NCBI RefSeq assembly: GCF_001427025.1 | Contig: NZ_LMGA01000001.1 | Span: 3,089,715 to 3,153,714, forward strand | Length of the DNA: 64,000 nt | Source of the DNA: Mesorhizobium sp. Root554 | GTDB taxonomy: Bacteria; Pseudomonadota; Alphaproteobacteria; Rhizobiales; Rhizobiaceae | Direction: 5' to 3' | In this document: positions 1-64,000 of the stretch, piece by piece | Layout: each line of letters opens with the position of its first letter | Numbering within the stretch: the stretch's first letter is position 1 | The notes under the pieces: model-generated | The model's database searches: none | What the model was told of the DNA's origin: nothing | Seen by the model: the letters and a program-made list of their open reading frames with translations, nothing else | Program-made: the position numbers and the translations under genes

Positions 1-2454
<2,454 letters not shown>

Positions 2455-2467
2455 TCGCCGGGGCGCT

Positions 2468-3262
2468 CTATTTGACGAACGCCTTGCCAAGCCCCATGGC
2501 GCGCTCGACGATCATGATGACGCCGAGCGTCAAGAGGATCAGCAGGACGGATGCGGCGGCGACCAGCGGATCGGCCTGGTTGAACACGTAATTGTACAGT
2601 TCCACGGGCAGCGTGCTGATGCGCGGGCCGGTCAGGAACAGCGTAATCACCACTTCGTCGAAACTGACGAGGAAGCAGAGCGCGGATGCCGCGACAATGC
2701 CGGGCGTCAGCATCGGCAACGTGACGCGGAAGAAGACCGTCAGCGGTTTCGCGCCCAATGTCCGGGCGGCTTCCTCGCAGGCGCGGTCCTGCGTGCCCAG
2801 CGAAACAGCCAGCACGCGCAGCGCATAGGGCAGTGTCACCACCAGATGGGCGAGCACCAGCCCTTGCATCGTCGCCAGCAGGCCGAAGGAAGCAAAGACG
2901 ATCAGGATCGCCAGGCCGAGCACGATCGTCGGCAGAAGCAGTGGCGCGGTGAACAGGTTGAACAGGAACTCCTTGCCGAAGAAACTGGTCCGCGTCATCG
3001 TCCAGGCAGCGGGCACCGCGATCACGATGGACAGGATGGTGACGACGACAGCCAGCGTCAGGCTGGTCCAGAACGCCTTCAGCATGACGGTGTTCTGGAA
3101 CAGGGCCGTATACCAGCGGGTCGACCAGAAGCTGGGCGGAAACTGCAGCACCTGATCGCCGGAGAAGGAGATCGGGAAGACCAGGATCACCGGCGCCAGG
3201 AGATAGAGGAACAGCACCAGCACGAGGACGCGCATCGGCCACGAGGTCTTGTGGATTTCCAT
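2468..3262 (-). CDS. ABC transporter permease, PotC-like
   Basis: This inner-membrane permease of about 264 residues belongs to the spermidine/putrescine/iron type (BPD_transp_1). It has a first membrane helix near residues 10-30, several further helices, and an EEAARTLGA coupling-loop sequence that contacts the ATPase. It is the last gene of the operon running leftward from 7851. Two ATG codons stand in tandem (3265 and 3262). A GGAGG ribosome site at 3268-3272 lies 5 bases from the second, which I chose; the first would be only 2 bases away. The substrate is not evident: the PotABCD family carries polyamines, opines, amino-acid derivatives and metals, and the neighbouring nitrilase suggests a nitrogenous compound (inference). 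Confidence 0.9.
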   Translation of the reverse strand: MEIHKTSWPMRVLVLVLFLYLLAPVILVFPISFSGDQVLQFPPSFWSTRWYTALFQNTVMLKAFWTSLTLAVVVTILSIVIAVPAAWTMTRTSFFGKEFLFNLFTAPLLLPTIVLGLAILIVFASFGLLATMQGLVLAHLVVTLPYALRVLAVSLGTQDRACEEAARTLGAKPLTVFFRVTLPMLTPGIVAASALCFLVSFDEVVITLFLTGPRISTLPVELYNYVFNQADPLVAAASVLLILLTLGVIMIVERAMGLGKAFVK

Positions 3263-3272
3263 CATGACCTCC

Positions 3273-4139
3273 TCAATCCAGCCGCCGCAGCACGACGGAA
3301 TAAGCCCAGAGCGCCGCGCCGAAGACGATCAGGACCAGGATCGACAGGGTCGAGGCCAGCGGCCAGTTCAGGGTGACGATGGCCTGGTCGTAGATTTCCG
3401 TGGCCAGCAGGAAGACGCGGCCGCCGCCCATCAGCTTGGGCGTGATGAAGGACGAAACGGCCAGCACGAAGCAAAGGAGGCAGCCAAGCGCGATGCCGGG
3501 CAGCGTCAATGGCAGGATGATCTTCCAGAATGTCCGCGAAGGGGTCGCCCCAAGCGTGCGCGCTGCCTCCTCGACGCGCGGATCGAGCCGTCCGAAGCCG
3601 GCCATCAGCGCCAGGATCATATAGGGCATGAGGATCTCGGTCAGGCCGATGAAAACGCCCTTGATGTTGAACATCAGGCTCGGCGCCGGCAGTCCGACAT
3701 ACCTCAGGAAGCTCAGCACCGGCCCGTTGTCGGTCAAAAGCGCGATCCAGCCATAGGTGCGCACGACCGCCGAAGTCAGCAGTGGCGAGATCACCAGTAC
3801 GGTCAGGAAAGTCTTCCACGACCCGGTCGATCGATGAAGATAGAGCGCGATCGGATAGGAGACGACGAGCGTCGTCAGCGTGATCGCCAGGCTGATCCAT
3901 ACCGAATTGAAGATGAGTTCGAGGTAGAACGGATCGCGCAGCAGACCGGTCCAGTTCTCCCAGGTGAAGACATCGGCGATGCCGCCGCCGGCGGTCGACT
4001 GGTTGAAGGAATAGCGCGCCAGGTTAAGCACCGGCAGGATGAAGCCGATCGCGTTGATCAGCGCGATCGGAAGAAGCAGCACGATGGCCAGCTCGCCGGA
4101 GCGCCATGTGCGCGGAGCCGTCTCGGCCGCGGCGTTCAT
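3273..4139 (-). CDS. ABC transporter permease, PotB-like
   Basis: This is the second inner-membrane subunit, 288 residues, of the same importer. A short cytoplasmic N-terminus is followed by a helix near residues 18-38 (VLLLPIALINAIGFILPVL) and five or so more helices, with the coupling motif EEAARTLGATPSRTFWKI in the last third. The start overlaps the stop of the upstream ATPase gene by 4 bases (4136-4139), and its stop is a few bases from the next permease, so the three genes are surely co-transcribed and translationally coupled. Family recognition is from the overall PotB pattern. The cargo cannot be read from the permease alone. Confidence 0.9.
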   Translation of the reverse strand: MNAAAETAPRTWRSGELAIVLLLPIALINAIGFILPVLNLARYSFNQSTAGGGIADVFTWENWTGLLRDPFYLELIFNSVWISLAITLTTLVVSYPIALYLHRSTGSWKTFLTVLVISPLLTSAVVRTYGWIALLTDNGPVLSFLRYVGLPAPSLMFNIKGVFIGLTEILMPYMILALMAGFGRLDPRVEEAARTLGATPSRTFWKIILPLTLPGIALGCLLCFVLAVSSFITPKLMGGGRVFLLATEIYDQAIVTLNWPLASTLSILVLIVFGAALWAYSVVLRRLD

Positions 4140-5224
4140 TGGTCTTTGTCCGGATAGATCAGCGTGTCCCCGGCCGACCAGGCGAGGCTGACGGTGTCGC
4201 CGGCCGCGAAGGGGGGTGCGCAGCGCCGCGTCGCTTCCTCGATCATGATCTCATCGCCGCCGACGCGCACGCCATATTGGACAAGATCGCCGATGAAGGT
4301 CACGCTGGCGATCTCGCCTTGCACGAGGTTGCCGCCTTCAGCTGCCTTGCCTGCGCCGGCAGGCTGCATGGCGATGCGATGCGGCCTGACCAGAACCTCC
4401 ACCTTGCCCGGTTCAAGCTTTGCGGAACTGGTCAGTTGCTGCCCGGCCGCGCTCAGGTTCCCCTGCGCATCGACAGTGCCTTTCAGCCGGTTGGTCCGCC
4501 CGACGAAATTGGCGACGAAGGCGGTCGCCGGCTTTTCGTAGATTTCGGTCGGCGTGCCGAACTGCTCCACCCGTCCGTTGCGCATGACGACGATCCGATC
4601 GCACATCGATAAGGCCTCGACCTGGTCGTGGGTGACGAAGACGGCGGTGATGCCGCTCGCCTGCTGCAACGCCCTGATCTGCACGCGCATCTCGTCGCGC
4701 AGCTTGGCGTCGAGATTGGACAGCGGCTCGTCGAGAAGCAGGATGGAGGGCTGGATGACCAGCGCCCGCGCCAGCGCCACCCGCTGCTGCTGGCCGCCCG
4801 ACAATTCCTTCGGCTTGCGCCCGGCCAGATGGCCGAGCTGGACCATGTCGAGCGCCGCCTTGGTGCGGGCGGCAATCTCGCCGGCGGCGAGATTCCGCAT
4901 CTTGAGGCCGAACTGGACGTTGCGGCTTACATCCATGTGCGGGAACAGGGCATAGCTCTGGAAAACCATGCCCATGTCGCGGTCGTGGATTGGCAGCGCT
5001 GTGATGTCACGGCCGCCGACATGGATGCGGCCGTGCGAAGGCGTGATCAGGCCCGCGATCATCCTGAGCGTGGTGGTCTTGCCGCAGCCCGAAGGGCCGA
5101 GGAAGGCGACCATCTCGCCCTTGCGGACCGACAGGTCGAGCGAGGGGATGACATTGACGGAGCCGAAGCTCACGCCAATGTTCTCCAGTCTGAGATGATC
5201 TTCCTTGGCGGTCGAAACGGTCAC
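4136..5224 (-). CDS. ABC transporter ATP-binding protein, PotA-like
   Basis: This cytoplasmic ATPase of 362 residues powers the PotABCD-type importer. Walker A is GPSGCGKTT near residues 43-51, the Q-loop is in MVFQSYALFPHM, the signature is LSGGQQQRVALARAL, Walker B is ILLLDEPLSN, and the switch histidine is in VTHDQVEA. A C-terminal TOBE domain (about residues 270-360) is the regulatory part of this family. I chose the GTG start at 5224 because GGGAG lies at 5231-5235, 6 bases upstream. A longer frame to 5296 would add residues unlike the family and has no visible ribosome site. The gene lies 38 bases after the binding-protein gene and overlaps the next permease. Confidence 0.93.
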   Translation of the reverse strand: MTVSTAKEDHLRLENIGVSFGSVNVIPSLDLSVRKGEMVAFLGPSGCGKTTTLRMIAGLITPSHGRIHVGGRDITALPIHDRDMGMVFQSYALFPHMDVSRNVQFGLKMRNLAAGEIAARTKAALDMVQLGHLAGRKPKELSGGQQQRVALARALVIQPSILLLDEPLSNLDAKLRDEMRVQIRALQQASGITAVFVTHDQVEALSMCDRIVVMRNGRVEQFGTPTEIYEKPATAFVANFVGRTNRLKGTVDAQGNLSAAGQQLTSSAKLEPGKVEVLVRPHRIAMQPAGAGKAAEGGNLVQGEIASVTFIGDLVQYGVRVGGDEIMIEEATRRCAPPFAAGDTVSLAWSAGDTLIYPDKDQ

Positions 5225-5262
5225 GGCAATCTCCCTTTGCCCGGATCGTGAACCAACCGGAA

Positions 5263-6321
5263 TCAACGGCTGAGCGGAATAATGCGCCGGCGCCACTGCT
5301 CGGTGATGGCATCCCGGATCTTTGCCACCTCAAGCCAGTTGATGTCGATCATCTGGTCCATCGAGCCCGCCGCCGTCCGCTCGATCGCTTCCTTGGAGAT
5401 CAGCGGCGCTGCCTTCGAATTGGTCGGCGCGTAGAACATCGCCTGGGTAAAGGCAGCCTGGGCTTCCGGGCTCAGCGCATAGTCGACGAACTTCTTGGCG
5501 CTTTCGCTGGCAGGGCCGCCCTTGACCAGACCGATGACGTTGATCTGGAAGCCGCTGCCTTCCTTCGGCAAAACCACGCCGAGCTTGCCGCCGGACAGGT
5601 CGGCATAGACCTGGGCGCGGGCATTCCAGCCGATGCCGATCGAGGCCGTGCCGCTGGAGATCGGCTGGTAGACATCGGGACGCGGGTCCCAGGTCTGGAC
5701 ATTGGGCGCCAGTGCTTCGAGCTTCTTGAGGCCGGGTTCCACCGTCTCGGTATAGTTGGTTCCGCCGGCCATCTTGTTGGCGATGATGGTAAGCGTCGTG
5801 CCCTGGATGTCCGGCACCGCCGGTATCGAAACCTGCTTGGCGTAGGTCTTGTCCCACAGGGCTTCCCATGAATCAGGCGCCTGCTTGATCTTGCCGGTGT
5901 TGTAGAGAAGCACGAGGTTGTCAAAGGTGACGCCGACTGCGTTGACGCCGGCAATTCTGGCCTGCGGGTAAAGGTCGGCGATATGCTTGGAAACGCTTTC
6001 GTCCATCGGCGCGAACAGGCCTTCGCCGGTGGCAGCCTTGGCGACCGAAACGTCAAGGATGGCTGCATCGATCTGCGGGGCGCTGGCCTGCGCGCGCAGT
6101 GTGCCAAGCGTCTGCGCGGAATTGGGCATCGGGTAGAATTCGACGGTGATGTCGGGATTGGCCTTCATGAAAGGCTCGACCACGGCCTTCACGTAATTTT
6201 CCTGGAAGATACCGGCATAGCCGGCGACGACCACATTGTCGGCCATGGCGGTTCCGGCCGTCAGCATCGACAGCGACAGGGCGACGATGCCTGCCCCGAA
6301 GGCGCGTTTCATTTTAGTCAT
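5263..6321 (-). CDS. Extracellular solute-binding protein, PotD-like
   Basis: This periplasmic binding protein of about 352 residues delivers cargo to the PotABC-type permease complex encoded downstream. A Sec signal peptide is clear: MTKMKRAFGAG, a hydrophobic core IVALSLSMLTA, and a cleavage site after TAMA. The mature part starts DNVVVAGYAGIFQENY, typical of spermidine/putrescine and iron-type binding proteins. The start at 6321 is chosen from AGGAG at 6329-6333, 7 bases upstream; a longer open frame upstream encodes the end of the neighbouring gene in another phase. The ligand is unknown. The GTASIGIGWNARAQVY segment resembles the ligand-cleft part of family members that bind opines or polyamines, but this is only a resemblance. 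Confidence 0.9.
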   Translation of the reverse strand: MTKMKRAFGAGIVALSLSMLTAGTAMADNVVVAGYAGIFQENYVKAVVEPFMKANPDITVEFYPMPNSAQTLGTLRAQASAPQIDAAILDVSVAKAATGEGLFAPMDESVSKHIADLYPQARIAGVNAVGVTFDNLVLLYNTGKIKQAPDSWEALWDKTYAKQVSIPAVPDIQGTTLTIIANKMAGGTNYTETVEPGLKKLEALAPNVQTWDPRPDVYQPISSGTASIGIGWNARAQVYADLSGGKLGVVLPKEGSGFQINVIGLVKGGPASESAKKFVDYALSPEAQAAFTQAMFYAPTNSKAAPLISKEAIERTAAGSMDQMIDINWLEVAKIRDAITEQWRRRIIPLSR

Positions 6322-6370
6322 TGATCTTCTCCTCTTGAATGAACGTTCCCTGTTCTTGTTTTTATGCGTC

Positions 6371-7036
6371 TTATGCCGCCCGGGATGCCTCCACCAACCG
6401 GGTAGCGCCGGAAATGTCCGGCAGTTTCTCGCCATTGCGCAGGCGCTCGAGCAAAACGAGTTCGTTCTGCTGCATGCCGATGGCCTTGTCGGCGGCCCAC
6501 TCGGCCTGGTCGGGAGCCAGCACCACGATGCCGCTTTCGTCGGCGATGATGGCGTCGCCCGGATTGACGATCTGGCCGCCGACGGAGACCGGAACGTTGA
6601 TGGCGCCTTCGAGCCCGAGGATCTTGGTGGTGATGGGGGAAGGACCACGGCACCACATCGGCAGGTCGACCCGGCGGATTTCGGAGAAATCGGTCGCCGG
6701 CCCGTCGATGACGGCGCCGACTATGCCGCCGAGCTTCATCGAATGGGTGACGACGCCGCCCCAGCAGGCGTGCTTGTCGTCGCCGCAGCGGTCGACGACG
6801 ACGAAATCGCCGGGCCGCACCAGCTTGGTCAGATAGTGCAGGATGGTCGAGTCCGCATGGGGCAGGCGCACGGTGACGGCGGTGCCGCCGATGCGCTTTT
6901 CAGGCAGCACGGCGCGCAATTCGCGGTCCATGAAGCCGGAATGCAGGAAGTGGCCGACCGTCGCGGTCTCGACCTGTTCCATCTTCTTGATCAGTTCCGG
7001 AGCGATCTGCTTCGGCATTGGATTGACGACGAACAT
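6371..7036 (-). CDS. RraA family protein, probable aldolase/decarboxylase
   Basis: The product, 221 residues, belongs to the RraA/HMG-aldolase fold. Members include 4-hydroxy-4-methyl-2-oxoglutarate aldolase and oxaloacetate decarboxylases, with RNase E regulator a minority function. Family features seen are GDFVVVDRCGDDKHACWGGVVTHSMKLGG in the middle and GAVIDGPATD, which carry the metal and substrate contacts (a G...D-R-type signature). ATG at 7036 is preceded by GAGGAG about 7 bases away. The gene lies 11 bases after the nitrilase stop and 49 bases before the binding-protein start, inside a transporter operon, so a catabolic lyase acting on a small keto acid is more likely than an RNase regulator. 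The exact substrate cannot be told. Confidence 0.85.
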   Translation of the reverse strand: MFVVNPMPKQIAPELIKKMEQVETATVGHFLHSGFMDRELRAVLPEKRIGGTAVTVRLPHADSTILHYLTKLVRPGDFVVVDRCGDDKHACWGGVVTHSMKLGGIVGAVIDGPATDFSEIRRVDLPMWCRGPSPITTKILGLEGAINVPVSVGGQIVNPGDAIIADESGIVVLAPDQAEWAADKAIGMQQNELVLLERLRNGEKLPDISGATRLVEASRAA

Positions 7037-7047
7037 TCGACCGCTCC

Positions 7048-7851
7048 TCAGATGACGTGATGCTGCGCGACGGGCACATCGGCGCGGACCTTGGAGATGC
7101 GGTCCATGTCGAGCTTCGCCGTCGTCGTTCCGACGCCATCGGAACATTGCGCGACCATGTGGCCCCATGGATCGATGACCATCGAATGGCCCCAGCACCA
7201 TTTCTTGCCGTCTGCATGCGCGCCGGTCTGGCCGACTGCGACGAAATAAGTCTGCGTTTCGATGGCGCGTGCGCGCGCCAGGACTTCCCAGTGATCCTTG
7301 CCGGTCATCAGCGTGAAGGCGGCGGGAAGCACGATAACGTCGGCGCCCTTGTCGCGCAGCGCGCGGAACAGCTCCGGGAAACGGATATCGTAGCAGATGG
7401 CGCAACCGACCGTGGCGTCGCCCACCTTGTAGGTCACCACGTCTTCGCCGCGGCTGATCGTGTCGGACTCGCGGTAGGAGACGCCGCCGGGCGTATCGAC
7501 GTCGAACAGATGCATCTTGCGATACTTGGCGATTTCCGTGCCGTCGGGGCTGAAGACGACCGATGCGTTGAAATGGTTGTTGCCCTGCTTTTCGACCATC
7601 GAGCCGGCATGCAGGGTGACGTTGAGTTCCTTGGCCAGCGCCGCCATGCGCTGATAGACGGGGCCGTCGGGGAAGCTTTCACCGCTGCCGTGGACGGCGT
7701 CGCGGCCCTCGCCGAGGAAAGCGAAATATTCGGGCAGCACCACGAGGTCCGGCTGCTCCTCGGCCACCACTTCGCGCACCATCCGCTCCGCCTCGTCGAG
7801 GTTTTTGGCCTTGTCCGAATCGGAATTCATCTGAACGACACTGATCTTCAT
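7048..7851 (-). CDS. Carbon-nitrogen hydrolase (nitrilase superfamily)
   Basis: This cytoplasmic amidase/nitrilase-type enzyme, 267 residues, hydrolyses a C-N bond of an amide, nitrile or carbamoyl compound. The catalytic triad is complete: Glu41 in VVLPEYFAF, Lys112 in YRKMHLFDVD, and Cys153 in GCAICYDIRFPE. The YRKMHLFDVD and CYDIRFPE forms are typical of the omega-amidase/NIT branch. I chose ATG 7851 because GGAGG at 7858-7862 is 6 bases upstream; an ATG at 7857 directly abuts that site. It is the first gene of the leftward operon (nitrilase, RraA, ABC importer), which suggests that the imported compound is an amide or is made into one (inference). Confidence 0.9.
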   Translation of the reverse strand: MKISVVQMNSDSDKAKNLDEAERMVREVVAEEQPDLVVLPEYFAFLGEGRDAVHGSGESFPDGPVYQRMAALAKELNVTLHAGSMVEKQGNNHFNASVVFSPDGTEIAKYRKMHLFDVDTPGGVSYRESDTISRGEDVVTYKVGDATVGCAICYDIRFPELFRALRDKGADVIVLPAAFTLMTGKDHWEVLARARAIETQTYFVAVGQTGAHADGKKWCWGHSMVIDPWGHMVAQCSDGVGTTTAKLDMDRISKVRADVPVAQHHVI

Positions 7852-7919
7852 CGACATCCTCCGCGTCTCGTGTTGACGCATCGTCATGGGGAAGACGCGA
7901 TCTGACAAACGACAAAGAA

Positions 7920-7935
7920 TTATCGTTCGCGATAA
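7920..7935. promoter_or_regulatory. Palindrome TTATCG-N4-CGATAA, candidate LysR-type operator
   Basis: A perfect 6-4-6 inverted repeat lies in the 98-base gap between the LysR stop (7950) and the nitrilase start (7851), about 70 bases upstream of the latter. Its size and T/A outer bases suit a LysR-type binding box. The adjacent LysR protein is the obvious candidate, but binding is inferred only from position. Confidence 0.5.
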
Positions 7936-7949
7936 GAAAAACTTGTGAT

Positions 7950-8855
7950 CTACGCGAAGGGCAAAACGGTCCTGGGCGGCTGATAGGAGGCTTCACGCGC
8001 GATGACCGAAAGGATTGAAGGCACGAGGTTTTCCGGGTCGTCGGCGTAGACGGCGTGGAGCTTCAGCGCCGGGAAACGGGGCGTGATCGACAGCACTTCC
8101 AGTGCTCCACGCTGGATCAACGGCTGGATCATCGGTGACGGCAGCAGGGCGATGCCGACGCCGTCGCAGGCCAGGCGCGACATCGCCGACAGCGAGTTCG
8201 AGTTGGAAATGACCGGCGGCGCGATGCCTCGTTCCTCGAACTGGCGCAGCAGCCAGATATGCGGCACGCTGTTGCGGGAGAAGGTGAGCACCGGATAGGG
8301 CGCCAGATCCTCCAGCGTCAGCCGCTTGTCCGAGAGCCCGAAGGACGGCGCCGCCACCCACACGCATTCCATGGCGTTCAGATCGATGTTCTTCAACCCG
8401 GCGCGCAGCACCGGACCCATGACCAGCGCGAGGTCCAGCCGACGCTCGCCGATCTCGCGGGCGATGGCCAGAGAAGTATCGACGTTCAGATCGATGCTGA
8501 GCGACGGGAAGCGCTCCTTGGTCATCTCGATGAAGCGCGGCAGCCAGGCGTGAACGATGGAATCGATCGTCCCGATGGACACGGTCGCCCGCAGCTGCTC
8601 GGGATTTCCGATCGACACCTTGAAATTGGTCGCGGCCCGCAAAAGCTCTTCCGCCGGCTGGATGGCGCGCTGGCCGATGCTCGACAGCCTCACGCCGCCG
8701 GCGACGCGCTCGAACAGTTCGCAGCCCATTTCCGCCTCGAGGCTGGCGATGCGGTTGGAGACCGCGGCCTGTGTCGCATTCAGCCGCTCCGCCGCCGCGC
8801 GAAAACTTCCCAGGCGCGCCACCCAGACGAATGTTTCGACGAAACGGATATTCAT
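7950..8855 (-). CDS. LysR family transcriptional regulator
   Basis: This DNA-binding regulator of 301 residues has the classic LysR layout. An N-terminal winged helix-turn-helix covers about residues 1-60 (FVETFVWVARLGSFRAAAERLNATQAAVSNRIASLEAEMGCELF, quoted here in parts: the recognition region is TQAAVSNRIASLE). A periplasmic-binding-like effector domain follows from about residue 90 (TVSIGTIDSIVHAWLPRF). It is transcribed in the same direction as the nitrilase-RraA-ABC genes that follow 98 bases downstream, and head-to-head with the carbohydrate ABC operon starting at 9176, so it could control either. The palindrome at 7920-7935 favours the leftward operon. The inducer is unknown. Confidence 0.9.
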   Translation of the reverse strand: MNIRFVETFVWVARLGSFRAAAERLNATQAAVSNRIASLEAEMGCELFERVAGGVRLSSIGQRAIQPAEELLRAATNFKVSIGNPEQLRATVSIGTIDSIVHAWLPRFIEMTKERFPSLSIDLNVDTSLAIAREIGERRLDLALVMGPVLRAGLKNIDLNAMECVWVAAPSFGLSDKRLTLEDLAPYPVLTFSRNSVPHIWLLRQFEERGIAPPVISNSNSLSAMSRLACDGVGIALLPSPMIQPLIQRGALEVLSITPRFPALKLHAVYADDPENLVPSILSVIAREASYQPPRTVLPFA

Positions 8856-8988
8856 GGCGGCAGTGCCCCAGATTTTCGCCTCCAGCGTAACAGCCGAGCA
8901 GCACGGTCCTCAAGCACAGGGCAATGGCGAAACGGCGCATTGTAACGATCTTTGGAAAAGTCATCGCCTGTGCGGCCGGTTGCCGAAG

Positions 8989-9007
8989 CTAATTTCTACA
9001 AGATTAG
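8989..9007. promoter_or_regulatory. Dyad CTAAT-N9-ATTAG in divergent intergenic region
   Basis: The gap of 320 bases between the lysR start (8855) and the binding-protein gene (9176) holds this small A/T-rich dyad with LysR-box-like spacing, 134 bases upstream of lysR. It could be an autoregulatory site. The arms are only 5 bases long, so chance is possible. Apart from this and the promoter/operator near 9104-9124, nothing recognisable lies in the gap. Confidence 0.3.
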
Positions 9008-9103
9008 TAGAGTTCGCAATCAAATGCGCTCGCAACACCGCCCCGACGATGGCTTCATTCAAACCAGCGAAACAAGGAGCGAGACACGCATCGTGAGTAA
9101 AAG

Positions 9104-9124
9104 TTATAACATGCTTGACATGTC
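9104..9124 (+). promoter_or_regulatory. Candidate -10 box and operator TGACATGTCA for the ABC/sulfatase operon
   Basis: A TATAAC -10-like hexamer (9104-9109) is followed by a perfect 10-base palindrome TGACATGTCA (9115-9124), placed where transcription would begin and 51 bases before the binding-protein start. A repressor bound there would block initiation. The GntR/UTRA protein encoded at 13390-14169 in the same operon is the natural candidate. No good -35 is visible, so this remains a proposal. Confidence 0.4.
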
Positions 9125-9175
9125 AGAACATATTAGCCATTTTTCGCCAGTCACGTCGTGAGAAGGGAGGCTCTG

Positions 9176-10567
9176 ATGGACACTTTCAAGCTGAATAGAC
9201 GCCGCGTTCTGGCCGGCATTGCCGGCTCGGCAACTGGCATCCTGGCGATGCCGTATCTCACCCGTTCTGCCTTTGCTCAGGACGCCGATCTGGCGCCATA
9301 CCAGTCGGCAAAGCTGGATTGGCGCCAGGCCGAAGGGCAGAACATCACCGTGGCGGTCATCCCCGCCGGCTATTTCGACAATCTGGTCGCGCTGGCCCCG
9401 CAGTTCCAGGCGCTGACCGGCATCAATGTCCGCTTCGAGAAGGTGCCGCCTGCCCAGATCCGGCAGAAGGCCGTTCTCGATCTTACATCCGGCACCGGTA
9501 CCTATGCGACCCATGCCGCCGATCCGATGTACTACCCGCTCTACGCCGCCAATGGCTGGGTCGAGGACCTGACGCCATACCTTGAAGACCCGAACCTCAC
9601 CGACAAGGCCTGGTTCAAGCCTGAGGACATCGTTCCGGCCTGGACAGCCGCCAACACCATCGACGGCAAGCTCTATGGCGTTCCTTACGATGGCGAGGTC
9701 ACGCTCCAGGTCTTGCGCAAGGATCTGCTGGATTCCAAGGGTCTGAAGCCGGCTGACGATATGGAAACCTTCATCGCCAACGCCAAGGCGTTGCACGATC
9801 CGAACAACCGTCTATGGGGTACGGCGCTGCGCGGTCTGGCTGGCGCAGGGCAGAACATCTACATCTATTCGTCGATCTTCCGCGAGTTCGGCGGCGACTG
9901 GCTGCCGGGCGGCAAGCTGACCGTCAACAGCCCCGAGGCGGAGGCCGCGCTCGCCTGGTATGTCGACACCATGAAGACCTACGCACCGTCCGCCGCGCAG
10001 AACTGGAACTGGCCGGATATCGCCGACGCCTTCTCGCAAGGCACGCTGGCGAGCTACATCGATGCGCATTCCTCGGCCTCCGTGGTCAACAATCCGGAGA
10101 AGTCGCAGGTCATCGGCAAGGTCACCTATGCCCGCTGGCCGAAAGGGCCGTCCGGCAAGCGGGTCTCCTCGATCTGGAACTGGGGCTTCCCCATCAATGC
10201 CAAGTTGACCGACGAGCAGAAGAAGGCGACCTGGCTGTTCATCCAGTGGGCCGCCAGCCCGGAGACGCAGATCCGTACGTCCTACAAGTTCACCGGGCCT
10301 TCGAAGCGCTCCGGCGTCAACCGGCTCTCGCTGTGGGAGGACAAGGGCTACATCGATACGGTCAGCAAGTTCGGCGACAATTTCGTCGAGGCGACGCTGA
10401 CCGCGCTCAAGGAAGATACCGATGTCGACTGGCGGCCGCGCGTTCCGCAATGGCCCGGCATCGGCGATGTCGTCGCGACGGCCGTGGCCTCTGCACTGGC
10501 CGGCCAATCGACGCCCAAGGCGGCGCTCGACGCGGCGCAGGAGCGCGTTGCCTCGATGATGCAGTGA
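9176..10567 (+). CDS. ABC transporter extracellular solute-binding protein (family 1)
   Basis: This periplasmic carbohydrate-type binding protein of 463 residues is the first gene of the plus-strand operon. The N-terminus has a twin-arginine-like signal, LNRRRVLAGIAGSATGILAMP, with cleavage probably after AFA. Export by Tat rather than Sec is plausible. The mature part follows the family-1 (UgpB/MalE-like) pattern, including YDGEVTLQVLRKDLL and SIWNWGFPINAK. ATG 9176 is chosen from AAGGGAGG at 9163-9170, 5 bases upstream. The stop overlaps the next start by one base. The cargo is likely a sugar or polyol, perhaps a sulfated one because a sulfatase closes the operon (inference). Confidence 0.92.
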   Translation: MDTFKLNRRRVLAGIAGSATGILAMPYLTRSAFAQDADLAPYQSAKLDWRQAEGQNITVAVIPAGYFDNLVALAPQFQALTGINVRFEKVPPAQIRQKAVLDLTSGTGTYATHAADPMYYPLYAANGWVEDLTPYLEDPNLTDKAWFKPEDIVPAWTAANTIDGKLYGVPYDGEVTLQVLRKDLLDSKGLKPADDMETFIANAKALHDPNNRLWGTALRGLAGAGQNIYIYSSIFREFGGDWLPGGKLTVNSPEAEAALAWYVDTMKTYAPSAAQNWNWPDIADAFSQGTLASYIDAHSSASVVNNPEKSQVIGKVTYARWPKGPSGKRVSSIWNWGFPINAKLTDEQKKATWLFIQWAASPETQIRTSYKFTGPSKRSGVNRLSLWEDKGYIDTVSKFGDNFVEATLTALKEDTDVDWRPRVPQWPGIGDVVATAVASALAGQSTPKAALDAAQERVASMMQ

Positions 10568-11508
10568 TGCCCGAGGCAGGCGCTTTTTCGAGCGGGGAGC
10601 CGGACGGGCTCTCCGCTCAAAACCTCGACCGCCTCGAGCGGCTGCGGGAGAAGCGCTTTGCCGGTGCGCTTCTGGCGCCGGCCTTGCTCGCTCTGCTGGC
10701 GACAACGACCTTTCCGCTGTTTTTCCTGGTCTGGATCAGCGCCCAGCGCAAAGACCTGGCCATGCCCTTCATGGACGGCTTCGTCGGCCTCGAGAATTAC
10801 CGCCAGTTGCTCGGTGATCCGCGCTTCTGGGAATCGCTCGGCCTCAGCATGATCTACACGGTTTCCACCGTCGTGCTGCAGGTGGCGATCGGACTGGCGC
10901 TGGCGCTGCTGCTGATGAAGATGAAGCGCGGCCAGACGCTGTTCCGCATCATCGCCATCCTGCCGGTGGTGCTGTCGCCCGCGGTGGTCGGCATGGTCTG
11001 GCGCTCCTTCATGCTGACGCCGGAGTTCGGCGTCATTGACTATCTTTCGATCACCGCCGGTTTCGGCAGCAGGAACTGGCTGGGCGATCCGACGCTGGCG
11101 ATGATCTCGGTCATCGTCATCCACACCTGGCAATGGACGCCCTTCGCCTTCATGGTGCTGCTGGCGAGCCTCGCAGCACTGCCGGAAGACATTTACGAGG
11201 CCGCGCGCATCGACCGTGCCAATTCATGGCAGCGCTTCACCCGCATCACCCTGCCGCTGCTACGGCCGGCCATCGTCATGGTCGTCATCATGCGCACCAT
11301 GGTGGCTCTGACGGCCTTCGCCGCGATCTATGTCGTCACCGCCGGCGGGCCGGGGACCGCGACCGAAATCCTCAACCTCTATGCCTACAGGAAGTCGTTC
11401 ACCGAGCTTTCGCTCGGCTACGGTTCGGCGCTGGCGGTCGCGCTGCTGATCGTGACGGTGCTCATTTCCTTCGTGCTGTTCCTGCTCAGAAGGGAGCGCA
11501 CGGCATGA
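10567..11508 (+). CDS. ABC transporter permease, MalF/UgpA-like
   Basis: This inner-membrane permease of 313 residues belongs to the sugar-importer type. After a hydrophilic N-terminus of about 35 residues it has a first helix (LLAPALLALLATTTFPLFFLV, in part) and five more, with the coupling sequence EAARIDRANSWQRFTRITLPLL near residues 215-235 (EAARIDRAN is the diagnostic EAA core). The ATG at 10567 shares its A with the TGA stop of the binding-protein gene, so the two are translationally coupled. The frame is open further upstream, but those residues are antisense-like translation of the preceding gene. Its partner permease follows with a 4-base overlap. Confidence 0.93.
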   Translation: MPEAGAFSSGEPDGLSAQNLDRLERLREKRFAGALLAPALLALLATTTFPLFFLVWISAQRKDLAMPFMDGFVGLENYRQLLGDPRFWESLGLSMIYTVSTVVLQVAIGLALALLLMKMKRGQTLFRIIAILPVVLSPAVVGMVWRSFMLTPEFGVIDYLSITAGFGSRNWLGDPTLAMISVIVIHTWQWTPFAFMVLLASLAALPEDIYEAARIDRANSWQRFTRITLPLLRPAIVMVVIMRTMVALTAFAAIYVVTAGGPGTATEILNLYAYRKSFTELSLGYGSALAVALLIVTVLISFVLFLLRRERTA

Positions 11509-12338
11509 GGCATCTGCGCTCCGCCGCCATCCTGATCGGCGCCCTCGTCTTCACCTTCGCCTGGGTATTCCCGATCCTGTGGAGCGTGCTCAACTCGTTC
11601 AAGACGGAGCAGGATATTCTCGCCTATCCGCCGAAGCTGTTCTTCGAACCGACGCTCGCAGCCTACCGGCAGGTCCTGTTCGGCGCGCAGTCGATCCTGC
11701 CCAATGTCTGGAGCAGCATCGTCATCTCGGTCGGCACCACGGTCATCACCATGATCCTGGCGGTTCCGGCGGCCTATGCGCTGGCGCGGCTGCAGGTGCC
11801 GGGAAAGAAAAGCGCCGGCTTCTACATCCTCGTCACCCAGATGCTGCCGCCGGTGGGAATCATCATCCCCTACTTCCTGGCGCTCCGGAACATCGGCTGG
11901 ATGGATACCTATCACGGCATCATCATCATCTATCTGTCCTTCTCGCTGCCTTTCGCGATCTGGCTGATGGTCTCCTATTTCGAGGACGTTCCGTGGGAGA
12001 TGGAGGAAGCCGCCGCCGTCGACGGCGCCGGCCGGCTGACCACGCTATGGCGCATCATCATCCCGCAAGTGAAGGGCGGCATCGCCGTCACCGTCGTCTT
12101 CGTGTTCCTGAATGCCTGGAACGAGTTCCTGTTCGCCGTCGTGCTCAGCGGCAATACGGTGAGGCCGGTCACCATCGCCATGTTCAATTTCGTTTCGGTC
12201 GAGCAGACGCTGTGGGCCCAGCTAGCGGCGGTCTCGGTCGTCGCCATGCTGCCTGTGGTCATACTCGGCATTGTCGCGCAGCAGCACATCGTCAAGGGCC
12301 TCACCGTTGGCGCCGTGAAGGGAGGGGGTCGGCGATGA
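11505..12338 (+). CDS. ABC transporter permease, MalG/UgpE-like
   Basis: This second permease of 277 residues pairs with the upstream one to form the membrane channel. The first helix lies near residues 7-25 (AAILIGALVFTFAWVFPIL) and the coupling loop EEAAAVDGAGRLTTLWRI near residues 165-185. The protein ends with a final helix and a short basic tail. The start ATG at 11505 overlaps the preceding stop as ATGA, and the stop overlaps the ATPase start in the same way, which fixes the starts with good certainty. The family is CUT1-type carbohydrate importers; the substrate is not deducible from it. Confidence 0.93.
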   Translation: MRHLRSAAILIGALVFTFAWVFPILWSVLNSFKTEQDILAYPPKLFFEPTLAAYRQVLFGAQSILPNVWSSIVISVGTTVITMILAVPAAYALARLQVPGKKSAGFYILVTQMLPPVGIIIPYFLALRNIGWMDTYHGIIIIYLSFSLPFAIWLMVSYFEDVPWEMEEAAAVDGAGRLTTLWRIIIPQVKGGIAVTVVFVFLNAWNEFLFAVVLSGNTVRPVTIAMFNFVSVEQTLWAQLAAVSVVAMLPVVILGIVAQQHIVKGLTVGAVKGGGRR

Positions 12339-13393
12339 CGACACAAGGTCAGGTCAGGCTCGAAAACGTCGCCAAGTATCACGGGCAGGTGGCGGCATTG
12401 AAGAATGTCGAGCTGGACATCCGGCCGGGCGAGTTCTTTGCCCTGCTCGGGCCGTCCGGCTCCGGCAAGAGCACCACGCTGCGGCTGCTGGCCGGTCTCG
12501 ACAAGCCGACGCGCGGCCGCATCCTGTTCGACGGCGCCGATGTCACCGCGAAAGGCGCGCAGGACCGCGACGTCGCCATGGTGTTCCAGAGCTACGCGCT
12601 CTACCCGCATATGACGGTTGCGCAGAATATTTCCTTTCCGCTGGAAATGGAAAAGACTCCGAAGGCCGAAATCGCCGGCCGCGTCCAGGAGGCTGCCCGC
12701 AAGGTGCGGATCGAACACCTGCTGGACCGGCGGCCGGGACAGCTTTCGGGCGGCCAGCAGCAGCGCTGCGCGCTGGCGCGCGCGATAGTGCGCCGGTCCG
12801 GCCTGTTCCTGCTCGACGAGCCGCTGTCCAACCTCGACGCCAAGCTGCGACTCGAAACGCGAACCGAGTTGAAACGCCTTCAGCGCAGCCTTGGCGTCAC
12901 TACGGTCTATGTCACCCACGACCAGGAAGAAGCCCTGACGCTGGCCGACCGCATGGCGGTGTTCATGGATGGGGAAATCCGCCAGATCGGCAGTCCGGCC
13001 GAGGTGTTCGCCTGGCCGAATTCCATCGAGGTGGCGGCTTTCATCGGCAGCCCGCCGATGAATTTGATGAAGGCGGCCTTGAAGGACGGCGTGCCGTCCA
13101 TTGACGGCCGGCCGCTCGATGTGAAGCCGGTCTCCGGCTCCCCGGAGGTGATTGTCGGTGTGCGCCCGTCCGCGGTGCGGATCGGCGGCGACGGCATCCG
13201 CGCGACGGTCGATCTCGTCGAGAACCTCGGCGACAACGCGATCCTCGATCTGAGCTATGAAGGCGGCACGGCGCGGGCCCGCGTCGACGATGCGGCGGAC
13301 TATGCCGAAGGGCAGACCGTCGCCATGTCGTTCGATGCAAAGAACATCCATCTGTTCGATGCCGCAAGCGGCCGGCGCCTGGAGGTCCAGTGA
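12335..13393 (+). CDS. ABC transporter ATP-binding protein, UgpC/MalK-like
   Basis: This ATPase of 352 residues energises the carbohydrate importer. Walker A is GPSGSGKST at about residues 39-47, the Q-loop is in VFQSYALYPHMTV, the signature is LSGGQQQRCALARAI, and Walker B is LFLLDEPLSNLD, followed by the switch histidine in VTHDQEEA. A C-terminal OB/TOBE domain (about residues 240-350), typical of MalK-like subunits, is present but short. ATG 12335 overlaps the upstream stop by 4 bases. The stop at 13393 overlaps the GTG start of the regulator gene. The whole transporter plus regulator therefore reads as one message. Confidence 0.94.
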   Translation: MTTQGQVRLENVAKYHGQVAALKNVELDIRPGEFFALLGPSGSGKSTTLRLLAGLDKPTRGRILFDGADVTAKGAQDRDVAMVFQSYALYPHMTVAQNISFPLEMEKTPKAEIAGRVQEAARKVRIEHLLDRRPGQLSGGQQQRCALARAIVRRSGLFLLDEPLSNLDAKLRLETRTELKRLQRSLGVTTVYVTHDQEEALTLADRMAVFMDGEIRQIGSPAEVFAWPNSIEVAAFIGSPPMNLMKAALKDGVPSIDGRPLDVKPVSGSPEVIVGVRPSAVRIGGDGIRATVDLVENLGDNAILDLSYEGGTARARVDDAADYAEGQTVAMSFDAKNIHLFDAASGRRLEVQ

Positions 13394-14169
13394 CCGTGAA
13401 GGACAATCCGGCGATCTTCGCTTCCGAAATCGACAGCGCCAGCCGCGTTCCGCTGCATGTGCAGGTGCGCCGGCTGATCCGCGAGAAGACGATAGACGGC
13501 GCTCTGGTCAACGGCGAAGGCCGGCTCAAGACCGAGGCGGAACTCGGCGAGATCTTCGGCGTCAGCCGCATCACCATCCGCAACGCCATCCAGCCGCTGG
13601 TCGATCAGGGCATGTTCTCGCGCACCCGCGGCAAGGGCACCTTCCTGCGCAGTTCCGAGATCGAGAACTGGGGCGGCACGCTGATCGGTTTCGTCGAAAG
13701 CGGCGACGAAGCCGGGTTCGAACCGGTCGGCGAAATCCTGCATCAGGGCATGACCAATCGCCATGACAGCGACGTCGCAACCCTTCTGAAGGAGCGCGCC
13801 GTCTTTGAACTGCGCCGGCTGCGCTCGGCCGACGGCACGCCGGTGGCGATCGAGCAAGCCTTCTATCCGCCCGACATCGGCGTCGAGCTTGCCGCACGCG
13901 ACCTGACCGACGCGGCGATCTACCGGATTTTTGAAGAGGAACTCGGCTTCGAGATCAAGGAAGCCCGGCAGACGATCGGCGCAACGCTTGCTGATGCCCA
14001 ACAGGCGGCGCGGCTCGGCGTCAGGCAGGGCCATGCGCTGATTTCTGTCGAACGCCTGACCATCGACCGCGAAGGCCGCCCGCTGGAGTTGCTGCGCGCC
14101 GTCTACGTGCCGGAGCGCCATCAGTTTTCCATCACGCTGACGCGCCGAAACGCCAAGCCCAGCGCCTAA
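13390..14169 (+). CDS. GntR family regulator with UTRA domain (HutC subfamily)
   Basis: This transcription factor of 259 residues has a GntR winged helix near residues 18-85 (VPLHVQVRRLIREK, then LKTEAELGEIFGVSRITIRNAI, quoted in parts; the recognition helix is SRITIRNAI, followed by the wing TRGKGTFL). A UTRA ligand-binding domain follows (about residues 105-250, with ELRRLRSADGTPVAIEQAF in the core). UTRA domains usually sense a sugar, sugar phosphate or histidine-type metabolite. The GTG start at 13390 has GGAGG at 13381-13385 and overlaps the ATPase stop. It probably represses its own operon; a palindrome at 9115-9124 is a candidate operator. Confidence 0.9.
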   Translation: MTVKDNPAIFASEIDSASRVPLHVQVRRLIREKTIDGALVNGEGRLKTEAELGEIFGVSRITIRNAIQPLVDQGMFSRTRGKGTFLRSSEIENWGGTLIGFVESGDEAGFEPVGEILHQGMTNRHDSDVATLLKERAVFELRRLRSADGTPVAIEQAFYPPDIGVELAARDLTDAAIYRIFEEELGFEIKEARQTIGATLADAQQAARLGVRQGHALISVERLTIDREGRPLELLRAVYVPERHQFSITLTRRNAKPSA

Positions 14170-14198
14170 CGACCCAAGTGCCCAGCCGGAGAAAAATC

Positions 14199-15833
14199 AT
14201 GGAAAAGACAAGACCCGACATCGTCATCATCCTGAATGACGACATGGGTTTCTCCGACATCGGCTGCTACGGCGGCGAGGTCCAGACGCCCAACCTCGAC
14301 CGGCTGGCGATGGATGGACTGCGCTACTCGCAATTCTACAACACCGCGCGCTGCTCGCCTTCCCGCGCATCGCTGATGACGGGCCTGCATCCGCACCAGA
14401 CGGGGATTGGCATCCTGACTTACGACACCGGCCCGGAAGGCTATGCCGGGGACCTCAACCGCAACTGCGTCACCATGGCGGAGGTTCTGCGCTCGGCCGG
14501 CTACGGCACCTATCTCAGCGGCAAGTGGCATGTCGCCAAGAACCTGACGGAGCCAACGGATTCGTGGCCCATGCAGCGCGGCTTCGACAAATTCTACGGC
14601 ACGATCATCGGCGCCGGCAGCTTCTATTACCCGAACACGCTGACGCGCGGGAACGACAATATCGACCATGAGGCGGCAAACGATCCGGAGTTCTTCTACA
14701 CCGACGCCATCAGCGATCAGGCCGCCGCCTTTATCCGCCAGCACCATGAGGCGACGCCGGACAAGCCGCTTTTCCAGTATGTGACCTACACCGCGCCGCA
14801 CTGGCCACTGCATGCGCATGACGAGGACATCGCCAAATACAAGGGTCGTTTCGACGCCGGCTGGGACAGGCTGCGCGAGCAGCGGTTGGAACGGTTGGTG
14901 CGCGCCGGCATCATTGATGCGTCGTGGACGCTGACCGATCGCGACCCGACGCAGCCGCCATGGGAAACCGCCGAGCAGAAGGAATGGCTGCTGCGCTGCA
15001 TGGAAGTTTACGCGGCCCAGATCGACCGCATGGACCAGGGCATAGGGCGCATCATCGCCGCGCTTGAGGAAACCGGCCGGCTGGACAACACGCTGGTCAT
15101 CTTCCTGTCCGACAATGGCGCCTGCGCCGAGGACATCCCCGAAGGCGTCAATGTCCAATCGCTTGTCGACGATCTTATGATTGCGCGCGCCGAAACCCGC
15201 GACGGACGGCCGGTTCTGCTTGGCAATGATCCAACGGTCATGCCGGGAGCGGAGGATACGTACCAGAGCTATGGTGTCGCCTGGGCCAATCTCTCCAATA
15301 CGCCCTTCCGGCTCTACAAGCACTGGATCCACGAGGGCGGCATCGCCACGCCACTGATCGCCCACTGGCCGAACGGCATCGCCGAAAAGGGCGGCTTGCG
15401 GCATACACCCGGCCAGTTGCCCGACCTGATGGCGACGGTGCTGGAAGTGAGCGGGGCGCAGTATCCGCGGACATTTGAAGGCCATGAGATTCAACCGCTG
15501 GAGGGCATCAGCCTGGCGCGTTCGTTCCCGTCCGACCAGGAACGGACCGAGCCGCTATTCTGGGAGCATGAGGGCAATGCCGCGGTGCGCGTCGGCAAAT
15601 GGAAGCTGGTGCGCGAATACCCGAAGGACTGGGAACTCTACGACATGGAGACCGACCGCACGGAGATGCGCGATCTCGCCTCGGCCCATTCTGAACGTGT
15701 CAGCGCCATGAAAGCGCAGTACCACGAATGGGCCAGACGCTGCGGCGTCATTCCGCGGGAAAAGATTCTCGAAGAGATGAAGAAGCTGGGCGGCACGGCA
15801 TTCTGGGAAAAGGAGGACGAAAGCGCCGGTTGA
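14199..15833 (+). CDS. Sulfatase (arylsulfatase type)
   Basis: This sulfuric-ester hydrolase of 544 residues closes the sugar-ABC operon. The formylglycine motif is present as CSPSRASLMTG: Cys52, in the C-x-P-x-R pattern, must be converted to formylglycine by a sulfatase-modifying enzyme that is not encoded in this window. Metal-binding residues are visible in LNDDMGFSDIGCYGG near residues 12-26 and in IFLSDNGAC. The invariant lysine region is SGKWHVAK. No signal peptide is seen, so it probably acts in the cytoplasm on an imported sulfated substrate. ATG 14199 is chosen from GGAGA about 6 bases upstream; a GTG at 14178 would add seven residues. It is 29 bases after the regulator gene. Confidence 0.92.
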   Translation: MEKTRPDIVIILNDDMGFSDIGCYGGEVQTPNLDRLAMDGLRYSQFYNTARCSPSRASLMTGLHPHQTGIGILTYDTGPEGYAGDLNRNCVTMAEVLRSAGYGTYLSGKWHVAKNLTEPTDSWPMQRGFDKFYGTIIGAGSFYYPNTLTRGNDNIDHEAANDPEFFYTDAISDQAAAFIRQHHEATPDKPLFQYVTYTAPHWPLHAHDEDIAKYKGRFDAGWDRLREQRLERLVRAGIIDASWTLTDRDPTQPPWETAEQKEWLLRCMEVYAAQIDRMDQGIGRIIAALEETGRLDNTLVIFLSDNGACAEDIPEGVNVQSLVDDLMIARAETRDGRPVLLGNDPTVMPGAEDTYQSYGVAWANLSNTPFRLYKHWIHEGGIATPLIAHWPNGIAEKGGLRHTPGQLPDLMATVLEVSGAQYPRTFEGHEIQPLEGISLARSFPSDQERTEPLFWEHEGNAAVRVGKWKLVREYPKDWELYDMETDRTEMRDLASAHSERVSAMKAQYHEWARRCGVIPREKILEEMKKLGGTAFWEKEDESAG

Positions 15834-15846
15834 CGGGGCTCTCGTC

Positions 15847-17352
15847 CTAAGTTTCTTCTTCGAAAATTTCGCCACGCCGTTGCCGCATCGCCGGCAGCAG
15901 AACCAGGATCAACAGCGCCCCGGCAGCGATCAGCATCGCCGCCGAGAGCGGACTGGTGAAGAAGGTCGAAACGTTGCCATGCGAGAGTTGCATGGAACGG
16001 CGCAAATTCTCTTCCATCATCGGGCCCAGGATGAAGCCGAGAAGCATGGGCGCTGCTTCGCAACGCCAGCGGTAAAAGAAATACCCCAGCACGCCGAACG
16101 CCGCCCCGAGATAAATCTGGAAGACGCTGTTCTTGATGCCGAACAGGCCTATGCAGCAGAAGAGCAGGATGGCCGGAAACAGCACGTTGTAGCGCACCCT
16201 GAGCAGCCACACCCAGATCGAGATCAGTGGCAGGTTGAACACCAGAAGCATCAGATTGCCGAACCACATCGACACGATGAGGCCCCAGAACAGCGCCGGC
16301 TCCGTCGTCATCACCTGCGGTCCGGGCTGGATGCCGTGGATCATCATGGCGCCGATCATCAGCGCCATGGTGCCGTTGCTGGGAATGCCGAGCGTCAGCA
16401 TGGGAATGAACGCGGTCTGCGCTCCGGCATTGTTGGCCGATTCCGGTCCTGCGACGCCTTCGATCGCCCCTTTTCCGAAACGTTCCGGATGCTTGGAAAT
16501 CCGCTTCTCGATCATGTAGGAGGCGAAGGATGCGAGCATGCCGCCGCCGCCTGGCAGGATGCCGAGCAGCGAGCCGGCAATCGTTCCGCGCGCGATGGCG
16601 GGAACCGACGCCTTCACCTCGTCCTTCGTCAGCCACAGGCCCTTGACCTTTTCGGTGACGAGTTGGCGGTTGGAATTCTTGTTGGCGCCGACGATCACGT
16701 CGGTGAAGGCGAAGAAGCCCATCGCCAGCGCGACGAACTCGATGCCGTCGGATAGCCGCAGCACGCCGAAGGTGAAGCGCTGCGCCCCGCTTCCCGGATC
16801 GGTTCCGACAAGTCCGAGCAGCAGCCCGAGAACGATCATGGCGAGGGCTTTCAGGATCGATCCCTGGGCCAGGATGATCGAAGCAATGAGCCCGAGCACC
16901 ATCAAGGAGAAATATTCCGTTGGTCCGAATGTAAGCGCTACCCGGGCCAGTACGGGCGCGAAGGCGGCCACGATCAAGGTGGCCACTGAGCCGGCGACGA
17001 AAGAGCCGATGGCGGAGATCGCCAGGGCCGCGCCGGCGCGGCCCTGTTTCGCCATCTGGTGACCGTCCAGGCAGGTGACGACGGAGGCGACCTCGCCGGG
17101 TATATTCACCAGGATCGAAGTGGTCGAGCCGCCATAGCTCGCGCCGTAATAAATGCCGGAAAGCATGATGAGTGCCGACACCGGTTCGAGCTGGAACGTT
17201 ATGGGCAGAAGCATGGCGATCGTCGCCAGCGGCCCCAGCCCGGGCAGCACGCCAATGGCGGTACCGAGCACCGCCCCGATCAGGCAATAGAAAAGGTTTG
17301 CCGGCGAAACCGCCGTCATGAAACCGAGGCTGAGATGTGCGATCAGATCCAT
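15847..17352 (-). CDS. tctA: Tripartite tricarboxylate transporter large permease TctA
   Basis: This large membrane subunit of 501 residues and about 12 helices belongs to a TctABC-type secondary transporter. Diagnostic family segments are GVLPGLGPLATIAMLLP near the N-terminus, YGGSTTSILVNIPGE, and the second repeat GILPGGGGMLASFASY. These two PGxGG-like loops are the hallmark of TctA. The ATG at 17352 overlaps the tctB stop by 10 bases and gives the usual family length; a longer frame to 17415 would only add sequence antisense to tctB. It is the last gene of the leftward operon and ends 13 bases from the convergent sulfatase stop. The substrate is an organic acid of unknown type. Confidence 0.95.
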   Translation of the reverse strand: MDLIAHLSLGFMTAVSPANLFYCLIGAVLGTAIGVLPGLGPLATIAMLLPITFQLEPVSALIMLSGIYYGASYGGSTTSILVNIPGEVASVVTCLDGHQMAKQGRAGAALAISAIGSFVAGSVATLIVAAFAPVLARVALTFGPTEYFSLMVLGLIASIILAQGSILKALAMIVLGLLLGLVGTDPGSGAQRFTFGVLRLSDGIEFVALAMGFFAFTDVIVGANKNSNRQLVTEKVKGLWLTKDEVKASVPAIARGTIAGSLLGILPGGGGMLASFASYMIEKRISKHPERFGKGAIEGVAGPESANNAGAQTAFIPMLTLGIPSNGTMALMIGAMMIHGIQPGPQVMTTEPALFWGLIVSMWFGNLMLLVFNLPLISIWVWLLRVRYNVLFPAILLFCCIGLFGIKNSVFQIYLGAAFGVLGYFFYRWRCEAAPMLLGFILGPMMEENLRRSMQLSHGNVSTFFTSPLSAAMLIAAGALLILVLLPAMRQRRGEIFEEET

Positions 17353-17810
17353 GACGGCAAATCCGGCCACAGAGGAATGAACAGGTTTAGGCCGTAGATG
17401 AAGATGGCCACGCACATGGCCAGCAGCACCACCGTCAGCACCGCCACGCGTTTCAGACTGAAACTGTCCGATGCCGCCGATGCCACGAACACAAGAAGCA
17501 GAACCGCGACCGCCAGACCAAACTTCATCAAGGCGACCGCAAAACCGACGACGGCAAGTGTGATCAGGAAAAGCGACTTGGCTTCGAACTTCTCCTGTGG
17601 CTCCGCATCATCGGAAGCAACAAGGCTGCGTCCGAAAATGACCACGCCGAGCAGTGCGAGAATCCCGCCCAGAACGACCGGGAAATATCCGGGACCCATA
17701 CGGGACGCGGTTCCCATATCGTAGTCGAGACCCCGCCAGACGGCGAATGCCCCGACCACGAGAAAGAACAGGCCGGACTTCATGTCAGCGCTGAAGTGCT
17801 TGCCGGTCAC
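17343..17810 (-). CDS. tctB: Tripartite tricarboxylate transporter small permease TctB
   Basis: This small membrane subunit of 155 residues has four predicted helices: GLFFLVVGAFAVWRGL near residues 13-28, GYFPVVLGGILALLGVVIFG, a pair in the middle (LFLITLAVVGFAVALMKFGLAVAVLLLVF in part), and a C-terminal one ending IYGLNLFIPLWPDLP. The GMGPGYFP-like sequence RMGPGYFPVVLG is a TctB signature. The GTG start at 17810 has GAGGAG about 6 bases upstream, which supports it. The gene lies 30 bases after tctC and overlaps tctA. It works with the large subunit and the periplasmic binding protein. Confidence 0.92.
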   Translation of the reverse strand: MTGKHFSADMKSGLFFLVVGAFAVWRGLDYDMGTASRMGPGYFPVVLGGILALLGVVIFGRSLVASDDAEPQEKFEAKSLFLITLAVVGFAVALMKFGLAVAVLLLVFVASAASDSFSLKRVAVLTVVLLAMCVAIFIYGLNLFIPLWPDLPSWI

Positions 17811-17840
17811 GGCCTGCTCCTCGGGATATCAGCCAACAGA

Positions 17841-18815
17841 TCAGCTGAGCGATTCAACGATCGGCTTCCATTTGGCCAGCTCGTTCTCGATATGCATGGT
17901 CATCGCGTCCGGTGTCGTTTCTGTAACCGGATTGGTCGCCACGGCCTGCAGCTCTTCCATGAACTTCTTGTCGGAAATGGCGGCGCCGGCCGCTTCAAAG
18001 AGTTTTGCCCTGATATCGTCCTGCAGGCCCTTGGGCGCGGAAATGCCGAGGAACGTTTCCGACACCAGGCCAGGAACGGTGTCCGCGGCTACCGCCAAAT
18101 CGGGATGGGAAGCGAGCTTCTTCTCGGAGCAGACCGCAAGGATCTTCAGCTGTCCTGATTTCTGGTACGGCAACACCGCGCCGATCACTTCGACCATCAT
18201 TTGCAGACGGCCGGCGACAATATCCTGAAGCGCCGGCGCGCCTCCCTGATAGCCGACATGTTCGATCTGCAGCCCGCCGGCCAGCTTCTTGAAAAGCTCG
18301 CCGGTCAGATGCGCCAGCCCGCCGACGCCGCCGCTGCCGTAGAACAATTCGTTAGGCTTCGCCTTGATCAGGTCGATCATCTCGGCGAGCGTGTTCGCCG
18401 GGACCTGCGGGTTGACCACGATCGCCCAGGGCTGCAGCGTCAACAGCCTGATGTGGGTGAAATCCTTGATCGGATCGAAGGAAACATCCTTGCCGGTCAG
18501 CGGCGCGGTGACATGTGTCGAGGCGCTGGCGAGCTGAAGCGTGTGGCCGTCGGCCGACGCTCTCGCCACCTCGCCGCTGGCGATCGCGCCACCGGCGCCG
18601 GGCGTGTTGTCGACGACAACCGGCTGGCCAAGCTGCTTGCTCAAAAGGTCGGCGAAGCGACGGGCGATGACATCCGAATTGCCTCCCGGCGCAAAGCCGA
18701 CGACGAACTGGACGGGCCGGCTTGGATAGGCGCCCTGCGCCAAAGCCATGCCCGGAACTGTCATCGTGTAGGCGACGGCTGCGCCGCCCGCTGCAAGGAA
18801 CTGCCTCCGATTCAT
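17841..18815 (-). CDS. tctC: Tripartite tricarboxylate transporter binding protein (Bug/TctC family)
   Basis: This periplasmic binding protein of 324 residues captures the cargo for TctAB. The N-terminus MNRRQFLAAGGAAVAYTMTV reads as a Tat-like or Sec signal with cleavage after ALA. The mature protein starts YPSRPVQFVVGFAPGGNSDVIAR, with the FAPGG motif that binds the ligand carboxylate in Bug proteins. The later segment VVDNTPGAGGAIASG is also characteristic. The start at 18815 is preceded by a GGGGAAA stretch. Bug proteins bind small carboxylates, aromatic acids or amides; which one applies here is unknown. The gene lies 37 bases after the cupin gene in the same operon. Confidence 0.95.
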   Translation of the reverse strand: MNRRQFLAAGGAAVAYTMTVPGMALAQGAYPSRPVQFVVGFAPGGNSDVIARRFADLLSKQLGQPVVVDNTPGAGGAIASGEVARASADGHTLQLASASTHVTAPLTGKDVSFDPIKDFTHIRLLTLQPWAIVVNPQVPANTLAEMIDLIKAKPNELFYGSGGVGGLAHLTGELFKKLAGGLQIEHVGYQGGAPALQDIVAGRLQMMVEVIGAVLPYQKSGQLKILAVCSEKKLASHPDLAVAADTVPGLVSETFLGISAPKGLQDDIRAKLFEAAGAAISDKKFMEELQAVATNPVTETTPDAMTMHIENELAKWKPIVESLS

Positions 18816-18852
18816 GATATTTCCCCTTTGTTTTTGTTGAATGGTTTCGGTC

Positions 18853-19245
18853 TCAGGCTTGGCGGCTGTCGCCATCTCCAATGACTTGCGTCGAGCGGTA
18901 GGCGCTGGAGAAGGTGATGGCGAGTTCGGCCATGGTGCTGCCGACGTTGCGTGCGTTGTGGACGACATTGGGCGGGATGACGATGACATCGCCCTCCTGC
19001 ATTTCGACTTCCAGATCGTTCCAGCTATGGACGATGTGCCCGCGGATAACGGTGAGGACCTCCTCGCAATCGGGATGAAGATGGCGGTCGTTCATCTGGC
19101 CGGGGTTGATAAAGCACAGCCCAGTGGTGAGTTCTTCCGAATTGCCTTGGCTTGCCGAGACGTGCCAGACGAGACGACCCCAGTCTGTGCGCACTTCGTC
19201 ATGGTCGCCGACGCGCGCCACGATTGGATTTTGATTAGACGCCAT
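18853..19245 (-). CDS. Cupin-domain protein
   Basis: This small protein of 130 residues folds as a single cupin barrel. The metal-binding motif 1 is seen as HLHPDCEEVLTVIRG (two histidines and a glutamate) and motif 2 as GDVIVIPPNVVHNARN (the final histidine), so a bound divalent metal is likely. Such cupins act as isomerases, dioxygenases or sensors of sugar acids. Its reading frame overlaps the end of the oxidoreductase gene by 11 bases, which ties it to the catabolic operon. The exact reaction cannot be assigned from sequence. A role in opening or isomerising the imported acid is an inference from its neighbours. Confidence 0.88.
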   Translation of the reverse strand: MASNQNPIVARVGDHDEVRTDWGRLVWHVSASQGNSEELTTGLCFINPGQMNDRHLHPDCEEVLTVIRGHIVHSWNDLEVEMQEGDVIVIPPNVVHNARNVGSTMAELAITFSSAYRSTQVIGDGDSRQA

Positions 19246-20296
19246 CAGGCTCTCCTATGCGTACTTTTTCACCGTTCGAAAGCAGCGCGGCCTCGTAGAC
19301 CCGCGTTACTTCCAGTGCCATTTCGAGCGTCCCGTTGCTGGCTGGAACGCCATCCAGGACCGAGGTGCAGAAATGGTCGAGTTCGCCCCACACGCCCTGC
19401 GTGAACACGGCCTTGTTTTCGAGTGTGTTGAGCCCGTCCTGCGCTTCCCAGACGATGGCCCCGCCTTCGAGGCCAGCCGGCGCAAACGACGTGCCGGTGG
19501 CGTACTGGAACTGGATGCCGCGCTGGTAGACGAGCCGTCGCGCGTTCTCGATCTCGATGCAGCGCTCGCCGGCATAGATGTGGTAGCGCTCGAAGGGCTG
19601 GAATTTCGGACCGCCCTGGGCGAGGTGCAGGTTGCTCACCACGCCGTTGCGGTGCTCCAGTACGCACGTCCCACCCAGACCGTCCGGGCCCCGAAATACC
19701 GTCACCGAGGCGACAGGTCCGCCCAAGGCCAGCAGCGCCGAAAGCGGATGGCAGCCATTGGCGAGCCAGTCGCTGGACAGGCCTTGCTCAAGCACCTCGC
19801 GCCCGTTCGCCGGGATGGACATCGGGTAGATGCCGAGCATGCTCCTCAGCGGCGAGGTCTTGTCTTCGCCCAGGAGTTCCCTGGCCTTGAGCAAAGCCGG
19901 CATGAACGCCTTCTTGTAGCCGACGACGGAAACGAGGCTGCCGCGCGCGGCGATCATCCGTTCCACATCCGCGGCGCGCATCGCCGCCGGCTTTTCGACC
20001 CATACATGCAGCCCCGCGGCGAACGCCTCGCAGGCGAGGTTCGGATGCATCTGCGGCGACACGCAGATCAGCACGGCGTCGAGGGATTCTGCACGGTACA
20101 TGTCCGTACTCGTGCGGTAGGCGCCGCAGCCATACTGCTTTGCCGTCGCAGCGCATTTGTCGTCGTCGGGGTCGGCCACCGCCACCAGTTCGACCGGAAG
20201 GTAGGTCAGCGTCGGCAGGATGTTGCGGTAGGAATGCGACCCAACCCCGATGACGCCAAGTCGAATGCGCCGTACCGCATCGCGCTGGTATTCCAT
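19235..20296 (-). CDS. Gfo/Idh/MocA family oxidoreductase
   Basis: This NAD(P)-dependent dehydrogenase of 353 residues belongs to the glucose-fructose oxidoreductase/inositol dehydrogenase family. The Rossmann motif is near residues 10-18 (RLGVIGVGSHSYRN), and EKPAAMRAADVERM carries the family's EKP motif. The C-terminal alpha/beta domain contains the substrate side. Family members oxidise a hydroxyl of sugars, inositols or sugar acids. The start shares one base with the stop of the isomerase-like gene and the end overlaps the cupin gene, so it is firmly in the operon. The substrate is not known; a polyhydroxy acid is a reasonable guess given the TctABC transporter. Confidence 0.9.
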   Translation of the reverse strand: MEYQRDAVRRIRLGVIGVGSHSYRNILPTLTYLPVELVAVADPDDDKCAATAKQYGCGAYRTSTDMYRAESLDAVLICVSPQMHPNLACEAFAAGLHVWVEKPAAMRAADVERMIAARGSLVSVVGYKKAFMPALLKARELLGEDKTSPLRSMLGIYPMSIPANGREVLEQGLSSDWLANGCHPLSALLALGGPVASVTVFRGPDGLGGTCVLEHRNGVVSNLHLAQGGPKFQPFERYHIYAGERCIEIENARRLVYQRGIQFQYATGTSFAPAGLEGGAIVWEAQDGLNTLENKAVFTQGVWGELDHFCTSVLDGVPASNGTLEMALEVTRVYEAALLSNGEKVRIGEPDGV

Positions 20297-21177
20297 CAGT
20301 TCACCCCCGCAATTTCGGAGCGCAGGAAATCGATGTCGCGTCCGGTTACCTGTTCATAGTCATAATTGGGCCGTGGCTGGCCGTGCTGCGGCGGGTTGAG
20401 ACAGATGACCGGCGAGACGCCGTCCGCCACCACCCGGCGCGCTATCTCGACGACGGGCCAGCTCGCTTCCTCCAGCGCGACGTTCCAGGCCAGCGCATCG
20501 CCGCCCGGCTCCGCCGCGCCGCCCTTGAAATGGCAGTATTCGATCAGCGGCTTCAGCCGATCATAGACGGCGACGGTCGGGAACTCACCGGTCGACCACT
20601 GGTTCTGGACGTCCCAGGTCAGGCCGACCTTCCCCTGGCGGTCCAGCGCCTCGAAGAAATCGAGAAACTCACCCGTCCGCGCAAGGAAGCACTGCCGGAC
20701 CTCGTTCTCGATGGTGGGGCGAAAGCCTGCTTCATGGAAGCGGTCGACGGCCTCGCGATAGACATCGAACACCCAGTTATGTTTTCGCTGCAGGCTTTTG
20801 ACGGCATTGCCGCTGTCACGCTCGAGGAATTGCGCCGCCGTCATCCGGATCAGCTTTGGCTTGAACACTTTCGCCAACGCGATGACATGGTCGATCTTGC
20901 CGAGCTGTTCGTGGCCGAAAGTCTCAAGCCCTTTGTCGATGGAGTCGAAGAAGATCGACGTGGACAGGCAGTAGACCTTCTGGCCGGACCGCTCGATTTC
21001 CGCCTGCGCCCGGGCGGCAAGATCGAGCGGGATATCAACGGTCCAGTGGCCGTAGATCTGGTTCTTGATGTCCATCCAGGTGAGCTTCCTGGCGCGGTGA
21101 TAGGCAAGCTGCGCGTCGAGATCGTCCCCGCCCATGGAATTCAGGATCGTGAGATCGGCACCTGGCATGGGGTTCAA
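20296..21177 (-). CDS. Sugar phosphate isomerase/epimerase-like TIM-barrel protein
   Basis: This protein of 293 residues has an AP-endonuclease-2/xylose-isomerase-type TIM barrel. Recognisable parts are the strand and acidic segment [14 protein letters not shown] (a glutamate metal ligand), [15 protein letters not shown] (aspartate ligand), [12 protein letters not shown] (histidine ligand), and [10 protein letters not shown]. Enzymes of this fold isomerise or epimerise keto-sugars or cleave related compounds, using a divalent metal. The start overlaps the upstream stop as ATGA (21174-21177). The family is broad, so isomerase, epimerase and dehydratase functions remain open; the neighbouring dehydrogenase and cupin suggest a sugar-like substrate. 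Confidence 0.85.
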
Positions 21178-22004
21178 GCCGTCCCGATCCTGATATTCTT
21201 GAACCGGCGCATGTTTTCGGTCATCGCCGTTTCGGTCGGCAGGCGCTCCATGCTCGACGCGCCGAAGAAACCGGCCACGCCCTTGGTGCGGCTGAGAACC
21301 TTCGCGGCATCCTCGGCCGTTGCGATCGGCCCGCCATGGCAGATGACGATGACATCGTCGCGTGCGGCCCGCGCTGCATCATGGATTTCCTGCACCCGCA
21401 CGATGGCGTCGTCCAGGCTGAGTGTGGTGCGCGCGCCGATGGCGCCGGAACTGGTGAGCCCGACATGGGCGACGATCAGGTCGGCACCGGCACGGGCCAT
21501 CGCGTCGGCCTGTTCGGCGTCGAACACATAGGGGGAAGTCAGCAGGTCGAGCTCGTGGGCCGCCGCGATCATGTCGACTTCGAGCTGGAAGCCCATGCCG
21601 GTTTCCTCGATGTTCTGGCGGAACATTCCATCGTAAAGGCCGACGGTCGGGAAATTCTGCACCCCGGTAAAGCCCATGTCGGCAAGCTGGCGCAGGAACA
21701 GCGGCATGCGGCGGAACGGATCGGTCCCGCACACGCCGGCCAAAACCGGCGTGGATTCGACGATCGGCAGCACTTCGCGTGCCATGTCGACGACGACCGC
21801 GTTGGCGTCGCCATAGGGAAGCAGGCCGGCGAGCGATCCGCGCCCGGCCATGCGGTAGCGGCCGGAATTGTAGATGATGATGAGATCCGCGCCGCCCGCC
21901 TCCGCGCACTTCGCCGAAAGCCCGGTGCCTGCTCCGGCGCCAACGATGGTGCGCCCTTCCTCGACCTGGCCGCGAAGCCGCCTGAGCGCTTCCTCTCTCT
22001 TCAT
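21174..22004 (-). CDS. PEP-hydrolase-like TIM-barrel protein
   Basis: This protein of 276 residues belongs to the PF09370 family, named after phosphoenolpyruvate hydrolase-like TIM barrels. Typical segments are [23 protein letters not shown] near residues 19-41, [24 protein letters not shown], and [19 protein letters not shown]. The C-terminal part [14 protein letters not shown] is also typical. Proteins of this kind are found next to, or fused with, Tm-1-like (UPF0261) proteins in bacteria, fungi and plants. That pairing is reproduced here: the gene overlaps the Tm-1-like gene by 4 bases. The true reaction of the pair is not established, so no enzyme name is given. Confidence 0.88.
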
Positions 22005-23236
22005 CGATTGGACCCCTTCTTTCGGCCGTCTTGATTCGATCCCTGGACAAGTTCTGCAAGCCGGTCGGCCATCGCATTGGCGAAATCGGGATCGTTGATT
22101 TCGGTGTCTACCTCGCGAAGCTCGATGCGCGGATTGAGGTTTTCCCGCAGGGCTCCGATCAAGGCCTTGTCGGCCTCCGGATCATGGAACGGTTGGCCTT
22201 CGCGCGCGATCATCGAGATGCCCCGCAACGGGACAAACACGGAGAGAGGTCCGGTGGCCTTATTCAGTCGTTCGGCCACTCGTTTCCCCAATTCGGCGCA
22301 TTCCTCAGGCGTGGTGCGCATGAGGGTGACAGACGCATTGTGCTTGTACAGCCGGCGCGAGCGGAATTTTTCGGGCACCGTGTCCCAGCCGCCAAAATTG
22401 ACCATATCCAGAGCGCCGAGGCTTACGACTTGTGGTGTTCCCGTTGCCCCAGCTGCTTTCAGCCGGTCAGGGCCGGCGGAAAAAACGCCGCCGACGAGTT
22501 CGTCGGCCAGTTCGGTCGTCGTTATGTCGAGCACGCCGGCCAGCATTCCTGCGCGCACCAGCGCTTCCATGGATTGGCCTCCGGTGCCGGTCGCATGGAA
22601 CACAAGGACTTCGTAGCCAAGGCTCTCAAGCCTTTGGCGGGCTGCCTGCACGCAAGGCGTCGTCACGCCGAACATGGTTGCGCCGATCAGGGGCTTCTCG
22701 GTGACAGGAGCAGCCGGCCGATCCTTGACCATTCCTGCGATGGCGCCCGCCGCGTTGCCCAGGATAACGCGGGAGAGCTTGTTGATTCCCGCTATGTCGA
22801 CAACAGAATACATCATCGTAATGTCGAGGGCGCCGACATAGGGGCGCGTGTCGCCGGAGGCGACGGTGGAGACGATCAGCTTCGGCACGCCAACCGGCAG
22901 TTCTCGCATGGCAGCAGAGATGAGCGTCGTGCCGCCGGTTCCTCCCAGTCCGATTATGCCATCGAGCCGCCCTTGCTCATAAAGAGCGGTAATCACTTGC
23001 GCCGCTCCGCGCGACATGGCTTCGACGGCTATTCCCCGGTCATTTGCCGAGGCGAGCTTGAAACCTGCCGCCTTGGCGACTTCCTCGCGTGTCACATCGG
23101 GCTTGAACGATGGTCGTCCCTGGGAACCAGCATCGACAACGCGTGGTGTGATTCCGCGACGTTTGAGCTCATCTACGAGGAATTTGTACTCCTCGCCTTT
23201 CGTGTCGAGAGTGCCGAGCAGAACAACTTGAGTCAT
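22001..23236 (-). CDS. Tm-1-like ATP-binding protein (UPF0261)
   Basis: This protein of 411 residues is the first gene of the eight-gene catabolic operon. Family features are [14 protein letters not shown] near the start, [36 protein letters not shown] (ATP-binding region, quoted here only in part: [12 protein letters not shown]), the middle [10 protein letters not shown], and [15 protein letters not shown]. Plant Tm-1 has an N-terminal domain of this family that binds ATP, but the bacterial function is unknown. The ATG at 23236 gives the usual N-terminus. A longer frame to 23332 would run through the operator palindromes, so it was rejected. It is translationally coupled with the PEP-hydrolase-like gene. 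Confidence 0.9.
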
Positions 23237-23256
23237 CGTCGCACCTGCGGTTTGCC

Positions 23257-23280
23257 TTGTATACAAAATTTGGTATACCA
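23257..23280. promoter_or_regulatory. Twin palindromic operator (TTGTATACAA, TGGTATACCA)
   Basis: Two perfect 10-base palindromes stand 4 bases apart (23257-23266 and 23271-23280), centre to centre 14 bases, in the divergent gap between the Tm-1-like gene (start 23236) and the GntR/FCD gene (start 23391). Both fit the GTATAC-cored operators known for FCD-type GntR regulators. The site lies only 21 bases upstream of the leftward start, a suitable place for repression. Binding by the adjacent regulator is inferred. Confidence 0.65.
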
Positions 23281-23390
23281 GACACCAAATAGCGTCAATG
23301 GTGATTTGGCTCCTGTTGTGAGACATATTCACGGACTTGGGCCTGTGGGACGCGGGTGATTCCCGCAGCCGGCCGTTGTGAAAGAAACCG

Positions 23391-24059
23391 ATGAAGAATG
23401 ATCTGAAACTGGAAATCCAGACCGTGAATCAGCGCGCCTACGAGCGCATCCGCGAGCTGATCGTAACGGGGGAACTCACCTGGGGCGCAAGGTTGGATGA
23501 ACGCATCCTTGCCGAGCGTCTCGGGATAAGCCGGACACCCGTCAGGGAGGCCATCGTGCGACTGGGCAATGAGGAAGTTATCGAGCGCCGCCCCTATCAG
23601 GGCAATGTCGTGCGCTCTTTTACGCAGAGCCAGATCGTCAATCTTTTCGACGTAAGGGCGGAAATGGAAGCGCTTGCGGTTCGCCGTGCGGCTGAGAATG
23701 GATCGGCGACCGATTTCGACGTTTTAGAGGACATCGTACGCCAATGTCATGCGGCGCTTCACGCTGGCGATCTTGTCGAATTCGAGAAACGCGATCAGGA
23801 ATTCCATCAGCAGATCGCCGCCATCTCGCGCAACGAGACGCTTATCCAGTGCCTCAATCGGCTTGGCCTGCAGATCCAGCTTGCCCGACACCGGGCAAAC
23901 CTGCTGCTTGATTTCCCGATGAGCACGATCGAAGACCGGGAGCAGATACTTGCCGGTTTGAGAAAAGGCGACGGCGCGGCCGCGGAAAAGGCCATGCGCC
24001 GCCACATCGACCGCTCACGCAACAGCGCACTGCGTGGGTCTGTCGAACCGGCAAACTAA
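23391..24059 (+). CDS. GntR family regulator with FCD domain
   Basis: This regulator of 222 residues has a GntR winged helix near residues 10-75 (QRAYERIRELIVTGEL, then ERLGISRTPVREAIVRL with the recognition helix SRTPVREAI) and an all-helical FCD ligand domain from about residue 85 to 215. The FCD metal-binding pattern is partly visible: ERRD-type DQEFHQQIA and the C-terminal HIDRSR. FCD proteins sense small acids such as lactate, glucuronate or malonate. It is divergent from the catabolic operon, with palindromic operators between, so it is very likely the local repressor. The next gene on the minus strand ends only 9 bases after its stop. Confidence 0.92.
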   Translation: MKNDLKLEIQTVNQRAYERIRELIVTGELTWGARLDERILAERLGISRTPVREAIVRLGNEEVIERRPYQGNVVRSFTQSQIVNLFDVRAEMEALAVRRAAENGSATDFDVLEDIVRQCHAALHAGDLVEFEKRDQEFHQQIAAISRNETLIQCLNRLGLQIQLARHRANLLLDFPMSTIEDREQILAGLRKGDGAAAEKAMRRHIDRSRNSALRGSVEPAN

Positions 24060-24068
24060 ACGGCGAGG

Positions 24069-24656
24069 TCAGTTCGATTCTGCTGGTTTCCCGGGTCCTT
24101 TCCCGGCGTCGGCCTGGGGCTTTTCCGCCGGAACCACGCCGCTGAGGAAGGCTGCATACTGGGCTGAAAATCCGTCGAGTGGATAGTCGAAGGCATAGAA
24201 TGTGCTGCCCGCATGCGGAGAGAAGGCAAGCTTCAACTGCGCGCCACGCTTCAGCTGAGCCAGGAGATCCGGCGACAGTGGGGCAAAGCCCACGCAACCG
24301 GGAGCCTCGCAATAGAGCGACTGGGTGGGAAAAGCCGGCTTCCCGTCGATCTGCAGGAGAATGCCTTTTTGCAGATTGACGCCGAGCGGCACCAGATACT
24401 CGACCACGATCTTCTTGCCGACCTTATAGATCAGCAGCCGGGTGACGAGTTGGCCGCTATTGATCTGCGTAAACCCGAGTTCGCATTTGCCGTCGGCGGC
24501 GCAATTCAGCCGCCACCCGCTCTTTTCGGCCGACGGTTCCTGCTGGGCGAATGCGCCAGTGCCGCCCGCAAGGAGCAGCGCGGTAAAAAAAGTGGCCGAA
24601 CGAAATCTTCGTCCGGCCACAGCTGGGTTTGTAGAGCGATGAGTTTGACCGGCCAT
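24069..24656 (-). CDS. Invasion-associated locus B (IalB) family protein
   Basis: This secreted or periplasmic protein of about 195 residues has a signal peptide (RRFRSATFFTALLLAGGTGAFA, in part) and an IalB-like domain. Typical features are two cysteine pairs (NCAADGKCELG and LYCEAPGCVGF), the segment LLIYKVGKKIVVEYLVPLGVNLQ in between, and a C-terminal hydrophobic strand FYAFDYPLDGFSAQY. IalB proteins were first described in Bartonella invasion, but many rhizobia carry several, with unknown function. I chose ATG 24656, after the stop of the autotransporter-like gene at 24667. The tail is rich in Pro, Lys and Ala. It shares orientation and tight spacing with the autotransporter-like gene, so the two are probably one transcript. 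Confidence 0.85.
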   Translation of the reverse strand: MAGQTHRSTNPAVAGRRFRSATFFTALLLAGGTGAFAQQEPSAEKSGWRLNCAADGKCELGFTQINSGQLVTRLLIYKVGKKIVVEYLVPLGVNLQKGILLQIDGKPAFPTQSLYCEAPGCVGFAPLSPDLLAQLKRGAQLKLAFSPHAGSTFYAFDYPLDGFSAQYAAFLSGVVPAEKPQADAGKGPGKPAESN

Positions 24657-24666
24657 GGCCGGTGGA

Positions 24667-25779
24667 TCAGAATTCGACGGCAAGACCGCCGCCGGCGCCG
24701 AACTTCTTGTCGTCTGTACCGCCAAGCGTCACGCGTCCGACGACGTTTTCGCTGAAGCGGGCATTGGCGCCGAAGGCGTAGCCGAAGCCGCCCTCGAACG
24801 TGCCGACGCCCATGCCGACCGAAAAATTCTTGTTGGAGCTGAGCTGGGGGATGTTTGACATCGCCATGGCCAGCGATACGCCGCTGTAGGCGGTATCGAG
24901 GTCGGACTGGATCGAGTTGAAGCGGTCGAGGACATCGCCGCCCAGCTTGTTCATCGTCACCGCGCCGTCCTGGATAGTGCGGGTCGAGACGGAATTGTCC
25001 GCCATTTTTTGCTCGGTCACGGCCAGATCGGCGATCTTTGTCGTGGTGACCGCACCGTCCGCGATCTTGACCGTGGTCACCGCGCCATCGGCTATCTTTG
25101 CGGTCGTCACAGCGCTGTCCTGGATCGTGCGCGTCGATACCGAGTTGTCGGCAAGGTCTTCTTCCAGGATGGTGCCGTTCAGAATCTTGTCCGTCGTAAC
25201 GGAATTGGCCGCGAGCTTGGTGTTGGTCACCGCGCCATCAGCCAAATCCTCGGCCAGTATCGTTCCGTTCAGGATCTTGTCTGTTGTAACCGCATTATCC
25301 GCCAGCTTGGAATTGGTGACCGCCCCCGCCGCGATCTTGCCGGTCGTCACCGCTCCGTTGGCCAGATCTTCCGTGGCGACACTGCCGTTCTCGATCTTCT
25401 GCGAGTTGACCGAATTGTCTGCAAGGTCGTCATTGCCAACCGCGCCGTCCTGGATCTTGTCCGACGTTACGGCGTCGCCGCCGAGTTTGGCATTGTCGAC
25501 CGCGCCATCGGCCAGATCCGAGTTGCCGACCGAACCGTCGACGATTTCGGCCCCCGTCACGGAATCGAACGCGAGGTCGTCGTTGTTGATCGACTGGTTG
25601 CAGATGATCTCATCGCCCCCTTCAGCCGTATCCACGGTGAAGGGGTCGAGGCCGATGAGGTCAATCACGACCCGCGGGCCGCAGTAGGTTCCGGCCATGG
25701 CCGCATTCGAGAAGCACGCAGCGATTGCCAGTGCGCTGAACCCCGTCAGCAGCGAAATCTTCCTGGATTGAAAGTTCAT
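24667..25779 (-). CDS. Trimeric-autotransporter-like protein with decapeptide repeats and YadA-type anchor
   Basis: This surface protein of 370 residues starts with a signal peptide (residues 1-29, SLLTGFSALAIAACFSNAAMA) and a short head with Cys33 and Cys60. It continues with 21 tandem decapeptides (residues 74-283) of the type V-T-T-x-K-I-x-D-G-A, and ends with a YadA-like beta-barrel anchor (about residues 295-370) containing FSVGMGVGTFEGGFGYAFG and the terminal aromatic residue F. This layout fits a homotrimer that inserts in the outer membrane and displays a repeat stalk. The repeats resemble those of phage tail fibres and collagen-like stalks more than classic YadA coiled coil. The start at 25779 lies at the signal peptide; a longer frame to 26004 is not needed. 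Confidence 0.85.
   Translation of the reverse strand: MNFQSRKISLLTGFSALAIAACFSNAAMAGTYCGPRVVIDLIGLDPFTVDTAEGGDEIICNQSINNDDLAFDSVTGAEIVDGSVGNSDLADGAVDNAKLGGDAVTSDKIQDGAVGNDDLADNSVNSQKIENGSVATEDLANGAVTTGKIAAGAVTNSKLADNAVTTDKILNGTILAEDLADGAVTNTKLAANSVTTDKILNGTILEEDLADNSVSTRTIQDSAVTTAKIADGAVTTVKIADGAVTTTKIADLAVTEQKMADNSVSTRTIQDGAVTMNKLGGDVLDRFNSIQSDLDTAYSGVSLAMAMSNIPQLSSNKNFSVGMGVGTFEGGFGYAFGANARFSENVVGRVTLGGTDDKKFGAGGGLAVEF
24931..25560 (-). repeat. 21 tandem 30-base repeats (decapeptide-coding)
   Basis: Within the autotransporter-like gene, 630 bases encode 21 consecutive ten-residue units with no insertion or deletion. Examples are VTTAKIADGA, VTTVKIADGA and VTTTKIADLA, which stand side by side. 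One pair of units recurs nearly unchanged (VTTDKILNGT followed by IL-x-EDLADxx, units 10-11 and 13-14). VSTRTIQD occurs twice (units 15 and 20). The array looks like growth by duplication. Confidence 0.9.
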
Positions 25780-25876
25780 TATAAGCACCCCTTCGCGTTC
25801 CCTGTCCCGTCGCCCTCGATCGCAGGATAGCGACCGTGAAGGCAGATCGGGGCCAGTGTGTTGATTCCGCCGCCGG

Positions 25877-25904
25877 GCAACAGTCGGCATTTGCCGACTG
25901 TTGC
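25877..25904. promoter_or_regulatory. 13-base perfect inverted repeat with TT centre
   Basis: The arm GCAACAGTCGGCA is followed by TT and its exact reverse complement. It lies in the divergent gap between the autotransporter-like gene (start 25779) and the unknown gene on the plus strand. Its core GTCGGCA-N2-TGCCGAC recurs at 27380-27395 upstream of lysE. No T-run follows on either side, so an operator is more likely than a terminator. Confidence 0.6.
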
Positions 25905-25953
25905 GGGCGTTCCGTTGCGTTATGACATTTATGCCACAGCTTGGGTGCATCGG

Positions 25954-26625
25954 ATGACGCAGGATATGACCCACCGGTACGACGGCGCCGCGGTCCGTTC
26001 CCATGCCAGAGGCCCCGGCTATGCCGCGGCGTTGGCGGGCTGGATCGTGTCGGTGGCGGTCTCGGTCGGCCTTGTGCTGTTCCTTGCCAGCCCGCAGGGT
26101 ATGGACCTACCGGGCAACCCCTTTTCCCGCCTGACCGAACCGGCTGGGCCGAAGTTCGCCGTCGCCATGAAGACCGTCAGGCCGGGCGAGGGTGGCCTGA
26201 AGACCGGGGACCAGGCACGGGCTTCATCCGAAACGGAGCGGGCGCTCGATCCGCTGCGCCAAGCGCTGGGGACGCCGAAGCCGGCCATCGCGCGGATCAA
26301 CGCCTTGATCGCACTCGGCAACATCCTGAGGGACTACGCCGCCAGGACAAAGACCTATCCCAGTTCGCAGATGAAGCTGGTGCCCGCCGCCAACGCGCTG
26401 GCGATATTGAAGAATGGCGAATTCGAGAAGAATGTGCCGACCTCGATCATAAACGAGATGCAGTATGTTTCGGATGGCAGGTCCTACAAGGTCATTGTGC
26501 TGGGATCGGGTGACTGCGCCGTCGTTCGCGCACTCCGGCCGTCGATGGTCGACCCTAAGCGATCGGCCGGAGACCTGGACTGCATCGCTTACGGCACCTG
26601 GACCCCGGCGGGACGGGAATTCTGA
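25954..26625 (+). CDS. Unknown membrane-anchored protein
   Basis: I do not recognise this product (about 223 residues from ATG 25954). It has a cytoplasmic N-terminus of about 30 residues, one hydrophobic segment (AAALAGWIVSVAVSVGLVLFLA, in part) and a presumably periplasmic part of about 170 residues. That part holds the moderately conserved-looking region INALIALGNILRDYAARTKTYPSSQMK, followed by a compact C-terminus with two cysteines (GDCAVVRALRPSM and LDCIAYGTW). The start is uncertain: no clear ribosome site precedes 25954 or ATG 25966, and a GTG at 25858 would run through the palindrome. It diverges from the autotransporter-like gene and shares its upstream palindrome, so joint regulation is possible. 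The steady codon use suggests a real gene. Confidence 0.65.
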   Translation: MTQDMTHRYDGAAVRSHARGPGYAAALAGWIVSVAVSVGLVLFLASPQGMDLPGNPFSRLTEPAGPKFAVAMKTVRPGEGGLKTGDQARASSETERALDPLRQALGTPKPAIARINALIALGNILRDYAARTKTYPSSQMKLVPAANALAILKNGEFEKNVPTSIINEMQYVSDGRSYKVIVLGSGDCAVVRALRPSMVDPKRSAGDLDCIAYGTWTPAGREF

Positions 26626-26663
26626 ACTTTTCCAAAATGCGCTTGTCCGCGGCTGCTGCCGGA

Positions 26664-27293
26664 TCAGGCAGCGAGGGCGCCGGCCACCGCAGTTGAAGCA
26701 TACCAGATCAGCAGCAGTCCGGCACCGATGCCGAACGGCCTGCGGCAGCGCATATAGAGCGCGCTGGACGAGGCAGCCGATATGCCGATGGCGACCAGGC
26801 CGAACCAGCAGGCGGCCACCAGGAAAACGGTGAGCGCCATCGCATGTGCCGGGATGCCGTTCTGGCTGTAGTCCAGTGTGACGGAGGCCGAGGCGAAGAA
26901 GACGGCGCTCAGCGGGTTGGTGAGCGCGGTCAGGAATCCCAGGCCGAAATGCGGCTCCCGCACGGGCCGAGGCGCCGGTATCTCGGCCTCCCGCATGGTG
27001 CTGCCGATCAGCCGGGCGCCGCCCGCCAGAAGCATGGCGGCGAAGATGATGGTGGCGAAGAAGTGGAAGGAAGCATTGGTGAACAAAACGGCGCAACTGC
27101 TCGCGGCCAGCAGCGCAAGCAGGCTGGCGCCTGCCGCGACGCCGCCTGCCGTCGTCACCGCCGCCATGCGCGAGCCGGCCAGCGACGCGCGCGCGACAAT
27201 CACGAAGTTGGGCCCGGGAATCATCGCCAGCGTGGCATAGGATCCGGCGAAGGCCAGCATGCCGGACGCATGCGCGCTTTGAATGTCGAACAT
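26664..27293 (-). CDS. LysE family transporter
   Basis: This inner-membrane exporter of 209 residues belongs to the LysE/RhtB family and has six predicted helices. The conserved N-terminal motif region is YATLAMIPGPNFVIVARASLAG (residues 20-40, the PGPN sequence), and another family segment is GFLTALTNPLSAVFFAS (NP motif). Family members export amino acids or related compounds such as threonine or homoserine lactone. The gene stands alone between an unknown gene (convergent, 38 bases) and the LuxR cluster. The palindrome at 27380-27395 is 87 bases upstream of its start. The exported compound is not identifiable. Confidence 0.9.
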   Translation of the reverse strand: MFDIQSAHASGMLAFAGSYATLAMIPGPNFVIVARASLAGSRMAAVTTAGGVAAGASLLALLAASSCAVLFTNASFHFFATIIFAAMLLAGGARLIGSTMREAEIPAPRPVREPHFGLGFLTALTNPLSAVFFASASVTLDYSQNGIPAHAMALTVFLVAACWFGLVAIGISAASSSALYMRCRRPFGIGAGLLLIWYASTAVAGALAA

Positions 27294-27379
27294 CGGACGC
27301 CGCTCCTCGCGTCGTCCGCCCCCCGCCAGGGCTGCGCCGCGTCGAACGGCAATCTGATCCGGAGAAATCGACCGGCCTA

Positions 27380-27395
27380 GTCGGCAAATGCCGAC
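27380..27395. promoter_or_regulatory. Palindrome GTCGGCA-AA-TGCCGAC upstream of lysE
   Basis: A perfect 7-2-7 inverted repeat in the gap between the last LuxR-type gene (stop at 27426) and the lysE start (27293). The core is the same as that of the palindrome at 25877-25904, and both sit about 90-100 bases upstream of a leftward start. A T-run (27405-27410) follows on the plus strand, but 10 bases lie between, so a terminator is less likely. Confidence 0.55.
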
Positions 27396-27425
27396 CGTCG
27401 CGGCTTTTTTCGCACTGGCCTTGAT

Positions 27426-28526
27426 CTAGAAGCCGAGCGGTGAGGCTGTCTTCAGCAGCGCCACCAGGTCGCTCTGCCGGTGCGTGCCGGTTTTGGCGAA
27501 GAGCCGCTCCAGATACGTTCGCGCGGTCTTGACGGTGATGCCGTTCTGCACCGCCGCATCGTTGACCGACGCACCGGAGGCGAGCCCGATTGCCAGCTTC
27601 ACCTCCGCTGGGGAGAAGTCGAAGAGCCCGGTCAGGATGGAAGCCTGCGGCACCTGGAGATGCGCGCCCACGGCGGTCGCGGCAATCAACATGTCGCCGC
27701 TCGAAAAAATATCATGGGCGGAACGGCACAGCGGCAGGATATGTACGACACAAGCCTGCGTGGTTTCGCTCGCTGCGACCGGGATGGATCGTACCACCGG
27801 CCGGTCGTGAGGGGCGGAAGCCTCCACCGCATTCCTGAAAAGCGTTTCAGCCGCTGCGTCGGCAAGAGCCACGCGCCCGAAAGCGCGAGGCAGGAACAGC
27901 GAGGCGGCTGCGTCGAACAGGATATTGGTCGCCAGAACCTTGCCGGATTTCTGCAGAACCGCCGCGGGCAGGCCGATCGCCTGCAAGGCCGAGACAGTTG
28001 CTTCCGCCCGTTCGAGCCGCAGTTTCGCTGCCATCAGCCCGGACCGCGCAAGATGCGGCCGTGTTTTGTCCAGCATGGCGAGCGCTTCGGCGGAATGGCG
28101 GCCCTCGCCTGCGCGGCGCTCGAATGTGAATGAGACGACCTCGCCGCTGAATAGCGGTATGACTGTGGTCGCCTGGGCTTCGAGCCCCAGTTCACGGAGG
28201 CTTCGCGCCACGGAATCGCCGGCCAGCTGCTCGGCTGACATGTGGTCGTTCAGATACTGGAAACTCGAAAAATCGCCCGTGATGATGTTCTTGAACAAAG
28301 CCTCCGCCCGGCGGCTCTCGCGCCATCGTTCGGTTGTCGTGAATTCGTGCAGCGATGCCCGGGTGTAATCCGTCGTTCTATAGAGTGGCGGCTGATCGAT
28401 GCCGCTGAAGACCAGAACCGCCCCCGAGACGGAGCCGGACATGGCCGCCATGTCATCCAGCACCGAAGGCCAGAATTCCGGCACGAAGGCCGCTTCATAG
28501 ATGCGATCGATCAGCGGGACCGGCAT
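27426..28526 (-). CDS. LuxR-type helix-turn-helix regulator, paralogue 1
   Basis: This protein of 366 residues has a LuxR/GerE-type DNA-binding domain at the C-terminus (about residues 300-360: FSPAEVKLAIGLASGASVNDAA, then VKTARTYLERLFAKTGTHRQSDLVALL, quoted in parts). The N-terminal 290 residues match no autoinducer or receiver domain that I recognise. It begins LIDRIYEAAFVPEFWPSVLDD, a start shared with the two genes upstream. It is third in a row of three genes in one direction, 4 bases after its neighbour, so they form one transcript. It probably activates or represses nearby surface genes, but no target is proven. Confidence 0.88.
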   Translation of the reverse strand: MPVPLIDRIYEAAFVPEFWPSVLDDMAAMSGSVSGAVLVFSGIDQPPLYRTTDYTRASLHEFTTTERWRESRRAEALFKNIITGDFSSFQYLNDHMSAEQLAGDSVARSLRELGLEAQATTVIPLFSGEVVSFTFERRAGEGRHSAEALAMLDKTRPHLARSGLMAAKLRLERAEATVSALQAIGLPAAVLQKSGKVLATNILFDAAASLFLPRAFGRVALADAAAETLFRNAVEASAPHDRPVVRSIPVAASETTQACVVHILPLCRSAHDIFSSGDMLIAATAVGAHLQVPQASILTGLFDFSPAEVKLAIGLASGASVNDAAVQNGITVKTARTYLERLFAKTGTHRQSDLVALLKTASPLGF

Positions 28527-28530
28527 GGGC

Positions 28531-29613
28531 TCACGACAGGGGTGCGGTTGATTTCAGCAGAGCGACGAGCTCGCTCTGCCGGTGCGTGCCGGTTTTGGCG
28601 AAGATGCGTTCGAGATAGGTGCGTGCGGTCTTGAGTTTTATGGAAGCGGACATCGCGGCATCGTTTAACGATGTACCGGCGGCAAGAGCAGTCGCCAACT
28701 TCGCTTCCGCGGGTGACAGGTCGAAGAGGCCGGTCAGGATCGACGGCGAGGGAACGAGGTTGCTGGCCGAAACCATGGTGGCGGCGATGATGACATCGCT
28801 TCCCGAAAAAACGTCGTAGGCGCTTCGCCGGATTGGCAGGACATGGATGACAAGCGGCTGCCTTTCGACGGTTGCCGCCAGAGGAATAGAGCGAATTGCC
28901 GTAAAGTGCCCGTCGGACAAGGATTGGATGGCATCGCGGACCATGTCGTCCGCCCGCTTCACGGCCACCGATATTTGGTCGAACGCACGCGGCAGGAAAA
29001 CCTCCGGCAGCGCTTCGAAAAGCGAATTCGTCGCCCGCACCTTGCCGGATGCGCTCATCACCGCCGCCGGCAGGCCGAGCGCCTCGAGTGCCGAAACCGT
29101 TTCGCGCGCCCGTTCCAGTTGAAGCCTAGCGGCGATCAGCCCGCCGCGAGCCAGATGCGGCCGCAACTCGTCAAGCCGGTCGATCTCGTCCTGTCCCGGC
29201 TTGCCTTGCGCGACCCATCGTTCAAACGTCACACCGACCACTTCGCCCGTCGGCATGGGAATGAGCGTGCCGAGCTGCCAACCGAGGCCGATCCTGCCCA
29301 TGACCTCATAGGCAGGATCTGCGGCGAGCTGGCCGGCATCCATGTAGTCGTGGTCGCACAGGAAACCGGCATGGTTCAGTTCCAGGAGGACCTGAGGCCG
29401 CATACATCGCCGCCACATGCCGCTCGCCATGAAGTCGTCCATGACCGGACGGGTCACGTCGGTGGCTTGCCAGCGTGGCGTGGCGCTATCGGTGATGAGC
29501 TGGAACTCGCCGCTGACCGAACCGGTCCGGAGCGCGATTTCCTGCAGCGTTTCAGGCCAAAGCTCGGGAACGAAAGCGGCTTCGTAGATGCGGTCGATAA
29601 CCGGAGCCCACAT
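28531..29613 (-). CDS. LuxR-type helix-turn-helix regulator, paralogue 2
   Basis: This protein of 360 residues has the same architecture as its neighbours: the shared start VIDRIYEAAFVPELWPETLQE, an unclassified N-terminal sensor region with the segment LDELRPHLARGGLIAARLQLERA, and a C-terminal LuxR-type helix-turn-helix (LSPAEAKLATALAAGTSLNDAA, followed by the recognition helix in KLKTARTYLERIFAKTGTH). It lies between the other two copies, 9 bases after the first and 4 before the third. The DNA encoding the recognition helix is nearly identical to that in paralogue 1 (near 28574 and 27473), which points to recent duplication or gene conversion. The signal sensed is unknown. Confidence 0.88.
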   Translation of the reverse strand: MWAPVIDRIYEAAFVPELWPETLQEIALRTGSVSGEFQLITDSATPRWQATDVTRPVMDDFMASGMWRRCMRPQVLLELNHAGFLCDHDYMDAGQLAADPAYEVMGRIGLGWQLGTLIPMPTGEVVGVTFERWVAQGKPGQDEIDRLDELRPHLARGGLIAARLQLERARETVSALEALGLPAAVMSASGKVRATNSLFEALPEVFLPRAFDQISVAVKRADDMVRDAIQSLSDGHFTAIRSIPLAATVERQPLVIHVLPIRRSAYDVFSGSDVIIAATMVSASNLVPSPSILTGLFDLSPAEAKLATALAAGTSLNDAAMSASIKLKTARTYLERIFAKTGTHRQSELVALLKSTAPLS

Positions 29614-29622
29614 TCCACCACC

Positions 29623-30720
29623 TCAGGAAAAAGGAGATATATTCTTCAACAGGCTGATGAGCTCGCTCTGCCGGTGTGTGCCGGTCTTTGCGAATATCCG
29701 TTCAAGATACGTTCTTGCCGTCTTGGCCGTGACTTTGCTCACGGTCGCAGCGGCCTGCAGCGATGCGCCCGTGGCAAGCGAGGTCGCCAGCCTTGCTTCG
29801 GCGGGCGACAGATCGAAAAGCGTTGCCAGGATGCCGGTCGACGGCGGCGAGCCGCCGGCATCGACCATGGTGAGCGCGACAATGACGTCGGCGCTTCCAA
29901 AAATATCCCGCGCGAAGCGGTAGAGCGGCAGAACATGGAGAACGCAAGCGGGCCGGCCTTCATCAGCCGGTATGGCAATGGACCTGACGGGGGGGCCGTT
30001 GGGACCGCTGCGCACCGCGGCCTGGAACAGCGCATTGGCGTTCTTGTCGGCGATCGCCATGCCCTCGAAAGCAGTTGGAGAAAAGATCGCGGTCTGCATC
30101 TCCAGCAATTCATTCGAGACGAGCACGCGGCCGTTCGATGTGAGAACTGCCGCCGGCAGGCCGAGCAGTTGAAGCGTCGAGACGGCAGTCTGCATCCGTT
30201 GCAGCCGCAGGCGCGCGGCAATCAAGCCGGCGCGGGCCAGATGCGGCCGCATGCGGTTCAGTTGCAGGAGCTCGTGCTCGGATGGCCTGTCGGTAGCCTG
30301 CCAGCGATCCATCGAGAACAGCACGATTTCCCCCGTCGGCATTGCGATGAAGGAACCGACCTGGCCGCCTATGCCAAGCGGTTCGGTGAGGTCGAGCCGG
30401 GCACGGTTGCCCTCGATCGCTTCCGACGGAAAGTAGTCCCGGTCATAGATGAACGCGGCCGGCGGCATCATCGAAAACAGCAACTTCACCTCGGAGCTGT
30501 TCTGCCAGCCATCGTTGGCGTCGAATGTTTCCAGCACCGGCCGGATTCTATCGGTGGCGACGAATTTCGGCGAGGTGCGATCCTCGAAGACGATGAACGA
30601 ACCGGAGGCGGAATTCGAAAGGTCGCACAGCGACTCCAGTACGTCGGGCCACAGCTCAGGCACAAAGGCCGCTTCGTAAATGCGGTCGGAGAGACCGCTT
30701 TCAGGTTCAGCAAGGTTCAT
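29623..30720 (-). CDS. LuxR-type helix-turn-helix regulator, paralogue 3
   Basis: This first gene of the tandem trio encodes 365 residues from ATG 30720. A longer frame up to 30825 exists, but it would pass the palindrome at 30801 and has no family match. The protein shares LSDRIYEAAFVPELWPDVLES near its start, the middle segment LNRMRPHLARAGLIAARLRLQR, and the C-terminal helix-turn-helix with SPAEARLATSLATGASLQAAA and TAKTARTYLERIFAKTGTHRQ. It differs more from the other two than they do from each other in the recognition helix (VSKVTAKTARTYL). Its upstream region of 274 bases, shared with no other start, should hold the promoter of the trio. Confidence 0.88.
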   Translation of the reverse strand: MNLAEPESGLSDRIYEAAFVPELWPDVLESLCDLSNSASGSFIVFEDRTSPKFVATDRIRPVLETFDANDGWQNSSEVKLLFSMMPPAAFIYDRDYFPSEAIEGNRARLDLTEPLGIGGQVGSFIAMPTGEIVLFSMDRWQATDRPSEHELLQLNRMRPHLARAGLIAARLRLQRMQTAVSTLQLLGLPAAVLTSNGRVLVSNELLEMQTAIFSPTAFEGMAIADKNANALFQAAVRSGPNGPPVRSIAIPADEGRPACVLHVLPLYRFARDIFGSADVIVALTMVDAGGSPPSTGILATLFDLSPAEARLATSLATGASLQAAATVSKVTAKTARTYLERIFAKTGTHRQSELISLLKNISPFS

Positions 30721-30800
30721 GTCGTCCAAACCTGAAGCCGTTGTCCAATGGAAGCGGTTGCTGACATTGCACGCATCGCCGGCTGGCTCGCCCACGATAG

Positions 30801-30814
30801 CGGACTGAAGTCCG
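30801..30814. promoter_or_regulatory. Palindrome CGGACT-GA-AGTCCG upstream of the LuxR trio
   Basis: A perfect 6-2-6 inverted repeat 81 bases upstream of the start of the first LuxR-type gene. It has the same short-gap design as the palindromes at 25877 and 27380, though with a different sequence, and could be an autoregulatory site. The rest of the 274-base gap up to the small gene at 30995 shows nothing I recognise. Confidence 0.35.
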
Positions 30815-30994
30815 TCATACGGCACAAGGCGCGCCGGTTACGTCGCGGAAGGAAGCTATCGCGGTTTCGTTGAGATGCAAGGTTCTTTTTGCAGTGCGAA
30901 AAGACAATGGGACTTGAACGGACCTGCGGTGGCGAATCCAGCCGGTCCGCCTACGCACGGTCCGGATGCTGGAGACCTGCCTGTTGCAATCCCT

Positions 30995-31303
30995 TCAGCG
31001 CTGGTCGTTGTAGGCCTGCTTCGTTTCGCCCACGGCTCGTGTCAATTCCGAGAACGACATGACGCCGACCTCTCCCTGAGACGTGTTGGCAAGGCGCAGG
31101 AGGCGAACGGGAAAACAGACGGCGTCCCGATTGGCCGGCGACATATCCTCGCAAAAGCGCTCGTCGCCGGTCAGCGACGATTCGGTTCTGGCAAGCGCCA
31201 GCTCGATTTCATCGATGGTGAGAAGCCCTTTGTGAACCAGGGCATTGTTGATGGCCGCCATCGCCATCAAAAGCCCCTCGATCTGCAGGTTTGCAACGTT
31301 CAT
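30995..31303 (-). CDS. Small protein of unknown function
   Basis: I do not recognise this product of 102 residues. It is mostly helical, with an N-terminal hydrophobic stretch (NLQIEGLLMAMAAINNALVHKGLL) followed by TIDEIELALARTESSL, which could pack as a helical hairpin. The centre SPANRDAVCFPVRLLRLAN suggests a short beta element. It has no signal peptide or membrane segment. The gene is 39 bases after the Crp/Fnr gene in the same direction and probably on its transcript, which gives the gene some support and hints at a role under Crp control. Codon use is normal for the region. Confidence 0.7.
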   Translation of the reverse strand: MNVANLQIEGLLMAMAAINNALVHKGLLTIDEIELALARTESSLTGDERFCEDMSPANRDAVCFPVRLLRLANTSQGEVGVMSFSELTRAVGETKQAYNDQR

Positions 31304-31342
31304 CGCGTTTACTCCCTATGGCTATCGACCAGGTCCGACTGA

Positions 31343-32098
31343 CTACCGCGGCTCATTCCTGAGGCTGAGATAGGTCGGATCGAACTCAGCCAGCGACGCA
31401 AGGCGATCGAAATCAGGAAGGCGCACAGTCGGGTTCTTCCACTCGACCAGTCCCGTGTTCTTGAGCTGCTGCAGCTTCTTGTTCACATGCACGATCGAAA
31501 GTCCGAGCACATCCGCCAACTGCGCCTGTGTCAACGGCAATTCGAACCGGAAGTCCGTCGCTGCCCCCGCGGCTTCGAACCTTCGATAGAGTTCGCAGAA
31601 CAGATGGGCGATCTGCTGTTCGACCGACCGCCGGCCCAGGCAAGTGATCCAGGTGCGTTGGATGGCGCCGTCGATCACCGTCGACAGCCAGAAGAGCCGA
31701 CCGAGATGATGGCTTTGCTCCGTCACCGATCGGATCGCCGTATGAGGTACGAAGGAAACTTCGCAGGGGCCCATCGCGACCACGCTGTGGTCCATGGTCT
31801 TGAGAAGATAGGCGTGAAGATCGACGAAATCGCCGGAGATATGGAGAGCGGTGATCTGGCGTCCGCCACCGCTGACAGACTGGCTGCGCGCCGCCAGCCC
31901 ATGCAGCATCAGGCAGCTTTCCTGCGGGCGCGAACCCTCCGCGACAATATCCTCATCGGACCTGAATCGCACCTTTCGCATCGGCAGCCTCTCGATGAGG
32001 GCGATGTCTTCCTTCGATAAGTTATCCCGGCGTTGCAACATGCGGATGAAAGAGGAGATGTCGCTCGTGCCTGTCGTTCGATTGGCTGAATCGCTCAT
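31343..32098 (-). CDS. Crp/Fnr family transcriptional regulator
   Basis: This regulator of 251 residues has an N-terminal cyclic-nucleotide-type beta-roll (about residues 30-150: DIVAEGSRPQESCLMLHGLAARSQ, then GDFVDLHAYLLKTMDHSVVA, quoted in parts) and a C-terminal helix-turn-helix (about 170-235: LPLTQAQLADVLGLSIVHVNKKLQQLKN). It lacks the N-terminal cysteine cluster of an oxygen-sensing Fnr and the key arginine-serine pair of a cAMP site is not evident, so the signal is unknown. Proteins with the SIVHVNKKLQQL recognition helix are frequent in rhizobia as a distinct Crp subgroup. It heads a probable two-gene unit with the small protein at 30995. Confidence 0.9.
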   Translation of the reverse strand: MSDSANRTTGTSDISSFIRMLQRRDNLSKEDIALIERLPMRKVRFRSDEDIVAEGSRPQESCLMLHGLAARSQSVSGGGRQITALHISGDFVDLHAYLLKTMDHSVVAMGPCEVSFVPHTAIRSVTEQSHHLGRLFWLSTVIDGAIQRTWITCLGRRSVEQQIAHLFCELYRRFEAAGAATDFRFELPLTQAQLADVLGLSIVHVNKKLQQLKNTGLVEWKNPTVRLPDFDRLASLAEFDPTYLSLRNEPR

Positions 32099-32163
32099 AG
32101 TTGAAGAACGCTTCTGTCTTTCACGGGTTCCTGGTCATCATAAGCACGAGAAGAGGGGGCCGA

Positions 32164-32198
32164 AAGCCGGCAGATGATGGTTGTTCATTTGCCGGCTT
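32164..32198 (-). terminator. Hairpin spanning the end of the LysR gene
   Basis: Arms AAGCCGGCA (32164-32172) and TGCCGGCTT (32190-32198) form a 9-base perfect stem with a 17-base loop that contains the LysR stop codon. There is no T-run on the minus strand, so it is at most a weak or Rho-assisted terminator, or an mRNA-end stabiliser. Confidence 0.35.
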
Positions 32199-33078
32199 CG
32201 CTCTGCAGCCAGGAAACGAGACGTTCGCTTTGCTTGTCGGGCGAACGCGGCGGCACCAGCCAGTAGCCGCGGTGCGGCGCCTGCAATGCCGGCCCGGCTT
32301 TCACCAGCACACGCGACCGCAGCAGCCCGTCGATCAGGCCCATCCAGCCCAGCGCGACGCCCTGGTTTTCGCTCGCTGCCTGGGTGACCAGCGAATAGGT
32401 GTTGAAGCTGATGTCCCCTTCATGACCCGCCGGCTCGCGCGCCAGCCCGAGCCCGTCGAAATAGCGGTTCCAGTCGAACCACGGCGCCGGCGCCAGCGCA
32501 TCCAGATGGATGAGGCGCGCCCGCGCCAGCATCTTCGGATCGGCCAGGAGATCGTTCCGGTCGAGATAGTCCAGGGTGCAGACAGGCACGACCTCTTCCC
32601 GCAGAAGGATCGAGGCATTGGCGTCGAAACTGCCCTGTTCGCCGAACGGAATGGCGATGTCGCTCTCTCCCACATCTTCCTGCCTCAGCCTCTGCGTTGC
32701 GACGATCTGGATGTCGATTTCGGGATAGAGCAGGCGGAAAGCGTGCATTTTCGGGATCAGCCACAGCGAAGAGAAGGCGTAGTCCGTGTGCAGGCGCAGC
32801 GACGGCCGTTCCGCCATGGCTTCGTATTCACGCATCAGCGCATCGATATCGGTCACCGCGCGCTCGGCGATTTCGTAAAGCCGCCGCCCCTTCGCGGTGA
32901 GTTCAACGCCATGGCGGTGCCGGTTCAGCACGGCAAAGCCGGCCTGCTCTTCCAGCCGCTTGATCTGGTAACTGACCCCCGGCTGCGACAGCCCGAGGGC
33001 GCCGGCGGCCGACGAGAAGCTGCCGCGCCGCACCGTCTCGGCGAGAATACGCATCCATCCGGCGTCCAGTTTTCGCAT
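32185..33078 (-). CDS. LysR family regulator of choline-sulfate use
   Basis: This LysR-type regulator of 297 residues has a winged helix at residues 1-60 (LGLSQPGVSYQIKRLEEQAGFAVLNR) and an effector domain from about residue 90 with LHTDYAFSSLWLIPKMHAFR. It is divergent from betC (gap 135 bases), in the arrangement that defines the choline-sulfate regulator subfamily of rhizobia and pseudomonads. It most likely activates betC-choX when choline sulfate or choline is present; that function is inferred from context and family resemblance, not from a diagnostic residue. The gene ends inside a hairpin shared with the Crp gene upstream region. Confidence 0.88.
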   Translation of the reverse strand: MRKLDAGWMRILAETVRRGSFSSAAGALGLSQPGVSYQIKRLEEQAGFAVLNRHRHGVELTAKGRRLYEIAERAVTDIDALMREYEAMAERPSLRLHTDYAFSSLWLIPKMHAFRLLYPEIDIQIVATQRLRQEDVGESDIAIPFGEQGSFDANASILLREEVVPVCTLDYLDRNDLLADPKMLARARLIHLDALAPAPWFDWNRYFDGLGLAREPAGHEGDISFNTYSLVTQAASENQGVALGWMGLIDGLLRSRVLVKAGPALQAPHRGYWLVPPRSPDKQSERLVSWLQSEAGK

Positions 33079-33088
33079 GAATATAAAA

Positions 33089-33102
33089 TTTCCTTATGGG
33101 AA
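33089..33102. promoter_or_regulatory. Candidate LysR-type site in the lysR-betC gap
   Basis: The divergent 135-base gap contains the dyad TTCC-N5-GGAA (33090-33102) followed by another GGAA at 33108-33111. Repeated TTCC/GGAA half-sites next to a LysR gene could be its binding box. The arms are short, so confidence is low. Confidence 0.3.
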
Positions 33103-33213
33103 CCATTGGAAAATAACCCGTTTACAGCGCGATGGCCAGATTTCTTAATGACATCTCGCCAACGGAGCGTCCGGCTTCGCCCGGCGACGCATCCGCTGGC
33201 GAGTGAGTTTGGA

Positions 33214-34728
33214 ATGGCGCAGCCGAACATCCTCATCCTGATGGTGGACCAGCTCAACGGAACGCTGTTTCCCGATGGGCCGGCCGATTTCCTTCACGCG
33301 CCCAATCTGAAGTCGCTTGCGGCACGTTCGGTACGCTTTGCCAACACCTATACGGCAAGCCCGCTCTGCGCCCCGGCGCGGGCATCGTTCATGTCCGGGC
33401 AATTGCCGCAGCGTACGCGCGTCTATGACAACGCCGCCGAGTTCGCCTCCGATATCCCGACCTATGCGCATCACCTGCGCGCTGCTGGCTACGCAACAAC
33501 CCTTTGCGGAAAAATGCATTTCGTCGGGCCCGATCAGCTCCATGGTTTCGAGGAGCGGCTGACCACCGACATCTACCCCGCCGACTTCGGCTGGACGCCG
33601 GACTATGCCAAGCCCGGCGAGCGCATCGACTGGTGGTATCATAATCTAGGCTCGGTGACCGGGGCCGGCGTCGCCGAAATCACCAACCAGATGGAGTATG
33701 ACGACGAGGTCGCCTATCACGCCACGCGCAAGCTCTACGATCTTGCCCGGGGCCATGACGAGCGCCCCTGGTGCCTGACTGTCAGCTTCACCCATCCGCA
33801 CGATCCTTACGTCGCCCGCCGCAAATATTGGGATCTCTACCAGGATTGCCCGGCGCTGGATCCCGAGATTGGTCCTATTGCCTATGAAGATCACGATTTG
33901 CATTCGCAGCGCCTGCTCGACGCCTGCGACCACACCGCTTTCGCCATCACGCCGGACGATGTGCGCCGCGCCCGCCGCGGCTATTTCGCCAGCATCTCCT
34001 ACATCGACGAGAAGATCGGCGAGATACTCGAGGTGCTGGAGCGCGGGCGCATGGCCGAGGACACAATCGTGCTGTTCGTCTCCGACCACGGCGACATGCT
34101 GGGTGAGCGCGGCCTCTGGTTCAAGATGAGCTTCTTCGAGAGTTCGGCGCGCGTGCCGCTGATGATCGCCGCGCCCGGCTGGTCGCCGAAGCGGCTCGAC
34201 GCACCCGTCTCGACGCTCGACGTGCTGCCGACTCTGGCCGGCCTCGCCGGCCTCGACATCGGCGGTCTGGCGCCATGGATTGATGGCGAGGACCTCGCGC
34301 CGTTGGCGGCAGGAACCGGTCGGCGGGGCCCGGTGCCGATGGAATACGCGGCGGAAGGGTCGCAAGCGCCGCTGGTGTGCCTGCGCGAGGGCCGCCACAA
34401 GCTTGTGTTATGTGACCGGGACCCGCCGATGCTGTTCGATATCGAGGCCGATCCGCATGAGCTCGCCAACCTTGCCGCCAACCCCGCGCATCAGGGGGCA
34501 TTGGCCACTCTGACAGCGAAAGCGCGCGCCCGCTGGGATCTCGCAAGCTATGACGCCGCCGTGCGCGAAAGCCAGGCCCGCCGCCGCGTCGTCTATGAAG
34601 CGTTGCGCAACGGCGCCTACTACCCATGGGACTACCAGCCTTTGCAGAAGGCCTCGGAACGCTACATGCGCAACCACATGGATTTGAACGTGCTGGAGGA
34701 AAGCCAACGCTTTCCCCGCGGCGAATGA
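33214..34728 (+). CDS. betC: Choline-sulfatase
   Basis: This cytoplasmic enzyme of 504 residues hydrolyses choline-O-sulfate to choline and sulfate, allowing use of this osmoprotectant. The formylglycine motif is CAPARASFMSG (Cys52, C-x-P-x-R). N-terminal NILILMVDQLNGTLFPDGPAD is the characteristic start of rhizobial BetC, and other family parts are FCGKMHFVGPDQLHGFEERLTTD (in part) and VSDHGDMLGERGLWFKMSFFE. ATG 33214 is chosen by alignment with that start; an upstream ATG at 33148 would add 22 atypical residues. The C-terminus RYMRNHMDLNVLEESQRFPR is also typical. It is followed 31 bases later by choX and faces its LysR regulator. Confidence 0.96.
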   Translation: MAQPNILILMVDQLNGTLFPDGPADFLHAPNLKSLAARSVRFANTYTASPLCAPARASFMSGQLPQRTRVYDNAAEFASDIPTYAHHLRAAGYATTLCGKMHFVGPDQLHGFEERLTTDIYPADFGWTPDYAKPGERIDWWYHNLGSVTGAGVAEITNQMEYDDEVAYHATRKLYDLARGHDERPWCLTVSFTHPHDPYVARRKYWDLYQDCPALDPEIGPIAYEDHDLHSQRLLDACDHTAFAITPDDVRRARRGYFASISYIDEKIGEILEVLERGRMAEDTIVLFVSDHGDMLGERGLWFKMSFFESSARVPLMIAAPGWSPKRLDAPVSTLDVLPTLAGLAGLDIGGLAPWIDGEDLAPLAAGTGRRGPVPMEYAAEGSQAPLVCLREGRHKLVLCDRDPPMLFDIEADPHELANLAANPAHQGALATLTAKARARWDLASYDAAVRESQARRRVVYEALRNGAYYPWDYQPLQKASERYMRNHMDLNVLEESQRFPRGE

Positions 34729-34759
34729 ACGAACAACAACAGGGAACAGGAGCAGTCAC

Positions 34760-35695
34760 ATGAACAAGATGGGAATGCGTGCCGCAGGATTTGGATTGGT
34801 GATGGCGCTGGCGGCCGGCCAGGCGATGGCGGCGGATGCCGAAAGCTGCAAGAAGGTCAGGCTGTCGGACGTCGGCTGGACCGACATCCAGGTGACGACC
34901 GCCACCACGGCAGCCGTTCTGGAAGCGCTCGGTTACGAGCCGGAAATCACCCAGCTGACCGTACCGGTGACCTTCGCCGCGCTGAAGGACAAGGATATGG
35001 ACGTCTTCCTCGGCAACTGGATGCCCTCGCAGACCGAGGCGATCAAGCCCTATGCGGACGAGGGCGCATTCGACGTGGTCGGCCAGAATTTGGAAGGCGC
35101 GGGCTTCGGCCTCGTGGTTCCCGACTATGTTCAGGCTGAAGGCGTCAAGGACATTAAAGATCTTGGCAAGTTCAAGGACAAGTTCAACGCCAAGATTTAC
35201 GGCATCGAGGCGGGCGCGGCCGGCAACAAGAACATCCAGAATCTGATCGACGATCCGAAGAATGGGCTCGAGGGCTTCGAGCTCGTGGAATCCTCCGAAG
35301 CCGGAATGCTGACGGAGGCCGAGCAGACCATGAAGGCCAAGGACTGGGTCGTGTTCCTCGGCTGGACGCCGCACCCGGTTATGGGCGGAATGAAGATCAA
35401 ATATCTCGGCGGCATGGAGGCTTCAGGCTTCGGCGAAGCCAAGGTGTTCACCAACACCCGCAAGGGCTATGCGGCCGAATGCCCGAATGTCGGCGCCTTC
35501 ATCAAGAACGTCAAGTTCACCCTGCCGATGGAGAACGTGATGATGGATGCAGTCATCAAGGGCGGCAACCCTGGCGACGTGGCGAAGGATTGGCTCAAGG
35601 CCAACCCGGATGCGGTCACGCCGTGGCTCGCCGGCGTCACCACTTTCGACGGCGGCGATGCGGTGGCGGCGGTCAAGGCCGCGCTCGCCAACTAG
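34760..35695 (+). CDS. choX: Choline ABC transporter substrate-binding protein
   Basis: This periplasmic choline-binding protein of 311 residues has a signal peptide at residues 1-25 (MNKMGMRAAGFGLVMALAAGQAMA, in part) and a mature start of ADAESCKKVRLSDVGWTDIQ. The family is ProX/ChoX (OpuAC fold); the aromatic-cage residues are suggested by VGWTDIQ, FLGNWMPSQTEAIKPYADEG and FLGWTPHPVMG. In rhizobia choX is usually followed by choW and choV (permease and ATPase); here the next gene is the convergent thiD, so the rest of the transporter must lie elsewhere. The stop TAG is shared with the thiD stop (CTAG at 35692-35695). Confidence 0.94.
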   Translation: MNKMGMRAAGFGLVMALAAGQAMAADAESCKKVRLSDVGWTDIQVTTATTAAVLEALGYEPEITQLTVPVTFAALKDKDMDVFLGNWMPSQTEAIKPYADEGAFDVVGQNLEGAGFGLVVPDYVQAEGVKDIKDLGKFKDKFNAKIYGIEAGAAGNKNIQNLIDDPKNGLEGFELVESSEAGMLTEAEQTMKAKDWVVFLGWTPHPVMGGMKIKYLGGMEASGFGEAKVFTNTRKGYAAECPNVGAFIKNVKFTLPMENVMMDAVIKGGNPGDVAKDWLKANPDAVTPWLAGVTTFDGGDAVAAVKAALAN

Positions 35696-36453
35696 GCGGT
35701 CTGCCGGGCGGATATTTGCTCTGTGAGCCGGTCGAGGACATAGGCCTTCGACCGGCTTACGCTTTCCTCCAGCGATCTCCCCAGCGCTATGTTCGCGGCA
35801 ATCGCGCTGGCGAGCATGCAGCCGGTGCCGCGCATTTCGGCGTCGATCCTGGGTGCATCGAAGCTGACTGGCGAAATGCCTCGCTCCACCAAAATATCGG
35901 TCGACGTGTCACCCGTTCCATGCCCGCCCTTGACCAACACCGCGCGAGCGCCTTGATCGACCAGCAGGCCAGCCTGATGGATAGTCTCGGCCTCGTTCCC
36001 TGCCGGCTCGCTTTGCGTCAGAAGGGCAAGCTCTGGCAGGTTCGGCGTCACCAGCCGGCAAAGCGGCAGAAGTTGGCCTTTTAGCGCCGTGCGTCCTGTC
36101 GCGTCGAGCAGAAGTCTGCCCGAAGTAGTCGCCAGAACCGGGTCCAGCACCACTGCAAGCGTCGGGTGATCGTCCAGAACCGCCGTGACCGCATCGATGA
36201 TTGCCGCGGTGCCGAGCATGCCGAGCTTGATCGCGGCCACTTCATTGGCCTCGAGCGCCGCGCGCATCTGCGCGGCGACGAGATCGGGCTGCACAAGTTC
36301 GACTGCGCCGACTTCCCGATGCGTCTGCACCGTGATCGCCGTGACGGCGAGGCAGGCGCGCAATCCGAAAGCCGAAACGGTCTCGATATCGCGCGCAATG
36401 CCCGCACCGCCGCTGGCGTCCGAACCGGCGACGATCAGCACATGCTTCGTCAT
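35692..36453 (-). CDS. thiD: Hydroxymethylpyrimidine/phosphomethylpyrimidine kinase
   Basis: This cytoplasmic kinase of 253 residues phosphorylates HMP and HMP-phosphate to HMP-diphosphate, the pyrimidine precursor for ThiE. Ribokinase-fold motifs are VLIVAGSDASGGAGIARD near residues 5-20, KLGMLGTAAIID, and the anion-hole/catalytic motif in AEMRGTGCMLASAIAANIA (GTGC). ATG 36453 overlaps the thiE stop as ATGA. It is the last gene of the thi operon and ends on the same four bases as choX, which converges with it. Function assignment is strong. Confidence 0.95.
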   Translation of the reverse strand: MTKHVLIVAGSDASGGAGIARDIETVSAFGLRACLAVTAITVQTHREVGAVELVQPDLVAAQMRAALEANEVAAIKLGMLGTAAIIDAVTAVLDDHPTLAVVLDPVLATTSGRLLLDATGRTALKGQLLPLCRLVTPNLPELALLTQSEPAGNEAETIHQAGLLVDQGARAVLVKGGHGTGDTSTDILVERGISPVSFDAPRIDAEMRGTGCMLASAIAANIALGRSLEESVSRSKAYVLDRLTEQISARQTA

Positions 36454-37055
36454 CGCCATGGCGCCGTCGCCGCGATCCATTCGCGCGTGCGGCCCTCGGG
36501 ATCGGCTTTGCGGGTGATGTCGGTCACCACCGCCGCGCTGTCCGCGCCTTGCGCGAAAACACCGGGCAGCCTCTCGGGGTTCAGCCCGCCAATGGCGACC
36601 AGCGGCGTCGTACCGACAAGCTTCTTCCATCTGCCGATGCGCTCCAGGCCCTGCGGTTCCCACTTCATCTTTTTCAGGATGGTGGGGTAGACCGGCCCCA
36701 GCGCGACATAGTCCGGCTTACAGGCAAGGGCGGTTTCCAGCTCGGCATGGTCATGTGTGCTCAGCCCCAGCCTCATGCCGGCAGCGCGGATGGCGTCGAG
36801 GTCGGCGGCGGCGAGATCCTCCTGGCCGAGATGGACGAAATCGCAGCCCTCCTCGATAGCCAACTGCCAGAAATCGTTGACGATCAGTTGGCAGTCATGG
36901 TGCGAACAGATCGTTTTGGCCGCGCGGATTTCCCGGCGCAGTCCCGCCTCGTCCATCTCCTTGATGCGCAGCTGCGCTAGCCTGACACCGAGCGGCGCCA
37001 GCCGCTCGATCCACGCCGCGCTGTCGACGATCAGGTAGAACGGGTCGAGTTTCAC
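36450..37055 (-). CDS. thiE: Thiamine-phosphate synthase
   Basis: This enzyme of 201 residues couples HMP-diphosphate with thiazole phosphate to form thiamine monophosphate. The TIM-barrel signatures are visible: [18 protein letters not shown] (QxRxK near residues 22-27), [25 protein letters not shown] (ND and HLGQ(E)D metal-diphosphate loop), and [13 protein letters not shown]. The GTG start at 37055 overlaps the thiG stop as GTGA. The protein is slightly short for the family, as in other alphaproteobacteria. A long in-frame extension upstream, coding through thiG, is not real. Confidence 0.94.
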
Positions 37056-37825
37056 GTGAACACCGCCTGGCCGATCACCGGCGTCGAGGGCACGGCCATG
37101 TCGCGCGGTTCCAGCGGCCCGGCGAGGAAGGCGCGGTGGCCGGCTTCGATGGCTTGGGCAAAGGCCGCCGCCATCTGGACCGGGTCGCCGGCCTGGGCGA
37201 CCGCCGTGTTCAGGAGCACCGCATCGTAGCCCAGCTCCATCACGCTTGCCGCGTGCGAGGGCCGGCCGATTCCGGCATCGACAATCAGCGGCGTGTCGGG
37301 AAAATGCGCGCGCAGACTGCGCAGCGCATCCAGGTGTTGCGGGCCGCGCGCGGAACCGATCGGCGCGCACCACGGCATCAGGACCTCGCAGCCGGCATCG
37401 AGCAGCCGCTCGGCGACCACCAGATCGTCGGTCGTGTAGGGGAAGACCTTGAAGCCTTCGCGGCTGAGGATGCCGGCGGCCTCCACCAGCCCGAACACGT
37501 CCGGCTGCAACGTATCGTGATTGCCGATCACTTCCAGCTTGATCCAGTCGGTGCCGAAGACCTCACGCGCCATGTGGGCGGTGGTCACCGCCTCCTTGGC
37601 GGAATGACAGCCGGCGGTGTTGGGCAGGACCTTGACGCCGAGCGAACGGATCAGCGACCAGAACTGCCCGCCGTCCTTGCCGCCCGCCGTCTCACGCCGC
37701 AGCGACACGGTGACGATTTCCGTGCCGGACGTCTCGATGGACTCCGCCATGATAGCCGGCGAGGGATATTGCGAGGTGCCGAGCAGCAGGCGCGAAGAAA
37801 GGTGTTGTCCGTAAAGTTCCAGCAT
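37052..37825 (-). CDS. thiG: Thiazole synthase
   Basis: This enzyme of 257 residues builds the thiazole ring from deoxyxylulose phosphate, dehydroglycine and the ThiS thiocarboxylate. It is a TIM barrel with the Schiff-base lysine at Lys96 (WIKLEVIGN) and the conserved segments [29 protein letters not shown] and [29 protein letters not shown] (in part). It stands between thiS (gap 3 bases) and thiE (overlap 4 bases). The pathway context and residues make the assignment firm. Confidence 0.97.
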
Positions 37826-37828
37826 GGA

Positions 37829-38022
37829 TCAGCCTCCCTTCATCGGCGACAGGATTTCGACGCGGTCGCCTTCCGCGAGGGTACATCGGCCTCGGTCCCG
37901 CGCGGGCACAACCTCGCCGTTCACCGCCGTGGCGAGCCAGCTTCCCTGATAGTCCAGCGCCTGCATCAGCGCGGCCAGGGTCTCGGCGTCGACATCCAGG
38001 CTTTCACCGTTGACGATCAGCT

Positions 38023-38026
<4 letters not shown>
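37829..38026 (-). CDS. thiS: Sulfur carrier protein ThiS
   Basis: This small ubiquitin-like protein of 65 residues carries the sulfur for thiazole formation as a C-terminal thiocarboxylate. The required diglycine end is present (RVEILSPMKGG). The fold is suggested by MKLIVNGESLDVDAETLAALMQ and AVNGEVVPARDRG. The ATG at 38026 overlaps the thiO stop as ATGA. No adenylating enzyme (thiF) lies in this operon, so a moeB/thiF homologue elsewhere must activate it. Confidence 0.96.
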
Positions 38027-41048
<3,022 letters not shown>

Positions 41049-41102
41049 AGACCTGAGACTGGCCTACGGCTTCAGCCCTGTCAACCTTGGTTGGGCGTTG
41101 GG

Positions 41103-43238
<2,136 letters not shown>

Positions 43239-43246
43239 GACGACAC

Positions 43247-45250
<2,004 letters not shown>

Positions 45251-45258
45251 GTCAGGCC

Positions 45259-46790
<1,532 letters not shown>

Positions 46791-46791
<1 letters not shown>

Positions 46792-47378
46792 CAGCGGCCT
46801 GCCTTGCCCTCGAGTGCCGCCCATGCCGCGGGGAACGCGATCGCCGCCAGCATCGCCTTGATGATGTCGCCGAAGATGAAGGGATAGAGGCCGAACTGCA
46901 GAACCGGCTTGTCGAAGCCGATGACCGTGCCCAGCCACAGCAATCCGGGCACGTAGATGACGGCGCCGCAGACCGATGCGGCGGCCATGGCGCGCAACGG
47001 GTTGCGGTCCCAGCCCTTTTTCGCCAGCCAGCCGCCGATCATAACGGCGGGTATGTAGCCGAGAAGGTAACCGCCCGTCGGGCCCATCATGTAGGCGAGG
47101 CTGATGCCTTTGGCCGGCGTTCCGGCAAAGACGGGAAAGCCGGCGGCGCCTTCAGCCAGATAGAGCAGCACCGCTGCCAGAGCGCGCCAGGGTCCCAGCG
47201 CAAGGCCGAGGCCAATGACCACGAATGTCTGCATGGTCAGCGGCACTGGATAGAAGGGCACGGAAATTTTCGCTGAAAGCGCGAGCAGGAGCGAAGCCGC
47301 GACAACTGCGGCCGCGTCGATCGCGACGCGCTGGGCGCCAGCCCGGTCGGTGGCGACGATAGCGTTGAAAAGGGTCAT
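46791..47378 (-). CDS. bioY: Biotin transporter BioY
   Basis: This substrate-binding membrane subunit of 195 residues imports biotin. Six helices are predicted, with the BioY signatures [22 protein letters not shown] near residues 33-54, [14 protein letters not shown], and [14 protein letters not shown]. No energy-coupling genes (bioM, bioN) follow, so it works alone or with modules encoded elsewhere. As the first gene of the propionate operon, it would bring in the cofactor of PccA. The start at 47378 lies 125 bases from the divergent regulator start, and a candidate operator sits between. Confidence 0.93.
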
Positions 47379-47480
47379 GTCTTCCCATCCTTGTGATGCC
47401 GGTCATCAGGCGCACTAGCGGGAAGAGCGGATGGAGAAAACGATTGAAAAGGTCCAAAAGCGTAGTATACAAAATTTAGA

Positions 47481-47503
47481 ACTGCAAATTGCTAATTTGC
47501 GAA
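47481..47503. promoter_or_regulatory. Candidate PccR/RamB operator (two TTTGCAAA-like boxes)
   Basis: Directly upstream of the regulator ATG stand two boxes related to TTTGCAAA (ACTGCAAA at 47481-47488 and TTTGCGAA at 47496-47503), which together also form a perfect dyad GCAAATT-N3-AATTTGC (47484-47500). PccR and RamB proteins bind paired TTTGCAAA sequences, so this is a plausible site for control of both the regulator and the bioY-pccB-pccA-mcm operon. Confidence 0.6.
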
Positions 47504-48918
47504 TGGCACTACCCAAGCTTTTCATCGGCCGGCGCATCCGGGAACTGCGGGACGCGCGAAAGGCGACCCAGGCGGTTTTTGCCGAGCGTTTGGGCATTTC
47601 GACGAGCTATCTCAACCAGATCGAGAACAACCAGCGTCCCGTTTCGGCTGCTGTCCTGCTGGCGTTGGCGGAAAAGTTCCAGGTCGATATCGCGGCCATC
47701 TCGCAGGGCGACAACGACCGTATGCTCTCGGCGCTGTCGGAGGCCCTGTCGGATCCGTTGTTCGAAAACAGCGCCATCGGCCTGCAGGAACTGAAGCTGG
47801 TGACACAGAACGCCCCCGCCATCGCCCGTGCCCTGATCGACTGCCACCAGGCCTACCGCCGCAGCGGCGAACAATTGGCAAGCCTGGACGATACGCTCGG
47901 CCGCGCCGCCACCATTGCCGAGCCGACTTCCTACGAGGAGGTCCGTGACTTCTTTCATTTCGTCGATAACTACGTGCACGATCTTGACGTGGCGGCCGAA
48001 CGGATGGCGGCGGATGTTGGTCTGACCGGCGCCGACACGGCTGCTGCGCTGGGCGCTTATCTGGAGACGCGGCACGGCATCCGCGTCGCACCAGCGGGCG
48101 ATCCCGAAGGCGACTTCATCCGCCGTTACGATTCCGGGTCACGCGTACTTCATCTCAACCCTTTCCTTCCGGCTGCGACGCGCAGCTTCCAGATCGCCTT
48201 CCAGATCGCCGAGATGGAGACGGCCAGACAGGTTGCGACGATTGTCGACAAGGCGGACTTCCGCAGCGCTGAGGCGGCGGAGATCTGCAAGATCGGGCTC
48301 TACAACTACTTCGCCGGGGCGCTTCTTCTGCCCTACCAGGCATTCTTGGATGCGGCTCGCTTGCTCCGTCACGACCTCGATCTGCTGGCCCTGCGCTTCG
48401 GCGCCAGCCTCGAGCAGGTGGCGCATCGGCTGAGCACCTTGCAACGCCCCGGCGTCAAGGGTGTGCCTGTGTTCTTCGCCCGCATAGACAGGGCCGGCAA
48501 CATCACCAAACGCCACAGCGCGGCAAAGCTGCAGTTCGCCCGCTTCGGCGGCGCCTGCCCCTTGTGGAACGTCCATCAGGCGTTCGAGACGCCCGGCCGC
48601 ATCATTCGGCAGTTGGCTGAAACGCCGGATGGCGCGCGCTATCTCAGCGTCGCGACCGAGGTCATCAAGACCAGCGGCGGCTTCAAGGCGCCGGTGCGGC
48701 GCTATGCCATTGCACTGGGCTGCGAAGTGACCTACGCGGATGCCTTCGTCTATGCCGACGGGCTGGACATGACCAACCGCGCCACGTTCGATCCGATTGG
48801 TATATCGTGCCGTATCTGCGAGCGCGCGACCTGCCAGCAAAGGGCTATACCGCCGCTGAAGCGCAAGCTGGCAGTTGACCACGACAGGCGTTCGGTTCTG
48901 CCCTATTCCATACTCTAG
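47503..48918 (+). CDS. pccR: XRE-type short-chain fatty acid regulator (PccR/RamB/ScfR family)
   Basis: This regulator of 471 residues has an N-terminal Cro/C1-type helix-turn-helix (about residues 8-65: GRRIRELRDARKATQAVFAERLGISTSYLNQIENNQRPVS, in parts), a long middle region including an IrrE-like (ImmA) segment, and a C-terminal cysteine cluster (GISCRICERATCQQRA). This is the family that controls propionyl-CoA and acetate metabolism in Rhodobacter (PccR) and mycobacteria (RamB). It diverges from bioY-pccB-pccA-mcm, as expected. ATG 47503 is chosen because the operator occupies the sequence upstream; an in-frame start at 47431 would run through it. Function as local regulator is a well-supported inference. 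Confidence 0.9.
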   Translation: MALPKLFIGRRIRELRDARKATQAVFAERLGISTSYLNQIENNQRPVSAAVLLALAEKFQVDIAAISQGDNDRMLSALSEALSDPLFENSAIGLQELKLVTQNAPAIARALIDCHQAYRRSGEQLASLDDTLGRAATIAEPTSYEEVRDFFHFVDNYVHDLDVAAERMAADVGLTGADTAAALGAYLETRHGIRVAPAGDPEGDFIRRYDSGSRVLHLNPFLPAATRSFQIAFQIAEMETARQVATIVDKADFRSAEAAEICKIGLYNYFAGALLLPYQAFLDAARLLRHDLDLLALRFGASLEQVAHRLSTLQRPGVKGVPVFFARIDRAGNITKRHSAAKLQFARFGGACPLWNVHQAFETPGRIIRQLAETPDGARYLSVATEVIKTSGGFKAPVRRYAIALGCEVTYADAFVYADGLDMTNRATFDPIGISCRICERATCQQRAIPPLKRKLAVDHDRRSVLPYSIL

Positions 48919-49035
48919 ATCATTGCTGCAAAAGCAGTTTGTTAACCCGCTGTGGCTTAAGCTGCTGCGGATCAATTCAATCGGCCTGCCATGGCGCACC
49001 TTACTTTCGATGAGCGCCGATTGCCGGAGCCGAAG

Positions 49036-50259
49036 ATGCCAGCTGACATCAAGCCCAGATCGGACATCGGCGAGGCCCCGGCCCGAACCGCTTCTCCGCC
49101 GGCCGTTGTCATCCTCGGCGGCGCCCATGGAACGCTGGCGCTGGCGCGCAGCCTCGGCTCCCGCGGCGTGCCGGTCGTCCTTGTCAGCAACGACACGCCT
49201 TTGCCCGGCTGGTCGCGCTATGTCGGCAGCAAGGCCGAATGGGCCGGCCCCGACAGTCCGGACGCCATACCTTTCCTTCTCGGTCTCGCCGCCGATCGTC
49301 GGCTTTCCGGCGCTCTGCTCATTCCCGGCGGCGACGCCGAAGTGCGGGTCGCGTCGCAATCGGGGGAGGCGCTTTCCTCAGCCTACCGGGTGATGCTGCC
49401 GCAATGGGAGCAGTTGCAATGGGTATGCGAGAAGCCGCTGCTTTATCGGCGCGCCACCGAACTTGGTATCGGCATCCCCGCCACCTATGAATTTGCCTCG
49501 GTTGAGGAGGCAGAGCGGGGCGATATCCGGTTTCCCGTGGTGCTGAAGCCGAACATGGGCGGCGGCGACAACCGCTTTTCCCGCGCCAAGGTGGTGCGCG
49601 CCGACGACCGCCAAGCCTTTCTCGCCGCCTACCGCGATGCGGTGGAGCAGATCGGCATCGGCAATGTCGTCGTGCAGCAGTTGATCCCCGGTGGCGGCGA
49701 AAGCCAGTTCTCTTATGCAGCGCTCTGGTATGAGGGCCGCCCGGTGGCGGAATTCACCGCGCGCCGCAGCCGCCAGTATCCGGTCGATTTCGGCTACACC
49801 AGCACTTTCGTCGAGGTGGTCGAGGAGCCGGAGCTGGTCGAGGCGGCGCGCCTTCTCCTCGGTTCGATCCAGCATCACGGCCTGGTCGAAATCGAGTTCA
49901 AGCGCGATCCGCGCGACGGGTCGCTCAAGCTCCTCGACGTCAATCCGCGTCCGTGGTCCTGGTTCGGCCTCGCCTCGGCGGCGGGAATGGATCTCGGCTC
50001 GATGCTTTGGGAAAAAGCCAATGACAGGCAGCCGGCAACGGCGGTCGCGAGGCTCGGCACTGCCTGGATGTATATGGTGCGCGACATGGTGGCGGCTGTG
50101 AGGCTCAATGCCCGCGGCACGCTGAAAGTCGGCGACTATCTGCGTTCGTTTGGCTCGGTCCGCGCGTGGGCGACGTTTGCAGGCCGCGATCCTTTGCCCG
50201 GCCTGATGGACATTCCGCTCACCGCGTGGCGCGTGCTGACGCGCCGCATCCTGCGCTGA
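49036..50259 (+). CDS. ATP-grasp domain protein, carboxylate-amine ligase-like
   Basis: This protein of about 407 residues has an N-terminal pre-ATP-grasp Rossmann-like part (PAVVILGGAHGTLALARSLGSRGVPVVLV, in parts, near residues 25-55) and an ATP-grasp core with FPVVLKPNMGGGDNRFS (ATP lysine) and VEIEFKRDPRDGSLKLLDVNPRPWSW (metal-binding E and N residues). Such enzymes join a carboxylate to an amine or another nucleophile. I chose ATG 49036, with GGAG 6 bases upstream; ATG 48991 has no ribosome site. A polysaccharide deacetylase follows after 19 bases and is probably co-transcribed, which suggests a role in cell-surface sugar modification. The substrate is unknown. Confidence 0.82.
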   Translation: MPADIKPRSDIGEAPARTASPPAVVILGGAHGTLALARSLGSRGVPVVLVSNDTPLPGWSRYVGSKAEWAGPDSPDAIPFLLGLAADRRLSGALLIPGGDAEVRVASQSGEALSSAYRVMLPQWEQLQWVCEKPLLYRRATELGIGIPATYEFASVEEAERGDIRFPVVLKPNMGGGDNRFSRAKVVRADDRQAFLAAYRDAVEQIGIGNVVVQQLIPGGGESQFSYAALWYEGRPVAEFTARRSRQYPVDFGYTSTFVEVVEEPELVEAARLLLGSIQHHGLVEIEFKRDPRDGSLKLLDVNPRPWSWFGLASAAGMDLGSMLWEKANDRQPATAVARLGTAWMYMVRDMVAAVRLNARGTLKVGDYLRSFGSVRAWATFAGRDPLPGLMDIPLTAWRVLTRRILR

Positions 50260-50278
50260 TCCGGTCTGAAGGCCCGTC

Positions 50279-51328
50279 ATGCCGTTGAAGAATACAGCCA
50301 AGCGCCTGCTCAAGCACGCCGTCATCCGCACCGGCCTCGAAGCGGTCGCGCTCTCGCGCGCCGGCGCGCTGTGGCCGGCGGCGGCGGGGCGGGGGCTGAT
50401 CTTCACCCTGCATCATGTAAGGCCGGCGCGCGAAGGCCGCTACGATCCGAACGCCTTGCTTTCAGTCACGCCTGAATTTCTTGACCAGGCAATACGGATC
50501 TGTGCCGAAAGCGGCCTGACGCCGGTCGCCCTCGAGGACTTGCCGAAGCTTCTGGCCGATCCGAATGATACCAGGCGTTTCGTCTGCTTCACGCTGGATG
50601 ACGGCTATCGCAACAATGCTGAACACGCGGCGCCGGTCTTTCGCAGTCATGGCGTGCCTTACACCATCTTCATTACGCGCGGCTTCGTCGAGCGGACGTC
50701 TTCCATGTGGTGGGAAACCGCCAAAGCGTTGACCCGCAAGAAATCGGCGTTCGAGTTCGACTTCGGTAACGGACGCGAGACGATGTCCACTCGCAGTCAC
50801 GGCCAGAAGCTGGCTGCCTTCGACCGCATCAGCCGGTTCGTGCAGACGGCGGATGAGGATCTGGCGGTGGCGCGCCTCGATGCCGTGGCGCGTTCCTGCC
50901 TGATCGATCCGCTGGCTATCGTCGACCAGCTGACCATGGATGAACGCGCCTTGCGCGATCTCTCCGGCGACCCGCTCGTCCGCTTCGGCGCGCATACGCT
51001 GACCCACGTCAATCTGCGGCGCGTCGGTGAAAAACGGCTTGCCGAGGAAATGGCTGGTTCGGCGACAGCGGTCGAAGCCTATGTCGGACGCGCGCCGCAA
51101 GGCTTCGCCTATCCCTACGGCTTTGCCGCCGCGGCAGGCGAGCGGGAGTTCGAGGCGGCCGCTCAGGTTGGCTTTGCCGTCGCCGTGACCACGCAGCCTG
51201 GCGTTCTGACTGCTGAAACCCTCACCCAGCGCCCGACGGCGCTGCCTCGGGTTTCGCTGAACGGCCTCTATCAGAGACCGCGTTACGTGCGCGCGCTGAT
51301 CTCAGGCATACCGTTCCGGTTCATGTAG
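50279..51328 (+). CDS. Polysaccharide deacetylase family protein
   Basis: This protein of 349 residues belongs to the NodB-homology (CE4) superfamily. The catalytic-base motif is seen as FTLDDGYRNNAEHAAPVF (the TLDDGY form of TFDDG) and the metal-binding histidine pair as HTLTHVNL (H-x3-H). The later aromatic-rich FAYPYGFAAAAG resembles the third motif. No cleavable signal peptide is obvious, although the N-terminus is basic and moderately hydrophobic (ALSRAGALWPAAAG). It probably removes acetyl groups from an amino sugar in a surface polysaccharide. It ends 2 bases from the stop of a convergent methyltransferase gene. Confidence 0.9.
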   Translation: MPLKNTAKRLLKHAVIRTGLEAVALSRAGALWPAAAGRGLIFTLHHVRPAREGRYDPNALLSVTPEFLDQAIRICAESGLTPVALEDLPKLLADPNDTRRFVCFTLDDGYRNNAEHAAPVFRSHGVPYTIFITRGFVERTSSMWWETAKALTRKKSAFEFDFGNGRETMSTRSHGQKLAAFDRISRFVQTADEDLAVARLDAVARSCLIDPLAIVDQLTMDERALRDLSGDPLVRFGAHTLTHVNLRRVGEKRLAEEMAGSATAVEAYVGRAPQGFAYPYGFAAAAGEREFEAAAQVGFAVAVTTQPGVLTAETLTQRPTALPRVSLNGLYQRPRYVRALISGIPFRFM

Positions 51329-51330
51329 CC

Positions 51331-52167
51331 TCAGCCCGCGCGGGCGAGCTTTTTCTCATCGAGGCGGAAGACCGCATAATCGATGACCCGCACCGCATCG
51401 AGGAAGCTTGGCATTGGCGGTACGGGAAGTTCTTCGAACACGCCTGTCGCGCGGATTGCCGGACGCGCCCAGTCGATGGCGCTGTGGCTGGAGCTTCCAT
51501 AGACGACGAAGCATCTGCGCGGCTTGGCCTTCAGCGAGGCGACGAGGTTGGCGATGACCACATCGAAAACGTCCTTGGAGAACGGGTTGTAGAAATAGAC
51601 GAGCAGCGGCGTGTCGGGGAACTCATAGGCGGCGGCATCCGCCTGCACCACCGACAGCGTATCGCAGACCTTGCGGGGATTTTTGTAGCTGCGCAGGTTT
51701 CGCTGGGCGATCTCCACCAGTTCACGCGCGAATTCGACGCCGACGATTTTGCTGAACGGATAGTGCGAGGCCAGCAGCAGCGTGCGCGACTTGCCGGAGC
51801 CGATATCGATGAAGGTGGTGCCGCCGAGATCGGACGGCAGGCTCTTCATGATGAAGTCGAAGGATTTGGGCGAGGTGCAGACGCACTCATTGCCCTTGTC
51901 GCGATTGGGGCCGACGACATCGAGCATGGCGAGTTGGATGGAGCCGGCCGTATCGACATTGTGGTCGCGGTCCCATTTGCGCGCCAGCCGGTCGGCGATC
52001 AGGTGACGAACGTTGCGCGAAATGAAGCGCGCGCTTTCCGCCAGGCCATGCTTGCGCACCAGGCGGAACGGCTCCAGCACGCCACGCTCGCGCAACAGGC
52101 GGGCGGCCCTGCCGATCCGGCCCGTCGAATGGTCGTAAAGTCCGGCCCTGTCCTCACGGCTCGTCAT
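51331..52167 (-). CDS. SAM-dependent methyltransferase-like protein
   Basis: This protein of 278 residues has a class I methyltransferase fold. The SAM-binding glycine-rich loop is FIDIGSGKSRTLLLAS (DIGSGKS) near residue 120, the acidic end of the second strand is in IVGVEFARELVEIA (VGVEF), and the FFYNPF-like catalytic region is LLVYFYNPFSKDVFD. About 100 N-terminal residues precede the domain and are basic (RLLRERGVLEPFRLVRKHG). The acceptor is not known; homologues in this class act on small molecules or sugars. The gene converges with the deacetylase gene, and the two share almost no intergenic space. Confidence 0.8.
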   Translation of the reverse strand: MTSREDRAGLYDHSTGRIGRAARLLRERGVLEPFRLVRKHGLAESARFISRNVRHLIADRLARKWDRDHNVDTAGSIQLAMLDVVGPNRDKGNECVCTSPKSFDFIMKSLPSDLGGTTFIDIGSGKSRTLLLASHYPFSKIVGVEFARELVEIAQRNLRSYKNPRKVCDTLSVVQADAAAYEFPDTPLLVYFYNPFSKDVFDVVIANLVASLKAKPRRCFVVYGSSSHSAIDWARPAIRATGVFEELPVPPMPSFLDAVRVIDYAVFRLDEKKLARAG

Positions 52168-52273
52168 CGTCGGCTCCCTGCAACGCCGACGCCCTCATAG
52201 CCGAATTTCGTAAACAAACCGGGCGGCCAATGCCGCGGATTTTCCCGATTGCGAACTGTGGGCCTGAATCCGG

Positions 52274-52561
52274 TCAGGCGCCCTCAACCAGCACGATCTC
52301 GCCTTCGGCAATCTTCTGGCGGATAGCCGCCGCCTTCTGGTACTCGGGCGAATGGTAGCAGTCGCGTGCGACCGCGAGGGATTCGAACTCGATGATGACA
52401 TTGCGGCTGCGACCGGCCCCCTCCGCCGCTTCGGCAGCGCCACCGCGCGCAAGGAACTTGGCCCCGAACCGCTGAAATGCCGGCGTCGCGGCATCGATAT
52501 AATCCTTGTAGCGCTCCGGCGTATGCACATCGATGCGAGCGATCCAGTATCCTTTGGGCAT
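52274..52561 (-). CDS. DUF1330 domain protein
   Basis: This small protein of 95 residues belongs to the DUF1330 family of dimeric ferredoxin-like alpha/beta barrels. Characteristic stretches are GYWIARIDVHTPERYKDY at the N-terminus, FGAKFLARGG in the middle, and RNVIIEFESLAVARDCYHSPEYQKA, which precedes the end. No enzymatic activity is established for the family. It stands alone with a ribosome site AAGGAG about 7 bases upstream of ATG 52561, so it is probably its own transcription unit. A stress or detoxification role has been suggested for relatives but cannot be verified here. Confidence 0.88.
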   Translation of the reverse strand: MPKGYWIARIDVHTPERYKDYIDAATPAFQRFGAKFLARGGAAEAAEGAGRSRNVIIEFESLAVARDCYHSPEYQKAAAIRQKIAEGEIVLVEGA

Positions 52562-52692
52562 GCCATTCTCCTTGTCTGCGACCGGGCAATCAGCCTGTGC
52601 TATTGGCCGGTGCCGGCGGCGTCAACAGGCCAGCGGCCGCACGCAATAGGGGCTGTGTCCTCGATGTCGAGTTCCTGCAAACATCGCAGACA

Positions 52693-53286
52693 CTAGGATG
52701 TCGAAAAGCCGGGATACTCTTCCATCGCCGTCCAGCCGCACAGCAGGGCGCGATCCCGCAGCCGGAAGGCAAAGAGATTTCCGCCGCCGGCCGGCTGGTC
52801 CTCGCTCCGCGCGATCGGCTGCCCTGCCAAGTGACATTTCAGCAGCGTTCCCACGGCGCCATGGCCGACGAAAAGAATGGGGATGTCGCCGGGATGGGTC
52901 TGAAGCACCCGCTCCACGGCGCCGCGAATCCGCGCCGAGGCATCGGCAGCGCGCTCCCAGCCGTTCCAGCTCATCTCAGGATGAAGAAAGAAGGCATCCG
53001 CGGCTTTCTCGAAAGCCGAGGGTTCGAGGAAGCCTGTCGAGGATCGGTCGTTCTCGCCCATGTCGTGTTCGATCGACAGTGCGCATCCCGCCGTCTCGGC
53101 GATCGGTCGGGCCGTTTCGATCGCCTTGCGCTCGTCGCTCGAAACCACGCGGCCGATCCTGGATATCCATTGTCTTGCCAGCAGCGCCTCGACGCGCGCG
53201 GCACCGACCGCCGAAAGACCCCACTGCGGTACCGGAACGGACGCGTCGATCTCGACCTGCGGATGCGTCAGGTAGACCCCGATCAC
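52693..53286 (-). CDS. Histidine phosphatase family protein
   Basis: This protein of 197 residues resembles the histidine phosphatase (phosphoglycerate mutase-like) superfamily. The usual RHG motif is altered to LTHPQVE near residues 6-12, with the histidine kept, and a second conserved histidine lies in ILFVGHGAVGTLLKCHL. Other parts match: SSDERKAIETARPIAE (the arginine-containing S-x-x-x-R-A-x-E-T-A helix region) and the closing tail. The GTG start at 53286 overlaps the stop of the FMN reductase gene as GTGA. The missing first arginine leaves its activity open: it could act on another phosphoester or be a non-catalytic relative. Confidence 0.82.
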   Translation of the reverse strand: MIGVYLTHPQVEIDASVPVPQWGLSAVGAARVEALLARQWISRIGRVVSSDERKAIETARPIAETAGCALSIEHDMGENDRSSTGFLEPSAFEKAADAFFLHPEMSWNGWERAADASARIRGAVERVLQTHPGDIPILFVGHGAVGTLLKCHLAGQPIARSEDQPAGGGNLFAFRLRDRALLCGWTAMEEYPGFSTS

Positions 53287-53879
53287 GGCTCGATCCTCAC
53301 CGAAAGATGCCGGGCCGCCGACATCAGGTCGTGACACAGCGCCTGCATCGCCTTGTCCAGCCTTTCGTGGACGAAATCGCCGTCCGCATCGAAGGCGCTG
53401 CCCCCATCCGGCACGGAGCACTCCGCCATCACCACCTCCATCCGGCAGCGCACCAGGATGGCGCGCAGATGGTTGATGGCGCGAATGCCTGCCATGTCGC
53501 CGCTGGAGGATGAGCACAGGCCTGCCGGCTTGCCCTGCAGGGCGCTCCATTTGCCGTCATGGCGCACCCGGCTCAGCCAGGCGAGCGCGTTGAGGAGCAG
53601 CGGCGAGGTCGAGCCGTTGTATTCGGGCGTCGCGATCAGCACCCCGTCATGCGCGGCGATTTGCTGCGACAGAAGCAGGGCATTTTCGGGAATGCCTTTT
53701 TCCTTCTCGAGATCCTGATCGAAGATAGGCAACGGATAATCGCCGAGCGAGATGCGGGTCACTTCCGCACCCTGCAGCGCCAGCGTCCTGTACGCCACAT
53801 CGGCGGTCTTGCCGCTGTAGGCGCCCGTCCGGATCGAACCGGCGAAGACCAGGATTTTTGGGATGAGGGCCATGAGCAT
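53283..53879 (-). CDS. NADPH-dependent FMN reductase family protein
   Basis: This flavodoxin-like protein of 198 residues uses NAD(P)H to reduce FMN or quinone-type substrates. The phosphate-binding loop is VFAGSIRTGAYSGKTADVA (residues 11-29, GSxRxxxxS), and the flavin-stacking segment is ATPEYNGSTSPLLLNALAWLSR (PEYNGS). The start could be ATG 53879 or the ATG two codons downstream. It is translationally coupled to the histidine phosphatase-like gene. The family includes chromate, azo and quinone reductases, and the sequence does not choose between these. Confidence 0.9.
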   Translation of the reverse strand: MLMALIPKILVFAGSIRTGAYSGKTADVAYRTLALQGAEVTRISLGDYPLPIFDQDLEKEKGIPENALLLSQQIAAHDGVLIATPEYNGSTSPLLLNALAWLSRVRHDGKWSALQGKPAGLCSSSSGDMAGIRAINHLRAILVRCRMEVVMAECSVPDGGSAFDADGDFVHERLDKAMQALCHDLMSAARHLSVRIEP

Positions 53880-53953
53880 TCCTTTTGCGGAGACGCTACA
53901 GGCAAAACCCTGCGCACTTCAACGCCCGGATGCAGTTCCCAGGCTGGTCGTCG

Positions 53954-54559
53954 TCAGGCGGGCTCGCCGCGGCGGTAGACCCAAAGCTGGGTCGGCGGGA
54001 TGTTGCGGATGATGAAGTCGAAATGCTTCACCGTATAGTCGCCCTTGCCAGCCGGAATCGGCGACATCGGACCGTAGGTGAGTTGGACGACCGGCCGGCC
54101 GGCTGGAATCCGGTCGAGCAGGCTTTCCAGATAGCGGATGCGCTGCTCGACAGGGAAATTCAGCAGCGGCACGCCTGAAATGACGGAATCGAAGGTGCGA
54201 TCCTTGTGGTCGCCCAGCGCGGCGGAGAGATTGAACGCATCGCCTTCGATGACGTTGACCCCAGGATAGCTGCGGCGCAGGTGGCGGACGAAATCGTCCG
54301 AATATTCGACGGCGTAGAGATCATGCGGCTTGATTCCGCGCGCCAGGATCGCCCGTGTGATGACGCCGGTTCCCGGCCCGACCTCGAGCACCGGCAATCC
54401 CGAATTGGGATTGATGACCGAGGCCATCTTGCGGGCGGTGACGGAACTGGTCGGCACGATCGAACCGACCGCCTTCGGCCTGTCGATCCAGCCTTTGAAG
54501 AACTTCAGCTCGTCGTCGAATTTCTCGGCGAACGCCTTCCTCAATCCGGGCCGTGCCAT
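53954..54559 (-). CDS. pmtA: Phospholipid N-methyltransferase
   Basis: This enzyme of 201 residues methylates phosphatidylethanolamine stepwise to phosphatidylcholine, an abundant rhizobial lipid. The rhizobial PmtA start is visible as DELKFFKGWIDRPKAVGSIVPTSS, followed by the SAM motif VLEVGPGTGVITRAIL (near residue 60) and DSVISGVPLLNFP, a family-typical catalytic region. ATG 54559 is chosen from a GAGGAG site about 6 bases upstream. It lies downstream of dnaJ in the same direction, as in related rhizobia, but the 105-base gap may contain its own promoter. Confidence 0.92.
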   Translation of the reverse strand: MARPGLRKAFAEKFDDELKFFKGWIDRPKAVGSIVPTSSVTARKMASVINPNSGLPVLEVGPGTGVITRAILARGIKPHDLYAVEYSDDFVRHLRRSYPGVNVIEGDAFNLSAALGDHKDRTFDSVISGVPLLNFPVEQRIRYLESLLDRIPAGRPVVQLTYGPMSPIPAGKGDYTVKHFDFIIRNIPPTQLWVYRRGEPA

Positions 54560-54664
54560 GCAAGCTCTCCTCATGCGCTCCCCAGGGGTACTTATCAGCT
54601 ACGCACAAGGGAGCAAGACAGGCGCACCCAGAAAATGTCGTTACCAAGACAATTTTTGTCGTTG

Positions 54665-55789
54665 TCAACGTTCGCCGAACGACTCGAAGAAGTCCTTCAT
54701 CCGCGAGAAGAAGCCGCTGGATTGCGGTGAATTTTCCTTTGACGACAGTTGTTCGAACTCCTCCAGAAGTTCGCGCTGGCGTCGCGTCAGGCTCTGAGGG
54801 GTTTCCACTGCCGTCTGGATGTAGAGGTCACCGATCTGCGGTTGCCGCAATATAGGCATGCCCTTGCCCTTGAGACGGAACTGCCGGCCGTTCTGCGTGC
54901 CTTCCGGCACTTTCACGCGGGTCTGGGTGCCATCCAGCGTTGCCACCTCGAAGGAGCCGCCTAGGGCCGCGGTCGTCATCGAGATCGGCACCTTGCAATA
55001 AAGATCGGCGCCGTCGCGCTGGAAGAATTCGTGCGGTTTGACCGCCAGGAATATGTAGAGATCGCCGGAGGGTCCGCCGCGCAGTCCCGCCTCACCCTCA
55101 TTGGCGAGGCGGATGCGGGTGCCGTCCTCGATGCCGGCGGGAATATTGACCGAAAGCGACCGCTCCTCGGTCACGCGGCCCTGGCCAGCGCATTTCGGGC
55201 AGGGGTCCTTGATCGTCTGGCCACGGCCCTGGCACTGCGGACAGGTGCGCTCGACCGAGAAGAAGCCCTGGCTGGCGCGCACCTTGCCATGGCCCTGGCA
55301 CATCGAGCAGGTGACGGGCTGGGTGCCCGGCTTCGCGCCGGAACCGGAGCACTCCGTGCACGAAATCGATGCCGGCACGCGGATCTGCGCCGTTTTGCCC
55401 GCAAAGGCCTCCTCCAGCGTGATTTCCATATTGTAGCGAAGGTCGGCGCCGCGTTCGCGACCGCCGGACGAACGACGGCGGCCGCCCATCATCTCGCCGA
55501 ATATGTCTTCGAAGATGTCGGCGAAGCCGCCTTGCGCGAAGCCCTGGCCGCCATTCATGCCGCCATGTTCAAACGCCGCGTGGCCGAAACGGTCGTATGC
55601 CGCCCGCTTCTGCGGGTCTTTCAGCGTCTCGTAGGCTTCGTTGATTTCCTTGAACTTGTGCTCGCAGGCGTCGTCGCCCGGATTGCGATCAGGATGGAAC
55701 TGCATGGCAAGCTTGCGGAACGCGCTTTTCAGTTCCTTTTCGTCGGCGCCCTTCTGAACGCCCAGCGTTTCGTAGAAATCAGCTTTCAT
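54665..55789 (-). CDS. dnaJ: Chaperone DnaJ
   Basis: This co-chaperone of 374 residues stimulates the ATPase of DnaK and binds unfolded proteins. The J domain (residues 1-75) has HPD at 32-34. A glycine/phenylalanine-rich linker follows ([18 protein letters not shown]), then four zinc-finger repeats of the CxxCxGxG type ([33 protein letters not shown]) and the substrate-binding C-terminal domains. The start at 55789 matches the family exactly ([11 protein letters not shown]). It is 229 bases downstream of dnaK, with a terminator hairpin between, so dnaJ must be transcribed by read-through or from its own promoter in the gap. Confidence 0.98.
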
Positions 55790-55962
55790 GAGAGCCCGTC
55801 ATCGTCCGCCGCCATTCTGGTCGCATGTCGCGTTGCGCATTCTATGCGTCTTGTTCAATGCCCGACCGGTCATCTTAAAAAGACTGGTTCCGATTTAGGT
55901 GTGATGCGTCGCCGATGCCAGTGCCGGCACGGGTTCAGTTCCACTTTTTCAGTCAAGATTGC

Positions 55963-55994
55963 AAAAAAGCCCGGCATTTTCTCCGGGCTTTTTT
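55963..55994 (-). terminator. Rho-independent terminator after dnaK
   Basis: A symmetric hairpin with six A bases, stem AGCCCGG/CCGGGCT and eight-base loop, followed by six T bases on either strand. It sits 25 bases after the dnaK stop, so it ends or attenuates dnaK transcription before dnaJ. The symmetry means that it could work in both directions. Confidence 0.9.
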
Positions 55995-56018
55995 GGCATT
56001 TCAGGTAAAACCGGGCGA

Positions 56019-57935
<1,917 letters not shown>

Positions 57936-58056
57936 TGGTTCAGTCTCTCCATCAAGCAGGCTTTCAAGGACCCTGTCAGGCGTTCCAGCGAAAGCCCCTG
58001 TTCACAAGAATTCCGCACGGCGCCGCAGCTTTGACGCGGTCCGTACGGTTGTGGGG

Positions 58057-58088
58057 CGTATATAAGAACAGGGCGCGCGGCGCGCAAG
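58057..58088 (-). promoter_or_regulatory. RpoH-type heat-shock promoter of dnaK
   Basis: On the minus strand CTTG (58085-58088) is followed by an 18-base spacer and CTTATATACG (58057-58066). This fits the alphaproteobacterial heat-shock consensus CTTG-N17/18-CYTATNTNNG at every defined base. It lies about 120 bases upstream of the dnaK start. Confidence 0.85.
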
Positions 58089-58170
58089 CATCCAACCCTA
58101 AGCATCTTGGGGGTTCTTGGCGGTCTTACCGGCCGTCACATGCCGCATTTCGGCCGACCAGGGAAAATAC

Positions 58171-59424
58171 TTATCCAACGGCCGTAGCGGATTGCGCCTG
58201 CTCGAACGCCGCCAGCGCCGGCTTGACCGCGTCGGTGCCCGCCGCGACCATTTCGCGTGACGGCGAGAAGCCGGCGCCGATCATCTTGCGGCCCAGCATG
58301 TGGTCGGCCGGCTTGTTGATGGATTCGATCGCCAACAGCCGGTCGCCGGCATAGTGGTAGATCGAGAATTTGTTTTCGGCGGGATCGCCGGAAATGACAT
58401 GGCTGTCGCCGCCCGTCGGCAATCCCACCATTTGCAGCTTCATATCGCCGATATCCGACCAGAACCACGGAACGGCGCCATAGCCGCCCGAATGCCCGAC
58501 GATGGTTTTCGCCGCCAACTTGGCCTGGTCGGTGGCGTTCTGGACCGATTCCAGCCGCGCGTCGCCGCCGGTCAGCCAGTGCCGGTAGAGCGCGGCGTCT
58601 CCAACCGCGAAGACATCCGGGGCCGAGGTGCGCATCTGTCCGTCGACCCGGATGCCGTTGCCGGTTTCGATGCCGGCGGCCGCGGCCAGCTCGATGTTGG
58701 GCACGACGCCGATGCCGACAATGACCATGCGGGCCGGCAGTCGTTCACCTGACGAAGTGACCGCCGCCGTAACGTGCCCGTTCTCGCCTTCGAGGTGCGA
58801 TATTGTCGTGCCGGTGATGACCCGCACGCCCATCGCCTCCAGCCGCTGCCGCACGTGGCTGCCGATGGCGGGCGCCACGACACGGCCCAGCAGGCGGTCG
58901 ACGGCTTCGACTACGGTCACCTTGCGACCCGCGGCGGAAAGCGTCGCGGCGATTTCCAGTCCGATAAAGCCGCCGCCAAGGATGACCACGTCTTCGCATC
59001 CGGCGCTGATCTCGCGGATCAGCCGCGCATCGCCGAGCGACCGCAAGGAAAGCACGCCGGCAAGATCGGCTCCGGGCAGCGGCAGGAGCCGCGGCCGCGA
59101 CCCGGTCGCCAGGATCAGCTTGCCGAAGGGCAGTGCGCCGGCACCGGCGAGTTCCAGTTGCCGGCCGGCAAGGTCGATGCGTTCGACGCGCAGGCCAGGG
59201 CGGAAATCGATGGCATTACCGGTGTAGAACACCTCGCCACGCAAGGGTTGCGGCTTCGCTTCGGCATCCTTGATAAAGGTCTTCGACAATGGCGGCTTGT
59301 GGTAGGGAAGATCGGACTCTTCGCCCAGCAGGATCACTGGCCCTTCGAAGCCTTCCTCGCGAAGGCTGGCGGCGGCCTGTACGCCTGCATGTCCGGTTCC
59401 TACGATAACGACGCTGTTGTCCAT
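58171..59424 (-). CDS. FAD-dependent NAD(P)H oxidoreductase, ferredoxin-reductase-like
   Basis: This flavoprotein of 417 residues reduces a ferredoxin or related partner with NAD(P)H. The FAD motif is SVVIVGTGHAGVQAAASLREEG at residues 4-25, an NAD motif DVVILGGGFIGLEIAATLS is in the middle, and the FAD-aspartate motif appears as DVFAVGDAALYRH. The last part (about 320-410) fits the reductase C-terminal domain of BphA4/putidaredoxin-reductase-type proteins. ATG 59424 is chosen; a TTG at 59433 would add three residues. It diverges from the iron operon with the iron-control palindrome in the gap, so it may serve as the reductase for Bfd (inference). Confidence 0.88.
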   Translation of the reverse strand: MDNSVVIVGTGHAGVQAAASLREEGFEGPVILLGEESDLPYHKPPLSKTFIKDAEAKPQPLRGEVFYTGNAIDFRPGLRVERIDLAGRQLELAGAGALPFGKLILATGSRPRLLPLPGADLAGVLSLRSLGDARLIREISAGCEDVVILGGGFIGLEIAATLSAAGRKVTVVEAVDRLLGRVVAPAIGSHVRQRLEAMGVRVITGTTISHLEGENGHVTAAVTSSGERLPARMVIVGIGVVPNIELAAAAGIETGNGIRVDGQMRTSAPDVFAVGDAALYRHWLTGGDARLESVQNATDQAKLAAKTIVGHSGGYGAVPWFWSDIGDMKLQMVGLPTGGDSHVISGDPAENKFSIYHYAGDRLLAIESINKPADHMLGRKMIGAGFSPSREMVAAGTDAVKPALAAFEQAQSATAVG

Positions 59425-59578
59425 GACGGTCAATTTCTTGAATCTGTTCTGGTCCGCAGCAGGTGGCGATTGTCCAGCTTCACCGCAAGGCCACTTCGGG
59501 TCGCATCGCCAGCGCTGACTGTCAAGACATGGGTGGCTTCGTAACGACGCACCATCTCTCCGAAAACATGACTAATGC

Positions 59579-59599
59579 AGTTTAGAATAATTCTAAACT
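59579..59599. promoter_or_regulatory. Iron-control element (Irr box)
   Basis: A perfect 9-3-9 palindrome whose core TTTAGAATAATTCTAAA matches the iron-control element recognised by the heme-responsive regulator Irr in rhizobia. It lies in the 461-base gap between the flavoprotein (start 59424) and the imelysin gene (start 59886), 155 bases from the former and 287 from the latter. Apart from this, the gap has a weak promoter-like sequence at 59633-59661 and no convincing small gene. Confidence 0.8.
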
Positions 59600-59632
59600 A
59601 TTGTTTCGATTGGTTTTTCCTGGCGATTTGAT

Positions 59633-59661
59633 TTGACTTTCCTGTTTTTCTCCACTTTATG
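59633..59661 (+). promoter_or_regulatory. Candidate sigma-70-type promoter for the iron operon
   Basis: TTGACT (59633-59638) is followed after 17 bases by TTTATG (59656-59661). The -35 is good, but the -10 is poor. Position downstream of the Irr box suits activation or modulation by Irr from upstream. The leader that would follow is about 215 bases long. Confidence 0.3.
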
Positions 59662-59885
59662 AGGCGGAGCGCTACAGGCGCTTTCCCTTTGATGGCTGGG
59701 CCTTGAACCCTTTCGATTGGAGGCATGTCGGTGATTTTGCTGGTTGAACTGTCCTGCCGCGGGGTCAAGCGTCCCCGCATCGATTCCAGCGCCTTGCAGA
59801 CAGCAGGCGCTCGCCGAATCCCGTCCAGCTTTTTGAACATGCGCCACGGGCGCCCTGTTTCAGCAATTTTCCAGGAGAGATGACG

Positions 59886-61187
59886 ATGAACAAAACCCTG
59901 GGTGCCTTGCGGTACGGCAGGCTCGCCGCCATCGGCGCGACAGCCGCGCTCACTGCGGCCGCCTTCGTGCTGCCGGCCAAGGCCGAACCCGACGCCAAGG
60001 CAGTCATCAAGACCTATGCCGACATCGCGCTCGCCAAATATGAGGATTCGCTGACCACCGCCAAGGCGCTCGACGCCGCGGTAGACGCGCTTATCGCCAA
60101 GCCCTCGGCCGAGACACTGACCGCGGCGCGCGAAGCCTGGAAGGCGTCGCGCGTTCCCTACCAACAGACCGAGGTCTATCGCTTCGGCAATGCCATCGTC
60201 GATGATTGGGAAGGCCGCGTGAACGCCTGGCCGCTGGATGAAGGCCTCATCGACTATGTCGACCAGGCCTATGGCACCGACTCCGATGAGAACGCGCTCT
60301 ACACTGCCAACGTCATCGCCAACAAGGAAATCGAGATAGACGGCAAGAAGATCGACGCGTCGAAGCTGACGCCGGAATTCCTCTCCGGCACGCTGCAGGA
60401 AGCCGGCGATATCGAAGCCAATGTCGCCACCGGCTACCATGCCATCGAATTCCTGCTCTGGGGGCAGGATCTGCACGGTACCGGGCCGGGCGCCGGCAAG
60501 CGGCCCTATACCGACTACGATACGACCAATTGCACCGGCGGCAATTGCGACCGCCGCGCCGACTATCTGAAGGCCGCCTCCGATCTTCTGGTGTCGGATA
60601 TTGAGGAAATGGTCGGCAACTGGCAGGAAGGCGGCGCGGCCCGCAAGACCCTCGTCGATGGCGAGCCGAACGCCGGCATCTCCACGATCCTGACCGGCAT
60701 GGGCTCGCTGTCCTACGGCGAACTCGCCGGCGAGCGCATGAAGCTCGGCCTGCTGCTGCATGATCCGGAGGAGGAGCATGACTGCTTCTCCGACAACACC
60801 CATATCTCGCATCTGGAAGATGCGGTCGGCATCCGCTCCGCCTATATCGGCAGCTACAAGCGCGTCGACGGCTCCGTGGTCGAAGGCCCGTCAGTGTCCG
60901 ACCTGGTCAAGGCGGCCGATCCCGCGCTTGACAGGGAACTCACCGGCAAGCTCGACGCGACGGTCGCCAGGATGGAGGCGATCCAGGCCCGCGCCGTCGG
61001 CGGCGAGGCCTACGACCAGCAGATCGGCGAAGGCAACACGGAAGGCAACGCCACCGTGCAGGCCGCGATCGATGCGCTTGTCGACCAGACCAAGTCGATC
61101 GAACGCGTCGTTTCGACGCTCAAGCTCGACACCATCGCCTTCGAAGGATCGGACAGCCTGGACTCCCCCGACAAGGTCTTCCAGTAA
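59886..61187 (+). CDS. irpA: Imelysin family protein, iron-regulated IrpA-like
   Basis: This exported protein of about 433 residues belongs to the imelysin (M75) family, group COG3487, linked to periplasmic or outer-membrane iron acquisition. A signal peptide is present at residues 1-35 (LAAIGATAALTAAAFVLPAKA, in part). The imelysin motif GxHxIE is seen as GYHAIEFLLWGQD, and the second half contains a conserved YSGER-like GELAGERM region. A cysteine pair lies in TNCTGGNCDRR. ATG 59886 has AGGAG (59873-59877) at 8 bases; ATG 59880 is too near. It is the first gene of the iron operon behind the Irr box. Confidence 0.92.
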   Translation: MNKTLGALRYGRLAAIGATAALTAAAFVLPAKAEPDAKAVIKTYADIALAKYEDSLTTAKALDAAVDALIAKPSAETLTAAREAWKASRVPYQQTEVYRFGNAIVDDWEGRVNAWPLDEGLIDYVDQAYGTDSDENALYTANVIANKEIEIDGKKIDASKLTPEFLSGTLQEAGDIEANVATGYHAIEFLLWGQDLHGTGPGAGKRPYTDYDTTNCTGGNCDRRADYLKAASDLLVSDIEEMVGNWQEGGAARKTLVDGEPNAGISTILTGMGSLSYGELAGERMKLGLLLHDPEEEHDCFSDNTHISHLEDAVGIRSAYIGSYKRVDGSVVEGPSVSDLVKAADPALDRELTGKLDATVARMEAIQARAVGGEAYDQQIGEGNTEGNATVQAAIDALVDQTKSIERVVSTLKLDTIAFEGSDSLDSPDKVFQ

Positions 61188-61206
61188 GCCGACAACAATC
61201 CAGCCG

Positions 61207-61229
61207 GACGGCGCGATGAGCGCGCCGTC
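61207..61229 (+). other. Intercistronic hairpin between irpA and bfd
   Basis: Arms GACGGCGCG and CGCGCCGTC (61207-61215, 61221-61229) form a perfect 9-base GC-rich stem with a 5-base loop, 23 bases before the bfd start. No T-run follows, so it is probably an mRNA processing or stability element, or partial attenuator, between the two genes rather than a full terminator. Confidence 0.5.
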
Positions 61230-61252
61230 AGCCAGATGAGTTCATACGAGAA

Positions 61253-61564
61253 ATGCTAGTCTGCCATTGCAACATCATCACCGAGAAGGAGATCGAGCAG
61301 ACGATCATCGGTCTGCTCGACCAGGATCCCTGGCAGCTTATCGTGCCCGCGAAGGTCTATCATGCGATGCACAAGCGCGGACGCTGTTGCGGCTGCTTCC
61401 CAAATGTGGTGGAAACGATCATTCGCGTCACCGAAAATTACCACGCCCGTTCGGAGGCGAACGGCGTGGATATCGTTTCACACCTGGACCGCGTGAGAGG
61501 CTTGCGCGTCCAATACGGGAGCAGAACCCATGAAGGGCGAACCACAGGTCATCGAGCGGCTTAA
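61253..61564 (+). CDS. bfd: Bacterioferritin-associated ferredoxin
   Basis: This [2Fe-2S] protein of 103 residues passes electrons to bacterioferritin to release stored iron. The cluster ligands read as CxC at Cys4 and Cys6 ([14 protein letters not shown]) and CxxC at Cys45-48 (RCCGC), giving the Bfd pattern with a spacer a few residues longer than in Escherichia coli. The family domain ends around residue 65; the last 35 residues are an unconserved tail ([20 protein letters not shown]) whose code overlaps the bfr start by 35 bases. The start ATG at 61253 is the only good candidate. Confidence 0.93.
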
Positions 61565-62027
61565 CGAGGCTCTGTTTCTGGAGCTCGGCGCCGTCAACCA
61601 GTACTGGGTGCATTTCCGGCTGCTGGAAGACTGGGGCTACACCAAGCTGGCCCGCAAGGAACGCGCGGAATCGATCGAAGAGATGCATCATGCCGACAAG
61701 CTGGTGGCCCGCATCATCTTCCTGGAAGGGCATCCGAACCTCCAGTCGGTGGCGCCGCTGCGCATCGGCCAGAACGTCAAGGAAGTGCTGGAATCCGACC
61801 TTGCCGGCGAATACGACGCCCGCACCGCCTACAAGCGGTCGCGCGAAATCTGCAACGAGCTGGGCGACTATGTAAGCATGAAGCTGTTCGAGGAGCTACT
61901 TGCCGACGAGGAAGGCCACATAGACTTCCTCGAGACGCAGCTCGACCTGCTCGCTTCGCTGGGCGAGGAGAAGTACGGCCAGCTCAACGCGGAATCCGCC
62001 GACAAGGCTGAAGTCGGCGAGGCTTAA
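61530..62027 (+). CDS. bfr: Bacterioferritin
   Basis: This 24-mer iron-storage protein of 165 residues oxidises and stores iron. The ferroxidase residues are all present at the standard numbers: Glu18, Glu51, His54, Glu94, Glu127 and His130. The heme ligand Met52 is also present (EEMHHADKL), so it is a true heme-containing bacterioferritin. The gene overlaps the bfd end, which couples their synthesis. It is placed in the middle of an operon whose other members look like uptake functions, which is unusual. Confidence 0.98.
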
Positions 62028-62036
62028 GGACATGGA

Positions 62037-63743
62037 ATGCGGCGCATCCTAGGTTTTTTGCGCCGCGCGTCGCCGGGTTCCTTCTCGCCGTTCACGGCGC
62101 GAAGGTTTCGCGACGAGACGGATGAGGGGCAGCGTTACCCTCTGGAAGGTTCGCGCCGCCCCTCATCTGCCTGCCGGCATCTTCTCCCCGTGAACGGGGA
62201 GAAGCACGCGCTCGGCCCCCTCGCTGTCTTCACCGCCGTTGCTCTGGTCGCGGCGTGGCCGACGGCGATATTTGCCGGCGATATCGTCTCCCCGAACCTC
62301 TCCACCGTCCGCACCGATCTTTCCGCGAAAGACCTCGCCCGCGTCGAGGCGATCACCAGGCCGACGGCGGATTTCTCGAGGCCCGAGCAGTTCGAGCTGA
62401 TGCAGGGCGGCGCCGGCACGTCGCGCAAGCGGGTCAACGCCGATTCCTTCTCGCAATCCTCCGCCAACATCACGTTCGAGGAGGAGGGCGCCTTCAAGCT
62501 CGGCAATGCCCTGTTCCGCAAGAACTGGGTGTCGTCGCCGTCCTCGACGCAGGCATCCGACGGCCTTGGCCCGCTGTTCAACGCCCGCGCCTGCCAGAGC
62601 TGCCATCTCAAGGATGGTCGCGGCCATCCGCCCGAAGGCAATCCGGACGCCACCTCGATGTTCCTGCGGCTGGCGCGCGAGGCATCGACCGACGAGGAAA
62701 AGGTGGCGCGCGCCGAAGGCCGGGTGCTGAATTTCCCCGACACGACCTATGGCGCGCAACTGCAGGACCTTGCCGTTCCCAGCCTCAAGGGTGAGGGCCG
62801 CATGCGGGTCACCTACGCGGAAACGCCGGTAACGCTCGGCGATGGCGCCGTGGTTTCCCTGCGCAAGCCGTCTTATCGAGTCGAGGACCTCGCCTACGGT
62901 CCGCTCGATCCCACGACGACGCTGTCGCCGCGCATCTCACCGCCGATGATCGGTCTCGGTCTGGTCGAACAGATCGCGCCTGCCGATGTCCTCGCCCACG
63001 CCGATCCGTATGACCGCGATGGCGACGGTATTTCCGGCAAGCCGAACATGGTGCCCGACGAGCTGACCGGCAAGCACACGCTCGGCATCTTCGGCTGGAA
63101 GGCGCAGACACCGTCCATCCGCCAGCAATCGGCCGACGCCTTCGCTGGCGACATCGGCATTTCGACGCCGGAAGTACCGCATCATTGGGGCGATTGCACC
63201 AAGGCCGAGGCCGATTGCCTCGCCCTGCCGAACGGCGTGCAGGAACGGCTGGGACCGGTCGAGGCCCCGCCGCCGGTCATGGATCTCGTCACCTTCTACT
63301 CGCAGAATCTTGCCGTGCCCGCCCGCCGCGACATCGGCAGGAAGGATGTCCTGGCCGGCAAGCAGGCGTTCTACGGGATGGGCTGCATCTCCTGCCACAC
63401 GCCCAAATTCGTCACCCGCCGCGATACGCCCAACAAGGCGCAGTCGTTCCAGCTCATCTGGCCGTATTCGGATTTCCTCCTGCACGGCATGGGTGAGGGA
63501 CTTGCGGACGGACAGGCCGTTGGGGAGGCCACGGGGAACGAATGGCGCACGCCGCCGCTCTGGGGCATCGGCCTGACGAAACGGGTCAACGGGCATACGT
63601 TTTTCCTCCATGACGGACGTGCGCGTAGTCTGACGGAAGCCATTCTGTGGCACGGCGGCGAGGCGCAAAAGGCGCGTGACCGTTTCGCCGCCGCCGATGC
63701 CGAAACACGCGCGGCGTTGATCAAGTTTCTGGAGTCGCTGTGA
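62037..63743 (+). CDS. Di-heme oxidoreductase-like protein (DUF1111, COG3488)
   Basis: This exported protein of up to 568 residues has two heme-binding CxxCH motifs (ACQSCHLKDGRG and GCISCHTPKF), consistent with a periplasmic di-heme electron-transfer protein (COG3488), regularly found with imelysin genes in iron-regulated loci. The reliable part begins at the hydrophobic signal LAVFTAVALVAAWPTAIFA. About 50 codons before it are formed by a palindromic repeat (62080-62204). The start is uncertain: ATG 62037 has AAGGA 6 bases upstream, but it lies in a hairpin (62039-62066). GTG 62190, inside the repeat, would give a normal signal peptide but has no ribosome site. The stop shares one base with the next start. 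Confidence 0.85.
   Translation: MRRILGFLRRASPGSFSPFTARRFRDETDEGQRYPLEGSRRPSSACRHLLPVNGEKHALGPLAVFTAVALVAAWPTAIFAGDIVSPNLSTVRTDLSAKDLARVEAITRPTADFSRPEQFELMQGGAGTSRKRVNADSFSQSSANITFEEEGAFKLGNALFRKNWVSSPSSTQASDGLGPLFNARACQSCHLKDGRGHPPEGNPDATSMFLRLAREASTDEEKVARAEGRVLNFPDTTYGAQLQDLAVPSLKGEGRMRVTYAETPVTLGDGAVVSLRKPSYRVEDLAYGPLDPTTTLSPRISPPMIGLGLVEQIAPADVLAHADPYDRDGDGISGKPNMVPDELTGKHTLGIFGWKAQTPSIRQQSADAFAGDIGISTPEVPHHWGDCTKAEADCLALPNGVQERLGPVEAPPPVMDLVTFYSQNLAVPARRDIGRKDVLAGKQAFYGMGCISCHTPKFVTRRDTPNKAQSFQLIWPYSDFLLHGMGEGLADGQAVGEATGNEWRTPPLWGIGLTKRVNGHTFFLHDGRARSLTEAILWHGGEAQKARDRFAAADAETRAALIKFLESL
62039..62066 (+). other. Hairpin after bfr at the putative DUF1111 start
   Basis: Arms GCGGCGCA (62039-62046) and TGCGCCGC (62059-62066) with a T-rich loop, 11 bases after the bfr stop. 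It may stabilise the bfr message end. It also covers the potential ATG at 62037, so it could lower translation of the following gene if that start is used. Confidence 0.45.
62080..62204. repeat. RIME-like palindromic repeat element
   Basis: About 125 bases form a long imperfect palindrome. The left end CTTCTCGCCGTTCACGGCG corresponds to the right end, where CTTCTCCCCGTGAACGGGGA is itself a perfect-looking dyad. Inner parts GGATGAGGGGCAGCG and CGCCGCCCCTCATCTGCC are complementary with few mismatches. Sequences of this type are known as RIME elements of rhizobia and usually lie between genes. Here the element is open in the frame of the DUF1111 gene. I find no second copy in the window. Confidence 0.75.
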
Positions 63744-64000
63744 TGCTGCAACGCCTTGCTTTTGCCGGCGGCGTGTTGGCCGTTTTGATGGGATGCGGGT
63801 CGCCCGCCGCTGCCGCCGACGCATCGGCGATCGTTCGGCAGGCGGTCGACGGTTTTGTTCGCCCGGCTTACGCCGAGTTGGCCGTTAAGGCCGGCGACGC
63901 GGAAAAGGGCATCGAAGCCCTTTGCGGCGCACCGAGCCAGCAGGCCTTGAACATGGCCCGGGCGGAGTTCGCCGGCCTGATCGACGCCTGGTCCTCGGTC
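63743..64000 (+). CDS. Imelysin family lipoprotein, 3'-truncated
   Basis: The window ends 86 codons into this gene. The N-terminus MLQRLAFAGGVLAVLMGCGS is a lipoprotein signal: the lipobox VLMGC puts the acylated cysteine at residue 18. The visible mature part (ASAIVRQAVDGFVRPAYAELAVKAG, in parts) and the pattern ALCGAPSQQALNMARAEFAGLIDAWSSV match the start of imelysin-domain proteins of group COG3489, which often follow COG3487-COG3488 genes. The ATG overlaps the preceding TGA by one base. The rest lies outside, so domain completeness cannot be checked. Confidence 0.82.
   Translation, partial: MLQRLAFAGGVLAVLMGCGSPAAAADASAIVRQAVDGFVRPAYAELAVKAGDAEKGIEALCGAPSQQALNMARAEFAGLIDAWSSV

Follow-up and report, generated by a model that had tools for sequence, protein, structure and literature searches.

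The window, i.e. the whole stretch of 64,000 nucleotides that was analyzed, contains the bfr gene for a ferritin-like protein (61530–62027; PF00210, E = 7.6e-32) directly 5' of a DHOR gene. Both genes, as well as all further features of the locus, are located on the plus strand. The bfr gene ends with a TAA stop codon (62025–62027), and a Shine-Dalgarno-like AAGGA motif (62026–62030) lies 6 nt 5' of the ATG at 62037–62039; for the 20 nt before this ATG, a duplex of -6.3 kcal/mol with the anti-SD sequence was calculated. According to the ORF listing, the DHOR reading frame is open from this ATG to 63743 and encodes 568 amino acids, and residues 124–568 match positions 8–499 of the 499 positions of PF06537 (E = 1e-92), which identifies the product as a DHOR/DUF1111 protein. 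The DHOR stop codon is overlapped by the start of a second imelysin-like gene (63740–64000), which is cut at the window end; it is called imelysin-like by analogy with such operons, not from a Pfam match. The sole Rfam match in the window at the gathering threshold was a TPP riboswitch on the minus strand (40931–41054, 68.9 bits).

The DHOR protein begins with a putative Sec signal peptide, in which a repeat is embedded. Comparison with element-free relatives defined the native 5' part of the n-region (MRRILGFLRRASPG.., 62037–62079). It is followed by a RIME-like palindromic repeat, which encodes SFSPFTARRFRDETDEGQRYPLEGSRRPSSACRHLLPVNGEK (62080–62204), and by the hydrophobic core (about PLAVFTAVALVAA, 62220–62258), with a 12-residue Kyte-Doolittle maximum of 2.61 from residue 62 and 12 arginine or lysine residues before the peak. 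A cleavage site was placed by eye between AIFA and G, so that the mature DHOR protein is predicted to be encoded by 62277–63743.

Structure and dispersal of the repeat

The initial annotation had described a RIME-like element of about 125 bases that follows bfr and is open in the DHOR frame. Our analysis bears this out: the element occupies 62080–62204 within the open reading frame 62037–63743, and it belongs to a dispersed repeat. Fold and inverted-repeat analyses showed that it is composed of palindromes in a RIME-like manner, with outer inverted repeats of 24 nt each (62081–62104 and 62181–62204, 88% complementary) and a central stem (62116–62141 and 62147–62172). The fold of the region 62020–62215 was better than those of all 200 shuffled sequences (z = -4.8).

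The element is found at seven distinct places, partly in incomplete form, in the 3.75-Mb genome from which the window is derived, corresponding to 12 strand-wise matches at E<=1e-3. The genus is taken to be Mesorhizobium, as named members of it are the top-ranking relatives and the genus-mate genome G071 has the start region of M. erdmanii USDA 3471. All 14 genomes that were searched contained it, with 8–68 strand-wise matches each at E<=1e-6, a count in which palindromes can match on both strands. It was also present in 176 plasmid records, 152 of which belong to Rhizobium or Sinorhizobium. A full-length match of 72% on the S. meliloti 1021 record NC_003078.1, which we take to be pSymB, is suggestive of RIME identity, but only suggestive. 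RIMEs have a size of roughly 100 bp or more. We presume the element to be a RIME from the general character of these repeats and from its distribution rather than from annotated RIME1 or RIME2 sequences.

Five further copies in the same genome have flanks that look intergenic by eye. The copy in the DHOR gene is not intergenic: it has the native start on its 5' side and the core of the signal peptide on its 3' side. Because the five other copies look intergenic, it could be an insertion of the intergenic type that came to lie in a chance open frame. In the orientation found here, just one of the three frames is free of stop codons, which holds for the window copy as well as for a consensus-like copy, and in a simulation 26 random changes of the consensus-like copy left this frame open in 39% of the cases. 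An open frame by itself could thus readily persist under drift and was not used as evidence; the window alone could not settle the matter, and comparative evidence is stronger. A non-exhaustive inspection by eye of 20 regions with protein-level matches revealed no convincing second case of a coding RIME, and at L293, L294, and L298 (L numbers denote loci, G numbers genomes) the element is located upstream of another gene's apparent own start. A translated search of the plasmids yielded three Shinella records, in none of which the best match had an annotated gene.

The translational start and the hairpin that overlaps it

A start of the native type was found in 182 of 187 full-gene loci (174 with MRR, three with MRH, two with MRC, and three with GTG), a set that consists of near relatives and in which some genomes are counted twice. 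Among 108 distinct sequences, the bases A, T, and G of the start codon are conserved in 107, 108, and 108, respectively. In near relatives, bfr is directly followed by the DHOR gene, whose product begins with a conserved MRRxxxxxRR. This start is not conserved in more distant genera: a similar string was present anywhere in the frame in 16 of 60 further family loci, and the likely start carried it in fewer than 16. Judged from these comparisons, the ATG at 62037 is the native and ancestral start and lies upstream of the element. The element therefore lies inside the n-region of the signal peptide, between native codons, and is best described as an insert within the n-region, not as an N-terminal extension. 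Of the earlier proposal that translation begins at 62037 and yields a repeat-derived N-terminal extension, the start therefore holds, while the extension gives way to an internal insert. The initial annotation had stated that its reading would be refuted by relatives with the same long N-terminus and no repeat. This objection applies only partly, as there are relatives with the same start and no repeat, yet with a shorter n-region. For annotation, this means that the true N-terminus would be lost if the start were called downstream of the repeat.

The start codon is overlapped by a conserved hairpin (GCGGCGCA...TGCGCCGC, 62039–62066). Bases 3–9 and 24–30 of the gene (GCGGCGC and GCGCCGC) form all 7 base pairs of the stem in 127 of 132 distinct sequences, compared with a mean of 20 and a maximum of 34 when the letters of the arms were shuffled, a control in which relatedness is not taken into account. 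Eleven departures from the stem are kept as G-U pairs, three are compensatory (all in one clade, L282/L286/L287), and six break the stem. An alignment of 38 sequences, which were picked so as to include departures, showed the same stem, one covarying pair, and loop changes of codon size. In addition, third codon positions in the hairpin are conserved, and where arginine follows the ATG, 134 of 135 distinct sequences use CGG, although CGG accounts for 15% of the arginine codons of the core. These patterns argue that the hairpin is under constraint at the nucleotide level. The arginine codons near the start are then partly explained by the RNA hairpin, and the conserved MRR becomes weaker evidence for a constraint on the protein, yet the true start of the gene remains marked.

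The hairpin may plausibly couple translation of the DHOR gene to that of bfr, and it offers a separate lead on a possible coupling of bfr and DHOR expression. As a regulon motif it was rejected: the window's genome contains 14 matches to the pattern versus 5 to the reversed pattern, and by eye the other 13 matches have no similar loop. An out-of-frame ATG is located just upstream of the DHOR start in the window and opens an ORF of six codons (MECGAS-stop, 62032–62052), which overlaps the DHOR start. Such an out-of-frame ATG is conserved among relatives, which are mainly Mesorhizobium, at a position shifted 5' by one codon relative to the window. Each of its bases is retained in 107 of 108 sequences, and those of a TAG in 108, 99, and 94 of 108.

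The repeat itself had been suspected to mask the start by its own hairpin. This was not borne out, as the predicted accessibility was almost the same with and without it: the probability that the AUG is unpaired was 0.50 with the element and 0.45 when the element was removed and the flanks were joined.

Inserts in the n-region of related species

In-frame inserts in the n-region were recognized in 13 of 142 distinct start-to-core sequences. Four of these carry a RIME, i.e. the window, L272 (genome G148), L189 (genome G272), and L183, which has half an element and shares its start region with L040 (M. albiziae). In G148, a further insertion is nested in the RIME of L272 (L159 is the same place), and the frame is still kept. 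The carriers of other inserts are L185 and L052 (Aminobacter), L200 (start region as in L090, Oryzicola mucosus), L277, L278 (M. erdmanii), L198, L194, L205, and L210. Two loci, L056 (at a contig edge) and L093 (partial), were excluded from the counts; of 145 genomes of the genus with the gene, the counts cover those whose sequence was read, the others having been judged by open-frame length alone.

Six insert families were multicopy in carrier genomes, namely the RIME and five others, and for each of the latter 30–63 strand-wise matches were obtained when the insert was compared with a carrier genome. The inserts used for these searches were taken from carriers other than L194 and L210, which are nevertheless counted as carriers. 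The L205 insert is repetitive only over about the first 60 of its 240 bases. No match between any two of the six families was found at E<=1e-3, and the L205 repeat had no match in G327, the genome of L194, though both inserts share 16 bases.

The reading frame from the ATG to the core was intact and open in all 164 loci that match the start-hairpin pattern exactly, a number that includes near-duplicate genomes; it is also open in L198, which lacks the exact pattern. The hydrophobic core was present in 13 of 13 carriers, with mean hydropathies of 1.7–2.9 compared with a median of 2.3 for non-carriers (n = 169). The mature part of the protein was free of comparable inserts: among 188 cores whose alignment covered 451 aa or more (of 208 loci with a match), the longest insert was 6 aa. 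As a control, bfr showed no insert of more than 8 aa in any of 222 loci.

The four RIMEs share their orientation and their exact starting point, 43 nt 3' of the A of the ATG, whereas the other inserts begin at positions 51–103. In a tree of 104 DHOR cores, the RIME carriers require four changes. Three are sister to element-free sequences, and the fourth, L183, is attached at an open fork. L189 and the element-free L184 have nearly identical cores (branch lengths 0.008 and 0.012). The window itself has no close strain in the set, its nearest DHOR core being at 86%.

Readings of the in-frame repeat

We favor the explanation that a RIME-like repeat was inserted in the n-region of the DHOR signal peptide, where it would be translated, exported, cleaved off, and tolerated, and we assign it a probability of about 0.8. 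The repeat would have entered the basic n-region, 43 nt downstream of the first base of the start codon, and the only frame that it keeps fully open when so oriented would have coincided with that of the gene. Because the two frames agree, ribosomes would read through the element, i.e. from the ATG at 62037 via MRRILGFLRRASPG and about 42 repeat-encoded residues into the native hydrophobic core. The general secretory route would export the protein, and cleavage by signal peptidase would take off the entire segment of about 80 residues. As the core and the AxA site are intact, the mature di-heme protein should be unchanged after cleavage. Tolerance would follow from the modest demands on this segment, for which positive charge and a lack of structure suffice, and would make the element nearly neutral; the same tolerance would have allowed other repeat families to settle in the n-region of related species. 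The integrity of the frame, together with the confinement of the inserts to a disposable segment, supports this mechanism of reading through and discarding. The n-region of DHOR thus seems to be a disposable segment that takes up repeat DNA. That captured DNA would be translated and then discarded is a simple logic that can be tested, and the n-regions of this single enzyme, which span lengths from about 30 to about 100 residues, form a natural series with which the length that export bears can be probed.

The initial annotation had offered the GTG at 62190–62192, within the element, as an alternative start. Translation would then yield MNGEKHALGPLAVF... with an ordinary short signal peptide, and the open frame upstream would be fortuitous. 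The GTG is in frame, and MNGEK followed by the hydrophobic core makes a plausible signal peptide, but its predicted pairing with the anti-SD sequence amounts to only -1.7 kcal/mol, compared with -6.3 kcal/mol at the ATG. Furthermore, L272 and L189, which carry a RIME as well, have GTA at this codon, that half of the element is missing in L183/L040, a downstream start would not require the frame to be kept as it is in 164 of 164 loci, and the start and hairpin common to the near relatives remain intact upstream. We therefore rejected this start and consider it very improbable. In L189, another in-frame GTG just 5' of the hydrophobic core is a possible start. It is also conceivable that the element is kept for regulation, in that stems early in the coding sequence slow ribosomes or stabilize the mRNA and thereby fix the bfr/DHOR ratio, with the peptide being incidental. 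The very stable fold and the presence of several unrelated palindromic repeats in the same segment would fit; however, 129 of the 142 distinct sequences have no recognized insert, sister species differ, and the predicted access to the start is hardly altered, which makes a regulatory role unlikely.

The tolerated insertion of a repeat in the n-region is compatible with more than one history of the RIME copies, as the common position at +43 reflects a single old insertion that was lost cleanly many times, or else the repeated use of one site. A single ancestral insertion is a real possibility, to which we give somewhat less than an even chance: all four carriers share position and orientation, and the well-supported branches of the tree are compatible with one origin, but four changes are needed, three carriers have element-free sisters, and many clean in-frame losses would have to be assumed. 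Moreover, the L189 copy looks recent, as its 5' end is consensus-like by eye. A broader proposal is that the n-regions of signal peptides in Rhizobiales in general form a safe harbor in which, because the segment is cleaved off, repeats of many unrelated families arrive, diversify, and decay in frame and leave the mature protein unaffected, with RIMEs returning to +43. We regard this generalization as tentative and rather doubtful; if true, the return to exactly that nucleotide would imply site-directed mobilization.

Comparison with known palindromic elements and the second signal peptide of the operon

Rhizobium-specific intergenic mosaic elements (RIMEs; Osteras et al. 1995) are treated as intergenic repeats in the relevant passages of PMC2573895, and are mentioned in passing in those of PMC2780559 and PMC2245857. 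The element described here resembles them in being rhizobial, palindromic, dispersed, and present in many copies, but, unlike RIMEs as described in these passages, the DHOR copy sits inside a coding sequence. In-frame palindromic elements have been described in Rickettsia (RPE; Ogata et al.), where, according to the pertinent passages of PMC10969869 and PMC2229807, they are inserted in many unrelated genes. The initial annotation had named this precedent, and we consider it apt: in both cases short palindromic repeats are fused in frame within protein genes, as far as these passages describe them, and in DHOR, a conserved protein gene has received an insertion in frame while orthologues without the element exist, in the manner of an RPE. 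In contrast to the RPEs as portrayed there, several repeat families gather in one n-region, and the mature protein is spared. The RPEs and the repeats in DHOR genes are presumably different repeats.

Fusions of ORFs with the enterobacterial repeats RU-1 and RU-2 have also been reported, e.g. in Y. pestis YPO1552, in which, according to the section concerned, RU-2 contributes part of the signal sequence itself (Delihas 2007, PMC2759123). Unlike YPO1552 as presented in that section, DHOR keeps its native start and core and gains a longer n-region from the repeat, which has happened repeatedly in different genera. In the open-access literature, we found no report of coding palindromes in rhizobia or of repeats in signal peptides. 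Coding palindromes as such are thus known from Rickettsia and enterobacteria, while their recurrent capture by one n-region in Rhizobiales is new as far as that literature goes. It provides a second alphaproteobacterial setting for coding palindromes, which are best known from Rickettsia.

Other genes of the operon were inspected as well. For the upstream imelysin, no such insert was present among the rows that were read, which contained the longest frames only. The downstream imelysin-like gene carries a shared in-frame insert in its n-region in the clade L055/L126/L132/L135/L140. The L126-type insert is multicopy, with 4, 27, and 13 strand-wise matches in G135, G119, and G166, respectively. 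In L194 and L210, the downstream imelysin-like gene also has an n-region insert; that of L194 matches other loci examined, whereas that of L210 has no match among them. At four loci from more distant genera of the family (L237, L239, L247, and L267), repeat-like palindromic inserts are located in frame just after the predicted DHOR signal peptide and ahead of the mature domain.
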